64,000 nt of DNA from Gammaproteobacteria bacterium (GTDB taxonomy: Bacteria > Pseudomonadota > Gammaproteobacteria > Steroidobacterales > Steroidobacteraceae). The stretch is taken from the NCBI GenBank assembly GCA_005878835.1, contig VBMV01000052.1, positions 62,001-126,000 of the forward strand, in the 5' to 3' direction. The translations under genes and the position numbers were made by a program. Positions 1 through 64,000 of the stretch are shown here, piece after piece; positions within the stretch are counted from its first letter, which is position 1; every line of letters starts with the position of its first letter. The notes beneath the pieces are model-generated. The model did not search any database, was not told where the DNA came from, and saw only the letters and a list, made by a program, of their open reading frames with translations.

Positions 1-2091
1 CGCCATCGCCTCCCCGGCCGTGCCGTGGTAGTCGGCGAGGCTCACCGCCACATCGCTCACCGGCACCTGCCAGGGCCCCACCAGCTGGTCGCGGCTGATG
101 AGGCCGCCGACGGTGCGATCGGCGATGGTGATCAGGAAGGTCTTGTCGGCGACTGCCGGCAGGCGCAGCACGCGGTAGGCGGCCTCGCGCAGCTGGAAGC
201 GGGCGGTGTCGAGGCGCCGGCGCCGCACGGCTACGCTGCGCACCTCACGCGTCAGCCGCGGCGGCTTGCCGAGCAGCACCTCGAGCGGCATGTCGACCGG
301 CTGATCGCCGAACAGCGGATCGTGCACCGTCAGCTGCCCGCTCGCCTCGATCTCCCCGATCACCGCGAACGGGCAGCGCTCGCGCTCGGCGATGGCGGCA
401 AAGCGCGCCAGCCCCTGCGGTGCGATGGCGAGCAGGTAGCGCTCCTGCGCCTCGTTGCACCACAGCTCGAGCGGCGACAGGCCGCTTTCCGCGCTCGGCA
501 CGGCGCGCAGATCGATGCGCGCGCCGCGGCCGCTGTGGGCCACGGCCTCGGGCACGGCGTTGGCAAGGCCGCCCGCGCCGACGTCGTGGATGAGCGCGAT
601 CGGGTTGTCCTCGCCCGCCGCCCAGCAGCGATCGATCACTTCCTGCGCGCGGCGCTGCATCTCGGCATTGCCGCGCTGCACGGAGGCGAAGTCGAGGTCG
701 GCACTCGAGCTGCCGCTGCCGACCGAGGAGGCGGCACCGCCCCCCAGCCCGATGAGCATGGCCGGCCCGCCGAGCACGACGAGCTTCGCGCCCACGGGCA
801 CGTCGGCCTTGTCCACGTGCGCGCGCCGCACGTTGCCCAGGCCGCCGGCGATCATGATCGGCTTGTGGTAGCCGCGCAGGCGCTCGGGCGGGTCGCCGGC
901 GGCGCGCTGCTCGAAGGTGCGGAAGTAGCCGCACACCGCGGGGCGGCCGAACTCGTTGTTGAACGAGGCGGCGCCGATCGGGCCCTCGAGCATGATCTGC
1001 AGCGCGGAGGCGATGCGCGCCGGCGCGCCGAATTCCTGCTCCCAGGGGCGCTCGTAGCCGGGGATGCGCAGGTTCGACACCGAGAAGCCGGTGAGCCCGG
1101 CCTTGGGTTTGGCGCCGCGACCGGTGGCGCCCTCGTCGCGGATCTCCCCGCCCGCGCCGGTGGCGGCGCCGGGGAAGGGCGAGATGGCGGTGGGATGATT
1201 GTGCGTCTCCACCTTCATGAGAATGTCGATCGGCTCGGTGCTGGCGCGGTAGACACCGCCGTGCGGGTCGGGGAAATAGCGCGCCCCGGTGGTGCCGGCG
1301 ATGACCGCGGCGTTGTCGCGGTAGGCGGACAGCACGCCCGCGGGATTGCGCTCGTGGGTGTAGCGGATCATCGCGAACAGCGACTCCGCGCGCGCCTGCC
1401 CGTCGATGATCCAGCGCGCGTTGAAGATCTTGTGGCGGCAGTGCTCGGAGTTGGCCTGCGCGAACATCATCAGCTCGACGTCGCTCGGGTCGCGCGCGAG
1501 GAGCGCGAAGCTCGCCATGAGGTAGTCGATCTCATCGCTCGACAGCGCCAGCCCGAGCGCGCGGTCGGCGCTCTCGAGGGCCGCGCGGCCGCCGCTGAGC
1601 GACACGCGCGCGAGCGGCCGCGGCGGTGAATGCTCGAACAGGCGTGCCGCCTGCGCGCCATCGAGCAGCGCCATCTCCGTCATGCGGTCGATGAGCACCG
1701 GCGCGAGGCGCGCGAGGCGCTCGCTCCCCAGGGGCCGGGCGGCGCGTACGCGGTACTCGATGCCGCGCTCGATCCGCCGCACGCCCGCGAGCCCGCACAC
1801 GCGCGCAATGTCGGTCGCCTTGCTCGACCAGGGCGAGATCGTGCCGCTGCGCGGCACCACCAGCACGCACTCGCCCGCGCCCGCCTCCGCCGGCGCCTCC
1901 GGGCGCGGCCCGTAGGTCAGCAGCTGCGCGAGCACCTCGCGCTCGGGCGCGGACAGCGGTTGCGCGAGCTCGGCGAAGTGCATGAAGCGGGCAGCGAGGG
2001 CGGTGACGGTGGGCTCGAGCGCGCCCAGTCGACCCAGGAGCTTTGCGATGCGGAACGCGGACAGCGCCGGCGCACCGGGAATCTGCAGCAT
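1..2091 (-). CDS. purL: Phosphoribosylformylglycinamidine synthase (FGAR amidotransferase), N-terminal 697 codons; runs off the window
   Basis: Converts FGAR, glutamine and ATP to FGAM in purine synthesis, in the cytoplasm. The ATG at 2091 gives [14 protein letters not shown], and the frame stays open to base 1, so the gene continues outside the window; the single-chain proteobacterial enzyme is about 1290-1300 residues. Clear family signatures are [13 protein letters not shown] at about residues 211-223 and [20 protein letters not shown] at about 292-311, both in the first synthetase (AIRS-like) half. The glutaminase domain would lie beyond the window edge. It sits 14 bases downstream of the DUF1820 gene and is probably co-transcribed with it. 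No long ATG-to-stop frame appears on this strand only because the gene is cut by the window. Identification is near certain. Confidence 0.96.
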
Positions 2092-2105
2092 GGACTCGCC
2101 GCCCC

Positions 2106-2444
2106 TCATTTCTTCTCCCCCGGCGGAGTCGAATACATCGGCAGCGGGAACTGCGCGACGTTGGCGCCGGCCTCCAGCACGGTGATCTTGGCCGCGCCGT
2201 GCTTCTTCACTTCGTCGATGCGCAGGATCGAATGCATGGGCAGAAAGGTGCGCTTCACGCCGGAAAATTCGCCCTTGATGCGCTCCTCCGCAGGGTCGAG
2301 GACCACCGAGGCGCGCTCCCCGAACAACAGCTCCTCGACCTCGATGAATCCGAACAGCTCGCCGTGACTCACTTTGCGGGCGTAGACCTCGTAAACCTTG
2401 CCCTGATTCACGAACATAATGCGGAAAATGTGACTGGTTGCCAT
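2106..2444 (-). CDS. DUF1820 family protein
   Basis: A 112-residue cytoplasmic protein starting [20 protein letters not shown], with no signal peptide or membrane segment. Length and sequence (the [20 protein letters not shown] stretch, then [13 protein letters not shown]) match the DUF1820 family of gammaproteobacteria, whose function is unknown. It is first in a probable two-gene unit with purL, 14 bases upstream of it, and is divergent from the FHA gene. A perfect TATAAT lies on this strand at 2488-2483, about 40 bases ahead of the start. The family call rests on recall of the family and not on a search. Confidence 0.8.
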
Positions 2445-2482
2445 GGGCTTAAGCGCGGGTCGCTGCTAGTTTTGACGCTGGC

Positions 2483-2488
2483 ATTATA
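2483..2488 (-). promoter_or_regulatory. Candidate -10 box (TATAAT) for the DUF1820-purL unit
   Basis: A perfect TATAAT on the minus strand at 2488-2483, placed to give a leader of roughly 30 bases before the ATG at 2444. No convincing -35 hexamer is seen at 16-18 bases, so this is only a candidate. The opposite strand of the same patch lies just upstream of the divergent FHA gene. Confidence 0.4.
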
Positions 2489-2501
2489 TGGCCGGGGAAC
2501 C

Positions 2502-3767
2502 ATGCTGAGGCTCCGTATCGTCAGTGATCAGCGCCGCTCGCTCGCGGAGCGCAGCAGTGCGACCTTTTCCGTGGCAGGCGGCACCATCGGGCGCTCCGCC
2601 GACAACGACTGGGTGCTCCCGGATCCGCTCCGTTACGTCTCTGCGCACCACGCGCGCGTGCAGTTCCGCGAAGGCCACTTCTATCTGCAGGACGTCAGCA
2701 CCAACGGCGTGTACATCAACGACGACATGGAGCCGCTCGCCAAGCGCGGCTCGAGCGGCTACCGCCTCGCCGACGGGGACGTGCTGCGCATGGGCGACTA
2801 CCACATCGTCGCAGCGCTCGAGGCGCGCCAGGCGCAGGATGCCGCCGCCGCCGCCGTTCCCACCAGCATTCACGGGCTGCGCAGCCTCGGGCGCGGGGCC
2901 GACCATGACATCGGCGCATCGCTCGATCTGCAGGCGCTGCTGCAGCCGGCCGACGCACCGGACCCGCTGCTGCCGGTCAATGCCTACGGCCAGTCGGTCG
3001 ACTCCGGACGGGTGCGCGCGCTCGCCCGCACCGAGCAGGCCGAGCAGAGCCCGGAGGCGCTGCCCGTGTTGCTGCCGCCGGACGGCCCGGAGGCGCAGGC
3101 GTTCGGGCAGCGCATGGCACGCCTCGCCGAGGCGGTCGGGCGCGAGCCGAGGAACGGCGTCAGCCTGATCGCGCTCGAGGACATGCGCAGCGGGCTGGAC
3201 GCCTTCTGCCGCGGCGCGGGCATCGAGCCGGAGCGACTGCCGGCGGAGGCCCAGGGGCGGCTGCTGCATCTCGCCGGCCGGCTGTTTCGCGAGGCGCTGG
3301 TCGGCTTGAGGGATCTGGAGCGCAGCAGGTGCGAAACGCGCAACCGCTATCGCATCGAGTCCCCGGTGCAGGAGCCCGATGACCCGCGCCCCGCGCTGGC
3401 CGACTCGGTGGTGGAGGAGCTGCTGATCGCGCTGTTCCTGCAGCACGAAGGCCGCCGGCTCGACTCGGTGCAGTGGCTGCGCGAGGCGGTCCTCGAGGCC
3501 AAGCTGCACGAGACGGCCACCGCGCAGGCGACGCGCGCGGCGTTCGTGGAATTCCTCGGCCGGCTCGACCCGGCGGAGCTGGAGGCGCGCTTCGAGCGCG
3601 CCGCACGCCGTGGCAAGACCCGCTCCGCCGACAAGGCGCAGTACTGGGACCTGTTCACGAGCTTTTATCGCAACCTCATCGAGATGCCGGCGGAACATCT
3701 GCCGCACACGTTCGTCGAGGCGTTCGCCGCGGCCTACCGTGAAGCGTTGAAGAAGCCGCCAGCCTGA
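2502..3767 (+). CDS. tagH: FHA-domain protein of the TagH type (type VI secretion-associated family)
   Basis: A 421-residue protein. The ATG at 2502 follows a GGGG ribosome site (2494-2497); the frame is open further upstream, but that part is antisense to the DUF1820 gene. Residues about 20-105 form an FHA phosphothreonine-binding domain (GRSADNDWVLPDPLRYVSAHH, then DVSTNGVYIN), with the conserved GR, SxxH and NG features. A low-complexity linker follows. Residues about 290-421 match the C-terminal domain of TagH proteins (ALFLQHEGRRLDSVQWLRE, YWDLFTSFYRNL). In T6SS loci TagH acts in threonine-phosphorylation control of assembly. No tss/hcp/vgrG/kinase gene lies in this window, so it stands alone between purL and mltF. 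Divergent from the DUF1820 gene. Confidence 0.8.
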   Translation: MLRLRIVSDQRRSLAERSSATFSVAGGTIGRSADNDWVLPDPLRYVSAHHARVQFREGHFYLQDVSTNGVYINDDMEPLAKRGSSGYRLADGDVLRMGDYHIVAALEARQAQDAAAAAVPTSIHGLRSLGRGADHDIGASLDLQALLQPADAPDPLLPVNAYGQSVDSGRVRALARTEQAEQSPEALPVLLPPDGPEAQAFGQRMARLAEAVGREPRNGVSLIALEDMRSGLDAFCRGAGIEPERLPAEAQGRLLHLAGRLFREALVGLRDLERSRCETRNRYRIESPVQEPDDPRPALADSVVEELLIALFLQHEGRRLDSVQWLREAVLEAKLHETATAQATRAAFVEFLGRLDPAELEARFERAARRGKTRSADKAQYWDLFTSFYRNLIEMPAEHLPHTFVEAFAAAYREALKKPPA

Positions 3768-3863
3768 AGCGGAGCGCGGTCGTCTCCCACCCTCTCGCCG
3801 CGAGCTACTGCGCGGAAAATGTCTTGACTTGGCGACTTTCGCTCGAAGCGGCAGGTAACCGCA

Positions 3864-3956
3864 TGGCGGAGAGGGTGGGATTCGAACCCACGTGCCGGTT
3901 TTACCCGACCATCCGATTTCGAGTCGGCGCCGTTATGACCGCTTCGGTACCTCTCC
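3864..3956 (-). tRNA. tRNA-Ser(CGA)
   Basis: A 93-base class II tRNA read on the minus strand: acceptor GGAGAGG pairs with CCTCTCC, followed by G and an encoded CCA (TGG at 3864-3866 on the plus strand). The anticodon stem CCGACT/ATCGG presents CGA in the loop. A long variable arm and the T-arm GGTTCGAATCC are present. It lies alone between the FHA gene and mltF; the short reading frames over it are spurious. Confidence 0.93.
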
Positions 3957-4021
3957 GGCTCCGCACGCATGTTGCGGGGCTGGTATTCTAGCGGAAAGCC
4001 CGCGTGACCAGGGGAGGGTTC

Positions 4022-5455
4022 GTGCGCGTATTCCTCACCGCCGTCATCGTCCTGCTGGGCTCACTCGCGGGCTGCGCCAGGATTGCGACCGTCACCCTCG
4101 ATGCAATCCGCGCGCGCGGCGAGCTGCGCGTCGTCACGCTCAATCTGCCGACCTGTTACTACCTGGGCGCGCAGGGCAGCGAAGGGCTGGAGTTCGATCT
4201 GGCGCGCGCCTATGCGGCGCGCCTGGGCGTGACACTCACCATATATGCGCTCGACAACGAGGAAGCGATGCAGGCGGAGCTCGTCGCTGGCCGCGCCGAT
4301 ATCGCCGCGGCCTCGCTCACCGACACGCCCGACTGGAGCCGCGTCGCTGACGCGGCGCAACCCTACGCGCGCATCCCGCAGCTGGTCGTCTACCACCGCA
4401 GCCGGGTGCAGCCGCGGGACACGCTGCAGCTTGAAGCCGCGAAACTCGCGGTGCGCGCCGGCAGTGCGCAGGAGCGCATCCTGCAGCGCCTGAAGAGCAC
4501 CGTCGCGCCCACCCTGCAGTGGGTGGAAACCGCCCCGAGCTCGGCCGATCCGGTGGAGGACGTCGACTCCGGCGGCGTGGATTACGCCATCTCCGACGCG
4601 CGTGAATTCTCCTTCGCCCATCATCTGTATCCGAACGTGCGGGTGGGCTTTGCGCTGCCGCAGACGCGCCCGGTGCAATGGCTGGTGCGGCACGGCGCGC
4701 CGGATCTGCTGGCGAGCGTCGACATCTTCTTTCACGACCTTGAGGCGTCGGGCGCCCTGGCGCGGCTCGTACAGCAGTCCTCCGGCGACACGCGCCGCTT
4801 TGCCTACGTGGAATCGCGCGAGTTCCAGACCCACGTCGGCGACCGGCTGCCCGCTTACCGTTCCTGGTTCGAGCAGGCGGCCGTGCGCTCGGGCACCGAC
4901 TGGCGCCTGCTGGCGGCGATCGGTTACCAGGAGTCGAAATGGGATGCGCGCGCCGAATCCGGCGACGGCGCCCGCGGGGTGATGATGCTCACCGCCGACA
5001 CGGCACACGCCATGGGCATCAAGGACCGCAGCAACCCCCAGCAGAGCATCTTCGCGGGCGCGCGCTATCTCGCCCAGGTGCGCGCCATGATCCCGCAGCG
5101 CGTTCCGGAGCCGGACCGCACCTGGCTCACGGTTGCCGCCTACAACGTGGGCTTCGGGCACCTGGAGGACGCGCGCATCCTCGCCCAGGCGTTCGGCAAG
5201 AACCCCGACTCCTGGGCCGAAGTGCGAGCGCGCCTGCCGCTGCTCGCGCAGGAGCGCTGGTACGCACGCGCCCGGCGCGGTTACGCCCGTGGCTGGGAAC
5301 CGGTGCAATACGTCGATCGCATCCAGCGTTATCTCAGGCTGCTGGAATGGCAGCCGGGCCAGGCGGTGTCGCGCAGCGCGACGGTCACCCACGCGCCCGC
5401 CCCCCAGGGTCGGCCGGCTCCGGAGGCGCTCAGCCGCGCGATTCCCGGCGCCTGA
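4022..5455 (+). CDS. mltF: Membrane-bound lytic murein transglycosylase F (lipoprotein)
   Basis: An outer-membrane-anchored lytic transglycosylase that cleaves peptidoglycan to 1,6-anhydromuropeptides. The GTG at 4022 is chosen because AGGGGAGGG (4010-4018) precedes it; a GTG at 4004 would add six residues. The N-terminus VRVFLTAVIVLLGSLAGC is a lipoprotein signal with an LAGC lipobox. Residues about 30-265 resemble a periplasmic solute-binding domain (SBP_bac_3), the regulatory half of MltF. Residues about 285-440 are the SLT domain, with the catalytic glutamate in GYQESKWDARAES, then GVMMLTADTAHAMGI and AAYNVGFGHLEDA. Length (477 aa) suits the family (about 500). E. coli likewise has mltF beside purL, with tadA next. 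Ends 58 bases before the convergent tadA. Confidence 0.92.
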   Translation: MRVFLTAVIVLLGSLAGCARIATVTLDAIRARGELRVVTLNLPTCYYLGAQGSEGLEFDLARAYAARLGVTLTIYALDNEEAMQAELVAGRADIAAASLTDTPDWSRVADAAQPYARIPQLVVYHRSRVQPRDTLQLEAAKLAVRAGSAQERILQRLKSTVAPTLQWVETAPSSADPVEDVDSGGVDYAISDAREFSFAHHLYPNVRVGFALPQTRPVQWLVRHGAPDLLASVDIFFHDLEASGALARLVQQSSGDTRRFAYVESREFQTHVGDRLPAYRSWFEQAAVRSGTDWRLLAAIGYQESKWDARAESGDGARGVMMLTADTAHAMGIKDRSNPQQSIFAGARYLAQVRAMIPQRVPEPDRTWLTVAAYNVGFGHLEDARILAQAFGKNPDSWAEVRARLPLLAQERWYARARRGYARGWEPVQYVDRIQRYLRLLEWQPGQAVSRSATVTHAPAPQGRPAPEALSRAIPGA

Positions 5456-5513
5456 GGCTTGGCGCACATGCGCCGCGGGGTGGGCTGCGGGCGCGGCGTC
5501 GGCGCGGCTCGAG

Positions 5514-5984
5514 TCACTCGCGCCGTGGCACGAAAAACTCCTGCAGGAGGCGTGCGCACTCGTGCATGAGCACCCCGCCGAAGACATCGACGCGATGGTT
5601 GAGTCCGGGCAGCGTGAACACGTTGGTGATGCTGCCGGCCGCGCCCGCGCGCGCATCCCACGCGCCGAACACCAGCCGGCGAACGCGCGCGTGCACGATC
5701 GCGCCGGCGCACATGACGCACGGCTCGAGCGTCACGTACAGCGTGGTGTCGTTGAGCCGGTAGCTCGCGAGCGCCTCACCCCCGGCGCGCAGCGCCTGGA
5801 TTTCGGCGTGCGCGGTCGGGTCGTGGCTCGCGATAGGGCGGTTGCCGCCGGCGGCGATGATGTCCTCGCCGCACACCAGCACGGCGCCCACCGGCACTTC
5901 GCCCGCCTCGCCCGCCGCGAGCGCGTGGCCGAGCGCGATGCGCATGAAAGCGCCGTCGCGAGCGCCCTCAGCCGGAGCCGTCAT
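5514..5984 (-). CDS. tadA: tRNA-adenosine deaminase (A34 to inosine)
   Basis: Deaminates A34 of tRNA-Arg(ACG) to inosine; essential in most bacteria. 156 residues from the ATG at 5984 ([20 protein letters not shown]). The zinc/catalytic motifs of the CDA fold are present: HAEIQALR with the proton-shuttling glutamate, and PCVMCAGA with the two zinc cysteines. The start overlaps the 3' end of the M23 peptidase gene by 17 bases, so the two are probably translationally linked at the end of an xseA-peptidase-tadA unit. An in-frame ATG at 5993 is a possible alternative start. Confidence 0.93.
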
Positions 5985-6942
5985 GCGATGCATCCGAGGG
6001 CGGCTCGGGCGGCGCCATGAACAGCGCCGGATCGACGAACGTGGCATTCAGCGCCACGCCGAAGTGCAGGTGCGGCCCGGTCGCGCGCCCGGTGGATCCC
6101 ACCTTGCCGATGATGGCGCCCGCTTTCACCCGCTCGCCCGGCTTCACCGCGATGCGGCTCAGGTGACAGTACATGGAGATGAGGCCCCCGCCGTGATCGA
6201 GAAACACCGTGTTGCCGTTGAAGAAATAACGCCCCGTGTCGAGCACGCGGCCGTCCGCTGTGGCCATGACCGGCGTGCCGGCCGGCGCGGCGATGTCCAT
6301 GCCGGTGTGGGGACTGCGCGGCTCGTTGTTGAAGATGCGGCGTGAGCCATAGGAGCTCGAGCGGATGCCGGCAACCGGCTGCAGGAGCCTGAGAGTCGCC
6401 GGCGAGCTTTCCGAGAACGTGCCGATGGCCCGCAGAATGCGTGGCCGCTCGCGCTCGACGCGCGCCAGATCCTTCGCCGACAGATTCACCTGACGCGGCG
6501 CGACCGTGAGGCGCTGCACAGTGTACTGCTTGTCGGCGATTTCAAAGCCCACCGTGGTCTCGGGCGACGCGCCCTCGTGCACCCGCAGCTGCGCGGGGCC
6601 GGGGGCCTGTGACAGAGGAATGCCCACCACGGCGAGCCATTTGCCCTGCACCGGCAGCACCAACACCCGCTGCTCGCCGAAGCTCGCCCGTGGCGCGCTC
6701 GCGGCGGGCGCATCCAGGCTCAGCAGGGCGACGCCGCCCGGAACGAGCTCCTGCTGCGGCAGCAGCGCTGCCGCGGGCGAGTCCGCTGCGACGGGTGAGT
6801 CCGGCGCCCCCGCCAGGCTGACGACCGTCCCCGCCAGCAGCCCCGCCGCGCAGCGTGCGGCGCCCCGCAGCGCATGCCGCGCGCCCAGCGCATGCCGCGC
6901 GCCCAGCGCACGCCGCCCCAACGGTGTGCCGGCGCCTGGCAC
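5968..6942 (-). CDS. M23-family metallopeptidase with N-terminal signal/anchor region
   Basis: A 324-residue peptidoglycan endopeptidase-like protein. The C-terminal LytM/M23 domain (about residues 195-310) has the zinc motifs [14 protein letters not shown] (HxxxD) and HLHFGV (HxH), so the catalytic metal site looks intact. The N-terminus begins at a GTG (6942) separated from the xseA stop by one base, and holds a repeated ARHALG unit followed by a hydrophobic stretch ([16 protein letters not shown]), probably a signal peptide or anchor. Substrate is likely the peptide cross-link or stem; activity is inferred from the motifs only. Stops inside tadA. The repeat-bearing start may be mis-set; a start after the repeats would still keep the hydrophobic segment. 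Confidence 0.85.
6872..6916. repeat. 18-bp tandem repeat, about 2.5 copies, in the peptidase N-terminus
   Basis: The unit GCATGCCGCGCGCCCAGC starts at 6872 and again at 6890, with a diverged partial third copy from 6908. It encodes the repeated ARHALG at the very N-terminus of the M23 peptidase, before the hydrophobic segment. Confidence 0.8.
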
Positions 6943-6943
6943 G

Positions 6944-8320
6944 TCAGCCTTCCTGACGGCGCGCGGTGACCCGCGCGCTCAGGCTCCCGCGGGCGAGACG
7001 CGCCTCGATCTCCTCCCCGGCCGCGACCGCGGCGGCGTCGGTGAGCAACGTGCCGCTCGTGGCGCGCGTCACGATGGCGAAGCCGCGCGCGAGCGTCGCG
7101 AGCGGGCTGACGGCGTTCAGTGCGCGCTGCGCCAGAGCGAGCCGGTGCTGCGCGCGCGACAGGCATTCGCCGGCGGCGTGCTCGAGGCGTGCCCCGGCCC
7201 CCTGGTGGCGCACGCGATATTCCCGCACCAGCTGGTCCGGCGAGCGGCGCACCAGCGCCGTGATGGCGTGCGCGAGGCGCATCTGATCGCGGTGCAAGCC
7301 GGCGTGCGCCGCCCCGCCGAGGCGCTGCGCGAGCTCATCGAGACGCTGCATCTGCTGCTGCAGCCGCACCCCCGGATGCGCGAGCTTCAGGCGCCGTGCG
7401 GTGTTCTCGAGGCGCGCGCCGTTGACGCGCAGCTCGCGGTGCATGCCCGCGGTGAGGCGTTGCGCGCTGCGCGCCAGCACCTCGAGGCACGCGCGGCGCT
7501 CGGGCACCACCAGCTCCGCGGCACCCGAGGGGGTGGGAGCGCGCGCATCCGCCGCGAGGTCCGCGATGGTGAAGTCGATCTCGTGCCCGACTCCCGAGAC
7601 CACGGGCAGGCGGCAGGCGCGTATGGCGCGCGCGACACGCTCGTCGTTGAACGCCCACAGATCCTCGAGCGAGCCGCCGCCGCGGGCGAGGATCAGCACC
7701 TGGCACTCGGCGCGCGCCGAGGCGGTCTGCAGCGCCGCGACCAGCGCCGGAGCTGCGGCCGCGCCCTGCACCGCCGCCGGATAGACGAGGACCCTTGCGG
7801 GCGGGAAACGGCGCGCGAGGACGTGCAGGATATCGCGCAGCGCGGCCCCCGATGGAGAGGTGATCACGCCGATGCGCTGCGGAAACCGCGGCAGGCTTCG
7901 TTTGCGCTCGAGCGCAAACAGACCTTCGGCCGCCAGCTTCGCTTTCAGGCGCTCGAACTCGCGCTTGAGCGCGCCGATGCCCGCCTCCTCCAGGTGCTCG
8001 ACGATGAGCTGGTACTCGCCCCGCGCCTCGTAGACGCTGATGCGGCCGCGAACCAGCACCTGCGTGCCGGCACGGGGCGTGAAGCCGACGAGCGAGTTCT
8101 GCGCCCGGAACATCGCGCAGCGCAGCTGCGCCTCCCGGTCCTTGAGGGAGAAGTACCAGTGGCCGGAGGCCGGTTGCGAGAGGTTCGACAGTTCCCCCTC
8201 GACCCACAGCACACCGAGCCCGCGCTCCAGCAGCGCGCGCACCTCGCGGTTCACACGGGTGACGCTGTACACCTCCCGGGCAGGCGCGGCCCGGGCGCGG
8301 TCATCGGGGATTACGGGCAT
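6944..8320 (-). CDS. xseA: Exodeoxyribonuclease VII large subunit
   Basis: Catalytic large subunit of the single-strand exonuclease VII (with XseB, not in this window). 458 residues from the ATG at 8320; a TTG three bases upstream is less likely. An N-terminal OB-fold DNA-binding domain ([20 protein letters not shown] at about residues 39-58, [13 protein letters not shown]) is followed by the catalytic core ([56 protein letters not shown]). The protein ends in a coiled-coil-rich region with the family FAIVTR element. Divergent from guaB, with about 50 bases between the starts. Confidence 0.95.
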
Positions 8321-8340
8321 CAAAGTACCTTAGCACGAGG

Positions 8341-8369
8341 TTTACCGGCCCGGGCCGGGCGCATATAAT
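8341..8369 (+). promoter_or_regulatory. Sigma-70-like promoter of guaB, placed for a leaderless or near-leaderless mRNA
   Basis: -35 TTTACC (8341-8346), a 17-base spacer and a perfect -10 TATAAT (8364-8369). The guaB ATG begins at 8375, only five bases after the -10 box, so transcription would begin at or within a few bases of the start codon. No Shine-Dalgarno sequence can fit in between. Confidence 0.65.
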
Positions 8370-8374
8370 TGCGC

Positions 8375-9841
8375 ATGCGCCTTCTCGAAGAAGCTCTGAC
8401 CTTCGACGACGTCCTCCTGGTTCCGGCCTACTCGGAAATTCTGCCACGCGAGGTCGATCTCTCCACGCGCATCACGCGCCGTATCCGCCTGAATGTGCCG
8501 CTCATGTCGGCGGCCATGGACACCGTCACCGAGGCCCGCCTCGCCATCACCATCGCCCAGGAAGGCGGTGTCGGCATCATCCACAAGAGCATGAGCATCG
8601 AGGCCCAGGCGCGCGAGGTCGGGCGGGTGAAGAAGTTCGAGAGCGGCGTCATCAGGGACCCGATCACCGTCCCCCCGACCATGACGATCCGCGAGGTGCT
8701 GGACCTGACGCGCTCGCGCGGCATCTCGGGCGTGCCGGTCGTGGTCGGCAGGAAAGCGGTCGGGATCGTCACGCATCGCGATCTGCGCTTCGAGGACAAG
8801 TTCGAGGCGCCCGTCTCCTCGGTCATGACGCCCAAGGAACGCCTGGTCACGGTGCGCGAGGACGCGCCCAAGGACCAGGTGCTGGCGCTGCTGCACAAGC
8901 ACCGTATCGAGAAGCTCCTGGTGGTGAACGGCGAGCACGAGCTGGTCGGCATGATCACGGTGAAGGACTTCCAGAAGGCCAACGAGTTTCCGCGCGCCTG
9001 CAAGGACGAGGGCGGCCGCCTGCGCGTGGGAGCTGCGGTCGGCACCACCCCTGACACCCTCGATCGGGTCGCGGCCCTCACCGAAGCGGGCGTCGACGTG
9101 GTGGTCGTGGACACCGCGCACGGGCATTCCCGGGGCGTGCTCGACACGGTGAAGCGCATCAAGGCGAAGTGGGCGGACAGCCAGGTGATCGCCGGCAACA
9201 TCGCGACCGCCGAGGCTGCGCGGGCGCTCATCGATGCCGGCGCGGACGCCGTCAAGGTCGGCATCGGGCCGGGCTCCATCTGCACCACGCGCATCGTCGC
9301 GGGCGTCGGCGTACCGCAGATCTCCGCGGTCGCCGCCGTCGCGCAGGCGCTGCTCGATGCGGACGTGCCGGTCATCTCCGATGGCGGCATCCGCTTCTCC
9401 GGGGACATCGCCAAGGCGATCGCGGCCGGGGCGCATGCGGTCATGATCGGCGGCCTGTTCGCCGGCACCGAGGAATCCCCCGGCGAAGTCGAGCTGTACC
9501 AGGGCGCGTCCTACAAGTCGTACCGCGGCATGGGCTCGCTCGGGGCGATGGGCGAACGCCACGGCTCGTCGGATCGTTATTTCCAGGACGCGGCCACCGA
9601 GCTCGAGAAGCTGGTACCGGAGGGTGTGGAGGGCCGCGTTCCCTACAAGGGCAGCGTGGTCACCATCCTGCGCCAGCTGTCGGGCGGACTGCGGGCGGCC
9701 ATGGGCTACACCGGCAGCCGCAACATCACCGACATGCGCACGCGCCCGGTGTTCGTGCGCATCACCACCGCCGGCATCCGCGAGAGTCACGTGCACGACG
9801 TCAGCATCACCAAGGAAGCCCCCAACTACCGGGTGTCCTGA
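8375..9841 (+). CDS. guaB: Inosine-5'-monophosphate dehydrogenase
   Basis: Oxidises IMP to XMP with NAD+, the rate-limiting step of GMP synthesis; usually a tetramer/octamer. 488 residues from the ATG at 8375 ([17 protein letters not shown]), aligned with the known enzyme N-terminus. The TIM barrel is interrupted by a CBS pair at about residues 95-205 ([29 protein letters not shown]). The catalytic cysteine loop is [15 protein letters not shown] at about 301-315, and the flap is [17 protein letters not shown]. guaA follows 12 bases later, so the two form a guaBA operon. The start codon sits on the promoter with no leader (see promoter entry). Confidence 0.97.
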
Positions 9842-9853
9842 ACCCCTCCTCCC

Positions 9854-11476
9854 ATGGCGAGCGTTCCACGACCTGCCGGCACTCCCCACACCAGCGGCGC
9901 ACACCCCGACATCCACGCGCACCGCATCCTGATCCTCGACTTCGGTGCGCAATACACCCAGCTCATCGCCCGCCGCGTACGCGAGCTGGGCGTGTACTGC
10001 GAGATCCATCCCTGGGATGTGAGCGATGCCGAGGTGCGCGGCTTCCGGGCGCGCGGCGTGATTCTCTCCGGCGGCCCGGAGTCGGTGACCGACGCTGACC
10101 CGCCCCGGGCGCCGCCCGCAGTCTACGAGCTCGGCGTGCCGGTGCTGGGAATCTGCTACGGCATGCAGACCATGGCGCAGCAGCTGGGCGGGCGGGTCAC
10201 GCCGGGAGTCGAACGCGAGTTCGGCTACGCGGAAGTGACCGTGACCGGCGCCTCGCGCCTGCTCGATCACCTGCAGGACCGCCGCAACCCGGCGGGCGCC
10301 GCGGTGCTCGACGTGTGGATGAGTCACGGCGACCGCGTGGACGCGTTACCGCAAGGGTTCGTGGCGACCGCGTCCACCGGCACCATCGCGTTCGCCGCCA
10401 TGGCGGACGAGCGGCGCCGCTTCTATGGCGTGCAGTTCCATCCCGAAGTGACTCACACCCCGCAGGGCGCGCGGCTGCTGGAGCGCTTCGTGCGCGAGAT
10501 CTGCGCCACCGATGCGCTGTGGAGCGTCGGCAACATCATCGAGGATGCGATCGCCCGAGTGCGCGCGCAGGTCGGCCGGGGCAAGGTGCTGCTCGGACTC
10601 TCCGGCGGCGTGGATTCGTCCGTGGTCGCCGCCCTCCTGCAACGCGCCATCGGCGAGCAGCTGGTGTGCGTGTTCGTCGACCACGGGCTGCTGCGGCTGG
10701 GCGAAGCCGAACAGGTGATGAGCACCTTCGCGCAGCACCTGGGCGTGCGCGTCGTGCGGGTCGACGCGCAGCCGCGCTTCCTCACCGCTCTCGCCGGCGT
10801 GACCGATCCGGAAGCCAAGCGCAAGATCATCGGCCGCACCTTCGTCGACGTGTTCGACGAGCAGGCGCAGCGCTTGAGCGGCGTGCAGTTCCTCGCCCAG
10901 GGCACGATCTACCCCGACGTCATCGAATCCGCCGGCGCCCGCACCGGCAAGGCGCAGGTCATCAAGTCACATCACAACGTGGGCGGACTGCCCGCGAAGA
11001 TGCATCTGCAGCTGGTGGAGCCGTTGCGCGAGCTGTTCAAGGACGAGGTGCGCCGGCTCGGCATCGAGCTGGGCTTGCCGCGCGAGATGGTCTACCGCCA
11101 TCCCTTCCCCGGCCCCGGCCTGGGCGTGCGCATCCTCGGCGAGGTGCGCAGCGAATACGCCGAGCTGCTGCGGCGCGCCGACGCCATCTACATCGAGGAA
11201 CTGCGCAAGCACGATCTCTACGACCGCGTGAGCCAGGCGTTCGCGGTCTTCCTGCCGGTGCGCTCGGTGGGCGTCATGGGCGATGGGCGCCGCTACGACT
11301 ACGTGATCGCGCTGCGCGCGGTGGAGACGGTGGACTTCATGACCGCGCACTGGGCGCGCCTGCCGTACGAGTTTCTCGACCACGTCTCGCGGCGCATCGT
11401 CAACGAGGTCCCGGGCATCTCACGCGTGGTCTACGACATCTCGGGCAAGCCGCCGGCGACGATCGAGTGGGAGTAG
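9854..11476 (+). CDS. guaA: GMP synthase (glutamine-hydrolysing)
   Basis: Aminates XMP to GMP using glutamine and ATP. 540 residues. A class I glutaminase domain has the nucleophile in GICYGMQTM and the His/Glu pair in QFHPEVTHT. The PP-loop ATP pyrophosphatase motif is [11 protein letters not shown] at about residues 250-260. The C-terminal dimerisation domain ends in PPATIEWE, the usual GuaA tail. The N-terminus has about 20 extra residues ([15 protein letters not shown]...) before [20 protein letters not shown], so the start may lie a little further in. Second gene of guaBA; its end overlaps the start of the DUF3667 gene by about 10 bases. Confidence 0.97.
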
Positions 11477-12327
11477 AACCAACGCTGCAGTGCCCCTCCT
11501 GCGGCGCCCCAGGCATGGGGCGCTTCTGCAATAGTTGTGGCGAGAAGCGGCACGTCGATCACGATTTTTCGCTGCGACACTACCTGGCGGAAGCCGTTGA
11601 AACGTTCACGCATTTCGATTCAAAAATCCTGAGAACCTGTTGGCTGCTCGTGAGTCGGCCCGGAGTGCTGAGCGCCAATTATCTGGCAGGACGGCGCGTC
11701 CGCTACGTCAATCCGCTGCGGCTATTTCTCATACTGAGCGTCGTCTACTACCTGTCCAATTCGATCTTTCCGTACAACGCGTTCACGACGCCGCTTGCCG
11801 TACAGCTCCACATGAACAACTACTACCCGACCCTTGCGCTGGCCCAGGTTGAACAGACGATGCGCCACAAGGGGCTGGAGTACCCGGCGCTGGAACGGAA
11901 ATACAACGAGAAAACGGCGATCCTGTCCAAGACACTGGTATTTTCTCTGATACCGGTCATCGCGCTGCTGTTTTACGCGTTCCTGGTCAGGAAGAAGCGA
12001 TACTTTACCGAGCACCTGATCGTCGCAACGCACTTCTGGTCCTTCGCGCTGCTCCTGATCGGTGTATTCATCCCGATTCTCCTGCTGCTGCTCGTGCGCC
12101 TGGACGCGTTGTTCGGCCTGCCGCCGGGCATTGTGACCGCGGACATCGTCCCGACGATCATCATTCAAGCGGTGTTCGCGCCTTACCTGTTCCTGATGCT
12201 GCGGCGGGTTTATCGCGTGAGCCGCTGGTACGCAGGATTGCTGGCCGCCTCGATTGCGTGGTCGTTTTTCCACATCGTCTGGCTGTTCCGATTCCTGTTG
12301 TTTGTTGTAACACTGAGGTTACTCTGA
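11467..12327 (+). CDS. DUF3667-type membrane protein with N-terminal zinc ribbon
   Basis: A 286-residue protein. The GTG at 11467 overlaps the last codons of guaA; the next in-frame start (ATG 11515) would cut into the zinc ribbon. [19 protein letters not shown] at about residues 9-27 is a four-cysteine zinc ribbon. Four or five hydrophobic segments follow ([71 protein letters not shown], and the C-terminal [15 protein letters not shown]). This is the architecture of DUF3667 proteins, whose function is unknown. Base composition is visibly less GC-rich than guaA, which points to later arrival. The family name is a recall, not a search result. Confidence 0.75.
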
Positions 12328-12388
12328 GCGCCGCGCGCGCTCGGCCGCCGCCGGCGGGCGCCGGTTGTAGCCGGGTCCAGATCGCGGG

Positions 12389-14386
12389 TCAGTCGTTCTT
12401 CGACACCGGTGGCATGCCGAGACGCTTCAGCAAGGCGGCGTAGCGTGGATCGCTCATCAGTGGCGCGAGCAGGAAGTCGCGGCGGACATAGATGATCCCC
12501 GGGTCGTGCAAGGTGCGCGCTTGTTCGAGCCAATGGAAAGCCTGGTCCTTGTCGCCGAAGAATGCGTAGGTCTCCGCGACCTGAAACTCCGAGCCCTGTG
12601 AATTCGCCACGAGGGCGGCGAGTGCTGCTCGTGCCTCCTTGTCATGATGCGTGACGAGGTTGCCGAGCGGCAGTCCGAAACTACGCCAGGACGGATCAGG
12701 CTCGGCCTCGAACGAGGCACGTGCAGCCTCCGGCTCGCTGAGCATCAGCAGCGCGCGTCCCTGCTCGTAATGCAGGCCGGGGAACTGTGGATTGAGGTCC
12801 ATGGCGTGGCGCAACGCGGCGAGAGACTCCGTCGGCCGGCCCGCGTAGTGCAGCGCTCTGCCAAGATACTTGCGGTGCAGTAGATTCAGCGGATCCAGGT
12901 CGACGGCGCGCCTGAAATGAGCTACGGCATCGCTTATTCGGCCGACGGCTGCATTCAGATGACCGCCGACCTGATGGGCCAGCGCATTGTTGGGATCGAG
13001 CTTCGCAACCTGCGCCAGCGCCTCTGAGGACGCCGCCCAGTTGTGGTCGTATTGCAGGTGCGCGACGGCCAGCGTGACGTAGGGCTCGGGGAGATTCGGG
13101 TCAAGGGCGATGGCGCGCTGGGCGGCGCTCGTGACCTTCTCGTAGCCCGCGCCGGTCGTGTCCTGCCCCTGGCTGACCCGTCGCGTATGGCAGTAGGCGA
13201 GCCACGCCCAGGCGGGCGCATAGTTTGGGTCGATGAGCAGCGCCTGCTGGAAGAGCAGTACCGCCTGATTGAGGTCCGCCGGCGTATCGCGGTCCATCAC
13301 GTAACGTGCCTGCAGGTACAGGTTGTGCGCCTCGCTACTGGTTGTCTGTTTCGGCGCTACCGGCGCGTGGCCGAGCAGGCTGATCTTGAGCTGCTCGGCC
13401 ACTGCGTGGGCGATATCGTCCTGCACGGCGAAAACGTCACGGACGTCGCGGTCGTAGGTCTGCGACCAGAGGTGAAACCCGTTATCGGCGCGCACCAGCT
13501 GAGCCGCGATCCGCAGGTGCTCCCCTGACTTGCGCACACTGCCCTCGAGCACGTGTGTGACCCCAAGAGCACGCGCGATCTCACCGACAGTGTTCGCCTT
13601 GCCCTTGAACGAAAACGAAGAGGTGCGCGCCGGGACGCGCAGATCGGGAATTCTCGTCAGGACGTCGATCAACTCTTCAGCAAGGCCGTCGGAGAAGTAC
13701 TCCTGATCGTGCCTCTCGCTCATGTCGGCGAATGGCAGGACAGCGACTGACTTATCCATGGAGCCACCGGATGCCCTCGGTCTGTCGCTCATCATCCGCC
13801 ACGACTGCCATGCGACCAGGGCTACCATCAGCACCGCCACCAGCAGGCTGGCGACCATGAGGCGCGTGCGCCGTGATTTCGTGGCGAGCTGCAACGGCAG
13901 CCCGGGGCTGACCGGCATGCCGCGCTCTGCGGGCGCCGGGGCATTGACCACGGAGGTCCCCAGAAGAGTCGCAATCCGCTCGACAAAGGCGCGCGGCGTC
14001 GTGTCTCCGGGAAGGCGCGTCCATTGCACGCGCAGGAATGACTCCGGCACGTCCGCGCCGGCATCGGGAGTCGTGTCTACACACACCGGAACGATGAAGG
14101 TCCTATTGCGCGCCATCATGTGGGTACGCTGGTCGGCGAGCCCCCATTCGAGGCGGAAGTAGCCCTCCCCGCGCGAGGCGGTGTGCGCGGAGATGATCGG
14201 CACGAACAGCGCACAATCGCGGATCTGCTGGCGGATCCTCTGGTCCCACACATCACCGCCACGAAGCTCGCTCTGATCGAGCCATACCTCGATACCGGCG
14301 CCCCGCAGCGCCTCACAAATACGCCGGGCCGCATCCGCATCCTGCGATGCGTAGCTGAGGAACACAGCCCGTGAAAGTTCGCTCAC
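12389..14386 (-). CDS. TIR domain - transmembrane - TolB-like - TPR repeat protein
   Basis: A 665-residue protein. The GTG at 14386 (VSELSRAVFLSYASQDADAA) is chosen because the TIR fold begins just after it; the frame is open upstream to 14641 but that part looks non-coding. Residues about 5-135 are a TIR domain: FLSYASQDADAARRI, GIEVWLDQSELRGGDVW, and YFRLEWGLADQR, whose Glu is where NAD-hydrolysing TIRs carry their catalytic residue. A single membrane helix follows (LMVASLLVAVLMVALVAW, about 175-195). Next is a TolB-N/FlgO-like domain (VAVLPFADMS ... VTHVLEGSVRKSGEHLRIAA), then about eight TPR-like repeats to the C-terminus. Predicted inner-membrane protein with a cytoplasmic TIR. Could be a signalling or a defence protein. 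Its non-TIR part resembles the winged-helix regulator at 55136-56899. Confidence 0.82.
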   Translation of the reverse strand: MSELSRAVFLSYASQDADAARRICEALRGAGIEVWLDQSELRGGDVWDQRIRQQIRDCALFVPIISAHTASRGEGYFRLEWGLADQRTHMMARNRTFIVPVCVDTTPDAGADVPESFLRVQWTRLPGDTTPRAFVERIATLLGTSVVNAPAPAERGMPVSPGLPLQLATKSRRTRLMVASLLVAVLMVALVAWQSWRMMSDRPRASGGSMDKSVAVLPFADMSERHDQEYFSDGLAEELIDVLTRIPDLRVPARTSSFSFKGKANTVGEIARALGVTHVLEGSVRKSGEHLRIAAQLVRADNGFHLWSQTYDRDVRDVFAVQDDIAHAVAEQLKISLLGHAPVAPKQTTSSEAHNLYLQARYVMDRDTPADLNQAVLLFQQALLIDPNYAPAWAWLAYCHTRRVSQGQDTTGAGYEKVTSAAQRAIALDPNLPEPYVTLAVAHLQYDHNWAASSEALAQVAKLDPNNALAHQVGGHLNAAVGRISDAVAHFRRAVDLDPLNLLHRKYLGRALHYAGRPTESLAALRHAMDLNPQFPGLHYEQGRALLMLSEPEAARASFEAEPDPSWRSFGLPLGNLVTHHDKEARAALAALVANSQGSEFQVAETYAFFGDKDQAFHWLEQARTLHDPGIIYVRRDFLLAPLMSDPRYAALLKRLGMPPVSKND

Positions 14387-14692
14387 CAAGTGTCGTTCCT
14401 GGAACCGTGTCTGTCGGCAGCAAACGCTCCGGTGCGCCGCAGATCCCCTGCGGCGGCACCGCGTCGTCGCGCCTTGATGGTTCTTATCGGGATCAATACT
14501 AAGCCATAGGGTTCGCGTTTGGCGTCCGGGACTCGAACTTTCGCGGACCGATAGCGTTACGCGCTTCGGAACTGCAGTCGCTGCAGATCGTGAGCGCTGA
14601 TTCTGTGTACGATCCTGGCTCCAACGCCGTCCATTCGACAACCACCCGTGGCTTTTCTTTCGGATTCGTTAAACCGATCTGACTCTCACTAA
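14387..14692. other. About 300-base region with no supportable gene
   Basis: Lies between the TIR gene start and the DUF4143 remnant. It is less GC-rich than the flanks, and the short frames crossing it have no recognisable protein. A stretch around 14520-14550 (GGACTCGAAC on the plus strand) superficially looks like a tRNA T-arm but does not fold into one. Probably decayed accessory DNA plus the upstream region of the TIR gene. Confidence 0.5.
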
Positions 14693-15142
14693 TCTGCACT
14701 CGCCAAGACTGATGTCGGCAAGCGGCTGGTCAAGTCCCCGAAGGTTTACATTCGGGATTCGGGCCTGTTGCATACGTTACTCGGGATAGCTGACCGCCCG
14801 CAGCTTGAAGGACATCCTGTGATCGGCGGCTCGTGGGAGGGGTTCGTCATCGAGCAATTACTTGCAGGATTGCCGAAAGCTAATGCTTACTACTGGCGAA
14901 CGCAGGCCGGGGCGGAGCTCGATCTGCTGCTGTTTCTTGGAGGGCGACGTATTGGAATTGAGATCAAACGGGCAGATGCACCGACGATGACTCCATCGAT
15001 GGTTTCGGCGCTCAAAGACTTGGAACTACACCGGCTGCTCGTGGTTTATCCGGGTGCGACGCGCTACAAGCTACGCTCAAAGGTCGAAGTCATGTCGCTG
15101 GCGGAGTGCATGGCCGAGCTGGATCATTCTCACCGTGAATGA
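14693..15142 (+). pseudogene. 3' remnant of a DUF4143-type AAA ATPase gene
   Basis: The reading frame from about 14702 gives AKTDVGKRLVKSPKVYIRDSG, then LLHTLLGIADRP, GSWEGFVIEQLL, YYWRTQAGAELDLLLF and IGIEIKRADAPT. This is the typical C-terminal part of DUF4143 ATPases, which have a restriction-like nuclease fold; ELDLLLF and IEIK resemble the D...ExK core. An in-frame TAA at 14690 and the absence of the N-terminal AAA+ domain (normally about 250 residues upstream) show a 5' truncation. A TTG at 14768 could in principle start a 124-residue protein, but the loss of the ATPase half suggests decay. Supports a mobile-DNA scar between guaA and der. Confidence 0.8.
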
Positions 15143-15151
15143 CTATCATTC

Positions 15152-15469
15152 ATGGCCGCCATGACCGCCTACTTCAGCTCCGTGCTCGCCTTGGGTAAGC
15201 GACCGAGCGCTTTCGTGCCGATCGCCATGTCCGTCGCTGCCCTGCTGATGGTTCTCGCCAGCATCGCCGTCTCGGGCGTGGTCCGCGAGACCGACGAGGG
15301 TGCCGTTGCGCATCTGTGGCAGATCCTCATGGGCGGGCAGCTTCCGCTACTGGCGTTCTTCCTGATCAAGTGGCTGCCGCGTGCGCCGCAGGCGGCGCTG
15401 TCGATGTTGGCGCTGCAGATCCTTGCGGCGCTCGCGGCCATGGCCCCGGTCTATATTCTCGGCCTTTAG
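15152..15469 (+). CDS. Small hydrophobic membrane protein, unknown
   Basis: 105 residues from an ATG at 15152 (a second in-frame ATG at 15161). Three predicted membrane helices: FVPIAMSVAALLMVLASIAV, ILMGGQLPLLAFFLIKWL and AALSMLALQILAALAAMAPV. No recognised family. It begins just after the DUF4143 remnant; a 6-bp dyad (GAATGA/TCATTC, 15137-15151) spans the end of the remnant and abuts this start. It is convergent with der. The hydrophobic pattern is protein-like and codon use is GC-rich at third positions, so it is probably a real gene. Confidence 0.6.
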   Translation: MAAMTAYFSSVLALGKRPSAFVPIAMSVAALLMVLASIAVSGVVRETDEGAVAHLWQILMGGQLPLLAFFLIKWLPRAPQAALSMLALQILAALAAMAPVYILGL

Positions 15470-15507
15470 GCGTTGCGTTGCTTCCGGCCGGGCGTCGCTG
15501 ACGGCGC

Positions 15508-16887
15508 TCAGCGCCGCGCCTTGGTCCGCGCCCGCCGGCGCGACCTGCCAGGGTGCGCCGGCGTGCGCCGCTCGCGCGCGTACGGGTTGGCATCGGTGCG
15601 GTACTCGATGAACACCGGTGTCGCGAACAGGTCGTAGGTCTTGCGGAACACGTTGGCGAGATAGCGCGTGTAGGCCTGCGGAACCGAGGCGGTCTGGTTG
15701 CCGTGGATCACGATGCGCGGCGGGTTGCGGCCGCCCTGGTGCGCGTAACGCAGCTTGATGCGCCGGCCGCGTACCAGCGGCGGCTGGTGCACGCCGAGGG
15801 CGTGCTCGAGCGTACGCGTCAGCTCGCGCGTCGGCATGGCGCGCATGGCCGCCTCGTAGGCGCGCACGGTGGACTGCATGAGCTCGCCCACTCCGCTTCC
15901 ATGGCGCGCGGAGATGAAATGCAGCGGCGCAAAGGGCACGAAGTCCAGCTTCAGGGCCAGCTGGCGCTGGATCTGCTCGCGCTGCTCCGCCGCGATCCCG
16001 TCCCACTTGTTGACCGCGATGATGAGCGAGCGCCCGCGCTCGAGCGCCAGTCCCAGCACGCTCGCGTCCTGCTCGGCGACCGTGTCGTGCGCATCGAGCA
16101 CCAGAATGACCACCTGCGCTTCATCGATCGCCTGCAGCGTCTTGGCGACGCTCGCGCGCTCGACGAGGTCCTCGATCCTGGCGCGACGGCGTACCCCGGC
16201 GGTGTCAATCAGCATGAACGCGCGCCCGTCGCGCTCGAAGGGCACCAGGATGCTGTCGCGGGTGGTGCCGGGCTCCTCGCTCGCGATCACGCGCTCCTCT
16301 CCCAGCAGGCGATTCACCAGCGTGGACTTGCCGACGTTCTGGCGGCCGATGATGGCAATGCGAATGGCGTCGGAGTCGGCGTCGGCAGCCGGGTGCGGCT
16401 CGAAGCCGGCCAGCACCCGCTCCATGAGCTCCTCGCACCCGCGAGCGTGGCTCGCGGAGATGGCGAGCGGCTCACCCAGCCCCAGGGCATGGAAGTCTGC
16501 AGCGGCGATGTCGGCGTCGAGCCCGTCGGTCTTGTTGAGGGCCAGCGTGACGGGCTTGCCGGAGCGGCGCAGCTCGCGCGCCACGAAATGATCCTGCGGC
16601 GAGAGTCCGGCGCGCGCGTCGGCGAGCAATACGAGGCGGTCGGCTTCGGCGACGGCGCGTTCGGTCTGGGCGCGCATCTGCGCCTCGATGCCGATCGGGT
16701 TCTCTATCAGGCCACCGGTGTCGATGACGACGCAGGCGACCGGGCCCAGCCGCCCGAAGCCGTACTGGCGGTCGCGCGTGAGCCCGGGCACGTCCGCGAC
16801 GATGGCGTCGCGCGTGCCCGTGAGCACATTGAACAGCGTCGACTTGCCGACGTTCGGCCGGCCGACCAGGGCGATGACGGGCAACAT
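15508..16887 (-). CDS. der: Ribosome biogenesis GTPase Der (EngA)
   Basis: Double-GTPase factor for 50S assembly. 459 residues from the ATG at 16887. Two G domains in tandem: GRPNVGKSTLFN with DTGG at about residues 8-160, and GRQNVGKSTLVNRL with DTAG at about 180-355, each followed by an NKxD-type motif (LNKTDG; VNKWDG). A C-terminal KH-like domain (PPLVRGRRIKLRYAHQGG, FIEYRTDANPY) and a basic tail complete the usual architecture. First conserved gene after the accessory patch. Lies 30 bases downstream of bamB on the same strand, as in other gammaproteobacteria. Confidence 0.97.
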   Translation of the reverse strand: MLPVIALVGRPNVGKSTLFNVLTGTRDAIVADVPGLTRDRQYGFGRLGPVACVVIDTGGLIENPIGIEAQMRAQTERAVAEADRLVLLADARAGLSPQDHFVARELRRSGKPVTLALNKTDGLDADIAAADFHALGLGEPLAISASHARGCEELMERVLAGFEPHPAADADSDAIRIAIIGRQNVGKSTLVNRLLGEERVIASEEPGTTRDSILVPFERDGRAFMLIDTAGVRRRARIEDLVERASVAKTLQAIDEAQVVILVLDAHDTVAEQDASVLGLALERGRSLIIAVNKWDGIAAEQREQIQRQLALKLDFVPFAPLHFISARHGSGVGELMQSTVRAYEAAMRAMPTRELTRTLEHALGVHQPPLVRGRRIKLRYAHQGGRNPPRIVIHGNQTASVPQAYTRYLANVFRKTYDLFATPVFIEYRTDANPYARERRTPAHPGRSRRRARTKARR

Positions 16888-16917
16888 GGCTTGGGCGCAA
16901 CCCGGCGGGCGCCCACG

Positions 16918-18138
16918 CTACTTGCTTTCCGTCGGCTGCGGGACGGGCGTCTGAGGCACCGACTTCCTGGCGGCGCGGGCCGCGAGCGGCGTCACGCGAA
17001 ACGCGCTGATGTGCCCGCGGTCGTTGATCACCAGCACCATGTTGCCGACCACGACCGGAGCGGTGCTGATGCGCACCTTGCCGGTCGACACGCGCGCCGC
17101 GAGCGCACCGCTCGCCTTGTCGAGCCAGTGCACATAGCCCTGGAAGTCCGCGGTGACGAGCGCATCGTCCATGGTCGCCGGCGCGGACAGCCCCCGATGC
17201 AGCAGCGCTTTCTGCCGCCAGATCTCCGTTCCGGTACGCGCCTTCAGCGCCAGCAGCTCGCCGTCGGCCGTCGCCACGTACAGTGCATCGTCATCGAGGG
17301 TAAGCCCGCGGAAGCTCGAGGCCTCGTGCGACCACCAGATCTGCCCGGTCTCGAGCGCCAGCATGGCCACGCGTCCCTGGAAGCCGACCGTGAACACGTC
17401 CTGGCCGGAGACACGGACCGGGGAGTCGATGTCGGCGAGGCGCTCCAGCTCGGTGCGGCCGTGCGGCGGAGTGATGGTCGCCTCCCACTGCACCGAGCCG
17501 TCGTTCATGTTGGCCGCCAGCACCTTGCCGTTGTCGAAGCCGCACAGCACCAGATCGCCGGCGATGACCGGGCGTGCGGTGCCGCGCAGCGACAGGCGCG
17601 GCACCTGCTGCTCCTGGAACCACAGCTCATGCCCGTCCGCGGGACTGAGCGCATGCAACTTGCCGTCGACCGTGCGCACGGCGATCAGGCGCTCGGAGAT
17701 GGCCGCCGGCGCCAGTACCTCCCCGTTGAGGCGCACTTTCCAGCGAATCGCACCGTCCGCCGGGTTGAGGGCGAACAGCTGCCCGTCGCTCGAGCCCGCC
17801 AGCACCAGCTCCCCGCTCGCGGCGGTGCCGCCGGACAGCGGTGCGCGGGTGCGCGTGCGCCACAGGATACGGCCCGAGGAGACATCGATGGCCACGATGT
17901 CGCCGCGGTGGCCGGCGGCGTAAGCACGATTGCCGGCGACCGACAGGCCGAGGCCGAGGCGCAGGGCCACGGCCTTCTTGTCGTCAACGGAGGCACTCCA
18001 GACACGCTGCACGCGCAGGGTGGCGCTCAAGGGAGTGAGCTTCGCGGGCTGGTCGATGCTCTTGTCCTTCGAGCAGGCGGCGAGCAGCGCCAGCCCCACC
18101 AGGGCGCCCGCCACGACATGGGTCGATTTGCCGCTCAT
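16918..18138 (-). CDS. bamB: Outer membrane protein assembly factor BamB (lipoprotein)
   Basis: Beta-propeller lipoprotein of the BAM complex that inserts outer-membrane proteins. 406 residues; signal and lipobox VGLALLAACSKD put the acylated cysteine near residue 22. PQQ-like propeller blades repeat through the chain (GRILWRTRTRAPLSGG, DGAIRWKVRLNGEVLAPAA, DGHELWFQEQQV, TGQIWWSHEASSFRG, TGTEIWRQKALLHRG). The start overlaps the stop of yfgM by four bases (ATGA, 18135-18138), so the two are translationally coupled. Confidence 0.95.
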   Translation of the reverse strand: MSGKSTHVVAGALVGLALLAACSKDKSIDQPAKLTPLSATLRVQRVWSASVDDKKAVALRLGLGLSVAGNRAYAAGHRGDIVAIDVSSGRILWRTRTRAPLSGGTAASGELVLAGSSDGQLFALNPADGAIRWKVRLNGEVLAPAAISERLIAVRTVDGKLHALSPADGHELWFQEQQVPRLSLRGTARPVIAGDLVLCGFDNGKVLAANMNDGSVQWEATITPPHGRTELERLADIDSPVRVSGQDVFTVGFQGRVAMLALETGQIWWSHEASSFRGLTLDDDALYVATADGELLALKARTGTEIWRQKALLHRGLSAPATMDDALVTADFQGYVHWLDKASGALAARVSTGKVRISTAPVVVGNMVLVINDRGHISAFRVTPLAARAARKSVPQTPVPQPTESK

Positions 18139-18809
18139 TTGCCCGCTTTGGGCCCGGTCGCCGTGACTTTGGCCGCGGGCGCCGCGCCGGGCGCATCGGC
18201 CGCGAGATCGGCAATCTTGAGGGTGAGGAGCGAGTCGCTTGCCGCCGTTTGCGCGCTGCGATACTCCTTCAGCGCCGCGCTCTTGTCACCCTTGGCATAG
18301 TAGGCATCGCCGCGCACCTCGTGGTATTGCGCAGCGAAGGCTCCGGGTTGAGCCGCGTTGAGAGTGGCGAGCGCGCCGTCGGTTTTGCCTTGGGCGATCT
18401 GCACCCGCGCCAGCCGCAGCCGCGCTACCAGGGCGAGGTCGCGATCCTTGGAATTCTCCGCCACCGCGGCGAGCTCGCCCGCCGCCCGATCGAGCTCGCC
18501 GCCGAGCACGTACAGGCGCGCCGCCAGCAGCCGCGCCTGGTCCGTATAGGGTGAGGCCGCGTATGCGTGCTGCAGCTCACCGAACAGTGCCAGGGCGCGT
18601 GTGCGATCACCGCCGTCCAGAGCCTGCACCATCTGCGTGTACTTCGCGCCGGCCTCGAGCCGCCCGGCATCCAGGCGCCCCTGCCACCAGCGCCAGCCGT
18701 ACACGCCCGCCGCCACCACGGCGACCGCCACAATCACGGCCGGGCCGTTTTCCCGCACCTGGGTCTTGATCCATTCCCACTGTTCTTTTTCAGACAGGTA
18801 GTCTTCCAC
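18135..18809 (-). CDS. yfgM: YfgM-like tetratricopeptide protein, ancillary SecYEG translocon subunit
   Basis: 224 residues from the GTG at 18809, which has a strong GGAGG site immediately upstream (VEDYLSEKEQWEWIKTQVRE). One N-terminal inner-membrane helix (GPAVIVAVAVVAAGVYGWRW, about residues 22-41) is followed by periplasmic TPR-like helices (GGDRTRALALFGELQHAYA, GDKSAALKEYRSAQTA). In E. coli YfgM links SecYEG to periplasmic chaperones. The bamB-yfgM-hisS order is the conserved one. Ends in an alanine-rich tail. Confidence 0.9.
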   Translation of the reverse strand: MEDYLSEKEQWEWIKTQVRENGPAVIVAVAVVAAGVYGWRWWQGRLDAGRLEAGAKYTQMVQALDGGDRTRALALFGELQHAYAASPYTDQARLLAARLYVLGGELDRAAGELAAVAENSKDRDLALVARLRLARVQIAQGKTDGALATLNAAQPGAFAAQYHEVRGDAYYAKGDKSAALKEYRSAQTAASDSLLTLKIADLAADAPGAAPAAKVTATGPKAGK

Positions 18810-18822
18810 GCTTCCTCCAACA

Positions 18823-20102
18823 TCACGCCGCTGCGGGGCCGCCGCCGCGCCCTCTGGCCAGCGCCGCATCCACGCCCGCGGCCAGGCCCACGATCGGGCA
18901 CTCGCTCTGACCGGACTCCTCGCGCAAAGGTTTCATGGCAACCACGCCGCGCGCGAGCTCATCGTCGCCGATGATCAGCGCCAGCGGCGCGCCGCTCTTG
19001 TCCGCGCGACGGAACTGCGCCTTGAGGTTGCCTGCGCCCAGGTTGAGCTCGAAACGCACTCGCGGCCGCTCGCTGCGCAAGCGCTCAACGAGCTCCAGCG
19101 CCTGCTCGCCAGCCTGCGCACCGCTCACCACGACGTACACGTCAGGGGGGCGCACGGACACCGTGCCCCCCGCCGCCTGCAGCAGCGCCACCAGGCGCTC
19201 GACGCCCATCGCAAAACCGATCGCCGGCGTCGCCTCACCCCCGAGCTGCGCGATCAGGCCGTCGTAGCGGCCGCCGGAGCATACGGCATTCTGTGCGCCG
19301 GTGGACGGGGTGATCCACTCGAACACCGTGCGGTTGTAGTAATCGAGGCCGCGCACCAGGCGCGGGTTGATCTCGTAGCTCACACCCACGGCGCGCAGCA
19401 TGCTGCACAGCGCCTCGAAGTGTGCGTGCGACTCCGCATCCAGATGCTCGGCACCTCCTGCATCTGCGGGTGCTTGCTGTCCAGGACCCGCAGCGGGTTG
19501 CCGGCGAGGCGCCGCTGGCTGTCCGCGTCGAGTTCCGCTGCGCGTGCCTGCAGGTACTCCAGCAGCCGCTCGCGATAGGCGCGGCGGCTCTCCGGCGTGC
19601 CGAGGGAGTTGATCTGCAGCTTCAGGCCGCTGATCCCCAGGCCCCGCCACAGCCGCGCGCTGAGGGCGATGAGCTCCGCATCCACATCCGGGCCTGGCCA
19701 GCCGACCGCTTCCACGTCCACCTGCCAGAACTGCCGGTAGCGGCCGGCCTGCGGCGCCTCGTGGCGGAACATCGGCCCCAGACACCACAGCTTGTGGCGC
19801 TGGCCGCGCAGCAGACCGTTGGAAATCAGCGCGCGCACGATGCCGGCGGTGGCCTCGGGGCGCAGCGTGAGGCTGTCGCCACCGCGGTCGGTGAAGGTAT
19901 ACATCTCCTTGCCGACCACGTCGGTGTGCTCGCCGATGGCGCGCTTGAAGAGCTCGGTGTGCTCCACCACCGGCACGCGAATCTCTTCGTAGCCGTACGC
20001 GCCGAGCAGCTCGCGCGTGCACGCTTCGAAGTGCTGCCAGGTGCCGATCTCGGAGGGCAGCACGTCGTTCATTCCGCGGATGGGCTGGATCTGCTCCGCC
20101 AC
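18823..20102 (-). pseudogene. hisS: Histidyl-tRNA synthetase, split by an apparent frameshift/deletion
   Basis: Charges tRNA-His. The N-terminal part reads from the GTG at 20102 ([18 protein letters not shown]) with class II motifs ([46 protein letters not shown]). It runs to [13 protein letters not shown] near 19446, then is in the wrong frame and stops at 19380. The C-terminal part resumes in another frame as [16 protein letters not shown], then LVRGLDYYNRTVFEW, CSGGRYDGL, GFAMGVERL and the anticodon-binding domain to 18823. Compared with E. coli HisS, about seven residues are also missing at the junction, so a deletion of roughly 20 bases (not a multiple of three) fits. hisS is essential, so an assembly or consensus error, or a second copy elsewhere, is likely. 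Confidence 0.88.
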
Positions 20103-20103
20103 C

Positions 20104-20913
20104 TCAATCTCCGTGCGCCAGCCGCGGCGGCGCCGCCATGGTGCGCCCGTCGCCCTCGATGAGCAGCCGTGCGCTGCCGTCGTGGCGCACCAGGCCTGCC
20201 AGCGCCAGCGGCTGATCGTTGACGCGCAGCCCCACCGCCGCGGCGTTACCGAGGACCACGCGCAGCGGGGGCGCGCCGCTCACCGTGCGCGGCGCACTGC
20301 CCGCCGCGTACAGGCCCTGCAACAGGCGCCGCCCGCTCGCGTCCGAGACCTCCACCCAGCTGAGTCCCGAGAACTTCAACCCCAGCTGCGTCGCGCCCGG
20401 CGCCGGGAGAGCGGCGGCGCCCGCGCTCGCCTGCGTCGCGGCGGCGCCCGCGCTCGCCTGCGTCGCGCCGGCGCCGGAGGCTGGCAGCGCAGCGGTCGCG
20501 AGCGGCTGCGGTTTCTCGCCCGGCGTGGTGAGCAGCCACCACAGCAGCGCGAACAGCGCAAATCCCGCCAGCCCCTGAAGCGAGCCCCTCACCAGGCGCG
20601 CAGCGCCCCGGCCGGGTTCACGGTGCGGGATGCGGGTGAGATCCGGGTGCGCCGCCCGCGCGCTGCGCGCATACAGCTCCTGCAGCTGCGCGGGCGACTC
20701 GCCGATGAGCTCGGCGTAGCGCCGCAGGTGCCCGCGCACGTACACATCGGCGCCCAGGGCCGCGAAGTCCTCCGCTTCCAGTGCTTCGAGCGTCCTCGGA
20801 TCGAGGTGCAGACTTTCCGCCGCCTGCGCGAGGCTGAGGCCCGCTTTCTCGCGCGCGTCGCGCAGCCGCGCGCCGGTGCCGCAGCGTTGCTCGCCGCCAA
20901 CTTCACTCGCCAT
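20104..20913 (-). CDS. rodZ: RodZ-like cytoskeletal/cell-shape protein (HTH_25 + DUF4115)
   Basis: 269 residues. An N-terminal helix-turn-helix of the RodZ type ([39 protein letters not shown]) in the cytoplasm; in E. coli RodZ it contacts MreB. Then one membrane helix ([17 protein letters not shown], about residues 113-130), an Ala-rich linker with two exact 27-bp repeats, and a periplasmic C-terminal DUF4115 domain ([20 protein letters not shown]). It lies one base upstream of hisS; ispG, which usually sits between rodZ and hisS, is absent. Confidence 0.88.
20411..20464. repeat. 27-bp perfect tandem duplication in the rodZ linker
   Basis: Two identical 27-base units (20411-20437 and 20438-20464) encode ATQASAGAA twice in the periplasmic linker of the RodZ-like protein. 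In-frame and probably length-variable between strains. Confidence 0.85.
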
Positions 20914-20918
20914 GAGCC

Positions 20919-21704
20919 TCAGCCGGGGTTGCGATCGAGTTCCGCCAGGGCGTGCGCCTGGTCGGTCCCGGGGAAGTCCAGCTGCAGTCGGCGCGCGTAG
21001 CGTTGCGCGCCGATCCTGTCGCCCTGGGCGCGCGCGACGCGCACCCCGAGCAGCAGCAGATCCGCGGTCGCCTCGTAGTTGCCGATGAAGGCGTCGATGC
21101 CGGCGCGCGCCGGGGCGAGCTCGCCGTGCTGGAATTGCAGCTCGGTGAGCTGGTACGCGGCTTCCGCGAAGTTCGGCCGGAGCGCCAAGGCGCGGCCGAA
21201 GTCGGCGCGCGCCTCATCGTCGCGCTTGGCCGCGCGCAGGCACACCCCGGCGTTGGTGTAGGCCGCCTCGGGGGTGCGATACAGCGCGTTGTGCGCCGCC
21301 TCCTCGAAGCGCCGCACGCCCTCCTCGGTGCGACCGTTCTGGCACAGGTACACGGCGTAGTTGTTCACCACCTGCGGGTCGTGCGGCGCCAGCCGCAACG
21401 AGGTACGGAACTCCGCATCCGCCGTGGCGGGGTTGTGCATGCGCTCGAACAGCATCGCGCGGGCGCTGTGAACGTCGGCGCTGCTCGGGTCCTCGGCGAG
21501 CGCCCGGTCGAGCTTGTCCTTCGCCAGCGCGACGTCCCCCTGGTGCAGATAGGCGATCCCCAGCTGCACGTTGTAGGCGGCCGCATCGCGTGCCTTGCTC
21601 GGACGCTCCGTGGTTGCGCAGGCGGCGAGCAGCAGCGTCAGCGCGCCGGCCGCCAGGCGCGGCGGCAGCCGCTCGTGAGCCGGGGTGTTGATTGGGTTGC
21701 TCAT
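20919..21704 (-). CDS. pilW: Type IV pilus biogenesis/stability lipoprotein PilW (PilF)
   Basis: 261 residues. Lipoprotein signal with [13 protein letters not shown] (acylated Cys near residue 29), then about six TPR units ([60 protein letters not shown]). PilW/PilF is the outer-membrane pilotin that assembles the PilQ secretin. No other pilus gene is in the window; the gene sits in the rlmN-pilW-rodZ order found widely. The start overlaps the rlmN stop by four bases. Confidence 0.9.
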
Positions 21705-22858
21705 GGTTGAACCGCCACGCCGATGAGCTTGCTCCCGAGACGCACGGTGGTGCGATCGATGACGCGCCCGGCCAGCTGTCCGCAGGCCGCGTCGATGTCC
21801 TCGCCACGGGTGCGGCGAATGGTCGCCAGCACTCCGCGCTGCAGCAGCTCGTCACGGAAACGCTGGATGACGGGCGCGCTCGAGCGAGTGTAGCGCGTGC
21901 CGGGAAAGGGGTTGAAGGGAATCAGATTGACCTTGGCCGGATGGCCCTGCAGCAGGCGCGCCAGCGCGCGCGCCTGCGCGGCAGAATCGTTCACGCCCGC
22001 GAGCATCACGTATTCGAAGGTCACGCTGCGGCCGTTCTGCTCATCGAGGTAATGCCAGCACGCCCGCAGCAGCTCCGCGATCGGATGCTTGCGGTTGATC
22101 GGCACCAGCTCGTTGCGCAGCGCATCATCGGGCGCGTGCAGCGACACGGCCAGCGCCACGTTGGTCTCTCGCGCGAGCTTGTAGATCTGGGGCACCAGCC
22201 CCGAGGTCGACAGCGTCACGCGGCGCCGCGACAGATCGAAGCCGAAGTCATCGAGCAGGATGCGCAGCGCGGGCACCACGTTGCGGAAGTTGGCGAGCGG
22301 CTCGCCCATCCCCATCAGCACGACGTTGCTGACGCGGCGCTCGTCCCCGGGTGCGCTCACCGCGCCCGGCGTGGCGGCGAGCGCGCGCTGCGGTTCCTCG
22401 CGCTCGAGCTCGCGCACCGCCAGCCACACCTGCCCCACCATCTCGGCGGTGCTCAGGTTGCGATTGAAGCCCTGCCGGGCCGTGGCGCAGAACGAGCAGT
22501 CCAGCGCACAGCCGACCTGCGAGGAAATGCACAGCGTGCCGCGATCGGGCTCGGGAATGAACACCATCTCGAACGCTTGGGTTGCGTCGGCGCGCAGCAG
22601 CCACTTGCGGGTGCCATCGCCCGAGCGCTGCTGCGAGAGGATCTGCGGTGCGCGCACCTCGGCCTGCGCGGCAAGCAGCGTGCGGAAGTCCCTGGCGAGA
22701 TCGGTCATGTCCTCGAACGAGCCGACGCCGCGCTTGTACATCCAGTTCATCAGCTGGCGCGCGCGGAACGGCTGGCCGCCGAGCCGCGCCACGAAGCTCT
22801 CGAGTGCCGCACGCGGCAGCCCCAGCAGGTTGGTGCGCGGTGTTGCTGCAGATGTCAT
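21701..22858 (-). CDS. rlmN: Dual-specificity 23S rRNA/tRNA (adenine-2-C) methyltransferase RlmN
   Basis: Radical SAM enzyme methylating C2 of A2503 in 23S rRNA and A37 of some tRNAs. 385 residues. The radical SAM cluster motif CALDCSFC (CxxxCxxC) lies near residues 117-124, preceded by [24 protein letters not shown] and [11 protein letters not shown] follow, and the C-terminal cysteine in DIDAACGQL is the methyl-carrying residue by family analogy. Downstream of ndk and overlapping pilW by four bases. Confidence 0.95.
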
Positions 22859-22877
22859 GGCGGTGCGGCGCGCGCTC

Positions 22878-23306
22878 CTAATCGCGCGGATGCAGCTCCG
22901 TGGTGCTGAAGAAGTAGGCGATCTCGCGCGCCGCGGTGTCGGGCGCGTCCGAGCCGTGCACCACGTTGCGCTCGATGCTGGTGGCGAGGTCGGCGCGGAT
23001 CGTGCCGGGGTCCGCCTTCTTCGGATCGGTCGCGCCCATGATGTCGCGGTTGCGGGCGATCGCGCTCTCGCCCTCCAGCACCTGCACGATGACGGGGCCC
23101 GAAGTCATGTAGCGCACCAGGTCCTTGAAGAACGGACGCTCGCGATGCACGGCGTAGAAGCCTTCCGCCTCGCGCTGCGACAGGTGCAGCATGCGGGCGG
23201 CGACGATCGCGAGGCCTGCGTTCTCGAAACGCCGATAGACCTCGCCGATGAGATTGGCTCTCACGCCGTCGGGCTTGACGATGGACAAGGTGCGCTCGAG
23301 CGCCAT
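22878..23306 (-). CDS. ndk: Nucleoside diphosphate kinase
   Basis: Transfers gamma-phosphate between NTPs and NDPs via a phosphohistidine. 142 residues, the normal length. N-terminus [20 protein letters not shown]; the active-site histidine lies in [12 protein letters not shown] near residue 117; the [17 protein letters not shown] segment is the nucleotide site. Twenty bases upstream of rlmN. Confidence 0.96.
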
Positions 23307-23526
23307 TCGCTAGGGACCTCTGACAACGCTTCGCTTGAAGGCGCGGGTGTTCGCGCCGGCAATGTGCAGCCGTGCGCGGGGTTAGCCGGGAAGTTTACCT
23401 TGGGTTCCGCACCCGCGGCAATTTGGCGTGCGACGGAAGTGCCGGTTTGGTAAGGCTTTTTGCGCGCACCGAGACGGCGGGCGCGCCGGTGCAGGCGCGC
23501 GGGCGCGCGCCGCGCCCGCGGGCGCT
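23307..23526. other. 220-base intergenic region between iscA and ndk
   Basis: No gene or clear signal seen. It occupies the position where hscB-hscA-fdx-iscX lie in related genomes; no recognisable remnant of those genes is visible. Presumably contains the ndk promoter. Confidence 0.4.
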
Positions 23527-23850
23527 TCAGACGGAGAAGCTCTCCCCGCAGCCGCATTCCCCCTTGACGTTGGGGTTTCTGAAGCGGAAGGCCTCGTTCA
23601 GGCCCTGCTTGACGAAGTCCACGATCGTGCCGTCGAGGAGCCCTAGGCTCGCGCCGTCCACGAACACCCGCACGCCGCGGTCTTCGAACACCGCGTCCCC
23701 AGGCTGCGGGCCATCGGCGTAGTTGATCACGTAGGCGAAGCCGGAGCAGCCGGTCTTGCGCACGCCGAGCCGCAGCCCGATGCCGTGCCCGCGGGCCGCG
23801 AGGAAGGTCTTGACCCGAAGGGCTGCGGATTCAGTCAGTGAGATCGCCAT
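23527..23850 (-). CDS. iscA: Iron-sulfur cluster assembly protein IscA (A-type carrier)
   Basis: 107 residues, standard for A-type carriers. The three ligand cysteines are present: KTGCSGFAY near residue 35, and ECGCGESF near residues 99 and 101. It lies 21 bases downstream of the iscS fusion gene, so they are probably co-transcribed. The next gene in this direction is ndk after about 220 bases; hscB, hscA, fdx and iscX, normally found here, are missing. Confidence 0.93.
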
Positions 23851-23871
23851 CGGTCCTCGTATTGTAGCGCC

Positions 23872-25380
23872 TCAAGGCCAGCGCGAGAGGCAGGCCCGCA
23901 GAGCGTCTTCGACCACCAGCAGGCGGGCGAGTTTCTCGACCGGAACCCCGCGGGTGGCGGCCCAGGTCGCCGGCGTGCCCGGGATCAGCGCACCGCGCCC
24001 TCGCCCGCGCAGCTCGCCACATAGCCAGGCGGCCACGTCCATAGTATGGGGGCAGCCGAAGGCCTGAAAACGTGCGTCCTTCACAATGTCGTCTGCGACC
24101 TGCAGGTGAAACCGCACCCAGCTCTCCTGCCCCGGTCCGCCGGCCTCGCCGCTCACGGTAGCGCCGCCGCTGCCGCTCGCGCGCGCCGGCCCGAAGCCCT
24201 GCCCGGCCATGGCGCCCGCCGCCGGGGACAGCGCGCGCAGCCGCCCCACCTCGGAGCGCACGGCGCTGAGCGCGAGGTCCACGTCGGCCGCGACGCTGAA
24301 GCGCCCCAGACTGAAGCGCAGGGAGCTCTGCGCGAGCTGGGTGTCGCGTCCCAGGGCGCGCAGCACGTAGGAAGGATCGGCGGAGACCGAGTTGCAGGCG
24401 GCGCCGGTGGACACCGCCAGTCCCGTGAGGCCCGTCACCAGGCTTTCCCCCTCCACACCCTCGAACGACACGTTGAGAATGCCCGGCAGGCGCGGGGCGC
24501 CGGCCCCGTTCAGATGCGTGCCGCCGAGGGCCTCGAGCCCGGCCCACAGCCGCTCGCGCAGCGCCGTGAGCCGCACGCCTTCCGTGGGCAGCTCGCGGGC
24601 GGCCAACTCGCAGGCGAGGCCAAAGCCCACGATCTGGTGAGTGGCCAGCGTCCCGGGCCGCAACGAGCGCTCCTGTCCCCCACCGTACATCAACGGCTGC
24701 AGCAACCCGCGGGCGCCCTGGCGCACGTAGAGCGCACCGACGCCTTTGGGGCCGTAGATCTTGTGCGCCGTGATCGAGACGAAGTCGAGCGGGAGCGAGT
24801 GCATATCGAGCGGCACCTTGCCCGCGGCCTGGGCGCAATCGCTGTGCAAGGCGACGCCGCGCTCGCGGCACAGTGCGCCGATCGCGGCGAGGTCCTGCAG
24901 CACACCGATCTCGTTGTTCGCGTACATGATCGAGGCCAGCACGGTGTCGGGACGCAGCGCCGCGGCGAAGGCCGCCGGCTCGATCAGCCCGGAGCGTGCG
25001 GGCGTGAGATAGGTGACGCTGAAGCCTTCCTTCTCGAGGCGCTTGCAGGGGTCGAGCACGGCTTTGTGCTCGGTGCGTGCGGTCAGCACGTGGCGGCCGC
25101 GATCCGCGTTGGCGCGCGCGACCCCGAGGATCGCCAGGTTGTCGGACTCGGTGGCCCCGGACGTGAACACGATCTCTTCAGCCGCCGCTCCGATGAGCGA
25201 GGCGACCTGCGCGCGCGCGGCGGCGATGCGCGCGGCGGCGACCGCGCCCAGGGCATGCGCCGAGGAGGGGTTGGCGAAGTCCCCGCCCGCCGTCAGACAG
25301 CCGCTCATGGCCGCGGCCACGGCCGGATCGACCGGCGTCGTGGCCGCGTAGTCGAGGTACAGCGGCCCTGCGGCGCTCAT
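23872..25380 (-). CDS. iscS: Cysteine desulfurase IscS fused to a degenerate IscU-like C-terminal domain
   Basis: 502 residues from the ATG at 25380 (MSAAGPLYLDYAATTPVDPA); E. coli IscS is 404. Residues about 1-380 are the PLP desulfurase: FTSGATESDNLAILG, the PLP lysine in SITAHKIYGPKGVGALY, and the catalytic cysteine in LAVSTGAACNSVSADPSYVL. Residues about 395-502 align with IscU: WVRFHLQVADDIVKDARFQA then FGCPHTMDVAAWLCGELRG, against IscU IEDARFKTYGC. Of the IscU scaffold ligands only the middle cysteine (FGC) is kept: the PACGD cysteine and aspartate read PGQES, and the IHCS cysteine is lost. The start overlaps the trmJ stop (ATGA). No separate iscU or iscR lies in the cluster. Whether the C-terminal domain binds a cluster is doubtful; it may be a docking relic. 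Confidence 0.9.
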   Translation of the reverse strand: MSAAGPLYLDYAATTPVDPAVAAAMSGCLTAGGDFANPSSAHALGAVAAARIAAARAQVASLIGAAAEEIVFTSGATESDNLAILGVARANADRGRHVLTARTEHKAVLDPCKRLEKEGFSVTYLTPARSGLIEPAAFAAALRPDTVLASIMYANNEIGVLQDLAAIGALCRERGVALHSDCAQAAGKVPLDMHSLPLDFVSITAHKIYGPKGVGALYVRQGARGLLQPLMYGGGQERSLRPGTLATHQIVGFGLACELAARELPTEGVRLTALRERLWAGLEALGGTHLNGAGAPRLPGILNVSFEGVEGESLVTGLTGLAVSTGAACNSVSADPSYVLRALGRDTQLAQSSLRFSLGRFSVAADVDLALSAVRSEVGRLRALSPAAGAMAGQGFGPARASGSGGATVSGEAGGPGQESWVRFHLQVADDIVKDARFQAFGCPHTMDVAAWLCGELRGRGRGALIPGTPATWAATRGVPVEKLARLLVVEDALRACLSRWP

Positions 25381-26120
25381 GGTGGCTGCGCCCCGGCGTG
25401 GCGGCGCCGGCTCTGTACCGCCGTGAGGATGCCGCGCAGGATGTTGACCTCGTTCTGATCGAGCTCCGCGCGCTGCAGGAAGCGCCGGATGCGTCCCATC
25501 AGGTGCGTGCCGCTCTGGGTGCGGTCGCGAAACTCGATCTCCTCCAGCACCTGCGCGAAGTGCGCGTACAGGCGCGCCATTTCCTGCGCGCCCGCGAGCG
25601 GCGGCCCGGCCGGTGCGCTCGCCGCCGCAGCGCGCTCGCCGGCGCGGAACAGCTCGTACGCCACCAGCTGCACCGCCATGGCGAGATTCAGTGACGGGTA
25701 GGCGGGGCTGGCCGGAATGCGGATCAGCGCATGCGCCGCCTCGAGTTCCTCGTTGGTGAGCCCGGTGCGCTCGGGCCCGAACACGAGCGCCGCGGGCGCG
25801 CGGCGCGACTCGGCCAGGATACGCACGGCCGCATCGCGTACATCGATCACCCGGAAATACTGATCGCGATCGCGCGAGGTGCTCGCCGCCACGAAGCCGC
25901 AGCCCTCGAGCGCCTCGCCGAGCGATGCCACGACGCGCGCGGCCGTGAGTACATCGTCCGCGCCGGAGGCGCGCGCGCGCGCTTCCCTGTGCGGAAACTC
26001 CTTCGGCTGCACCAGCAGCAGCTCGTGCAGGCCCATGTTCTTCATGGCGCGCGCCACGGCGCCGATGTTGCCCGGGTGCGAGGGCGCGACCAGCACGATG
26101 CGAATGTCGGGAGAGTCCAT
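25377..26120 (-). CDS. trmJ: tRNA (cytidine/uridine-2'-O-)-methyltransferase TrmJ
   Basis: SPOUT methyltransferase modifying ribose 32 of tRNA. 247 residues: IRIVLVAPSHPGNIGAVARA at the N-terminus, VFGPERTGLTNEEL and the knot motif IPASPAYPSLNLAMAVQLVA, then an alpha-helical C-terminal extension typical of TrmJ. In E. coli trmJ stands just before iscR; here iscS follows directly with a 4-base overlap. Divergent from suhB. Confidence 0.93.
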   Translation of the reverse strand: MDSPDIRIVLVAPSHPGNIGAVARAMKNMGLHELLLVQPKEFPHREARARASGADDVLTAARVVASLGEALEGCGFVAASTSRDRDQYFRVIDVRDAAVRILAESRRAPAALVFGPERTGLTNEELEAAHALIRIPASPAYPSLNLAMAVQLVAYELFRAGERAAAASAPAGPPLAGAQEMARLYAHFAQVLEEIEFRDRTQSGTHLMGRIRRFLQRAELDQNEVNILRGILTAVQSRRRHAGAQPP

Positions 26121-26166
26121 CTGTTACGCTAGCTTGGCCGCCGATTGTCACACGAGCTTAAGGACC

Positions 26167-26970
26167 GTGCAGCCGCTTCTCAATATCGCCGTGCGGGCCG
26201 CGCGCCGCGCCGGCGAGCTCATCGTACGCAGCCTGAACCGCCTGGAGTCGCTCACCGTCTCCTCCAAGGGGCGCAACGACTTCGTCACCGAGGTCGACCG
26301 CGCCGCCGAGCAGGAGATCATCGGCAGCATCCGCCGGCTCTACCCGCAGCATGCGTTTCTCGCCGAGGAAAGCGGCCGCAGCGGCGGCGAGCACGAGACA
26401 CTGTGGATCATCGATCCTCTGGATGGCACCACCAACTTCCTGCACGGCTTCCCGGTGTTTGCCGTGTCGATCGCCTGTCAGATCAGGGGGCGCCTCGAGC
26501 ACGCGGTGGTCTACGACCCGATGCGCGGCGAGCTGTTCACCGCCAGCCGCGGCGCCGGCGCTCACCTGGACAATCACCGCATGCGCGTGAGCAAGGCGCG
26601 AGCGCTCGAGGGCGCGCTCATCGCGACCGGCTTTCCCTATCGCGCCAACACGCGCTACCTGGATGCGTACCTCGCCATGTTGAAAGCGGTCACGCTGCAG
26701 GTCGCCGGCGTGCGCCGCCCCGGAGCGGCGGCGCTCGATCTGGCCTATGTCGCGGCCGGGCGCGTCGATGCGTTCTGGGAACTCGGTCTCGCGCCCTGGG
26801 ACACGGCCGCCGGGACGCTGCTCATCCAGGAGGCCGGCGGCCATATCGGCACGCTGGCCGGCGCCGAATACCGCCAGGAGGGACACATCGTCGCCGGCAG
26901 TCCCAAGGTATACGCAGCGCTCGTGGAGCTGCTCGCGCCGCACGTGCCCGAGGAGCTGCGCACGCCGTAG
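26167..26970 (+). CDS. suhB: Inositol-1-monophosphatase family protein SuhB
   Basis: 267 residues from the GTG at 26167, preceded by an AAGGA site. Mg-dependent phosphatase fold: FVTEVDRAAEQEII, FLAEESGRSGGEH and the metal motif WIIDPLDGTTNFLHGFP, with the second motif LAPWDTAAGTLLIQEAGG. In E. coli SuhB also works in Nus-dependent rRNA antitermination. Divergent from trmJ with 46 bases between starts, the same arrangement as in E. coli. Confidence 0.94.
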   Translation: MQPLLNIAVRAARRAGELIVRSLNRLESLTVSSKGRNDFVTEVDRAAEQEIIGSIRRLYPQHAFLAEESGRSGGEHETLWIIDPLDGTTNFLHGFPVFAVSIACQIRGRLEHAVVYDPMRGELFTASRGAGAHLDNHRMRVSKARALEGALIATGFPYRANTRYLDAYLAMLKAVTLQVAGVRRPGAAALDLAYVAAGRVDAFWELGLAPWDTAAGTLLIQEAGGHIGTLAGAEYRQEGHIVAGSPKVYAALVELLAPHVPEELRTP

Positions 26971-27040
26971 AACGCACGGCCTGAAAGCGAGCGCGCGCTC
27001 GAAGCGGGTCGCACTGCGTCCGCGGGTGCTGGCTCGCTTT

Positions 27041-27081
27041 CCCCCGATCCCTTGTGTAGAGTCCTCGCGAAAAATCGGGGG
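27041..27081 (+). promoter_or_regulatory. Inverted repeat covering the ribosome-binding region of the amino-acid permease
   Basis: CCCCCGAT (27041-27048) and ATCGGGGG (27074-27081) are perfect 8-base complements separated by 25 bases, ending five bases before the ATG at 27087. The right arm holds the only G-rich ribosome-site candidate (GGGGG), so the stem would mask it. A translational switch is inferred. Confidence 0.5.
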
Positions 27082-27086
27082 TTCCA

Positions 27087-28568
27087 ATGGCGCGACAACT
27101 TCTTGCGACCAAGTCCATTGCCGAGCTGCACGAGCAGGAATCCACCGGCAACCAGCTGCGGCGCGCGCTCACCGCCACGCAGCTGACGCTGCTCGGCATC
27201 GGCGGCATCATCGGCACCGGTATTTTCGTGCTCACCGGCACCGCGGCCGCCAATCACGCGGGACCCGCGCTGCCGCTGGCGTTCATCGTCGCAGGTCTGG
27301 GCTGCACCTTCGCCGGGCTGTGCTACGCGGAGTTCGCCGCCATGATCCCGGTGTCCGGCAGCGCCTACTCCTATTCCTACGCCACCCTCGGCGAGGGCAT
27401 CGCCTGGTTCATCGGCTGGAACCTGATCCTGGAATACCTGTTTGCGGTCGCAACCGTGTCGGTCGGCTGGTCGGGTTACGCCGTCAGCCTCCTCGAGCAG
27501 CTGCATATCCACATCCCCAGCGCGCTCTCGAGCGCGCCATTCGGCACCGGGGCGGACGAGCTCCACATCGTGCGCACCGCGGCCATCATCAACGTGCCGG
27601 CCATGGCGATCGTCGCGGCGATCGCGACCATCTGTTACATCGGCATCAAGCAGTCGGCCGTCTTCAACTCGGTGATTGTCGCCATCAAGGTGACGGTGGT
27701 CGTGCTGTTCATCCTGTTCGGCGTGAGTTACATCGACGCTGCCAACTGGCACCCGTTCATACCACCCAATACCGGCAAGACCGGGCAGTTCGGCTGGAGC
27801 GGCATCATGGGCGCCTCGGGCGTCATTTTCTTTGCCTACATCGGCTTTGATGCCATCTCGACCGCGGCCCAGGAGACCAAGAATCCGCAGCGCGACATGC
27901 CTATCGGCATCCTGGCGAGTCTGATCATCTGCACCGTCCTGTATGTGCTGGTCGCGGCGGTGCTCACCGGCATGGTGAGCTACAAGGAGCTCGATGTCGC
28001 AGCCCCGGTCGCTCTGGCACTCGATAAGTACCCGGGACTGCACTGGCTGGGTATCCCGCTGAAACTCGGCGCCGTGGCCGGCATGACCTCGGTCATGCTG
28101 GTCATGACCATCGCGCAGGCGCGTATTTTCTTCGCCATGGCGCGCGACGGCCTGCTGCCGCCCTTCTTCGGTCGGGTGCATCCGCGCTTCCGTACACCCT
28201 CGACCGGCACGGTGATCACCGGAGTGTCGGCGGCCGTCATCGGCGGGCTGTTTCCGGTGGGGATCCTGGGCGAACTGGTGGCGATCGGCACGCTGGCGGC
28301 CTTCGTCACGGTGTGCTTAGGGGTACTGGTGCTGCGCCGCACGCGCCCCGACCTGCCGCGCCCGTTCCGCGCCCCGTGGCCGTGGTTCACGTGCATCGCG
28401 GGTGCGCTGGTGTGCGCGTACATGATGTATTCGCTGGGCGCGGCGACGTGGTGGCGACTGGGCATTTGGACCGCGGTCGGCGTGATCGTGTACATCGCGT
28501 ACGGCTACCAGCACAGTTGCGTGCGCAGGACCGTGAGCGGCGCCGCCGCGACCCCTCGCCCCGCCTGA
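27087..28568 (+). CDS. APC-family amino-acid permease (cationic amino acid transporter type)
   Basis: 493 residues with about 12-13 membrane helices. The N-terminal TM1 signature LLGIGGIIGTGIFVLTGTAA and GSAYSYSYATLGEGIAWFIG belong to the CAT subgroup of APC transporters, as does IFFAYIGFDAISTAAQETKN in the middle. C-terminal FVTVCLGVLVLRRTRPDLPRP is the conserved cytoplasmic exit of that subgroup. Likely imports amino acids by proton symport; the substrate cannot be assigned. Stands alone downstream of suhB, with a hairpin-forming leader over its ribosome site. Convergent with terC. Confidence 0.88.
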   Translation: MARQLLATKSIAELHEQESTGNQLRRALTATQLTLLGIGGIIGTGIFVLTGTAAANHAGPALPLAFIVAGLGCTFAGLCYAEFAAMIPVSGSAYSYSYATLGEGIAWFIGWNLILEYLFAVATVSVGWSGYAVSLLEQLHIHIPSALSSAPFGTGADELHIVRTAAIINVPAMAIVAAIATICYIGIKQSAVFNSVIVAIKVTVVVLFILFGVSYIDAANWHPFIPPNTGKTGQFGWSGIMGASGVIFFAYIGFDAISTAAQETKNPQRDMPIGILASLIICTVLYVLVAAVLTGMVSYKELDVAAPVALALDKYPGLHWLGIPLKLGAVAGMTSVMLVMTIAQARIFFAMARDGLLPPFFGRVHPRFRTPSTGTVITGVSAAVIGGLFPVGILGELVAIGTLAAFVTVCLGVLVLRRTRPDLPRPFRAPWPWFTCIAGALVCAYMMYSLGAATWWRLGIWTAVGVIVYIAYGYQHSCVRRTVSGAAATPRPA

Positions 28569-28571
28569 CGC

Positions 28572-28593
28572 GCGCGGCGGCCCCCAGCCGCGC
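28572..28593. terminator. Possible hairpin terminator between convergent permease and terC genes
   Basis: GCGCGGC (28572-28578) and GCCGCGC (28587-28593) form a 7-bp stem with an 8-base loop just after the permease stop. There is no T-tract, so this is weak evidence for a terminator. Confidence 0.3.
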
Positions 28594-28654
28594 AACGTTC
28601 GCTGCCTCCGCAGGGCCGGCCGCCGGCAGCTCGGCCTGGCAGGGCGCCTCAGGC

Positions 28655-29374
28655 TCAGCGCTGCCGATCATCCAGGCGGCGCCGCAGGCGCACATTGATC
28701 ATCTCCACCGCCACCGCGAACGCCATCGCGAAATACAGATAGCCCTTCGGGATCTCGAAGTGCAGGCCTTCGGCAATGAGGGCAACCCCGATCAGCAGCA
28801 GGAACGCCAGCGCCAGCATCTTGATGGTCGGGTAGCGCGCGATGAACGCGCTGATCGAACCCGACACCCACATCATCACCAGGATCGCCACCACGATGGC
28901 GGCCACCATGACGGGCAGCTCCCTCACCAGCCCCACCGCCGTGAACACCGAGTCGAGCGAGAACACGATATCGACAAGCCCGATCTGCACGATCACCGCC
29001 ACCAGCTGGCCGCGCAGCTGCGTCCCGCCGGCATCCGGGGCCGGCCCCTCGAGCGTCTGGTGGATCTCGAGCACGCTCTTGGCGAGCAGGAACAGGCCGC
29101 CGAGCAGCAGCACCACATCCCGCCCCGAGAAGCTCCGGCCGGCGACCTGTAGCCAGGGGTGCACCAGATGTGTGAGCCACACGATCGAGAACAACAGGGC
29201 GATGCGCGTCAGCATCGCCAGCGCCAGCCCGCCGAGGCGCGCCCGGTGCTGCAGCCGCGCCGGCAGCCGCTGTACCAGGATGGAGAGGAAGATGATGTTG
29301 TCGATGCCGAGGACGATCTCGAGCAGCGACAGCGTGATGAACGCCAGCCAGACGTGCGGATCGGTGAGCAGCGT
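28655..29374 (-). CDS. TerC/YgdQ-family integral membrane protein with a non-standard start
   Basis: About 239 residues. Family core LTDPHVWLAFITLSLLEIVL, then GIDNIIFLSILVQRLPARL, DVVLLLGGLFLLAKSV, VDIVFSLDSVFTAVGLVREL and IPKGYLYFAMAFAVAVE, matching TerC proteins linked to metal (Mn) export and co-translocational metalation. Seven or so membrane helices. Between the secF TAG (29387-29389) and the conserved core there is no ATG, GTG or TTG in frame. An ACG at 29374 (would-be MLLTDP) lies seven bases after a GGAG, where homologues begin; a CTG at 29371 is the alternative. The first ATG (29215) would delete the N-terminal conserved helices. It is in the same frame as secF, five codons after its stop. 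Confidence 0.82.
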   Translation of the reverse strand, partial: TLLTDPHVWLAFITLSLLEIVLGIDNIIFLSILVQRLPARLQHRARLGGLALAMLTRIALLFSIVWLTHLVHPWLQVAGRSFSGRDVVLLLGGLFLLAKSVLEIHQTLEGPAPDAGGTQLRGQLVAVIVQIGLVDIVFSLDSVFTAVGLVRELPVMVAAIVVAILVMMWVSGSISAFIARYPTIKMLALAFLLLIGVALIAEGLHFEIPKGYLYFAMAFAVAVEMINVRLRRRLDDRQR

Positions 29375-29386
29375 ACCGGCGCTCCG

Positions 29387-30322
29387 CTACGGCAGCTGAT
29401 CGAACGCCGCCTTCTTCACCGTCGGGAACACGTGCTCGGCGGTGAGCCCGAAATCGAGCGCGATGGCGCTGGAGATGTAGATCGAGGAGTAGGTGCCGGC
29501 GATGATGCCGATCAACAGCGCCGCGGAGAAGCCCTTGAGCACCGGACCGCCCAGGAACAGCAGCGCCACCACCACGATGGAGGTGACCACCTTGGTCATG
29601 ATGGTGCGCGACAGGGTCTGATTGATCGACTGGTCGAGCACCACGTCCGGCGGCGAGCGGCGGTTGCCCTCGAAGCGCTCGCGGATCCGGTCGAACACCA
29701 CCACCGTGTCGTTCAGCGAGTAACCGATCACGGCGAGAATCGCCGCCACCACCGCCAGGTCGAACGGCATCTGGGTGATCGAGAAGAACCCCAGCACCAG
29801 GATCGGGTCGTGCAGAACTGCGAGGATCGCGCCGGAGGACAGCCGCCAGGTGTGAAAGCGGAACGCGATATACACGAAGATCAGCACCAGCGTGAAGAAC
29901 AGCGCCCACATGGCGCTCACCTTGAGCTCGCTCCCTACCTGCGGGCCGACGACATCCAGCTGCGCCACCTGGGCAGCCGTGTCGATGCCGCTGAGCGCCG
30001 CCTCCAGGCGGGCGCGAATCTCGGTGGCCGTCTGCTTCGGGTCCGGGGGCAGGCGGATGGCGATGTCGCGCGAGGAGCCGAAGTTCTGTACCTGCGGCTC
30101 GTGAAAGCCCGCCGCGGCGAGCCGGGTACGCACCTGATCGACGTTGGCGGCGTGCGTGAACCTGACCTCGGCGCTGACGCCGCCGGTGAAATCGATGGTC
30201 AGATTCACGGCGCGCGTGAGGAACGACGCCAGCGACACGATCATGAGCACGGCCGACAGCGTGTACCACACCTTGCGCGTGGCCATGAAGGGATAGCTGG
30301 TCTGATGGCTGAAAAATTCCAC
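29387..30322 (-). CDS. secF: Protein translocase subunit SecF
   Basis: Inner-membrane partner of SecD that uses proton motive force to aid late stages of protein export. 311 residues from the GTG at 30322 (VEFFSHQTSYPFMATRKVWY); a longer frame upstream overlaps secD out of frame and is not used. Six membrane helices with the conserved RAVNLTIDFTGGVSAEV, VVAAILAVIGYSLNDTVVVF and FDRIRERF motifs, and GIIAGTYSSIYISSAIAL near the end. The stop is TAG, in frame with the terC core that follows. Confidence 0.96.
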   Translation of the reverse strand: MEFFSHQTSYPFMATRKVWYTLSAVLMIVSLASFLTRAVNLTIDFTGGVSAEVRFTHAANVDQVRTRLAAAGFHEPQVQNFGSSRDIAIRLPPDPKQTATEIRARLEAALSGIDTAAQVAQLDVVGPQVGSELKVSAMWALFFTLVLIFVYIAFRFHTWRLSSGAILAVLHDPILVLGFFSITQMPFDLAVVAAILAVIGYSLNDTVVVFDRIRERFEGNRRSPPDVVLDQSINQTLSRTIMTKVVTSIVVVALLFLGGPVLKGFSAALLIGIIAGTYSSIYISSAIALDFGLTAEHVFPTVKKAAFDQLP

Positions 30323-30360
30323 TTGTGGTCCTTGCGGCTTGCGGTGCCCGAGGTGCTCAG

Positions 30361-32232
30361 TCAGATTGACAGGCGCGCGATCTTGCGCCGCCCGCCGTAC
30401 ATGAGGGTGAGCAGCGCCCGGCTGCCCATCAGCGAGGTGAACATCGAGGTCGCGATCCCGAGGGTGAGCACGACGGCGAAGCCGCGGATCGGTCCGGTGC
30501 CGAACACCCACAGCACCAGGCCTGCGATCAGCGTGGTGATGTTGGAATCCGCGATCGCCGAGAAGGCCTTCTCGAAGCCGGCCCGGATCGCCGCCTGCGG
30601 CGACACGCCCTTGCGGATCTCCTCGCGGATGCGCTCGTAGATCAGCACGTTGGCGTCCACCGCCATGCCGACGGTGAGGATGATGCCGGCGATACCGGGG
30701 AGCGAGAGCGAGGCGCGCATCATCGACAGCAGCGCCGTCAACAGCACGACATTGGCGAGCAGCACCAGGTCGGCCACCAGGCCGAAGGTCTTGTAATAGA
30801 TCGCCATGAACAGGAACACGCCCGCCATGCCCACGATCAGCGCGGTGACGCCCTTATCGATGTTGTCGCGGCCGAGGCTCGGTCCCACGGCGCGCTCCTC
30901 GATCGGGTAGAGAGGGATCGCGAGCGATCCGGAGCGCAGCAGCAGCGCGAGCTCGCGCGCCTCACCGGCCGCCAGCCCGGTGATCTGGAAGTTGTTGCTG
31001 AATATGCCGCGGATGGTGGCGTCGTTGATGACCTCCTCGTCGGTCACCTCGCGGTTCACCTTCTTGCCGCCGACCTCGCTCACCTCGCGCCGCTTCTCGA
31101 TCAGCACCACCGCCATGCGTTTGTTGAGGTTCGCCCGCGTGGTTTTCAGCATGCTCTCGCCGGCGCGCGCGTCGAGCTTGATGTTCACCGCCGGACCTTC
31201 CTGCGACTGCCCGGTGGTGGCGTTGGTGAGCTGGTCCCCGGTGGCGATCACCTCGCGCTTCAGCAGCACCGGGCGACCGAAGCGCGTGTGGGTGTAGAGC
31301 TTGGAGCCGAGCGGCGCCCGCCCGAGCTGCTGGGCCTCGAAGGCGTTGTTCTGCATGTCCTCGAGACGGAACTCCAGGGTCGCCACGCGGCCGAGAATGT
31401 CCTTCACTTCGGCCGAGTTCTGCACGCCCGGCAGCTGCACGTTGATGCGGTCGATCCCCTGGCGCTGCACGATCGGCTCGGACACGCCGAGCTCGTTCAC
31501 GCGGTTGCGCAGCGTGGTGATGTTCTGCTGGATCGCGTAGTCCTGGCGCTCGCGGATCTGCGCGGGCGTCAGTACCCCGGTGAGGGCCGAGCCGCTGGCC
31601 AGACTCTCGGTGGTGACGGTGAGCCCGGCGAGCGGCTGAGTGAGGGCGCTGCGCGCGGCATTGACGTCGGCCTCGGGCGGCAGCACCACCCGCACGGCGT
31701 TGGGCCGCTCACTCCCCACCGCGACCGTGGCCACCTCCTTCAGCGCAATGTTGCCGGCGGCGAGCGCGCGCCGCGCGTCCTGCGCGTAGCCCTCCAGCGC
31801 CTGGCTGACCGCGGCACCCACGTCGACCTGGTAGAGCAGATACAGGCCACCGCGCAGATCGAGCCCGAGCGGCATCGGGCGCAACCCGAGCGTGCGCAGC
31901 AGCTCCGGCGTGCGGGGTGCGAACGACAGCGCGGTCCGGTAGGCGTCGGCGTATTGCTCGTTGACGGCGTCGCGGGCCGCGAGCTGGTCGGGCACGTTGG
32001 CGAAACGCACCATCAGGCGCCCGCCGTCGATGTAGCTCCTGTCGACGCGGATGTGGCGCTGGGCGAGAAACGACTCCACCGCGCGCGAGGCCTCCACAGT
32101 CACCGGGTTGTGGTCCTTGCGCTCCACCTGCAGCGCGGGGTCCTCGCCGAACACGTTCGGCAGCGCGAACAGCATGGCGAGCAGCAGCACGGCCGCAACC
32201 AGCAGGTATTTCCAACGGGCGTATTCGAGCAT
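30361..32232 (-). CDS. secD: Protein translocase subunit SecD
   Basis: 623 residues. N-terminal membrane helix, the large periplasmic P1 region (GLDLRGGLYLLYQVDVG; RVNELGVSEPIVQRQGIDRI) and the C-terminal RND-like helices (GMAVDANVLIYERIREEIRK; VLWVFGTGPIRGFAVVLTLG). Lies 38 bases upstream of secF and two bases after yajC: the standard yajC-secD-secF operon. Confidence 0.97.
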   Translation of the reverse strand: MLEYARWKYLLVAAVLLLAMLFALPNVFGEDPALQVERKDHNPVTVEASRAVESFLAQRHIRVDRSYIDGGRLMVRFANVPDQLAARDAVNEQYADAYRTALSFAPRTPELLRTLGLRPMPLGLDLRGGLYLLYQVDVGAAVSQALEGYAQDARRALAAGNIALKEVATVAVGSERPNAVRVVLPPEADVNAARSALTQPLAGLTVTTESLASGSALTGVLTPAQIRERQDYAIQQNITTLRNRVNELGVSEPIVQRQGIDRINVQLPGVQNSAEVKDILGRVATLEFRLEDMQNNAFEAQQLGRAPLGSKLYTHTRFGRPVLLKREVIATGDQLTNATTGQSQEGPAVNIKLDARAGESMLKTTRANLNKRMAVVLIEKRREVSEVGGKKVNREVTDEEVINDATIRGIFSNNFQITGLAAGEARELALLLRSGSLAIPLYPIEERAVGPSLGRDNIDKGVTALIVGMAGVFLFMAIYYKTFGLVADLVLLANVVLLTALLSMMRASLSLPGIAGIILTVGMAVDANVLIYERIREEIRKGVSPQAAIRAGFEKAFSAIADSNITTLIAGLVLWVFGTGPIRGFAVVLTLGIATSMFTSLMGSRALLTLMYGGRRKIARLSI

Positions 32233-32234
32233 GT

Positions 32235-32564
32235 TCAGGCGCTCTTCAGGGTGCCCTTGGGCATCAGCTGGGCGATCTGGACCTTCTGCACCTTGACGCG
32301 CACGCCCTCGGCGATCTCGAGCGTCACGAAGGTGTCGCCAACATCGGTGACCCGCCCGAGCAGGCCGCCGGTGGTCACCACCTCGTCCCCGGCGGCGAGC
32401 TTCGACACCAGCGCCTGGTGCTCCTTGGCGCGCTTCTGCTGCGGCCGGATCAGCATGAAATAGAACAGCGCGATGAACGCCGCCATGAGCAGCGCGAACT
32501 GGAACTGGCCGCCGGGCGCGCCGGGTGTCGCCTGCGCCCAGGCGTCAGGGATCAAGGCATTCAT
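32235..32564 (-). CDS. yajC: Preprotein translocase accessory subunit YajC
   Basis: 109 residues. One membrane helix (FALLMAAFIALFYFMLIRPQ) followed by the conserved cytoplasmic QKRAKEHQALVSKLAAGDEV segment and VTTGGLLGRVTDVGD. Associates with SecDF. Two bases upstream of secD. Confidence 0.95.
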   Translation of the reverse strand: MNALIPDAWAQATPGAPGGQFQFALLMAAFIALFYFMLIRPQQKRAKEHQALVSKLAAGDEVVTTGGLLGRVTDVGDTFVTLEIAEGVRVKVQKVQIAQLMPKGTLKSA

Positions 32565-32594
32565 GTATCAGTCCGGGCGGCGAAAAGGGCGGCA

Positions 32595-35800
<3,206 letters not shown>

Positions 35801-35815
35801 GTTCGCTCCTCGCTT

Positions 35816-36328
35816 TCAGCGCGACTCATCGGCCAGGGTTTCCGCGTAACGCACCTGCACCAGCGCTCCGACCAGGCGCGTGCGCGCCTGCTGCAGGGCC
35901 AGCAGCCGCGCCGGATGGGCCTGATCCAGGCGCTCGGCGCTGAGCAGGTCATCGACCTGCGCGATGCGATCCTCGAGCCCGGTCACCGCTGCGCGCGTAC
36001 CCACGTGCACCACGGCCGGCTCGCGGGGCAGGCTCGCCAACCAGCGCTCCATGGCGGCGGCGTGCGCGGCCGGGGGCGCCGCCGCTTCCGGGGCGAGGCG
36101 CGCGGGCTGGGCGGACCAACCGCCCAGGCGCGCCCACACCGCGATGATGCCCAGTGCCAGCACGCTGGCGGTGGCGAGCGCGCGGCCGCCGGCGAGCCGC
36201 CGTGCGGGGCGCGCACGCGCGCCCGCGCGGCGTTGAAATTCGTGCCAGCCGTACGGCTGTGCCGCCTCCTCGGGCAACTCGCGCAGGCGGCGGGCGAGCG
36301 AGCGTTCTCGATCTAGATCAGGGTGCAT
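35816..36328 (-). CDS. Putative anti-sigma factor, single-pass membrane protein
   Basis: 170 residues from the ATG at 36328 (MHPDLDRERSLARRLRELPE), overlapping the sigma gene by 16 bases. A cytoplasmic basic N-terminal part, one membrane helix (GRALATASVLALGIIAVWAR, about residues 50-70) and a periplasmic part rich in Ala/Arg. No recognised zinc (ZAS) motif. Identified as anti-sigma by position, topology and coupling, not by sequence family. Confidence 0.6.
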   Translation of the reverse strand: MHPDLDRERSLARRLRELPEEAAQPYGWHEFQRRAGARARPARRLAGGRALATASVLALGIIAVWARLGGWSAQPARLAPEAAAPPAAHAAAMERWLASLPREPAVVHVGTRAAVTGLEDRIAQVDDLLSAERLDQAHPARLLALQQARTRLVGALVQVRYAETLADESR

Positions 36329-36894
36329 GACGGGTGATTTTCCTGCGGCTCGAGCCAGGCACGCAGTCGCAGGTGCGCGCGCGCGAGCTGCGACTTGGAA
36401 AAGCTCACGCTGCGCCCGAAGGCGCAGGCAATCTCCTGGTGGGAGTAACCCTCCACTTCGTACATCCATACGACCGCGCGTGCCGTGGGTGCGAGCGTGG
36501 CGAGGGCGCGCTCGAGGTCGATGGATTCGCCCCGGTAGTCCTGCGTCACCAGAGCAGCCGCAGCGGCGCCTACACGGAAGTCAGCCGGGTCCAGGGACAG
36601 GCACAAACGCCTCCACGGCGAACGCAGGTACATCAGGCAGCGGGAAATCGCGATCTGCCGCAGCCACGCCCCGAGTGGGGCCTCCCCGCGAAACTGCGGC
36701 AAGCGTTCGTAGAAGGTCATCATCGTGTCCTGGAACAGGTCCTCTGACATCGCTCGCTGTCCCACCATGCGCCGGATCAGGGTGAGGGTTGCGGGCGCCA
36801 CGGCGGCATAAATCGCCCCCTGCGCCTGCCCATCCCCCGCGCGCGCCCGCGCCAGCACCGCTTCGGGAACGGTGATTTCCACCAGTCGGGTCAC
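36313..36894 (-). CDS. ECF-type RNA polymerase sigma factor
   Basis: 193 residues from the GTG at 36894; the start is uncertain because the frame is open to 36975. Region 2: SEDLFQDTMMTFYERLPQFR and LGAWLRQIAISRCLMYL. Region 4: ALATLAPTARAVVWMYEVEG, YSHQEIACAFGRSVSFSKSQ and LARAHLRLRAWL. Both DNA-contacting regions are intact. Heads a three-gene set with a membrane anti-sigma factor and a PDZ protein, the layout of an envelope-stress regulon. Confidence 0.88.
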   Translation of the reverse strand: MTRLVEITVPEAVLARARAGDGQAQGAIYAAVAPATLTLIRRMVGQRAMSEDLFQDTMMTFYERLPQFRGEAPLGAWLRQIAISRCLMYLRSPWRRLCLSLDPADFRVGAAAAALVTQDYRGESIDLERALATLAPTARAVVWMYEVEGYSHQEIACAFGRSVSFSKSQLARAHLRLRAWLEPQENHPSCTLI

Positions 36895-37043
36895 GGGTTG
36901 TTTAGATGCGCGAGCGGGGCAAAAGGTCGCAACGCACCGCCCTGCCGCCGCCGCTGGCATCTGCGCTGGGCGCATACCCTTCCCGGGCGCGCGGCCCTAT
37001 ACTGCTGCGCGGCCCGGTTTGTAAACGGGAATAAACACTCGAC

Positions 37044-37371
37044 GCCCGAGTGGCGGAATTGGTAGACGCAGCGGACTCAGACCAACGACTTGAGCCCTCG
37101 GGCGAGAAATCCCCGAGGTGAAGCCCGTCAAACTCGGCGAAGGCCCTTAGCGGTTCGCAGCTCGAGCTGATGCCGAGCCAAGCCTTCGCAAGCGCGAAGG
37201 AAGGTGTAGAGAGCAGACGGCGGGCACCTACGGCCTAGAAGGCCACGGTGAAGGCGTGCTCCAGACCACGAACCCGAGCGGGTGCTTGCGCCCGGGGCGG
37301 CGAAAGCCGAAGTGGCAGGAAAATCCGCCGCCTTTAAAAGCGTGTCGGTTCGACTCCGACCTCGGGCACCA
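37044..37371 (+). tRNA. tRNA-Leu(CAA) interrupted by a group I intron
   Basis: 5' exon 37044-37078: acceptor GCCCGAG, D-arm, and anticodon-stem half GCGGA followed by C-T-C. 3' exon 37320-37371: AAAA, stem half TCCGC, variable arm, T-arm GTCGGTTCGACTCCGAC, acceptor CTCGGGC and encoded ACCA. Joining the exons gives an 87-base tRNA whose seven-base anticodon loop reads CTCAAAA, so the anticodon is CAA (leucine UUG). The break falls after C34. Without splicing the tRNA cannot fold. The short protein frames over the region are artefacts of the tRNA. The promoter is not certain; a TATACT at 36998-37003 is a candidate -10. Confidence 0.93.
37079..37319 (+). ncRNA. Group I self-splicing intron (241 bases, Azoarcus/IC3-like) in tRNA-Leu(CAA)
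   Basis: The insert matches the known Azoarcus tRNA-Ile intron in its core, as I recall that sequence: GTCAAACTCGGCGAAGGC with TTAGCG (37128 onward; P3/P4 region), GCCGAGCCAAGCCTTCGC (P5-P6 side), AAGGTGTAGAGAGCAGACGG (P7/P3' side), GGTGAAGGCGTGCTCCAGAC and the GGCGAAAGCC hairpin near the 3' end. It ends in G (37319), the terminal omega-G. A P1 helix can form between exon GGACTC and intron GAGCCC (5 of 6 pairs), which gives a C-G pair at the 5' splice site in place of the usual U-G wobble. No homing endonuclease is encoded. Splice points come from tRNA folding and the omega-G rule. Confidence 0.9.
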
Positions 37372-37620
37372 TCAATGACGCGCGTAGGCGAGGGAGCTTG
37401 CGGCGGGTGATGGGAAGCCGGTGAGCCGGCAGCGCGGATTGCACACCAGTCCCAGGTGCTGCGGGCGGTGCAGGGCACCGCGCGCGGCGATGAGCGCCGT
37501 GCCGGTCATGGCGGGATGCACCACCGCGAATTGTCGCGCGGCATCGGCGAGGCCGTCCAGCCGGTCCGGAAGGTTCGCGCAGCCGCCCACCAGGACTGCC
37601 AGCAGCAGCAGAGCCCTCAA
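37372..37620 (-). CDS. Small putative lipoprotein
   Basis: 82 residues if started at the TTG at 37620, which overlaps the stop of the upstream membrane-protein gene (TTGA). LRALLLLAVLVGGCANLPDR is a lipoprotein signal with an LVGGC lipobox and the mature cysteine near residue 14. The rest (LADAARQFAVVHPAMTGTAL) has no recognised family. The stop directly abuts the CCA end of tRNA-Leu on the other strand. Possible third gene of a small envelope operon; the start codon and weak ribosome site make this less certain. Confidence 0.55.
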   Translation of the reverse strand: MRALLLLAVLVGGCANLPDRLDGLADAARQFAVVHPAMTGTALIAARGALHRPQHLGLVCNPRCRLTGFPSPAASSLAYARH

Positions 37621-37973
37621 ACCTTGTGCCCGGTGTCCGCCAGCGTGCCCACGGAACTGGTGTCCGCCAGCGTGCCCACGAGACTGGCGCCCGCGCGGCG
37701 GTTGCGTCGCAGCGAGCCGAAGCGCAGCAGGTTGAGCGTGCCCAGCACAAGCGTCGCGCAGGCCCACGAGAACAACGTCCCCGACAGGGTGAACCCGAAC
37801 TCCCCGGTCGCCGATATTCCGAGCACGGGCGCGAGCAGCCCGCCGGCCAGTGCCGCGGCACAGACCGCGATGGCGAAATCGGGCAGGGAGACATCGTCGG
37901 TCTCGGCATGCGTGATCAGGGTGGCGAGCCAGCCCACGAGCACGGCCATGGTCAACAAGGCAGGGACGTTCAT
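37617..37973 (-). CDS. Small membrane protein resembling GlsB/YeaQ/YmgE (transglycosylase-associated) proteins
   Basis: 118 residues from the ATG at 37973, with GAGGA eight bases upstream. Three hydrophobic helices: ALLTMAVLVGWLATLITHAE, DFAIAVCAAALAGGLLAPVL and LFSWACATLVLGTLNLLRFG. Their Gly-rich pattern and the ending NLLRFGSLRR are like the GlsB/YeaQ/YmgE stress-membrane family. The C-terminal tail carries two copies of VGTLADT from a 27-bp duplication. Middle gene of a three-gene set. The family call is a resemblance only. Confidence 0.65.
   Translation of the reverse strand: MNVPALLTMAVLVGWLATLITHAETDDVSLPDFAIAVCAAALAGGLLAPVLGISATGEFGFTLSGTLFSWACATLVLGTLNLLRFGSLRRNRRAGASLVGTLADTSSVGTLADTGHKV
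37632..37685. repeat. 27-bp tandem duplication in the C-terminal tail of the small membrane protein
   Basis: Copies at 37632-37658 and 37659-37685 differ at two adjacent bases. They encode two VGTLADT-type units at the end of the GlsB/YeaQ-like protein, suggesting a recent in-frame expansion. Confidence 0.8.
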
Positions 37974-38029
37974 TCGCTGATCCTCTAAGGTGGCAGCCGC
38001 CGGCGCGATCGAGGCGCCAGGGTCGGTCT

Positions 38030-38098
38030 TCAGTCCATGATCTGGCTCGACAGCCACCACGCGAACACGATGACGATCAGCAGGCCTGCGATGTTCAT
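38030..38098 (-). CDS. 22-residue single-helix membrane microprotein
   Basis: An ATG at 38098, six bases after GAGGA, opens a 22-codon frame: MNIAGLLIVIVFAWWLSSQ, then three more residues, and TGA at 38030. Almost the whole chain is one hydrophobic helix with a tryptophan pair at the membrane interface. It lies 56 bases upstream of the GlsB/YeaQ-like gene on the same strand. The good ribosome site and the protein-like hydrophobic pattern support a real small gene; no family is recognised. Confidence 0.55.
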   Translation of the reverse strand: MNIAGLLIVIVFAWWLSSQIMD

Positions 38099-38352
38099 GG
38101 GAAATCCTCGACACGGATGCGGGTGGGCGGTCCGTGAGAGGATGCTCCGACTCGCATGCCGATTCTGTGCAGTAACCGACACACGCACGTGTGCGAGAGT
38201 CGGGATTTATACTTAAGTTGTCGCACGCCGCAGACGAGAGCCCGCCCCGCAGTGCGGCGTTGAACGAAGCGCCGCGCGCCTGTCGCCTGGCAACGACGTC
38301 GTGCCAAGGCTGTTGCGTCGATGTACAACACAGTCTCGGCGGGAGGATTTCA
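38099..38352. other. Divergent promoter region between the microprotein set and the propeller lipoprotein
   Basis: 254 bases without a gene. It is AT-richer around 38200-38220 (TTTATACTTAAG), offering TATACT on the plus strand (38208-38213) and TATAAA on the minus strand as -10 candidates, and it contains a CACGTG core at 38186-38191. No convincing -35 partner was found, so promoters are only suggested. Confidence 0.35.
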
Positions 38353-40011
38353 ATGCGCGTCAGTTGCGCCCGCGTTCTCTGCTCGGCACTCATCGCGGGC
38401 CTTGGCGCGTGCGGTCACGGCGGCGGCACGGCGCCGTCGCAGCCCGGCCCGTCCGGCCCGCCCGTCGTGACTTCCGGCACCGACGTGGTGACCTACAAGA
38501 ACGACCTGGCCCGCACCGGCCAGAACCTGACGGAGACGGTGCTGACGCCCGCGAACGTGAACGCGAGCGGCTTCGGCAAGCTGCGCTTCCTGGCCACCGA
38601 CGGCAAGGTGGACGCCCAGCCGCTGTACCTCGCGGCGCTCAGCGTGCAGGGCGCGACGCACAACGTGGTGTTCGTGGCCACCGAGAACGACTCGGTGTAC
38701 GCGTTCGACGCGGACAGCGGCGCGTTGCTGTGGCGCGTGTCGCTGCTCGGCGTCGGGGAAACGCCCAGTGGCCCGCACGCCTGCAGTCAGATAACGCCGC
38801 TGATCGGCATCACTTCGACGCCGGTCATCGATCGCGCCGCCGGTTCCCACGGCACCCTGTATGTCGTTGCCATGTCAAACAGCGGCGCCGATCACCAGCG
38901 TCTGCACGCCCTCGACCTCACCAGTGGTGCCGAACTGCTCGCAGGACCCAGGGACATTACCGCGACATATCCCGCACCGGGCGGCGGCACGCGGACTTTC
39001 GACGCCGGGCAGTATGCAGAACGTGCGGCACTGCTGCTGTCGCGGGGCGTGATCTACACGAGCTGGACTTCGCATTGCGACATCTCGCCGTACACCGGCT
39101 GGGTCATTGCATACGGTCAGACCAACCTCGCGCAAACGGCGGTACTCAATGTGGCTCCTAACGGCACCGGCAGCGGAGCCGCCACGGCGGGACCTGCGAT
39201 CTGGATGAGTGGCGGCGGCCCCGCGGCGGACGCCGCCGGAAATATTTACCTGCTGACCGCCAACGGCGCCTTCGAGACGACTCTGGATGCAAATGGATTT
39301 CCGAGCAACGCGGACTATGGCAATTCCTTCCTGAAGCTGTCGACGGCGGGCGGCGGACTGAGCGTGGCCGACTATTTCACCATGTCGAACGAGGTCAGCG
39401 AGTCGCAAGCCGATCTCGATCTGGGCTCCGGCGGGGCGATGCTGCTTCCGGACCTGACCGACTCCACCGGCACAATCCGGCATCTTGTGGTCGGTGCGGG
39501 CAAGGACGGCAATATCTACCTCGTCGATCGCGAGGCGATGGGCAAATTCAACGCCCAGAGCAACAACAGCCAGATCTGGCAGCAGTTGACCCAGGTCCTC
39601 GGCGACGGCAGCAGCGGGGGCATCTGGTCCACGCCGGCGTACTTCAACGGCACGGTCTACTACGGCCCGAGCGGCGGCAACCTCCTCGCCTTCCCGCTGA
39701 GTGGCGCGCGGCTCGCGGCCTCGCCCTCTTCCGCCAGCTCGGCCCGGTTCCCCTATCCGGGAACCTTCCCCGCGGTATCCGCGAACGGGGCCAGCAACGG
39801 CATCGTCTGGGCGCACCAGAACACCAACCCGGCGGTGCTGTACGCATTCGACGCCGGCAACCTCGGCCACGAGCTGTACGACAGCTCGCAGGCCGCCAAC
39901 GGCCGCGATCAATTCGGCGCCGGCAACAAGTTCATCACGCCCACCATCGCCGACGGCAAGGTGTTCGTGGGAACCCAGACCGGCGTCGCGGTGTTCGGGC
40001 TGCTGCACTGA
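38353..40011 (+). CDS. PQQ-like beta-propeller lipoprotein
   Basis: 552 residues from the ATG at 38353, six bases after GGGAGGA. Signal with lipobox ALIAGLGACGHGGG (acylated Cys near residue 20). The mature part has propeller-type blades: NVVFVATENDSVYAFDADSG, GNIYLLTANGAFETT, LVVGAGKDGNIYLVDREAM, GTVYYGPSGGNLLAFPLSG and KVFVGTQTGVAVFGLLH. No catalytic haem or Ca-binding dehydrogenase motif was noticed, so it may be a structural or binding protein and not a true PQQ dehydrogenase. Stands alone, divergent from the microprotein set. Role unknown. Confidence 0.8.
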   Translation: MRVSCARVLCSALIAGLGACGHGGGTAPSQPGPSGPPVVTSGTDVVTYKNDLARTGQNLTETVLTPANVNASGFGKLRFLATDGKVDAQPLYLAALSVQGATHNVVFVATENDSVYAFDADSGALLWRVSLLGVGETPSGPHACSQITPLIGITSTPVIDRAAGSHGTLYVVAMSNSGADHQRLHALDLTSGAELLAGPRDITATYPAPGGGTRTFDAGQYAERAALLLSRGVIYTSWTSHCDISPYTGWVIAYGQTNLAQTAVLNVAPNGTGSGAATAGPAIWMSGGGPAADAAGNIYLLTANGAFETTLDANGFPSNADYGNSFLKLSTAGGGLSVADYFTMSNEVSESQADLDLGSGGAMLLPDLTDSTGTIRHLVVGAGKDGNIYLVDREAMGKFNAQSNNSQIWQQLTQVLGDGSSGGIWSTPAYFNGTVYYGPSGGNLLAFPLSGARLAASPSSASSARFPYPGTFPAVSANGASNGIVWAHQNTNPAVLYAFDAGNLGHELYDSSQAANGRDQFGAGNKFITPTIADGKVFVGTQTGVAVFGLLH

Positions 40012-40117
40012 GCGCCCGGCTTACCGAGCGCGGCCGGCGACGCGCGGCCGGCGCGCTGCGCACCCGCGCTCACCGTCGACAAGCTCCGGTGTCGCCCGTA
40101 TCCTCGCTTCGCGCATC

Positions 40118-40672
40118 ATGAAGTTCTGCGACCAATGCGGCGCTGCGGTCCGGCTGCGTGTCCCCGAGGGCGATACGCTGCCCCGTTACGTGTGCGCGGC
40201 GTGCGGCACCATCCACTATCAGAACCCACGCCTCGTGGTCGGGTGCGTGCCCGAGCATGAGGGCCGCATCCTGCTGTGCCGCCGTGCGATCGAGCCGCGC
40301 CGCGGCTACTGGACCGTTCCCGCGGGCTTCCTGGAGAACGGCGAGACGCTGCAGCAGGGCGCGGCGCGTGAATCGCTCGAAGAGGCGCAGGCGCAGGTCG
40401 CCGTCGGATCGCTCCTGTCAGTGGTGCACGTGCTGCACGCGGAGCAGGTTCACGTGTTCTTCCGCGCCAGCCTGCCGGCGGCGCGCTTCGGAGCCGGGGC
40501 GGAGAGCCTGGAGGTCGAGCTGGTGGAGCCGGCCCGGATTCCCTGGGCCGACATCGCCTTCCCCAGCACCGACTTCACGCTACGGCGCTACCTCGAGGAC
40601 CGGGCCGACGGCCGCGAGCTGCATCACTTCACGACCATCGACCGGCGCCTGCGGGTACCTGCCGAGGGCTGA
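40118..40672 (+). CDS. NUDIX hydrolase with N-terminal zinc ribbon
   Basis: 184 residues from the ATG at 40118. A zinc ribbon ([33 protein letters not shown]) precedes the Nudix fold. The Nudix box [20 protein letters not shown] at about residues 70-89 has the E and REXXEE metal ligands. Family members with this ribbon hydrolyse nucleoside-diphosphate derivatives such as ADP-ribose or NADH-like substrates; the actual substrate is unknown. Too short to be full NudC. Upstream of fdxA. Confidence 0.88.
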
Positions 40673-40761
40673 TTCACCCGCGCAGCGCGGGCGTGGCACA
40701 ATGCCTGCGCCAGCGCGCCTCGCGCCATGGGCGCGCGCGCCGGCTCCCTCGAGGAAACCGC

Positions 40762-41085
40762 ATGACTTTTGTCGTCACCGAAAACTGCATCAAGTGCAAA
40801 TACATGGATTGTGTCGAGGTTTGCCCGGTCGACTGCTTCCACGAGGGACCGAACTTCCTCACCATCGATCCGGAGGAGTGCATCGACTGCACGCTGTGCG
40901 AGCCCGAATGCCCGGTCGAGGCGATCTTCTCCGAGGAGGAGCTGCCCACCGGACAGGAGCACTTCAAGCAGCTCAACGCCGAGCTCGCCAAGCAGTGGCC
41001 GGTGATTACGGAGAAGAAGGACCCGCCTGAGGACGCCAAGGAATGGGAGGGCAAGCCCGACAAGCTCGCGCTGCTGGAGCGCTGA
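40762..41085 (+). CDS. fdxA: Seven-iron ferredoxin FdxA
   Basis: 107 residues, standard length. Starts [20 protein letters not shown] after GAGGAAA. Two cluster sites: [17 protein letters not shown] near the N-terminus, where the extra-spaced cysteines point to a 3Fe-4S site, and [15 protein letters not shown] for the 4Fe-4S. Low-potential electron carrier. A promoter is suggested by TTCACC (40673-40678), 18 bases and CACAAT (40697-40702); a GC dyad CCCGCGCAGCGCGGG lies between them and may end the NUDIX transcript. Convergent with dsbC. Confidence 0.93.
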
Positions 41086-41093
41086 TCGGGCGG

Positions 41094-41837
41094 CTACTTG
41101 CGCCCCGCATCCTGCAGGTGCTTCGCGAGCACATCCGGCGGGACATAACCGGGCAGCAATTCCCCGTCCGCCATGACAATGGCGGGGGTTCCGTCCAGGG
41201 CAAAATCCCGTCCCAGCGCCCAGGAGCGCGCCACCGGGTTGTTGGGGCAGGGCTTGGCGGGCAGCTCCTGCCCGAGCTTCGCGCGGGTCAACGCCTCGTT
41301 GCGGTTGGCAGAGCACCAGACCTGCTCCGCCTTGGTCCAGGACGAGGTGTTGGGTCCGGTGCGCGGGTAGGCCAGATAGCGCACCCGCACTCCGAGGCGG
41401 TTGTACTCGGCGATCTCACTGTGAAGCTTGCGGCAGTAGCCGCAGTCCACGTCGGTGAATACCGTGACGGTGTACTTCGGATCCCGGGGAGCGAAGATCA
41501 CCATGTCACTCTCGGGCACGGTCGCCATCAGGCGCAGCCGCGCTTCGCGCCGGCGCGCCTCGGTGAGGTCGTCGTTGGCGGCGAGATCGTACAGGTCCCC
41601 GGTGATGGCGTACTTGCCGTCCGAGGTCACATAGGCAATTTCCGCGCCGCGGGTGAGCTCGTAGATGCCCGGGATGGGTGAGGCGCGCAGCTGCTCGGGG
41701 CGCGTGCCGGGGATGTGGCTGGCCACTTCCGCGCGCGCGTCCACTCTGGGCTCGGACTGGGGCTCCTGCGCGGGCGCTGCATTGCAGGCCGCCGCGCCAC
41801 ACAGCGCCAGCCACAGCACGGACTTCTTGGCAATCAT
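41094..41837 (-). CDS. dsbC: Periplasmic disulfide isomerase DsbC
   Basis: 247 residues from the ATG at 41837. A signal peptide (MIAKKSVLWLALCGAAACNA) is followed by the short dimerisation domain (RPEQLRASPIPGIYELTRGA) and a thioredoxin fold with the active site DVDCGYCRKLH (CGYC), typical of DsbC. The structural cysteine pair appears as VWCSANRN and KPCPNNP, and the cis-proline as GTPAIVMADGE. Reshuffles wrong disulfides, kept reduced by DsbD. Downstream of xerD by about 140 bases. Confidence 0.93.
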   Translation of the reverse strand: MIAKKSVLWLALCGAAACNAAPAQEPQSEPRVDARAEVASHIPGTRPEQLRASPIPGIYELTRGAEIAYVTSDGKYAITGDLYDLAANDDLTEARRREARLRLMATVPESDMVIFAPRDPKYTVTVFTDVDCGYCRKLHSEIAEYNRLGVRVRYLAYPRTGPNTSSWTKAEQVWCSANRNEALTRAKLGQELPAKPCPNNPVARSWALGRDFALDGTPAIVMADGELLPGYVPPDVLAKHLQDAGRK

Positions 41838-41980
41838 GGGAATTTCCGCCGCTTCGCCGCTGTTTTGCAATTCGACCTGTGCGGGCGGCGAAGGTTCGCT
41901 CGCAGGCCGTGCCGGGGGCAGTCTAGCAGTTCCGGGTCGGCGACCGGGTGACGACACGCGGCCGCTCCGCCGGCGCAGCC

Positions 41981-42913
41981 TCAGCCGCGCGGATGGTGCT
42001 GTGCGTGCAGCTCTTTCAGGCGCTCGCGCGCGACGTGCGTGTAGATCTGTGTGGTCGACAGGTCGCTGTGGCCGAGCAGCATCTGCACCACGCGCAGGTC
42101 GGCGCCGTGATTGAGCAGGTGGGTCGCAAAGGCGTGGCGCAGGGTGTGCGGGGAGAGCTCCTTGGCGATGCCGGCCTTGCGTGCATAGCGCTTGATGATG
42201 TGCCAGAAAGCCTGGCGCGTCATGCGATCACCGCGGCGGGTGGGAAACAGGTAGTCGGTCTGGCGCTCGAGCAGGATCTCGCCGCGGGCGCCGCGGTCGA
42301 AGTCCTTGAGCGCGCGCATCGCCTCCTCGCCGAGCGGAATGAGCCGCTCGCGATCGCCCTTGCCGAGAATGCGGATGACGCCCTGGTTCAGGTTGATCTG
42401 CCCCTGGCGCAGGTTCACGAGCTCCGAGACGCGCAGGCCGGTCGCGTACAGCACCTCGAGCATGGTGCGGTCGCGGTTACCGAGCGGGTCGCTCACCAGC
42501 GGCGCCGACAGCAGCGATTCGACCTCCTCCTCGGTGAGCGAGCGGGGCAGCGAGCGGCCGATCTTCGGCATGGCGATCTGCGCGGTGGGGTCCTCGCGAA
42601 TCGCGCCCTCGCGCATGAAGTAGCGGAAGAAGCGCCGGAAACTGGACAGCTGACGCGCCGTGGAGCGCGGCCGGGCACCGGCGTGCACGCGCCAGGCGAT
42701 GAAGTCCTGCAGGTCAGCGCGCGAGGTACGCATGATCGGCACGCTGCGCCCGGCGAGCCAGCGGGCGAGGGCCGTGAGGTCGGCACGGTAGGCGGCGAGG
42801 GTGTTCGGCGACAGGCCCCGTTCCATCCACACCGCGTCCAGGAAGCGGGACACCGCCGGGTCGGCAGACTCGGCGTTGGGGGTGATGGCGATCGCGGCAG
42901 ACGGATTGGGCAA
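41981..42913 (-). CDS. xerD: Tyrosine recombinase XerD
   Basis: 310 residues from a TTG at 42913; no better start lies nearby. With XerC resolves chromosome dimers at dif. N-terminal SAM-like core-binding domain (GLSPNTLAAYRADLTALARW), then the catalytic domain with RKHRHY residues: TGLRVSELVNL (R), LGKGDRERLIPL (K), SPHTLRHAFATHLLNHGADL (HxxR), LLGHSDLSTTQIYTHV (H and Tyr nucleophile). The region to plsC (42914-43119) is AT-richer and presumably promoter-bearing. Confidence 0.93.
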   Translation of the reverse strand: MPNPSAAIAITPNAESADPAVSRFLDAVWMERGLSPNTLAAYRADLTALARWLAGRSVPIMRTSRADLQDFIAWRVHAGARPRSTARQLSSFRRFFRYFMREGAIREDPTAQIAMPKIGRSLPRSLTEEEVESLLSAPLVSDPLGNRDRTMLEVLYATGLRVSELVNLRQGQINLNQGVIRILGKGDRERLIPLGEEAMRALKDFDRGARGEILLERQTDYLFPTRRGDRMTRQAFWHIIKRYARKAGIAKELSPHTLRHAFATHLLNHGADLRVVQMLLGHSDLSTTQIYTHVARERLKELHAQHHPRG

Positions 42914-43119
42914 GCCTTAAGTCTCGCTGGGAACCTTGAGGTCTGCGCCGCGTGCGGTGGGCGAGGCCTAAGCTTCCCGATGATGTGGTGACCGCAGTAT
43001 GGTGAGCGCGGCCCGGCTATCGACGTGATGACCTTCACATCTGCAATCCCGCATTAACATAAAGAGAACCAGTTCACATACTTTAGCGGCAACGGCTGTC
43101 CTGTAATGAGCGCAAGGTC

Positions 43120-43917
43120 ATGAATCCGCCCGCCACCTTGCGGGCGCTGGCACTCGCGCCGGCACGCCTCGCGTACGGCCTGTGGAGCGCGCTGGCGTTC
43201 CTGGGCGTGGGCCTCACCGCGCTGCTGCTGCTCGCGGTGCTGACGGCCCTCGCACGGCGCCGGGCGGCGGCACGCGCCGCGGCGCGCGCTTTCCTGCGCC
43301 TGGTCGGCATGCCGCTCACGGTGAGGTTCCCCGAGCGCATCCCGCCGGGCCAGTGCGTGGTGGTGTGCAATCACGCCAGCTACCTCGACGGCATCGTCCT
43401 CACGGCGGCGCTGCCGCCGCGCTTCGGCTTCGTCATCAAGCGCGAGATGGCCACCGTGCCGCTGGCGGGTGTGGTGCTCAGGCGTCTGGGCTCGGAGTTC
43501 GTGGAGCGCTTCAATCGCCAGCGCGGCGCCGCGGATGCGCGCCGCGTGCTGCGCAACGCCAGTAACGGGCATTCGCTGGTGTTCTTCCCGGAGGGCACTT
43601 TCACGCGCACCCCGGGCCTGTTGAAGTTTCACACCGGCGCGTTCGCCACCGCGCTGCGCGCCGGCTGCCCGGTGGTGCCGGCAGTGGTGCGCGGCACCCG
43701 CCGGGCGCTGCCGCCGAACCGCGGCCTGCCACTGCCGGGACCGCTGGAGCTGCAGTTCCTCGCGCCCCTCGCCCGGCTCCCGGATACGGCTGCGGAGCTG
43801 CGCGACCGGGCCCGCGCTGCGATCCTCGAGGCACTCGGTGAGCCCGATCTCACATGTTGCGGCGATACTGCCCGCCCACCTGGTACAGCGCGCGCGAGAT
43901 CTGCCCGAGCGAGCTGA
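43120..43917 (+). CDS. 1-acyl-sn-glycerol-3-phosphate acyltransferase-like protein (PlsC family)
   Basis: 265 residues. An N-terminal membrane helix (FLGVGLTALLLLAVLTALA) and the acyltransferase motifs VVCNHASYLDG (HX4D) at about residues 86-96, GSEFVERFNRQ, LVFFPEGTFTRTPGLLKFHT (FPEG block) and PVVPAVVRGTRR. Adds the second acyl chain to lysophosphatidate, or acts on another lysolipid. Its last 68 bases overlap the convergent icmF end; the tail after LGEPDL reads through icmF antisense and may be unimportant. Confidence 0.85.
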   Translation: MNPPATLRALALAPARLAYGLWSALAFLGVGLTALLLLAVLTALARRRAAARAAARAFLRLVGMPLTVRFPERIPPGQCVVVCNHASYLDGIVLTAALPPRFGFVIKREMATVPLAGVVLRRLGSEFVERFNRQRGAADARRVLRNASNGHSLVFFPEGTFTRTPGLLKFHTGAFATALRAGCPVVPAVVRGTRRALPPNRGLPLPGPLELQFLAPLARLPDTAAELRDRARAAILEALGEPDLTCCGDTARPPGTARARSARAS

Positions 43918-46900
43918 CCTTGACGCACTCCATCAGCTCCGCGAACACATTGCCCCCGCCGGCGGCCACCTGCTGCAGCGCGCTCAAGGCCGCCGCGCAG
44001 CGCGGCGCATTGCGTGCCTGGAAGGTGCGCACCGCCGCAACCTGATCCTGCTTCTCTGCCTCGGTGGAGCGGATCAGCTCCGCCCCCTTGTGCTCCTCCG
44101 AGCCATCGGCCCCCGACAGGAAGGTATTGACACCGACGAGCGGCAGCGACCCGTCGTGTTTCCTGGTCTCGTAGTACAGCGACTCCTCCTGGATCTTGCC
44201 GCGCTGGTACATGGTCTCCATCGCCCCGAGCACGCCGCCGCGCTCCGACAGCGCGTCGAACTCCTTGTAGACCGCCTCCTCCACCAGGTCCGTCAGGTAC
44301 TCGATGGCGAACGAGCCCTGCCAGGGGTTCTGGATCTTGTTGAGGCCGAGCTCGCGATTGATGATCAGCTGGATCGCGACCGCACGGCGCACGCTCTCCT
44401 CGGTCGGCGTGGTGAGGGCCTCGTCGTAGGCGTTGGTGTGCAGGCTGTTGCAGTTGTCGAACAGCGCATACAGCGCCTGCAGGGTGGTGCGGATGTCGTT
44501 GAAGGAGATCTCGCGCGCGTGCAGGCTGCGTCCGGAGGTCTGCACGTGGTACTTGAGCATCTGGCTGCGCGGACCCGCCTGGTAGAGCTCGCGCATGGCG
44601 CGCGCCCAGATGCGGCGCGCGACGCGCCCGATGACCGCGTACTCCGGGTCCATGCCGTTGGAGAAGAAGAACGACAGGTTGGGCGCGAAGTCATCGATGC
44701 TCATGCCGCGCGCGAGATAGTACTCGGCGATGGTAAAGCCGTTGGCGAGCGTGAAGGCCAGCTGCGAGATGGGGTTCGCGCCGGCCTCGGCGATGTGGTA
44801 GCCGGAGATGGATACCGAGTAGAAGTTGCGCACCCGCTGATCGATGAAGTACTGCTGCACGTCGCCCATCATGCGCAGCGCGAACTCGGTGGAGAAAATG
44901 CAGGTGTTCTGCGCCTGGTCCTCCTTGAGGATGTCCGCCTGCACGGTGCCGCGCACCGCCTGCAGGGCGTGCGCGCGGATGCGCTCGTACTGCTCGCGTT
45001 CCAGCAGCTGATCCCCGCTGACGCCCAGCAGCGCCAGCCCCGAGCCGTCGTGGTCGCGCGGCAGCACGCCCTGGTAGCGCGGCGGCGCCACGCCGCGCGC
45101 GCCGTTCTCGGCGTGCAGGGCTGCGATCTGCCGCTCGGCCTCGCTCCATTTGCCGGCGGCCTTCAGATAGCGCTCGACCTGCTGGTCGACCGCGGTATTC
45201 ATGAACATCGCCAGGATCATCGGCGCCGGCCCATTGATGGTCATGGAGACCGAGGTCGAGGGCGAGCACAGATCGAAGCCCGAGTAGAGCTTCTTCATGT
45301 CATCGAGCGTTGCGATCGAGACGCCGGAGTTGCCGGTGCGCCCGTAGACATCCGGGCGGGTATCGGGGTCCTCGCCGTACAGCGTGGTGGAATCGAACGC
45401 GGTCGACAGGCGCGCGGCGCCGTGGCCTGCGGCAAGGTAGTGGAAGCGCCGGTTGGTGCGCTCCGGTGCGCCTTCACCGGCGAACATGCGCGTCGGGTCC
45501 TCTTCTTCGCGCCGGTAGGGATACACTCCGCCGGTATAGGGATAGCAGCCCGGCAGATTCTCCGTGAGGATGAAGCGCAGCACCTCGCCCCAGTCGCGAA
45601 AGCTCGGCACGGCGAGCTTCGGCACCGCCGAGCCCGACAGGCTCTCGGTATAGTTCTCCCCCTTCACCATGCGCTCGCGCACCTTGTATGAATAGGTGGC
45701 GTCGGTGGCCGAGCGCACGCGCGCCGGCCAGGCCTTGAGCTCCGCCACGCCCTCGGCGCCGATCTCGGCGAGCGCGCCGTTGTAGGCGGCGCGCAGCTCG
45801 CGGCGCGTGGCATCCGCGCCCGCATCGGTGAGCGCTGCGGGCGCAAAGGGCTCGAGCGGCGCGGGCAGGGAGGCCTCGTGCAGCGCCTCGAGGGACGCGT
45901 ACAGACCGCAGGCGCGGCGCGCGGCTTGTGCCTGCGCCTCGATGCGCGCGCGCGTGGCACGGCCCGCCTGGGCGATTTCCGCCAGGTAGCGCGTGCGCGC
46001 CCCCGGCACCAGCGGCGTGCGCGGCGCGAGCTCGGTGGGGCCCGCGTCCGCGAGCGTCCAGGAAGCGGCGCCGATTTGCCGGGAGCTGAGCGCGGCGCAC
46101 ACCGCGGCGAACAGCCGGTTGACACCCGGGTCGTTGAAGCGGCTGGCGACGGTGGGGAACACCGGCAGCTGCGCATCCGGCAACTGCCCCTGCCCGGGAT
46201 GGTTGCGCCGCCATTGCTTGCGCACGTCGCGCAGGCTGTCCTCGGCGCCGCGCTTCTCGCTCTTGTTGAGCACGATGAGGTCGGCGTAGTCGAGCATCTC
46301 GATCTTCTCGAGCTGGCTCGCGGCGCCGTATTCGCTCGTCATCACGTACAAGGACAGGTCGACCAGCTCCACGATCTCGGAGTCCGATTGACCGATACCG
46401 GCGGTTTCGACGATCGCCAGGTCGAACCCGGCGGCCTGGTACAGCTCGATCACGTCCTTGAGCACGGCGGCGGTCGCCAGATGCGCCCGCCGCGTCGCCA
46501 GCGAGCGCATGTAGATGTTGTCCGCCGACAGGCTGTTCATGCGGATGCGATCCCCGAGCAGCGCGCCGCCGCTGCGCCGGCGCGTCGGGTCCATCGCCAC
46601 CACCGCGATCTGGGCCTGCGGGAACTGCCGCGCCAGGCGCGTGAGCAGCTCGTCCGTGAGGCTCGACTTGCCCGCGCCTCCGGTGCCGGTGATGCCGATC
46701 ACCGGCGCCTTGCGGCGCGAGCGGGCCACCGCCCGCCGGATCTGCTCGGCATCGGCGCCCCCCACACCGGCGGCTCCTTCCAGCACCGAAATGCTGCGGG
46801 CGATGAGCGCGTGGTCACGGGCATTGAGCGGGCGCAACTCGTACGCCGGCTTGCGCACCGCGGCGATGCGCCGCAGGACATCCTCGATCATGCCCGCGAG

Positions 46901-47323
46901 TCCCATGCGCCGCCCGTCCTCGGGCGTGTAGATCTTCTCCACGCCGTGGCGCTCGAGCGCCTCGATCTCCTGCGGCGCGATGGTGCCGCCACCGCCGACC
47001 ACCACGCGGATGTGCTCGCAGCCGCGTTCGCGCAGCATGTCCACCATGTAGGCGAAATACTCGTTGTGGCCGCCCTGGTAGGAGCTCACGGCGACCGCAT
47101 CCGCGTCCTCGTCGATGGCGGCGCGCACGATGTCGGCGACGCTGCGATTGTGGCCGAGGTGCACCACCTCCGCGCCGCGCGCCTGCAACAGGCGCCGGAT
47201 CATGTTGATGGCGGCATCGTGGCCGTCGAACAGCGAGGCCGCGGACACGAACCGCAGGGGTGCCCGGGAGAGGGCCTGCTCGCTGCTGGGCGCGGCCGCG
47301 CCACCCTTGAGACCGGCACTCAT
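43850..47323 (-). CDS. icmF: Fused isobutyryl-CoA mutase (B12 domain, G-protein chaperone, mutase)
   Basis: 1157 residues. Interconverts isobutyryl-CoA and n-butyryl-CoA with adenosylcobalamin and reloads its own cofactor. Order of domains: B12-binding (about 25-155; FDGHDAAINMIRRLLQARG, with Asp-Gly-His as the cobalt-ligand motif), MeaB-like GTPase (about 205-470; GITGTGGAGKSSLTDELLTR, VVAMDPTRRRSGGALLGDRI, VETAGIGQSDSEIVE, VLNKSEKRG), then the mutase barrel (about 550-1157; GCYPYTGGVYPYRRE, RTGNSGVSIATLDDMKKLYS, INGPAPMILAMFMNTAVDQ, NSLHTNAYDEALTTPTEES). Ribosome site GGAGG ahead of the ATG. Divergent from a TetR gene. A related specificity (pivalyl/isovaleryl-CoA) cannot be excluded. Confidence 0.93.
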   Translation of the reverse strand: MSAGLKGGAAAPSSEQALSRAPLRFVSAASLFDGHDAAINMIRRLLQARGAEVVHLGHNRSVADIVRAAIDEDADAVAVSSYQGGHNEYFAYMVDMLRERGCEHIRVVVGGGGTIAPQEIEALERHGVEKIYTPEDGRRMGLAGMIEDVLRRIAAVRKPAYELRPLNARDHALIARSISVLEGAAGVGGADAEQIRRAVARSRRKAPVIGITGTGGAGKSSLTDELLTRLARQFPQAQIAVVAMDPTRRRSGGALLGDRIRMNSLSADNIYMRSLATRRAHLATAAVLKDVIELYQAAGFDLAIVETAGIGQSDSEIVELVDLSLYVMTSEYGAASQLEKIEMLDYADLIVLNKSEKRGAEDSLRDVRKQWRRNHPGQGQLPDAQLPVFPTVASRFNDPGVNRLFAAVCAALSSRQIGAASWTLADAGPTELAPRTPLVPGARTRYLAEIAQAGRATRARIEAQAQAARRACGLYASLEALHEASLPAPLEPFAPAALTDAGADATRRELRAAYNGALAEIGAEGVAELKAWPARVRSATDATYSYKVRERMVKGENYTESLSGSAVPKLAVPSFRDWGEVLRFILTENLPGCYPYTGGVYPYRREEEDPTRMFAGEGAPERTNRRFHYLAAGHGAARLSTAFDSTTLYGEDPDTRPDVYGRTGNSGVSIATLDDMKKLYSGFDLCSPSTSVSMTINGPAPMILAMFMNTAVDQQVERYLKAAGKWSEAERQIAALHAENGARGVAPPRYQGVLPRDHDGSGLALLGVSGDQLLEREQYERIRAHALQAVRGTVQADILKEDQAQNTCIFSTEFALRMMGDVQQYFIDQRVRNFYSVSISGYHIAEAGANPISQLAFTLANGFTIAEYYLARGMSIDDFAPNLSFFFSNGMDPEYAVIGRVARRIWARAMRELYQAGPRSQMLKYHVQTSGRSLHAREISFNDIRTTLQALYALFDNCNSLHTNAYDEALTTPTEESVRRAVAIQLIINRELGLNKIQNPWQGSFAIEYLTDLVEEAVYKEFDALSERGGVLGAMETMYQRGKIQEESLYYETRKHDGSLPLVGVNTFLSGADGSEEHKGAELIRSTEAEKQDQVAAVRTFQARNAPRCAAALSALQQVAAGGGNVFAELMECVKVSSLGQISRALYQVGGQYRRNM

Positions 47324-47342
47324 AGAGCCTCCGTAAGGAAAC

Positions 47343-47362
47343 CCCTGACTTCAGTCAGGGGA
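47343..47362. promoter_or_regulatory. Perfect dyad in the icmF-tetR intergenic region, candidate operator
   Basis: CCCCTGACT, two bases, AGTCAGGGG: 9-bp arms with a 2-base centre, 20 bases upstream of the icmF ATG. The tight centre suits a DNA-binding dimer better than an RNA hairpin. A second weaker dyad (ACCA, 7 bases, TGGT) lies near 47430-47445. Binding by the adjacent TetR protein is inferred. Confidence 0.45.
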
Positions 47363-47527
47363 GCAATTGCATCCAAGGCTTGACCTGTAGTGATGGCTGG
47401 AGGTGTCTCTTTACCCGATAGTAGGATAGCTACCAATCAGTATGGTCGAGGCCCGGGCGAGCGGTCAACGCGCACCAGGGGCCCGCCGCCGCCCGCCGCC
47501 GCAGTCACGCTGCGGCCGCCGCGCCGC

Positions 47528-47533
47528 TATAAT
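47528..47533 (+). promoter_or_regulatory. -10 box (TATAAT) of the tetR gene
   Basis: Perfect TATAAT at 47528-47533, 12 bases before the ATG at 47546. This implies a transcript leader of only about six bases and no room for a normal ribosome site. No strong -35 element is seen. Confidence 0.5.
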
Positions 47534-47545
47534 ACTCCCGCAGCG

Positions 47546-48280
47546 ATGAACAGCCGCCGTGCCAGCCCGCCCGCCGCGGGCAAACAACCTGAAACCGCCG
47601 CCTCCCCCTGGCGGGCGAGCCGCGAGCGGCTGCGCGACCGGGCGGTGAAGCGCGAGGCGGTGATTCGCGCCGCCGCCCGCGAGTTCAACCGCAAGGGCTA
47701 CCACAACACCTCCCTCGATGACATCGCGGCCCGGCTCGAAGTCACCAAGCCCACGGTCTACTACTACGTCACCAGCAAGGAGCAGCTGCTGTTCCAGTGC
47801 TTCGTGGCGGGAGTGGAGCAGATCCGGGCGGCGTTTCGCGACGTGCGCCACCTCGAGGTGCCGGCGCGCGAGCGCCTCAACGCCGTGCTGCGGCATTACG
47901 GCGAGGCGGTGGCATCCGAATTCGGCTGGTGCATGGTGCGCGCCGAGGACCAGGACCTGTCCCCGGCGATGAGTCGCCACATCAAGGCCCTCAAATCCGA
48001 GATCGATCACGGCATCCGGCGCCTCATCCGCGAGGGTGTGCAGGACGGCTCCATTCAGCCGTGCGACCCGAAGATGACCGCGTTCGCGCTCGCCGGCGCG
48101 CTCAACTGGATTGCACACTGGTATCGCGAGGACCACAGCCTCACCGGTGCGCAGATCGCCGCGGCGTTCGTCGCGGTGTTCGAAGGCGGGCTGCGGCCGC
48201 GCGCCGGCAGCGCCCCGCTCGCCGTGCGCCGCGGCACGCGCCGCCGCGCACGCCGCCCCGCGCAAGCCGTGGCCCGCTGA
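47546..48280 (+). CDS. TetR/AcrR-family transcriptional regulator
   Basis: 244 residues from the ATG at 47546. N-terminal TetR helix-turn-helix: REAVIRAAAREFNRKGYHNT then SLDDIAARLEVTKPTVYYYV and TSKEQLLFQCF (about residues 35-80). C-terminal ligand domain with a TetR_C-like core (GALNWIAHWYREDHSLTGAQ). Ends in a basic Arg-rich tail. Divergent from icmF and followed 29 bases later by the thiolase, so it likely controls the acyl-CoA catabolic genes. Probable acyl-CoA or organic-acid ligand (inference). Confidence 0.9.
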   Translation: MNSRRASPPAAGKQPETAASPWRASRERLRDRAVKREAVIRAAAREFNRKGYHNTSLDDIAARLEVTKPTVYYYVTSKEQLLFQCFVAGVEQIRAAFRDVRHLEVPARERLNAVLRHYGEAVASEFGWCMVRAEDQDLSPAMSRHIKALKSEIDHGIRRLIREGVQDGSIQPCDPKMTAFALAGALNWIAHWYREDHSLTGAQIAAAFVAVFEGGLRPRAGSAPLAVRRGTRRRARRPAQAVAR

Positions 48281-48309
48281 ACGACCCCCGCAAACCTGGA
48301 GGCTCCAAC

Positions 48310-49491
48310 ATGTCCAATCAGGATGTAGTCATCGTCTCCGCCAAGCGCACTCCGATCGGCGCGTTCCAGGGTGCGCTCACGCCCCTCACGGCGGTACAGC
48401 TGGGCGCCGCGGCCGCGAAGGCCGCCATCGCCGCCGCCGGCATCGACGCGGCCGAGCTTCACGAGGTGATCATGGGATGCGTGCTGCCGGCCGGCCTCGG
48501 CCAGGCGCCTGCGCGCCAGGCGGCGCTCGGCGCCGGCGTGCCGGTCGGCGTGCCATGCACCACGGTCAACAAGATGTGTGGCTCGGGGCTGAAGGCCGTG
48601 ATGCTCGCCGCGGACCAGATTCGCGCCGCTTCCGCCCAGGTGGTGCTCGCCGGCGGGCTCGAGTCCATGAGCAACGCGCCGTATCTGCTGCCGAAGGCGC
48701 GCAGCGGCTACCGCATGGGCCACGGCGAGATCCTCGATCACATGTTCTACGACGGCCTGCAGAGCCCCTTCGACGGCAAGGCCATGGGGTGCTTTGCCGA
48801 CTCCACCGCCAGCAAATACAACTTCACGCGCGCACAGCAGGATGCCTTCGCCACCGAGTCGGTGCGGCGCGCCACGCAGGCCCTGCAGGGCGGCGAGTTC
48901 GACCTCGAGGTCACGCCCCTGACGGTGAAGGGCCGCAAGGGCGAGACGGTCATCGCACGCGATGAGACGCCCGGCACCTGTGACGTGAGCAAAATTGCCA
49001 CGATGAAGCCCGCGTTCAACAAGGACGGGACCGTCACGGCCGCCAGCTCCTCCTCCATCTCCGACGGTGCCGCGGCGCTGGTGCTGATGAGCGCCGCGGC
49101 GGCGCGCGAGCGCGGCGCCAAGCCCCTCGCCCGGGTGCTGGCCTACGCCAGCCACGCCCAGGAACCGGAGTGGTTCACCACCGCGCCCGTCGGCGCGATC
49201 CGCAAGGTCCTCACGCAACTCGGCTGGAAGCCGCACGATGCCGATCTGTACGAGATCAACGAGGCTTTCGCGGTGGTCACCATGGCCGCCATGCGCGACA
49301 TCGACATCGATCATGCGCGGGTGAACGTCAACGGCGGGGCCTGCGCGCTCGGTCATCCGATCGGGGCGACCGGGGCGCGTATCCTGACCACGCTGGTGCA
49401 CGCGCTGCGCCGCCGCGGCGCCAAGCGCGGCATCGCCTCCCTGTGCATCGGCGGAGGCGAGGCGGTGGCCCTGGCCGTAGAGCTCCTCTAG
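48310..49491 (+). CDS. Acetyl-CoA acetyltransferase (thiolase)
   Basis: 393 residues. Cleaves acetoacetyl-CoA (or a longer 3-ketoacyl-CoA) with CoA, or condenses acetyl-CoA. Catalytic residues are in place: nucleophilic Cys in NKMCGSGLKAVM at about residue 90, then NEAFAVV, the His in NGGACALGHPIGATGARIL and the second Cys in SLCIGGGEAVAL. Length and motifs fit the biosynthetic/degradative AtoB-PhaA type. Between tetR and the SDR gene in a likely operon. Confidence 0.93.
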   Translation: MSNQDVVIVSAKRTPIGAFQGALTPLTAVQLGAAAAKAAIAAAGIDAAELHEVIMGCVLPAGLGQAPARQAALGAGVPVGVPCTTVNKMCGSGLKAVMLAADQIRAASAQVVLAGGLESMSNAPYLLPKARSGYRMGHGEILDHMFYDGLQSPFDGKAMGCFADSTASKYNFTRAQQDAFATESVRRATQALQGGEFDLEVTPLTVKGRKGETVIARDETPGTCDVSKIATMKPAFNKDGTVTAASSSSISDGAAALVLMSAAAARERGAKPLARVLAYASHAQEPEWFTTAPVGAIRKVLTQLGWKPHDADLYEINEAFAVVTMAAMRDIDIDHARVNVNGGACALGHPIGATGARILTTLVHALRRRGAKRGIASLCIGGGEAVALAVELL

Positions 49492-49514
49492 CCGCTCACC
49501 TGCAAGGGGGTTAC

Positions 49515-50282
49515 GTGAAGATCCAAGACGCACGCGCCGTCATCACCGGCGGCGCCTCGGGCCTCGGCCACGCGGTGGCGCGCCACATCGCCGCCCAGGG
49601 CGGCAGGGCCGTCATCCTCGACGTGCAGGAAGGGCCCGGCCGGGCTGCGGCCGCGGCGCTGGGCGCGAATGCGAGTTTCATGCGTTGCGATGTAACCTCC
49701 GAGGCCGAGGTCAACGCGGCCATGGAGGGCGCGCACTCGCGCCTGGCAGGCCTCAACCTGCTGGTGAACTGCGCCGGTGTGATCGGCGCCGGGCGGGTGC
49801 TCGGCAAGAACGGACCCATGGCGGGCGAGTTCTTCACCAAGGTGATCCACATCAACCTGATCGGCACCTTCCTGTGCGACAAGGCCGCCGCCGCCCTCAT
49901 GCAGAACAACACCCCCGGGCCCGACGGCGAGCGGGGCCTGCTGATTCACACCTCGTCAGTCGCCGCGTTCGAAGGCCAGATCGGCCAGGCGGCCTACTCC
50001 GCCACCAAGGCGGCGGTCGCCGGCATGACGCTGCCCATTGCGCGCGAGCTGGCGCGCCTTGGCATCCGCTGCGTATCGATCGCGCCCGGCATCTTTCATA
50101 CGCCCATGATGGACGGCATGTCCAAGGAAGTGCAGGACTCGCTCGCGGCGCAGGTGCCGTTCCCGGCGCGGCTCGGCAAACCGGAGGAGTTCGCGCAGCT
50201 GGTGGCGAGTGTGTTCGAGATCCCGATGTTGAATGGTGCAACGATCCGCCTGGATGGCGCGATCCGCATGCAGCCGAAGTAA
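49515..50282 (+). CDS. Short-chain dehydrogenase, 3-hydroxyacyl-CoA dehydrogenase type II-like
   Basis: 255 residues from the GTG at 49515. Rossmann motif AVITGGASGLGHAVARHIAA, NCAGVIGAG (NAG-type), and the catalytic Ser-Tyr-Lys set in HTSSVAAFEGQIGQ and AAYSATKAAVAGM. It resembles the HSD17B10/HADH-II subgroup (FEGQIGQAAYSATK, MLNGATIRLDGAIRMQP), known to act on 2-methyl-3-hydroxybutyryl-CoA in isoleucine breakdown. Follows the thiolase by 23 bases, which fits that pathway. Exact substrate inferred. Confidence 0.88.
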   Translation: MKIQDARAVITGGASGLGHAVARHIAAQGGRAVILDVQEGPGRAAAAALGANASFMRCDVTSEAEVNAAMEGAHSRLAGLNLLVNCAGVIGAGRVLGKNGPMAGEFFTKVIHINLIGTFLCDKAAAALMQNNTPGPDGERGLLIHTSSVAAFEGQIGQAAYSATKAAVAGMTLPIARELARLGIRCVSIAPGIFHTPMMDGMSKEVQDSLAAQVPFPARLGKPEEFAQLVASVFEIPMLNGATIRLDGAIRMQPK

Positions 50283-50319
50283 TCGCCGCCTTTCGGCGGC
50301 AGCGGCGCAGGGGCAGGCA

Positions 50320-51987
50320 GTGACCGACGCAGGCAGCGCAGCGAGCGCGATCGAGCGCGAGGTCATGCGATATGACGTCGTCATCGTGGGCGCGGGTCCT
50401 GCGGGCCTGGCGTGTGCGATCCGCCTGAAGCAGCTCAAGCCCGCCGCCAGCGTGTGCGTTCTGGAGAAAGCCTCGGCGGTCGGTGCCCACTCGCTCTCGG
50501 GCGCGGTGCTCGAGCCCGCGCCGCTCGAGCGGCTGCTGCCGGAGTGGCGCCGCGAGTACCCCGGCATGAAGGTGCCGGCGGCGGAGGACGACTTCCGCAT
50601 CCTCACCCGCAGCGGCTCCTTCAGGCCGGTTCCCGCTTCGCTGCTGAAGCTGCTGCCGCGCTCGATGACCTACTCGACGCCGTTCGACAACCACGGCAAC
50701 TACATCATCTCGCTCGGGCAGCTCACGCCGTGGCTCGCCGCCAAGGCCGAGGGCGCCGGCGTGGAGGTGTTCGCGGGTTTTGCCGCCGCGCAGGCCGTGT
50801 TCGACGAGCGCGGTGCCGTCAAGGGCGTTCGCGTCGGCGACATGGGGCTGGACCGCGACGGCAAGCCCGGCCCCAACTTCACCGCCGGGGTGGAGATCCA
50901 CGCCGGCCTCACGGTGCTCGCGGAAGGCGCCCGCGGCTCGGTCTCCAGGCAGCTGATCGCGAAATTCGACCTCAGCCGCGGGCACTGCCCGCAGACCTTC
51001 GCCCTGGGGTTCAAGGAGCTGTGGCAGCTGCCCGCCGGGCGCGTGCGCCCCGGGCGCATCGAGCATGCGCTGGGCTGGCCGGCCGACCCGCACACCTACG
51101 CCGGCAGCTTCCTCTATCACCTGGATAACGACCGCGTGTACGTCGGTTACATCGTCGGCCTCGACTACCAGGATCCGCGCCTGCAGCCCTTCGAGGCCTT
51201 CCAGCAGTACAAGAATCACCCGCGCGTGAAGCGGCTGCTCGCGGGCGGGGAGATCGTCTCGGCGGGGGCGCGCACCATTGCGGCCGGCGGCTGGCAGTCG
51301 ACCCCGACACTGGAGATGCCGGGCGCGATCCTCATCGGCGATGCGGGCGGGACGCTGAACTTCGCCAAGATCAAGGGCGTGCATCAGGCGATCCGCTGCG
51401 GCGCGCTCGCCGGGGAGCACATCGCGCAAACCGGTGGCGGCAGCGGCTTCGACGCCCGGTGGCGCGCCTCCGAGGGCGGGCGCGAGCTCGAGCGGGTGCG
51501 CAACTTCAAGCCCGCGTTCAAGCGCGGCCTGTGGCTCGGGCTCGTGAACTCCGCCTGGGAGACGCTCACCGGCGGCAAATCGCCCTGGACGCTCAGGAAC
51601 AGCGCCGACTGGTCGGCGCTGCACAAGCTCGACGAATACGCCTCGCCGCAGCGGCACTGGGTCGAGCGCACGCTGCCGCCGCGTGATCGGGTGTCGTTCG
51701 TGTTCTTCGCCGGCAACGTACACCAGGAGAACCAGCCGGTGCACCTGAAAGTGGCCGACACCGGCATCTGCGCACAGCGCTGCACCCGGGAATTCGGCAA
51801 TCCGTGCGAGCGCTTCTGCCCGGCGGGCGTCTACGAGATGGTGGACGACGGCCACGGCGGGCGGCGGCTGCAGATCAACGCCGCCAACTGCGTCCACTGC
51901 AAGGCCTGCGACATCAAGGACCCGTACCAGATCATCACCTGGACCACGCCCGAAGGGGGCTCGGGGCCGAACTACCAGTCGCTGTAG
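50320..51987 (+). CDS. Electron-transfer flavoprotein:ubiquinone oxidoreductase
   Basis: 555 residues from the GTG at 50320; an inner ATG at 50365 also precedes the FAD motif. Passes electrons from acyl-CoA dehydrogenases via ETF to quinone. FAD-binding YDVVIVGAGPAGLACAIRL, VLEKASAVGAHSLSGAV, then the quinone/FAD region (GGTLNFAKIKGVHQAIRCG). The C-terminal 4Fe-4S ferredoxin part has CAQRCTREFGNPCERFCPAG, then NCVHCKACDIKDPYQIITW. All cluster cysteines are present. The partner etfAB genes are not in the window. 37 bases downstream of the SDR gene. Confidence 0.94.
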   Translation: MTDAGSAASAIEREVMRYDVVIVGAGPAGLACAIRLKQLKPAASVCVLEKASAVGAHSLSGAVLEPAPLERLLPEWRREYPGMKVPAAEDDFRILTRSGSFRPVPASLLKLLPRSMTYSTPFDNHGNYIISLGQLTPWLAAKAEGAGVEVFAGFAAAQAVFDERGAVKGVRVGDMGLDRDGKPGPNFTAGVEIHAGLTVLAEGARGSVSRQLIAKFDLSRGHCPQTFALGFKELWQLPAGRVRPGRIEHALGWPADPHTYAGSFLYHLDNDRVYVGYIVGLDYQDPRLQPFEAFQQYKNHPRVKRLLAGGEIVSAGARTIAAGGWQSTPTLEMPGAILIGDAGGTLNFAKIKGVHQAIRCGALAGEHIAQTGGGSGFDARWRASEGGRELERVRNFKPAFKRGLWLGLVNSAWETLTGGKSPWTLRNSADWSALHKLDEYASPQRHWVERTLPPRDRVSFVFFAGNVHQENQPVHLKVADTGICAQRCTREFGNPCERFCPAGVYEMVDDGHGGRRLQINAANCVHCKACDIKDPYQIITWTTPEGGSGPNYQSL

Positions 51988-52032
51988 CATTGCCGCGACC
52001 GAGCGGATGAATCGCGCACCGCGGAGCTCTCG

Positions 52033-53988
52033 ATGTCTGAACTGTGGCGACCCTCCCCCGCGCGCATCGCGGATGCGACCCTGACACGCTTCACGAGCTG
52101 CGTGAACGCGCGCCGCGGCACGCAGCTGCGTGAGTACGCCGAGCTGTACGCCTGGTCACTCGCCGAGCCCGCAGATTTCTGGAGCGAGCTGGCGCGCTTC
52201 GCGGATGTGCGCGCGGACTGGGGCGCGGGACCTGCCATCGAGCACCCCGGGCGCATGCCGGGGGCGCGCTTCTTTCCGGGCGCGCGGCTGAACTTCGCCG
52301 AGAATCTCCTGAGATTCGGCGACGATCAGCCGGCACTGGTGTTCCGCAACGAGCGCGGCACGCGCCGCACACTCTCGTACCGGGAGCTGCGGGCGCAGGT
52401 GGCGCGCGTGGCCGATGGACTGCGCTGCGCCGGGGTGGTGGCCGGTGACCGCGTCGCCGGCTTCCTGCCGAACCTGCCGGAAGCGGCCATCGCGATGCTG
52501 GCGGCGGCCAGTGTCGGCGCTACCTGGTCGTCGTGCTCGCCGGACTTCGGCGTGCGCGGCGTGCTCGAGCGCTTCGGGCAGATTCAACCCAAGGTGCTGT
52601 TCAGCGCCGACGGCTACTTCTACGCCGGCAAGCAGCTCGATTCGCTGCAGCCCATGTCAGAGGCGCTGGCTCAGCTCACCGCGGTCGAGCGCGTGGTGGT
52701 GATCCCGTATGTCGATCCGCGGCCCAACCTGGCGGCGCTGGGGCCCGCGGCCGGCCGCGCCAGCCTCTGGCAGGAGTTCGGCGTCAGCGGGGGCGCCGCA
52801 TCGTTCGCCCCGCTCCCCTTCGACCACCCGCTGTACATCCTGTATTCGTCCGGCACGACCGGCAGACCGAAGTGCATCGTGCATGGCGCCGGCGGCACGC
52901 TGCTGCAGCATCACAAGGAGCACCTGCTGCACACCGACCTGAAGCGCAGCGACCGGCTGTTCTACTTCACGACCTGTGGCTGGATGATGTGGAACTGGCT
53001 CATCAGCGGGCTCGCCTCAGGTGCGACGCTGGTGCTCTACGACGGCAGTCCCTTCCATCCGCACCCCGGCGTGCTGTGGGACATGGCGCAGCATGAGCGC
53101 ATCACGATCTTCGGCACCAGCGCCAAGTACCTCTCGGCGCTGCAGAAGGACGGCTTCGTTCCGGCGCAGGCGGTGGATCTCACGGCGCTGCGCACCGTGC
53201 TGTCCACCGGCTCGCCGCTGCTGCCGGAGAGCTTCGACTACGTCTACAGCGCCGTCAAGGCCGACCTGCAACTCGCTTCGATCTCCGGTGGCACCGACAT
53301 CGTGTCGTGCTTCGCACTCGGATGTCCGACGCGGCCGGTGTATCGGGGCGAGATCCAGTGCCGCGGACTCGGCATGGCGGTCGACATCTTCGACGACGCC
53401 GGCCGGCCGGTGCGCGGGGAGCGCGGCGAGCTGGTGTGCACGGCGCCATTCCCGTCGATGCCGGTCGGGTTCTGGAACGACCCCACGGGAGCGAAGTACC
53501 GCGCCGCCTACTTCGAGCGCTTCCCGGGTGTCTGGTGCCACGGCGACTACGCGGCGCTCACCGAGCATGACGGAGTGGTGATCTACGGGCGCTCGGATGC
53601 GGTGCTGAATCCGGGCGGTGTGCGCATCGGCACCGCGGAGATCTATGCCGCGGTCGAGAGCCTGCCGCAGATTCTCGAGGCGCTGGCGGTAGCCCAGGAC
53701 TGGCAGGGCGATGTGCGTATCGTGCTGTTCGTGCGCCTGCAGAACGGGGCCGAGCTCGACGAAGCCCTGCAGCAGCAGATCCGCTCGACCATCCGCACGC
53801 ACACCACCCCCAGGCACGTGCCGGCGAAGATCATCGCCGTGGCGGACATCCCGCGGACGCTCTCCGGCAAGGTCACCGAGCTCGCGGTGCGCAACGTGAT
53901 CCACGGCCTGCCGGTCAAGAACCTGGATGCACTCGCCAATCCGGAGGCGCTGGCGCATTTCCGCGATCTGCGCGAGCTCGGGTCCTGA
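52033..53988 (+). CDS. aacS: Acetoacetyl-CoA synthetase (acetoacetate--CoA ligase)
   Basis: 651 residues. Adenylate-forming ligase that activates acetoacetate with ATP and CoA. ATP motif [20 protein letters not shown] at about residues 273-292, the AacS-type lead-in [35 protein letters not shown] and [16 protein letters not shown]-like IFGTSAKYL, with the C-terminal lysine in [13 protein letters not shown]. Family length is about 650. With the thiolase upstream it converts acetoacetate (from leucine or tyrosine breakdown) to acetyl-CoA. Convergent with hppD. Confidence 0.94.
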
Positions 53989-54032
53989 AGCGCGTGAGCG
54001 ACGCCGCTGCGAGCGCGACCGCCGCCGCGTCC

Positions 54033-54052
54033 GCCGCCGCTGCCGCGGCGGC
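54033..54052. terminator. GC hairpin between convergent aacS and hppD, possible bidirectional terminator
   Basis: GCCGCCGC (54033-54040), loop TGCC, GCGGCGGC (54045-54052): a perfect 8-bp stem with a four-base loop in the 84-base gap between convergent genes. No T-tract on either side, so strength is uncertain. Confidence 0.4.
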
Positions 54053-54071
54053 CCCGGGCGTGCTGCAAGCC

Positions 54072-55136
54072 CTAAATCACGCCGCGCCGGATCTGGTCCT
54101 GCTCGATCGATTCGAACAGGGCGCGGAAGTTGCCCTCGCCGAACCCCTCGTTGCCTTTTCTCTGGATGATCTCGAAGAAGATCGGACCGATGACATTGCG
54201 CGTGAAGATCTGCAGCAGCACTCCCTCGCCCTTCTGCGGATTGCCATCGATCAGGATGCGGCGGCTGCGCAGCTCGGTGAGCGACTCCCGATGGCCGGGC
54301 ACGCGGGCGGCGAGGTTCTCATAATAGGTGTCGGGCGTGTCCTGGAACGCGACCCCGTGCCCTCGCAGCACGTCCACCGTGCGGTAGATGTCCTCGGTCG
54401 CGAGGGCGATGTGCTGGATGCCCTCGCCGTGATACTCGCGCAGGTACTCCTCGATCTGGCTCTTGTCGTCCTGCGACTCGTTGATCGGGATGCGGATCTT
54501 GCCGCACGGACTGGTCATGGCGCGCGACAGGAGCCCGGTGCGCTCGCCCTCGATGTCGAAGTAGCGGATCTCGCGGAAGCTGAACAGCTTCTCGTAGAAG
54601 CCGGCCCAGACATCCATGCGCCCGCGGCCGACGTTGTGCGTCAGATGGTCGATCAGGGTGAGGCCTGCTCCTTCGGCCGGCGCGCGCTCGGCCGCCGCGC
54701 CCGCCACCGGGCGAAAATCCACGTCATAGATCGAGCGCTCGCCGTACAGGTCGACCAGGTAGATGAGCGAGCCGCCGATGCCCTCGATGCAGGGGATGTT
54801 GAGCTCCATGGGACCGGCGCTCTGCGGTCCGGGCCTGGCGCCCAGTTGCAGCGCCCGGCGGAACGCTGCGGCCGCGTCGCGCACCCGGAACGCCATGGCG
54901 CACGCCGAGGGACCATGCGCGCGCGCGAACGCCTGTGCGAAGGACTCAGCTTCCGCGTTGATGATGAAGTTGATCTCACCCTGGCGGTGCAGGGTGACGT
55001 TCTTGGCGCGATGGCGCGCGACCACCGGGAACCCCAGCCGCTCGAACAGCGTGCGCAGCAGCTGCGGATCCGGGGCCGTGTACTCGACGAATTCGAAGCC
55101 ATCCGTGCCCATCGGGTTGTCGTGCAGCTCGCCCAT
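54072..55136 (-). CDS. hppD: 4-Hydroxyphenylpyruvate dioxygenase
   Basis: Converts 4-hydroxyphenylpyruvate to homogentisate in tyrosine breakdown; also the entry to pyomelanin. 354 residues, usual bacterial length. Two vicinal-oxygen-chelate halves; iron ligands His in LIDHLTHNVGRGRM, His in GEGIQHIALATED and Glu in IFFEIIQRKGNEGFGEGNF. Starts one base within the stop of the upstream winged-helix/TPR gene (TGATG), so it is translationally coupled to it. No hmgA or maiA gene is in this window. Confidence 0.95.
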   Translation of the reverse strand: MGELHDNPMGTDGFEFVEYTAPDPQLLRTLFERLGFPVVARHRAKNVTLHRQGEINFIINAEAESFAQAFARAHGPSACAMAFRVRDAAAAFRRALQLGARPGPQSAGPMELNIPCIEGIGGSLIYLVDLYGERSIYDVDFRPVAGAAAERAPAEGAGLTLIDHLTHNVGRGRMDVWAGFYEKLFSFREIRYFDIEGERTGLLSRAMTSPCGKIRIPINESQDDKSQIEEYLREYHGEGIQHIALATEDIYRTVDVLRGHGVAFQDTPDTYYENLAARVPGHRESLTELRSRRILIDGNPQKGEGVLLQIFTRNVIGPIFFEIIQRKGNEGFGEGNFRALFESIEQDQIRRGVI

Positions 55137-56899
55137 CAGTTCACCTCGCGGTCGCCGCGGCTGGCGGGCACGCGGAATCCGATCCGCCGCATCAGCTCGG
55201 AAAACATCGGCTCGCCGCGCAGTCCGTCAAAGACCGGCTCGGAATTGAGCTCGATCAGATCCGGATTACCCTCCTGGTACGCCCGCTCGAGCCATTCGAG
55301 GGTCCGCTCCTTGTCGCAAGCCGCGGCGTAGATCTTGGCAATGTTGTACGGCAAGACATAGTGCTCCGCCTGCGACGCCTGCAATTGTGCGACGATCCTG
55401 TGCGCCTCGCCGCTCATGCCTGCCATCGCATAACCGGTGCCGAGTGCCGCGAGCGTCTCGGTGCTGTGATTGGCGAGCCGTGCGGCAGTCTGCAGCTCCC
55501 GGATGGCCTCCGGGTAGCCTTTCTGCTGCAGGCGTACCAGGCCCATGCGCAGATGCGGCAGAAAGTGACTCGGATCGATCTCCTGCGCGCGCTGCAACAC
55601 TTTCACCGCTTCATCGTATTGGCGCGCCAGGTACAGGATCATCGCCAGCGAGGCTGCGATCACCGGCGAGAGCGGGTCAGCCTGCTGCGCCCGGCGGGTC
55701 ATCGCGATGGCTTCCTCGGGCCTGCCCATGGACATCAGGAATTCCCCATACCAGTAATAGACGATCGGCTGGGCCGGATGCAGCTCAATGGCCCGTAGAA
55801 AGTCCCGGTCCAGACCCTCCCAGTCCCAGTCGTGCAGACGAACGTGCGCCAGTGACCCGTGTGCCTCGCCCAGCTCGGCATCCAGCTCCAGCGCTTTGCG
55901 CGCGGCGGCCCGTGCTTTGCGGAAGGTTTCCTTGGCCGACACCATGCCGCGGCACGCGAGCATCACGTACGAATCCGCCACGCCGGCATAGGCCATGGCG
56001 TAGTCGGGATGACGGCGGATGGCCTCCTCGTACTGCGCAATGCTGTTGCGCATACCTTCTTCCGTGCGCCGGTTCCACAAATGCCGTCCCCGCAAGTAGG
56101 CCTCGTGCGCTTCGGGATCAATTGCCGCCACGCGATCCAATCGATGCTGTACTCCAACCGTGAGCTTGATCTGAATTTCCCGTGCGATGGCCCGCGCCAC
56201 CTCGGCCTGCAGCGCCAGGATGTCATGCAGGCTGCGCTCGTAGCCCTCCGCCCACAGATGGGTCGCATCGCTGACGCGGATCAGCTGCGCCGTGATGCGC
56301 ACCCGCTCCCCCGAGCGACGCACGCTGCCTTCCAGGAGGTGCGACACACCCAGCTCCTGCCCGATCTGCTGAGCGGTCTTGGTGGTGGACTTGTACTGCA
56401 TGGCAGAAGTTCGCGCGATCACCCCGAGCTGTTCGGGGCTGAGCCGAGCCAACTGACTGATCATTTCCTCCGTCAGACCCTCGCTGAAGTAGTCATGCCT
56501 GCCGCCGCCGCTGAGGTTCTCGAACGGCAGCACTACCAGCATCCGCCTGCCGGCACCGGTCGCGGCGGCAGGTTGCGCCATCGCGGCACAGGGTCCAACG
56601 AACCGGTAACCGCGCTTCGGGAGCGTCTCGATGAACTGCCGCCCACCAGCGCCTTCGGCGAGGACTCTGCGCAGCAGAGAAATGTGTGAGGTAAGACTGC
56701 CCTCTTCCACCACCGCGTCCGGCCATACCCTGTGAAGCAATTCCTGTTTGCCAACAGGCTCGCCTTGCGCCTCCACCAGAGCGGCCAACAGGTCGACGGC
56801 TTTGGGCGTCAAAACGACGCGCCGTCCGTTGCGTAACAGCAGATGCGCCCGCACATCCAAGCGGTAGTGCCCAAATTCGTAGCGACCACCGGCAGCCAT
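55136..56899 (-). CDS. Winged-helix (OmpR/CadC-type) regulator with TolB-like and TPR domains
   Basis: 587 residues. Residues about 1-105 are an OmpR/PhoB-type winged helix (YEFGHYRLDVRAHLLLRNGR, PKAVDLLAALVEAQGEPVGK, SLTSHISLLRRVLAEG, FIETLPKRGYRFVG). Residues about 115-260 are a TolB-N/FlgO-like domain (MLVVLPFENLSGGGRHDYFS, LGVSHLLEGSVRRSGERVRI). The rest is about eight TPR-like repeats. No membrane helix was seen between the domains, unlike CadC, so it is probably cytoplasmic. It is coupled to hppD and divergent from the SBP56 gene, either of which may be its target. The TolB-TPR part parallels the TIR protein at 12389-14386. Confidence 0.85.
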   Translation of the reverse strand: MAAGGRYEFGHYRLDVRAHLLLRNGRRVVLTPKAVDLLAALVEAQGEPVGKQELLHRVWPDAVVEEGSLTSHISLLRRVLAEGAGGRQFIETLPKRGYRFVGPCAAMAQPAAATGAGRRMLVVLPFENLSGGGRHDYFSEGLTEEMISQLARLSPEQLGVIARTSAMQYKSTTKTAQQIGQELGVSHLLEGSVRRSGERVRITAQLIRVSDATHLWAEGYERSLHDILALQAEVARAIAREIQIKLTVGVQHRLDRVAAIDPEAHEAYLRGRHLWNRRTEEGMRNSIAQYEEAIRRHPDYAMAYAGVADSYVMLACRGMVSAKETFRKARAAARKALELDAELGEAHGSLAHVRLHDWDWEGLDRDFLRAIELHPAQPIVYYWYGEFLMSMGRPEEAIAMTRRAQQADPLSPVIAASLAMILYLARQYDEAVKVLQRAQEIDPSHFLPHLRMGLVRLQQKGYPEAIRELQTAARLANHSTETLAALGTGYAMAGMSGEAHRIVAQLQASQAEHYVLPYNIAKIYAAACDKERTLEWLERAYQEGNPDLIELNSEPVFDGLRGEPMFSELMRRIGFRVPASRGDREVN

Positions 56900-56907
56900 C
56901 GCGCGAA

Positions 56908-56927
56908 CTCACAAGGAAATCCGTGAG
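56908..56927. promoter_or_regulatory. Inverted repeat in the divergent regulator/SBP56 intergenic region
   Basis: CTCAC (56908-56912) and GTGAG (56923-56927) with a 10-base spacer, a one-helical-turn arrangement, just upstream of the winged-helix regulator start. Candidate operator for autoregulation; short arms make it weak. Confidence 0.3.
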
Positions 56928-57003
56928 AAAAATATCAGCTTTCGCACAGGACTTCCAAGTACGCGCCTGCGTATTGTGCCCCGCACGGACGGAGGCCACG
57001 AAC

Positions 57004-58281
57004 ATGACCAAACCCAGGCGCGCGCGCGGCGCAACTCTCCCGATGCGACTTCCTGGTGTCGGCGTGCTGCTGATGATTGCCGGCGCATCCGCCGTGCATG
57101 CGCAGGGCGCGCAACCCGAGCCGCGGCTGCGAGGCGCGGGCAGGCATCTGTTCATCTGCGCCGGTGATCAGGCGCGCCAGAACCCCGATTTTCTCGCCGT
57201 CGTGAATTTCGACGCGACTTCGGCCGACTACGGCAAAGTGATTGCGCGTGCTCCGCTGCCGGAACCCGGCGCGACAGGCAACGAGATGCATCATATCGGC
57301 CTGTCCGCCGACGGCAGGGTGGTCGCGTGCGGCGGACTGCTGAGCGTACTCAAAGGGCAAAAAGAGATTTTCTTTTGGAACGTCTCCGACCCAACCAAGC
57401 CCGAGCTCATCGCCGCCGCCGACCCACCGCTCTCCTCGATCACCGATGAATTCCAGGCCCTGCCGGACGGCGGCTTCCTGGTGACCATGATGGGCAGCGC
57501 CACCGGTCATGCCCCGGGCCGCGTGGCCGAGTTCGACCGTCACCTCGACCTGGTGGCCGAGCATCCCGCGAACCCGCCGGATGACGGCTTCAATCCGCAC
57601 GGCATCGCGGTGCGCCCGGAAGTCAACCTGATGCTGACCAGTGATTTCATCTGTCCGGCCACCACCCTCAACGCGGTCCCCGGTAACCCCGACCTGCGCG
57701 GCAGCGTGCGGGTGTGGGACCTCAAGCGCCGCCAAATCCTGCGCACCATCGTGATCCCAAACGCCGGCGGCACCATCGACGTCAAGCTGATTCCCGGTGA
57801 CGCCGCCGAGCGTGGCCTCACCGCGGGAATGCTCGATGACCAGCTGTATCTGTTGGACACCAGGCACGGCACCGCGCAAGCGGTCTTCGACTTCGCTTCC
57901 ATCGCCAGGGGCGGCTGGCCGCAACTCATGCGTGTAACGCGCGACGGCAGTCGGCTGTTCATCTCGATGAATCAGGCGGGCAAGGTGGCGATGCTCGACG
58001 TTTCCGATCCGCAAAGGCCGCGCCTGCTGAAGGTACTCGATCTCGGACCCGGAGCCGGGCCGCACTACATTGCGCTCACCAGCGACGAGCGGCGCCTGGT
58101 CATCAGCGACTACTTTCTGAATGAGGACGGCTTCGGCAAGGTGCACGCCGAGGGTGATCACAAAGTCCACGTCGCTCGCGTGACTCACGACGACCTGACT
58201 CTCGACACGCGCTTCGAGCTCGATTTCAACAACGCGTTCGCAACCGGACCCGCGCGTCCGCACGGCATCGCGATCCAGTAG
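57004..58281 (+). CDS. SBP56-family (selenium-binding / methanethiol oxidase-like) protein, exported
   Basis: 425 residues from the ATG at 57004, eight bases after GGAGG. A signal peptide is likely (RLPGVGVLLMIAGASAVHAQ). Mature part matches SBP56 beta-propeller proteins: EMHHIGLSADGRVVACGGLL, FNPHGIAVRPEVNLMLTSDF, GAGPHYIALTSDERRLVISD, DYFLNEDGFGKVHAEGDHKV and ARPHGIAIQ at the end. Bacterial members (MtoX) oxidise methanethiol to formaldehyde, sulfide and peroxide with bound copper in the periplasm; the His-rich motifs agree. No mtoX accessory (SCO1/MauG-like) gene is adjacent. Divergent from the TPR regulator. Confidence 0.82.
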   Translation: MTKPRRARGATLPMRLPGVGVLLMIAGASAVHAQGAQPEPRLRGAGRHLFICAGDQARQNPDFLAVVNFDATSADYGKVIARAPLPEPGATGNEMHHIGLSADGRVVACGGLLSVLKGQKEIFFWNVSDPTKPELIAAADPPLSSITDEFQALPDGGFLVTMMGSATGHAPGRVAEFDRHLDLVAEHPANPPDDGFNPHGIAVRPEVNLMLTSDFICPATTLNAVPGNPDLRGSVRVWDLKRRQILRTIVIPNAGGTIDVKLIPGDAAERGLTAGMLDDQLYLLDTRHGTAQAVFDFASIARGGWPQLMRVTRDGSRLFISMNQAGKVAMLDVSDPQRPRLLKVLDLGPGAGPHYIALTSDERRLVISDYFLNEDGFGKVHAEGDHKVHVARVTHDDLTLDTRFELDFNNAFATGPARPHGIAIQ

Positions 58282-58554
58282 GATCGGTGCGGTTTTCTGA
58301 CTGCGCGGCGGCTGCCACCCGCGCTGCGGGGCCGCACTGGGCACGGGGCCGCACCTGATCCGCCACCGTGCGGCACGCGGCTTGCGCCAGCGCCCGCGCC
58401 GCGGGGTCTGACGAGCCCGCCCTTCCGCGTGCGCCAGCCGCGACAATGTATAATCGCGCGCCGCAACACTGCGGGACCTGCGGCCGGCCCTTGCGGCCAT
58501 GAAATCGGCCACGCGCACACGGCACCGCCGCTTTCCCCACCAGGATGATTGGGC
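58282..58554. other. 273-base leader region of gdhB with a strong -10 box
   Basis: Non-coding. TATAAT at 58449-58454 would start a transcript near 58461, giving a leader of about 94 bases before the ATG at 58555. No good -35 element was found. GC-rich inverted segments in the leader could fold, but no known riboswitch was recognised. Confidence 0.45.
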
Positions 58555-61500
58555 ATGCACGCGCCAGTTGCTGTCGATGAAAGCCGGCTGCTTCGCAGCA
58601 TCCCCGCCGCGCGCGTCGCGCTGATCGAGCGCATCGCGCGCGCCTGCGGCGGCGGCGGCCGCAACGAGCTGCCGCAGCGCTTCCTGCGCGCCTACTTCCA
58701 CGGCGTGGCGGAAGAGGACCTCGCCGAGCGCGCACCAAAGCACCTCGCCAAGGCGGCGCTCGCGCACCTCGCGTTCGGGGCGCGGCGCGCCCCGGGGCGT
58801 TCGCTGGTGCGGGTGTTCAACCCCGAAGCGCAGCGCGAGGGCTTCGAGTCCGCTCACACCCTGGTGATGACGGTCACCGACGACATGCCGTTCCTGGTGG
58901 ACTCGCTCGGTATGGCCTTCAGCCGCGCGCAGCTCGCCGTGCACCTGATCGTGCATCCGGTGCTGCAGGCGCGCCGCGATCGCCGCGGTCATCTCGTTGA
59001 TATCGGCGCCAACGGGGCCCAGGCCGCGCACCCCGAGTCCTGGCAACTGTACGAAATCGACCGCATCAGTGACCCGGCGCAGATCGAGCGGCTGCAGCGC
59101 GATCTGGAGGCGACACTCGCCGACGTGCGCTTCGCGGTCAGCGACTGGACGGCGATGCGCGAGCGGGTGCGCGAGATCATCAGCGGCCTGGAAAGCGACC
59201 CCCCGCCGCTGCCGGCGGCCGACGTGAGCGAGGCGAGTCACCTGCTCGACTGGATGGAAGGCCGGCACTTCGTGTTCCTCGGCTACCGTCGCTACCGGCT
59301 CGAGCGCGGCCGCTCCGAGGATCGTCTGGTGCCCGAGCCGCGCTCGGGGCTCGGCATCCTCAGCAGCGCGCGCCGGCAGGGGCGGCACCCGAGCGTCACC
59401 ACGCTGCGCGGGGAGGTGCGCGCGCGGGCGCGCGAGCCGGAGCTGCTGATCGTGACCAAGGCGAACTCGATCGCCACCGTGCATCGCGGCGAGCGGCTCG
59501 ATTACGTCGGCCTCAAGACCTTCGATCGTCGTGGACGGGTCGACGGCGAGCACCGCTTCCTGGGACTGTGGACCTCGACCGCGTATCACGGCAGCCCGCG
59601 CGACATCCCGGTGCTGCGCCGCAAGGTCGAGCGCGTCATCGAGCACTTCGGCCTCGACCCGGGCGGCCACGACGGCAAGGCGGTGCTGAACGTGCTGGAG
59701 ACCTATCCGCGCGATGAGCTCTTTCAGGCCGGGGTCGCGGACCTCATCCACATCGTGCGCGGGGTGGTAAACCTGTACGAGCGGCGCACGGTGCGCCTGC
59801 TGGTGCGGCGCGACCCGTATCACCGCTTCTACTCCTGCCTGGTGTACGTGCCGCGCGACCGCTACAACACCGAGGTGCGCCAGCGCATCGAGCAGATCGC
59901 GCGCGGCGGCTTCGCCGGCACCAGCGTGGAGAGCAACGCGCAGATCTCCGGCTCGAGCCACGCGCGGCTGCACGTCGTGGTGCGCACCGACCCGGGCCGG
60001 CGCCATCACCCGGACTTTCCCGCGATCGAGCGCCACATCGCTGAAGCGGCCCTGACGTGGGCCGACCGGCTGCGGGAGCTGCTCACCGAGCGGCGCGGCG
60101 AGGCCGAGGGACTGGCGCTCGCGAGCCGCTACGGCCACGCGTTCCCGCTCGCCTACCAGGAGGCCGTGGCCCCCGGGGAGGTGCTCGCGGATCTCGCCGA
60201 TCTCGAGGCGCTGCGCGGGCAGCCGCAGGCGCTGCAGCTGAACCTGCATCGCCCCGCGGGCCAGACGCCGCAACGGGTGCATCTGAAGATCGTCAAGCTC
60301 GCCGATCCGGTGCCGATCTCGGATGTGCTGCCGATGCTGGAGAACTTCGGGCTGCGCGTGATCTCCGAGCGTCCCTACGAGCTCGCCTGGCCGGAAGGCG
60401 GCGCGGCCTGGATCCAGGACTTCGAGCTCGAGCAGCGCGACGGGCTGATCGTCGACATCGCGCGCGTCGAGGCTAACTTCCGCGAAGGCTTCGCGGCCGC
60501 CTGGAGCGGCGCGGTGGAGAACGACGGCTTCAATCGTCTGCTGCTCGGCGCCGAGCTGAGCGCACGCCAGATCGTGATGCTGCGCGCCTACTGCCGCTAC
60601 CTGCTGCAGGCCGGCGTGCCCTTCAGCCAGGCGTACATGGAGCGTGCGCTCGGGGCCAACGCCGGCATCGCCCGCGACCTGGCGCGCCTGTTCCAGACGC
60701 GCTTCGACCCCGCGGCCTCCCGCAACCACCGCGGCGGCGAGCGCAACGCCACGCATCTGGTCGCGCAGATCCGCTCCGGGCTCGACGCGGTCTCGAGCCT
60801 CGATGACGACCGCATCCTGCGCGCCTACCTGACCCTGGTGGAGGCGACGCTGCGCACCAACTTCTATCAGCCGGGCGCGGACGGTGAGCCCAAGGGCTAC
60901 GTGTCCTTCAAGTTCGACCCGGCCCGGATCCCGGACCTGCCGCTGCCGCGTCCGAAGTTCGAGATCTTCGTCTACAGCCCGCGCGTCGAGGGCGTGCACC
61001 TGCGCATGGGCGATGTCGCGCGCGGCGGCCTGCGCTGGTCGGACCGGCGCGAGGACTTCCGCACCGAGGTTCTCGGCCTCATGAAGGCGCAGAACGTCAA
61101 GAACACGCTCATCGTTCCCGTCGGCGCCAAGGGCGGCTTCGTCCCCAAGCGCCTGCCGGCCGGCACGCGCGAGGAGGTGCAGGCGGAGGTCGTCGCCTGT
61201 TACCAGACCTTCATCCGGGGGCTCCTCGATCTCACCGACAACATCGTCGCCGGGCGCATCGTGCCGCCGGCGCAGCTCGTGCGCCGTGACGGCGATGACG
61301 CTTACCTCGTGGTCGCGGCCGACAAGGGCACCGCCACGTTCTCCGACATCGCCAACGCCATCGCGGCCGAATACGGCTTCTGGCTCGGAGACGCGTTCGC
61401 CTCCGGCGGCTCCGCGGGCTATGACCACAAGAAAATGGCCATCACCGCGCGCGGCGCCTGGGAGTGCGTCAAGCGGCATTTCCGCGACATGGACATCGAT

Positions 61501-63408
61501 ACGCAGAAGCAGGACTTCAGCGTCGCCGGCATCGGCGACATGTCCGGGGACGTGTTCGGCAACGGCATGCTGCTATCGCGGCACATCCGCCTGCAGGCCG
61601 CCTTCGACCACCGCCATATCTTCATCGACCCGGACCCGCATCCCGCGGTGGGTTTCGCCGAACGCGCCCGCCTGTTCGCGCTGCCGCGCTCGAGCTGGGA
61701 CGACTACGATCGCAAGAAACTCTCCCGCGGCGGCGGCGTCTTCCCGCGGGCGGCGAAATCGATCCCGCTGGCGCCGGAAGCGCGCGCGCTGCTGGGCCTG
61801 GAGAGCGCGAGCGCCCCGCCGAATGAAGTCATCCGCGCCATCCTGCGCCTGCCGGTCGACCTGCTGTGGAACGGCGGCATCGGCACTTACGTGAAGGCGA
61901 GTGACGAGCGCAATGCCGAGGTCGGCGACCGCGCCAACGACGCGGTGCGCATCAACGGCCGCGAGCTGCGCGCCAGGATGGTCGGCGAAGGGGGCAACCT
62001 GGGCCTCACGCAGCGCGGGCGCGTCGAGTACGCGCTCGCCGGGGGCCGCCTCAATACCGACTTCATCGACAACTCCGCCGGCGTCAACACTTCCGACGTC
62101 GAGGTGAACATCAAGATCCTGCTCAACCCGCAGGTAGCGGAGGGCAAGCTGTCGCGCGGCGATCGCAACCGCCTGCTGGCGCGGCAGACCTCCGAGGTCG
62201 CAGCCCTGGTGCTGCGCAACAACTATCTGCAGAGCCAGGCCTTGAGCACGCTCGAGCTGCAGTCCGCGGCGCGCCTGCAGGAATTCCAGCATCTCATCCG
62301 CGCGCTGGAGCGCAGCGGTGAGCTCAACCGCGCACTGGAGTTTCTGCCCAGCGACGATGAGCTCACCGAGCGGCGCAAGAGCGGCGTCGGGCTCACCCGG
62401 CCGGAGCTCGCGATCCTGCTCGCCTACAGCAAGATCTGGCTCAACAAGCACCTGCTCGCCTCGAACGTACCGGAAGATCCCTACCTGTCCGCGGAGCTGG
62501 AGCGCTACTTCCCCGCTGCGGTACGGGAGCGCTTCCCGCGCGCCATCGCCCATCACCGGCTGCGGCGCGAGATCATCGCCACCGCCACCACCAACAGTCT
62601 GGTCAATCGCATGGGGCCGACGTTCGTGCCGCGGGCGCAGGAGGACACCGGCGCGGAGCCGGCGCAGATTGCGCGCGCCTACACGGCGGCGCGCGAGATC
62701 TTCGCGATGCGCGCCGTGTGGGAGCACATCGAGGCGCTGGACAACAAGGTGCCCGCCAAGCTGCAGTACGAGGCCGCCTTTCAGACCAGCCGCCTGCTGC
62801 GGCACGCGACCTACTGGCTGCTCAGCTCGCGCAGCAGCGGACTGCAGGTCGATGCCGCAGTCGGGGAGTTCCGCGACGGCGTGCACGAGCTGGACGCGGA
62901 AATTGCCCAGGTGCTCACCGGGGCGGAGCTCGCGCGCTTTGACGAGAGCCGCACGCACTACAGCCAGGCGGGGCTCCCGCCGCCGCTCGCGGCGCGCGTC
63001 GCCAGCCTCGAAGCGCTCAACGCCGCGCTCGACATCGTGGAAATCGCCGCCGCGCATCGCGTCAGAGTCGCCGAGACCGCCCGCGTGTACTTCGAGGTCG
63101 GTACACGCATCGGCTTTGACTGGCTGCGCGCGCGCATCGAGAAGCTCACCGTCGAGGGCCCGTGGCAGGCGATCGCCCGCACCGGGCTGCGCGATGCGGC
63201 GCTGCGGGTGCAGCGCCGCCTCACCGAGCGGGTGCTGGCACGCAAGAACCGCGGCAGCGCCGAGGCGCGCGTCACCGCCTGGGTGGAAGCGGCCGGCAAG
63301 GACCTGGCGCACTGGCAGCACACGCTCGCCGACATGCGCGCGGCGGGCGCGGGCGACTTCGCCACGCTGACGGTCGGCGTGGAGTCGGTGCGCAAGCTGG
63401 CCGGCTGA
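58555..63408 (+). CDS. gdhB: NAD-specific glutamate dehydrogenase, 180-kDa class
   Basis: 1617 residues from the ATG at 58555 ([20 protein letters not shown]), with AGGA nine bases upstream. Oxidises glutamate to 2-oxoglutarate and ammonia, the catabolic direction. Large N-terminal ACT-containing region ([20 protein letters not shown]), the dehydrogenase core ([55 protein letters not shown]) and the C-terminal extension ([20 protein letters not shown]). Family length is 1600-1630. gpmA follows one base after the stop. Probably from the promoter at 58449. Confidence 0.95.
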
Positions 63409-63409
63409 A

Positions 63410-64000
63410 ATGCCTGGCAAGCTCATCCTGGTGCGCCACGGCCAGAGCACCTGGAACGTCGAGAACCTGTTCACCGGCTGGACCGACGTCGATCTGGCGG
63501 ATTCCGGCCGCGCCGAGGCGGCGCAGGCGGCACGGGAGCTGCTCGCGCAGGATGTGGCTGTCGAGGTGGCGTTCACCTCGGTGCTGAAGCGCGCCATCCG
63601 CACCCTGTGGATCATGCTCGATGAGCTGGATCGGATGTGGGTCCCGGTGGAACGCTCCTGGCGGCTGAACGAGCGCCATTACGGTGCGCTGCAGGGGCTC
63701 AACAAGGCGCAGACGGTCGCGCAGCACGGCGAAGCCCAGGTGAAGGTCTGGCGCCGCAGTTACGACATTGCGCCCCCGCCGCTCAGCAGCGACGATCCGC
63801 GGCACCCGCGCTTCGACCCGCGCTACGCCGGCGTGGAGGCGGCCGCGCTGCCGGCCACCGAGTCGTTGCAGGACACGCTGGCGCGCGTGCTGCCCTTGTG
63901 GCACGCGCGCATTGCGCCCGAGCTGCGCTCGGGCCGCCATGTGCTGGTCGTGGCGCACGGCAACAGCCTGCGCGCCATGGTCAAGATGCTCGACCGGATC
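63410..64000 (+). CDS. gpmA: 2,3-Bisphosphoglycerate-dependent phosphoglycerate mutase, 5' part; runs off the window
   Basis: Interconverts 3- and 2-phosphoglycerate in glycolysis. The ATG at 63410, one base after the gdhB stop, gives [20 protein letters not shown]; the first catalytic histidine is in [65 protein letters not shown] and the second histidine in [19 protein letters not shown] are present. 197 codons are visible; the family is about 230-250 residues, so only the end is missing. Confidence 0.95.

Follow-up and report, generated by a model that had tools for sequence, protein, structure and literature searches.

The locus at positions 37044–37371 of the window (the whole 64,000-nucleotide stretch of DNA that was analysed) is a real tRNA-Leu(CAA) gene, in which a 241-nt group I intron is inserted after C34 (Table 1). 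ARAGORN run without introns called no tRNA at 37044–37371; with introns allowed, it called a tRNA-Leu(caa) with a 241-nt intron, and the joined exons gave an 87-nt tRNA-Leu(caa) cloverleaf. The joined exons are identical at 86 of 87 positions to an unsplit gene of the same genus (L044), and at 85 and 83 of 87 positions to the unsplit genes of two other relatives (L045 and L050, respectively). In a search of 60 genomes of the host's family, exon 1 and exon 2 were found directly contiguous in other genomes, and across the junction the unsplit genes of relatives read ...GGACTCAAAATCC...; these unsplit orthologues thus fix the intron/exon junction, and the split after C34 that an earlier note on this DNA had proposed is borne out. 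A pattern combining exon, guide and core matched once, and in 0 of 100 shuffles. A simple promoter scan of the locus recognised no promoter. The queuosine genes queA and tgt lie upstream, at window positions 32595–34762 (Pfam E = 9e-122 and 5e-154), and the queA region is found near tRNA-Leu(CAA) in relatives both with and without the intron.

Table 1. Features of the split tRNA-Leu(CAA) gene, in window coordinates, with the evidence for each
Feature	Position	Strand	Evidence
5′ exon, tRNA-Leu(CAA); 3′ limit is wobble base C34	37044–37078	+	ARAGORN on joined exons; unsplit orthologues
Group I intron, 241 nt; last base omega-G	37079–37319	+	Hold-out covariance model; covariation; empty site in relatives
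Internal guide sequence TTGAGCC	37090–37096	+	Sequence; alignment columns
P3, 5′ strand	37124–37129	+	97.1% of cells paired, 4/6 pairs with compensatory changes (23 introns)
P4, 5′ strand (3′ strand at 37172–37176)	37134–37138	+	99.1% of cells paired (23 introns)
P7, 5′ strand GAGCA, guanosine-binding helix	37211–37215	+	100% of cells paired, 3/5 pairs compensatory (23 introns)
P3, 3′ strand	37219–37224	+	Pair counts, 23 introns
J8/7 base G (A in introns with a C-G third P7 pair)	37256	+	Alignments
P7, 3′ strand TGCTC	37257–37261	+	Pair counts; P7 table
3′ exon, tRNA-Leu(CAA); first base A35, CCA encoded	37320–37371	+	ARAGORN; unsplit orthologues

Helices P1–P9 were mapped on the window's intron, and pairs were counted in two alignments, A1 (45 introns of its clade) and A2 (23 introns across clades). 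In A1, 96.1% of cells were paired and 16 of 47 pairs showed changes on both sides (shuffle mean 6.5); the corresponding values in A2 were 92.5% and 28 of 47 (shuffle mean 17.9). The covariation score of A2 was 0.395, compared with 0.172 for shuffles (reached by 0 of 500) and at most 0.100 for slid partners, a comparison in which the structure, drawn from the window's intron, is itself a bias over slid versions and in which related sequences can beat shuffles without structure. Changes on both sides fell in P3, P4, P5, P6 and P7 in A2; P6 and P8 were paired in 100% of cells, and the two pairs of P8 were invariant. The pseudoknotted P3/P7 core by which group I introns are recognised is therefore part of the insert, and the first, guanosine-binding pair of P7 is G-C in 22 of 23 introns and G-U in one. 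In A2, pairing was poor at the outermost P1 pair (10/23) and the first P5 pair, in parts of P2 and in the P8 extension; in A1, the weak points were the P8 extension and the inner pairs of P2. The L2 loop GAAA is invariant in both alignments (45/45 and 23/23); GAAA-type loops at L2 and L9 of IC3 tRNA introns dock on P8 and P5.

The guide is complementary to both exons. Its GAG can pair with C32-U33-C34 of the 5′ exon to form P1, including a C34-G pair, its CC can pair with G29-G30, and its TT can pair with A35-A36 of the 3′ exon (P10). The window's intron ends in omega-G, and C32-G and U33-A are paired in 23 of 23 introns; the rule by which introns were extracted required a final G and a RAG guide, and wider counts of omega-G and guide are not independent of it. 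The longest stop-free stretch within the intron, in any frame, is 63 codons, so the intron contains no endonuclease gene, as the earlier note had stated. The 83 distinct CAA introns collected below, at 216–280 nt, are too short to hold an endonuclease gene of the usual length, within a search pattern and a 520-nt rule limit that could exclude longer introns. In the same genus, the tRNA-Leu(UAA) intron at L291:948–1737 has reading frames on its antisense strand; an HNH endonuclease domain is encoded in one of them (E = 9e-6), and the neighbouring frame had no Pfam match.

The standard covariance model for group I introns, RF00028, gave no match to the locus at its gathering threshold (50 bits) and none at E ≤ 10, an outcome that the earlier note had taken to speak against a group I intron. 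However, the model also failed to reach threshold at any of 18 Leu(CAA)-intron loci (14 of the window's clade and four of other clades) or at any of seven Leu(UAA)-intron loci, and did so at one of two Ile-intron loci. A laxer run over ten loci gave five sub-threshold matches and, for the other five, none at E ≤ 1; one clade member, L098, had a sub-threshold match of 31.6 bits (E = 1.9e-4). In the same genome, RF00028 found another intron at 63.6 bits, the exons of which we read as tRNA-Ile(CAU). Because most of the related introns tested were missed as well, we read the silence of RF00028 at this locus as low sensitivity of the model, and its use as a membership test was dropped.

A separate hold-out model, R1, was therefore built on 28 introns. 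They are Leu(UAA) introns in 22 cases, Leu(CAA) introns from outside the window's CAA clade in five and an Ile intron in one; L200 and L202, two of the four UAA introns joined to that clade, and L249, the UAA intron of this genome, are among them. R1 found the window's intron at 108.1 bits (E = 1.9e-25, R1 E-values being rough by the tool's own statement) as its sole match in the 64 kb at E ≤ 10. It also detected all 14 of the other clade members on which it was run, and of three unsplit loci it matched none. Through this match to a model of other tRNA introns of the same type, the intron can be placed among IC3-like, or Azoarcus-type, introns. The Azoarcus-type core that the earlier note had recognised in the insert is thus found by R1 and its helices covary; the covariance-model check that it had suggested failed with RF00028 and succeeded with the model of closer introns. 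One implication is that these tRNA introns, which are not a rare set, escape the standard annotation model, and carrier genomes may therefore seem to be without tRNAs that they need.

The 5′ splice site departs from the common form. Position −1 is the anticodon base C34, which is paired C-G instead of U.G; to our knowledge, U.G at this site is near-universal in group I introns, as a common trait and not as part of their definition. The pair is C-G in all CAA introns of A2 (14/14) and A1 (45/45), and U-G in eight of the nine UAA introns of A2, the ninth being gapped by the aligner. The guide TTGAG is present in 83 of 83 distinct CAA introns, its TT not having been required by the search pattern. 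We considered a C.A wobble at the splice site, and a RAG-permitting pattern run over 150 genomes of the family returned GAG only; the wide scan required GAG, and C.A pairs outside this 150-genome search could escape it. Earlier work has reportedly dealt with rare natural introns of the C-G kind and with the effect of C at −1. With 83 introns carrying C and 49 carrying U at −1 of the same tRNA junction, the present set forms a natural comparative series for the long-standing question of why U.G is used at the 5′ splice site of group I introns.

A second peculiarity lies in the guanosine-binding site. The third P7 pair is G-C, preceded by G in J8/7, in all 76 introns of the window's CAA clade (74 taken from a table, L107 and L088 read by eye from A1; L088 has G-U as its first P7 pair). 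The same flipped pair and J8/7 G occur in four UAA introns (L199–L202), and the other 52 introns have C-G with A in J8/7. In Tetrahymena, the base triple of the guanosine site is A306-C266-G309, according to the accessible part of PMC10020454, and by our alignment the third P7 pair and the J8/7 base would be equivalent to this triple. As the 80 flipped introns form one clade, the switch may have happened once, in which case it would be a clean correlation and not repeated evolution. Compensation for C-G by the flipped pair is not borne out as a strict rule: the flip occurs with U34 in the four UAA introns, and is missing from seven CAA introns with C34 (six from Bdellovibrionota and one from an alphaproteobacterium). 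The flipped pair and the changed J8/7 base together present a testable, putative base-triple switch.

We propose the following course of splicing. In the precursor, GG.CUC in the 5′ exon would pair with the guide TTGAGCC, so that C34 faces G; a guanosine bound in P7 would then attack after C34, and the freed exon would attack after omega-G. Exon 2, beginning AA, would be held by UU of the guide in P10, and ligation would give the anticodon CAA. Self-excision, very probable for this intron, is inferred, as are its dependence on guanosine, use of the C-G pair as the splice site and a cellular need for the reaction.

Introns of this kind are widely distributed. The scan pattern, consisting of exon 1 with C34, the guide GAG and the core CAAA.TC, matched two of 369 genomes of the class, the window's genome being one of them. 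Applied to one genome per species, it matched at least 118 stretches, at least 78 of which resolved as split tRNA-Leu(CAA). By phylum, these 78 among the matches listed comprise 69 from Pseudomonadota, six from Bdellovibrionota, one labelled Mycobacterium and two without a phylum; by order, they comprise 29 from Burkholderiales, the most frequent where an order is given, six from Lysobacterales, five from Bdellovibrionales, three from Steroidobacterales, one from Mycobacteriales and 34 without an order. The Mycobacterium row, a 4.8-kb MAG contig with a Lysobacterales-like tRNA, is probably contamination. Among the remaining 40 listed stretches, L102 is cut by the end of the locus, L178 lacks a 3′ exon within reach, and the rest look unsplit or like chance matches by the bases after C34. 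The full set, including UAA introns, consists of 149 placements with at least 132 distinct introns (83 CAA and 49 UAA), after 53 placements had been dropped for having no second exon by rule.

Several members of this collection merit separate mention. L178, from Paralcaligenes ureilyticus, may be a decaying copy: the 5′ part of its split tRNA-Leu(CAA) is present, but no 3′ exon was found within reach. On a Burkholderiales MAG contig (L118:854–1693), two split leucine tRNA genes, one Leu(UAA) and the other Leu(CAA), are separated by about 590 bases. The Leu(CAA) introns of Bdellovibrionota (L091, L123, L132, L135, L186 and L188) have an extra hairpin that extends P1 and a different guide (TTGAGTGC). 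On IMG/VR contigs, 31 matches to a split tRNA-Leu(UAA) pattern (L218–L248) included 20 that resolved as split, with 18 distinct introns; four of these 20 viral contigs are 278–490 kb long, so tRNA introns occur on phage-like contigs. ARAGORN run with introns labels L039–L043 and L053, which are split Leu(UAA) genes, as Phe(GAA), and L265, L278–L281, L287–L290 and L292, read here as split Ile(CAU), as Gln(CTG).

Is the split gene the only source of its tRNA? No unsplit copy of tRNA-Leu(CAA), tRNA-Leu(UAA) or tRNA-Ile(CAU) had an exact-pattern match in the assembly (186 contigs, 95% complete), and an intact second tRNA-Leu(CAA), which the earlier note had said would, with this locus unexpressed, count against its reading, was thus not matched. 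Because tRNA-Phe(GAA), tRNA-Ile(GAU) and tRNA-Ala(UGC) are likewise missing among the 40 tRNA hits of this incomplete assembly, the absence of an unsplit copy is weak evidence for a single genome. Stronger evidence comes from the family: the CAA intron is present in 12 of 150 genomes, none of which matches the unsplit pattern, and that pattern is matched in 118 of the 150. The window's gene is thus probably the sole tRNA-Leu(CAA) gene.

The same may apply to two further tRNAs. In the window's genome, R1 detected at least three introns, at Leu(CAA), Leu(UAA) and Ile(CAU), with 150 of 1305 first-look candidates scored; the Ile(CAU) label (L001) is our own reading, ARAGORN calling no tRNA without introns and Gln with them. 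A wider sample of the genus has the same three intron hosts, and 17 of 21 genomes have at least one R1 match at E ≤ 0.01. Judging from these genes, decoding of UUA, UUG and AUA in this genome appears to depend on ribozymes. The earlier claim that the intron must self-splice for UUG decoding is too simple, because UUG is in principle also within reach of tRNA-Leu(UAA), whose gene is, however, split as well in this genome. We regard as unlikely, though worth stating, a broader proposal in which a widespread ribozyme lineage settled on C-G because position −1 is C34, and in which the UUR-Leu and AUA-Ile tRNAs of the genus depend on guanosine-using ribozymes, so that nucleotide level, through splicing, could control how UUR and AUA codons are read.

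Other readings of the locus fare poorly. A splice site elsewhere, for example after U33, would give another anticodon (GAA), and Phe(GAA) is indeed what ARAGORN calls six split leucine genes of the host's family. However, the anticodon region of unsplit orthologues is CTCAAAATCC, U33 faces an A of the guide in every intron of A2, and the cloverleaf has the long variable arm typical of leucine tRNAs, all of which makes a shifted splice site barely credible. The locus might also be a dead remnant, that is, a tRNA pseudogene holding a degraded intron, in which case another tRNA would read UUG. The replacement of U.G by C-G and the silence of RF00028 would fit such decay, which may occur, as the relative without a detectable 3′ exon suggests; yet the exons and core are intact, the core pairs covary, the layout is identical in 83 distinct CAA introns, and no unsplit CAA or UAA gene was matched in the genome, within the limits of the assembly. 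We therefore give a dead remnant very little credence, and hold with high confidence that the sole tRNA-Leu(CAA) gene found in the assembly carries a small IC3-like group I intron that is very likely functional.

The phylogeny of the introns suggests a mobile history. In a tree of 125 of 134 rows, leaving out two introns of Ile genes and seven viral-contig rows with long branches, the 76 CAA introns of the window's clade and the four UAA introns L199–L202 formed one clade with support of 100/99; the 76 CAA introns alone were not a clade in the tree, nor were they rejected as one (p = 0.386). By this tree, UAA introns are the closest kin of the CAA clade, so the intron moved from one leucine isoacceptor to another. 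Several independent invasions of tRNA-Leu(CAA), which a first tree suggested, are not claimed here; a single clade of all CAA introns was not rejected in a quick tree (p = 0.545) or a careful one (p = 0.089), both tests being run without the same nine rows. Host labels required 11 changes on the intron tree, compared with a least possible 3, and single clades were rejected for Lysobacterales-like (p = 0.038) and beta-like hosts (p = 0.0007), with labels assigned by our own rule from the exons (five rows as 'other') and a test chosen after an earlier tree. In the genus, genes with and without the intron both lie close to the same queA region. In a sample of 14 genomes from the genus, the CAA intron is present in nine, four match an unsplit gene in its place and one matches neither. 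This presence and absence and the conflict between intron tree and host lineage argue against simple vertical fixation, which the earlier note had suggested, and we read them as pointing to horizontal exchange and loss of the intron.

It could be asked whether one leucine intron of this genome was recently copied from the other, the Leu(UAA) intron having reverse-spliced into Leu(CAA). Both lie in the same genome at the same junction, and the four UAA introns of other genomes that join the CAA clade indicate that a move from one isoacceptor to another took place at some point. Against recent copying, the two introns are 71% identical (162 of 228 aligned columns) and fall in different supported sets, and the closest kin of the window's intron among the matches listed are CAA introns of other genomes (93% identical over 219 columns); the nearest named relative among these matches, L103 from an uncultured Steroidobacteraceae MAG, is 93% identical in the intron core, with upstream flanks 85–88% identical to the window's. 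Recent copying is accordingly highly improbable. A phage origin was also considered and rejected: L068, the one viral contig that matched a CAA pattern, has the bases of an unsplit gene after C34. Plasmid and phage searches with the intron returned six and two records, respectively, at 60–80% identity, none covering 80% of the query.

The window's intron can be set beside several known systems. The cyanobacterial tRNA-Leu(UAA) intron is similar in size and core, and has a TTGAG guide with GG-CC pairing; the Azoarcus tRNA-Ile(CAU) intron has a compact core of the same kind. A tRNA-Leu(UAA) intron of a gammaproteobacterium was reportedly described by Vepritskiy et al. in 2002; it would share a leucine tRNA and the host class with the window's intron, but its host is UAA, not CAA. 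Two Ile introns of our collection, L001 and L054, have T at −1 and the common form of P7. The tRNA-Leu(UAA) introns treated in the accessible parts of PMC3984707 and PMC4033280 likewise interrupt a leucine tRNA at the 34/35 junction, where the split tRNA-Leu(UAA) genes found here also carry their introns. The window's intron differs from them in its CAA host, C at −1, the C-G pair, the flipped third P7 pair and G in J8/7. The tRNA-Ile2 introns of Acidovorax and Burkholderia (PMC8450103) have this compact core too; in these and in the Azoarcus intron, the site lies after base 36 of another tRNA. Closest are the UAA introns L199–L202 of the same family, which form a clade with the CAA introns (as sister or nested within them) and share the P7 flip and J8/7 G, but have U34 and hence U.G at the splice site. 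The bacterial tRNA hosts of group I introns named in the accessible literature are Leu(UAA), fMet, Ile, Arg, Gly and Lys, and a group I intron database of 2025 started, by its accessible description, from the Rfam model at a loose threshold. No Leu(CAA) host came up in the passages of the open literature covered here; a prior description, for instance in subscription papers, is possible. The earlier note had held both host site and position to be different: the host stands, since CAA is unnamed among the bacterial hosts in this accessible literature, and the position does not; with UAA introns at the same 34/35 junction, only the isoacceptor is new. The intron is thus of a known kind, with a host isoacceptor, CAA, and a C-G splice site that are unusual and are present in many other bacteria.
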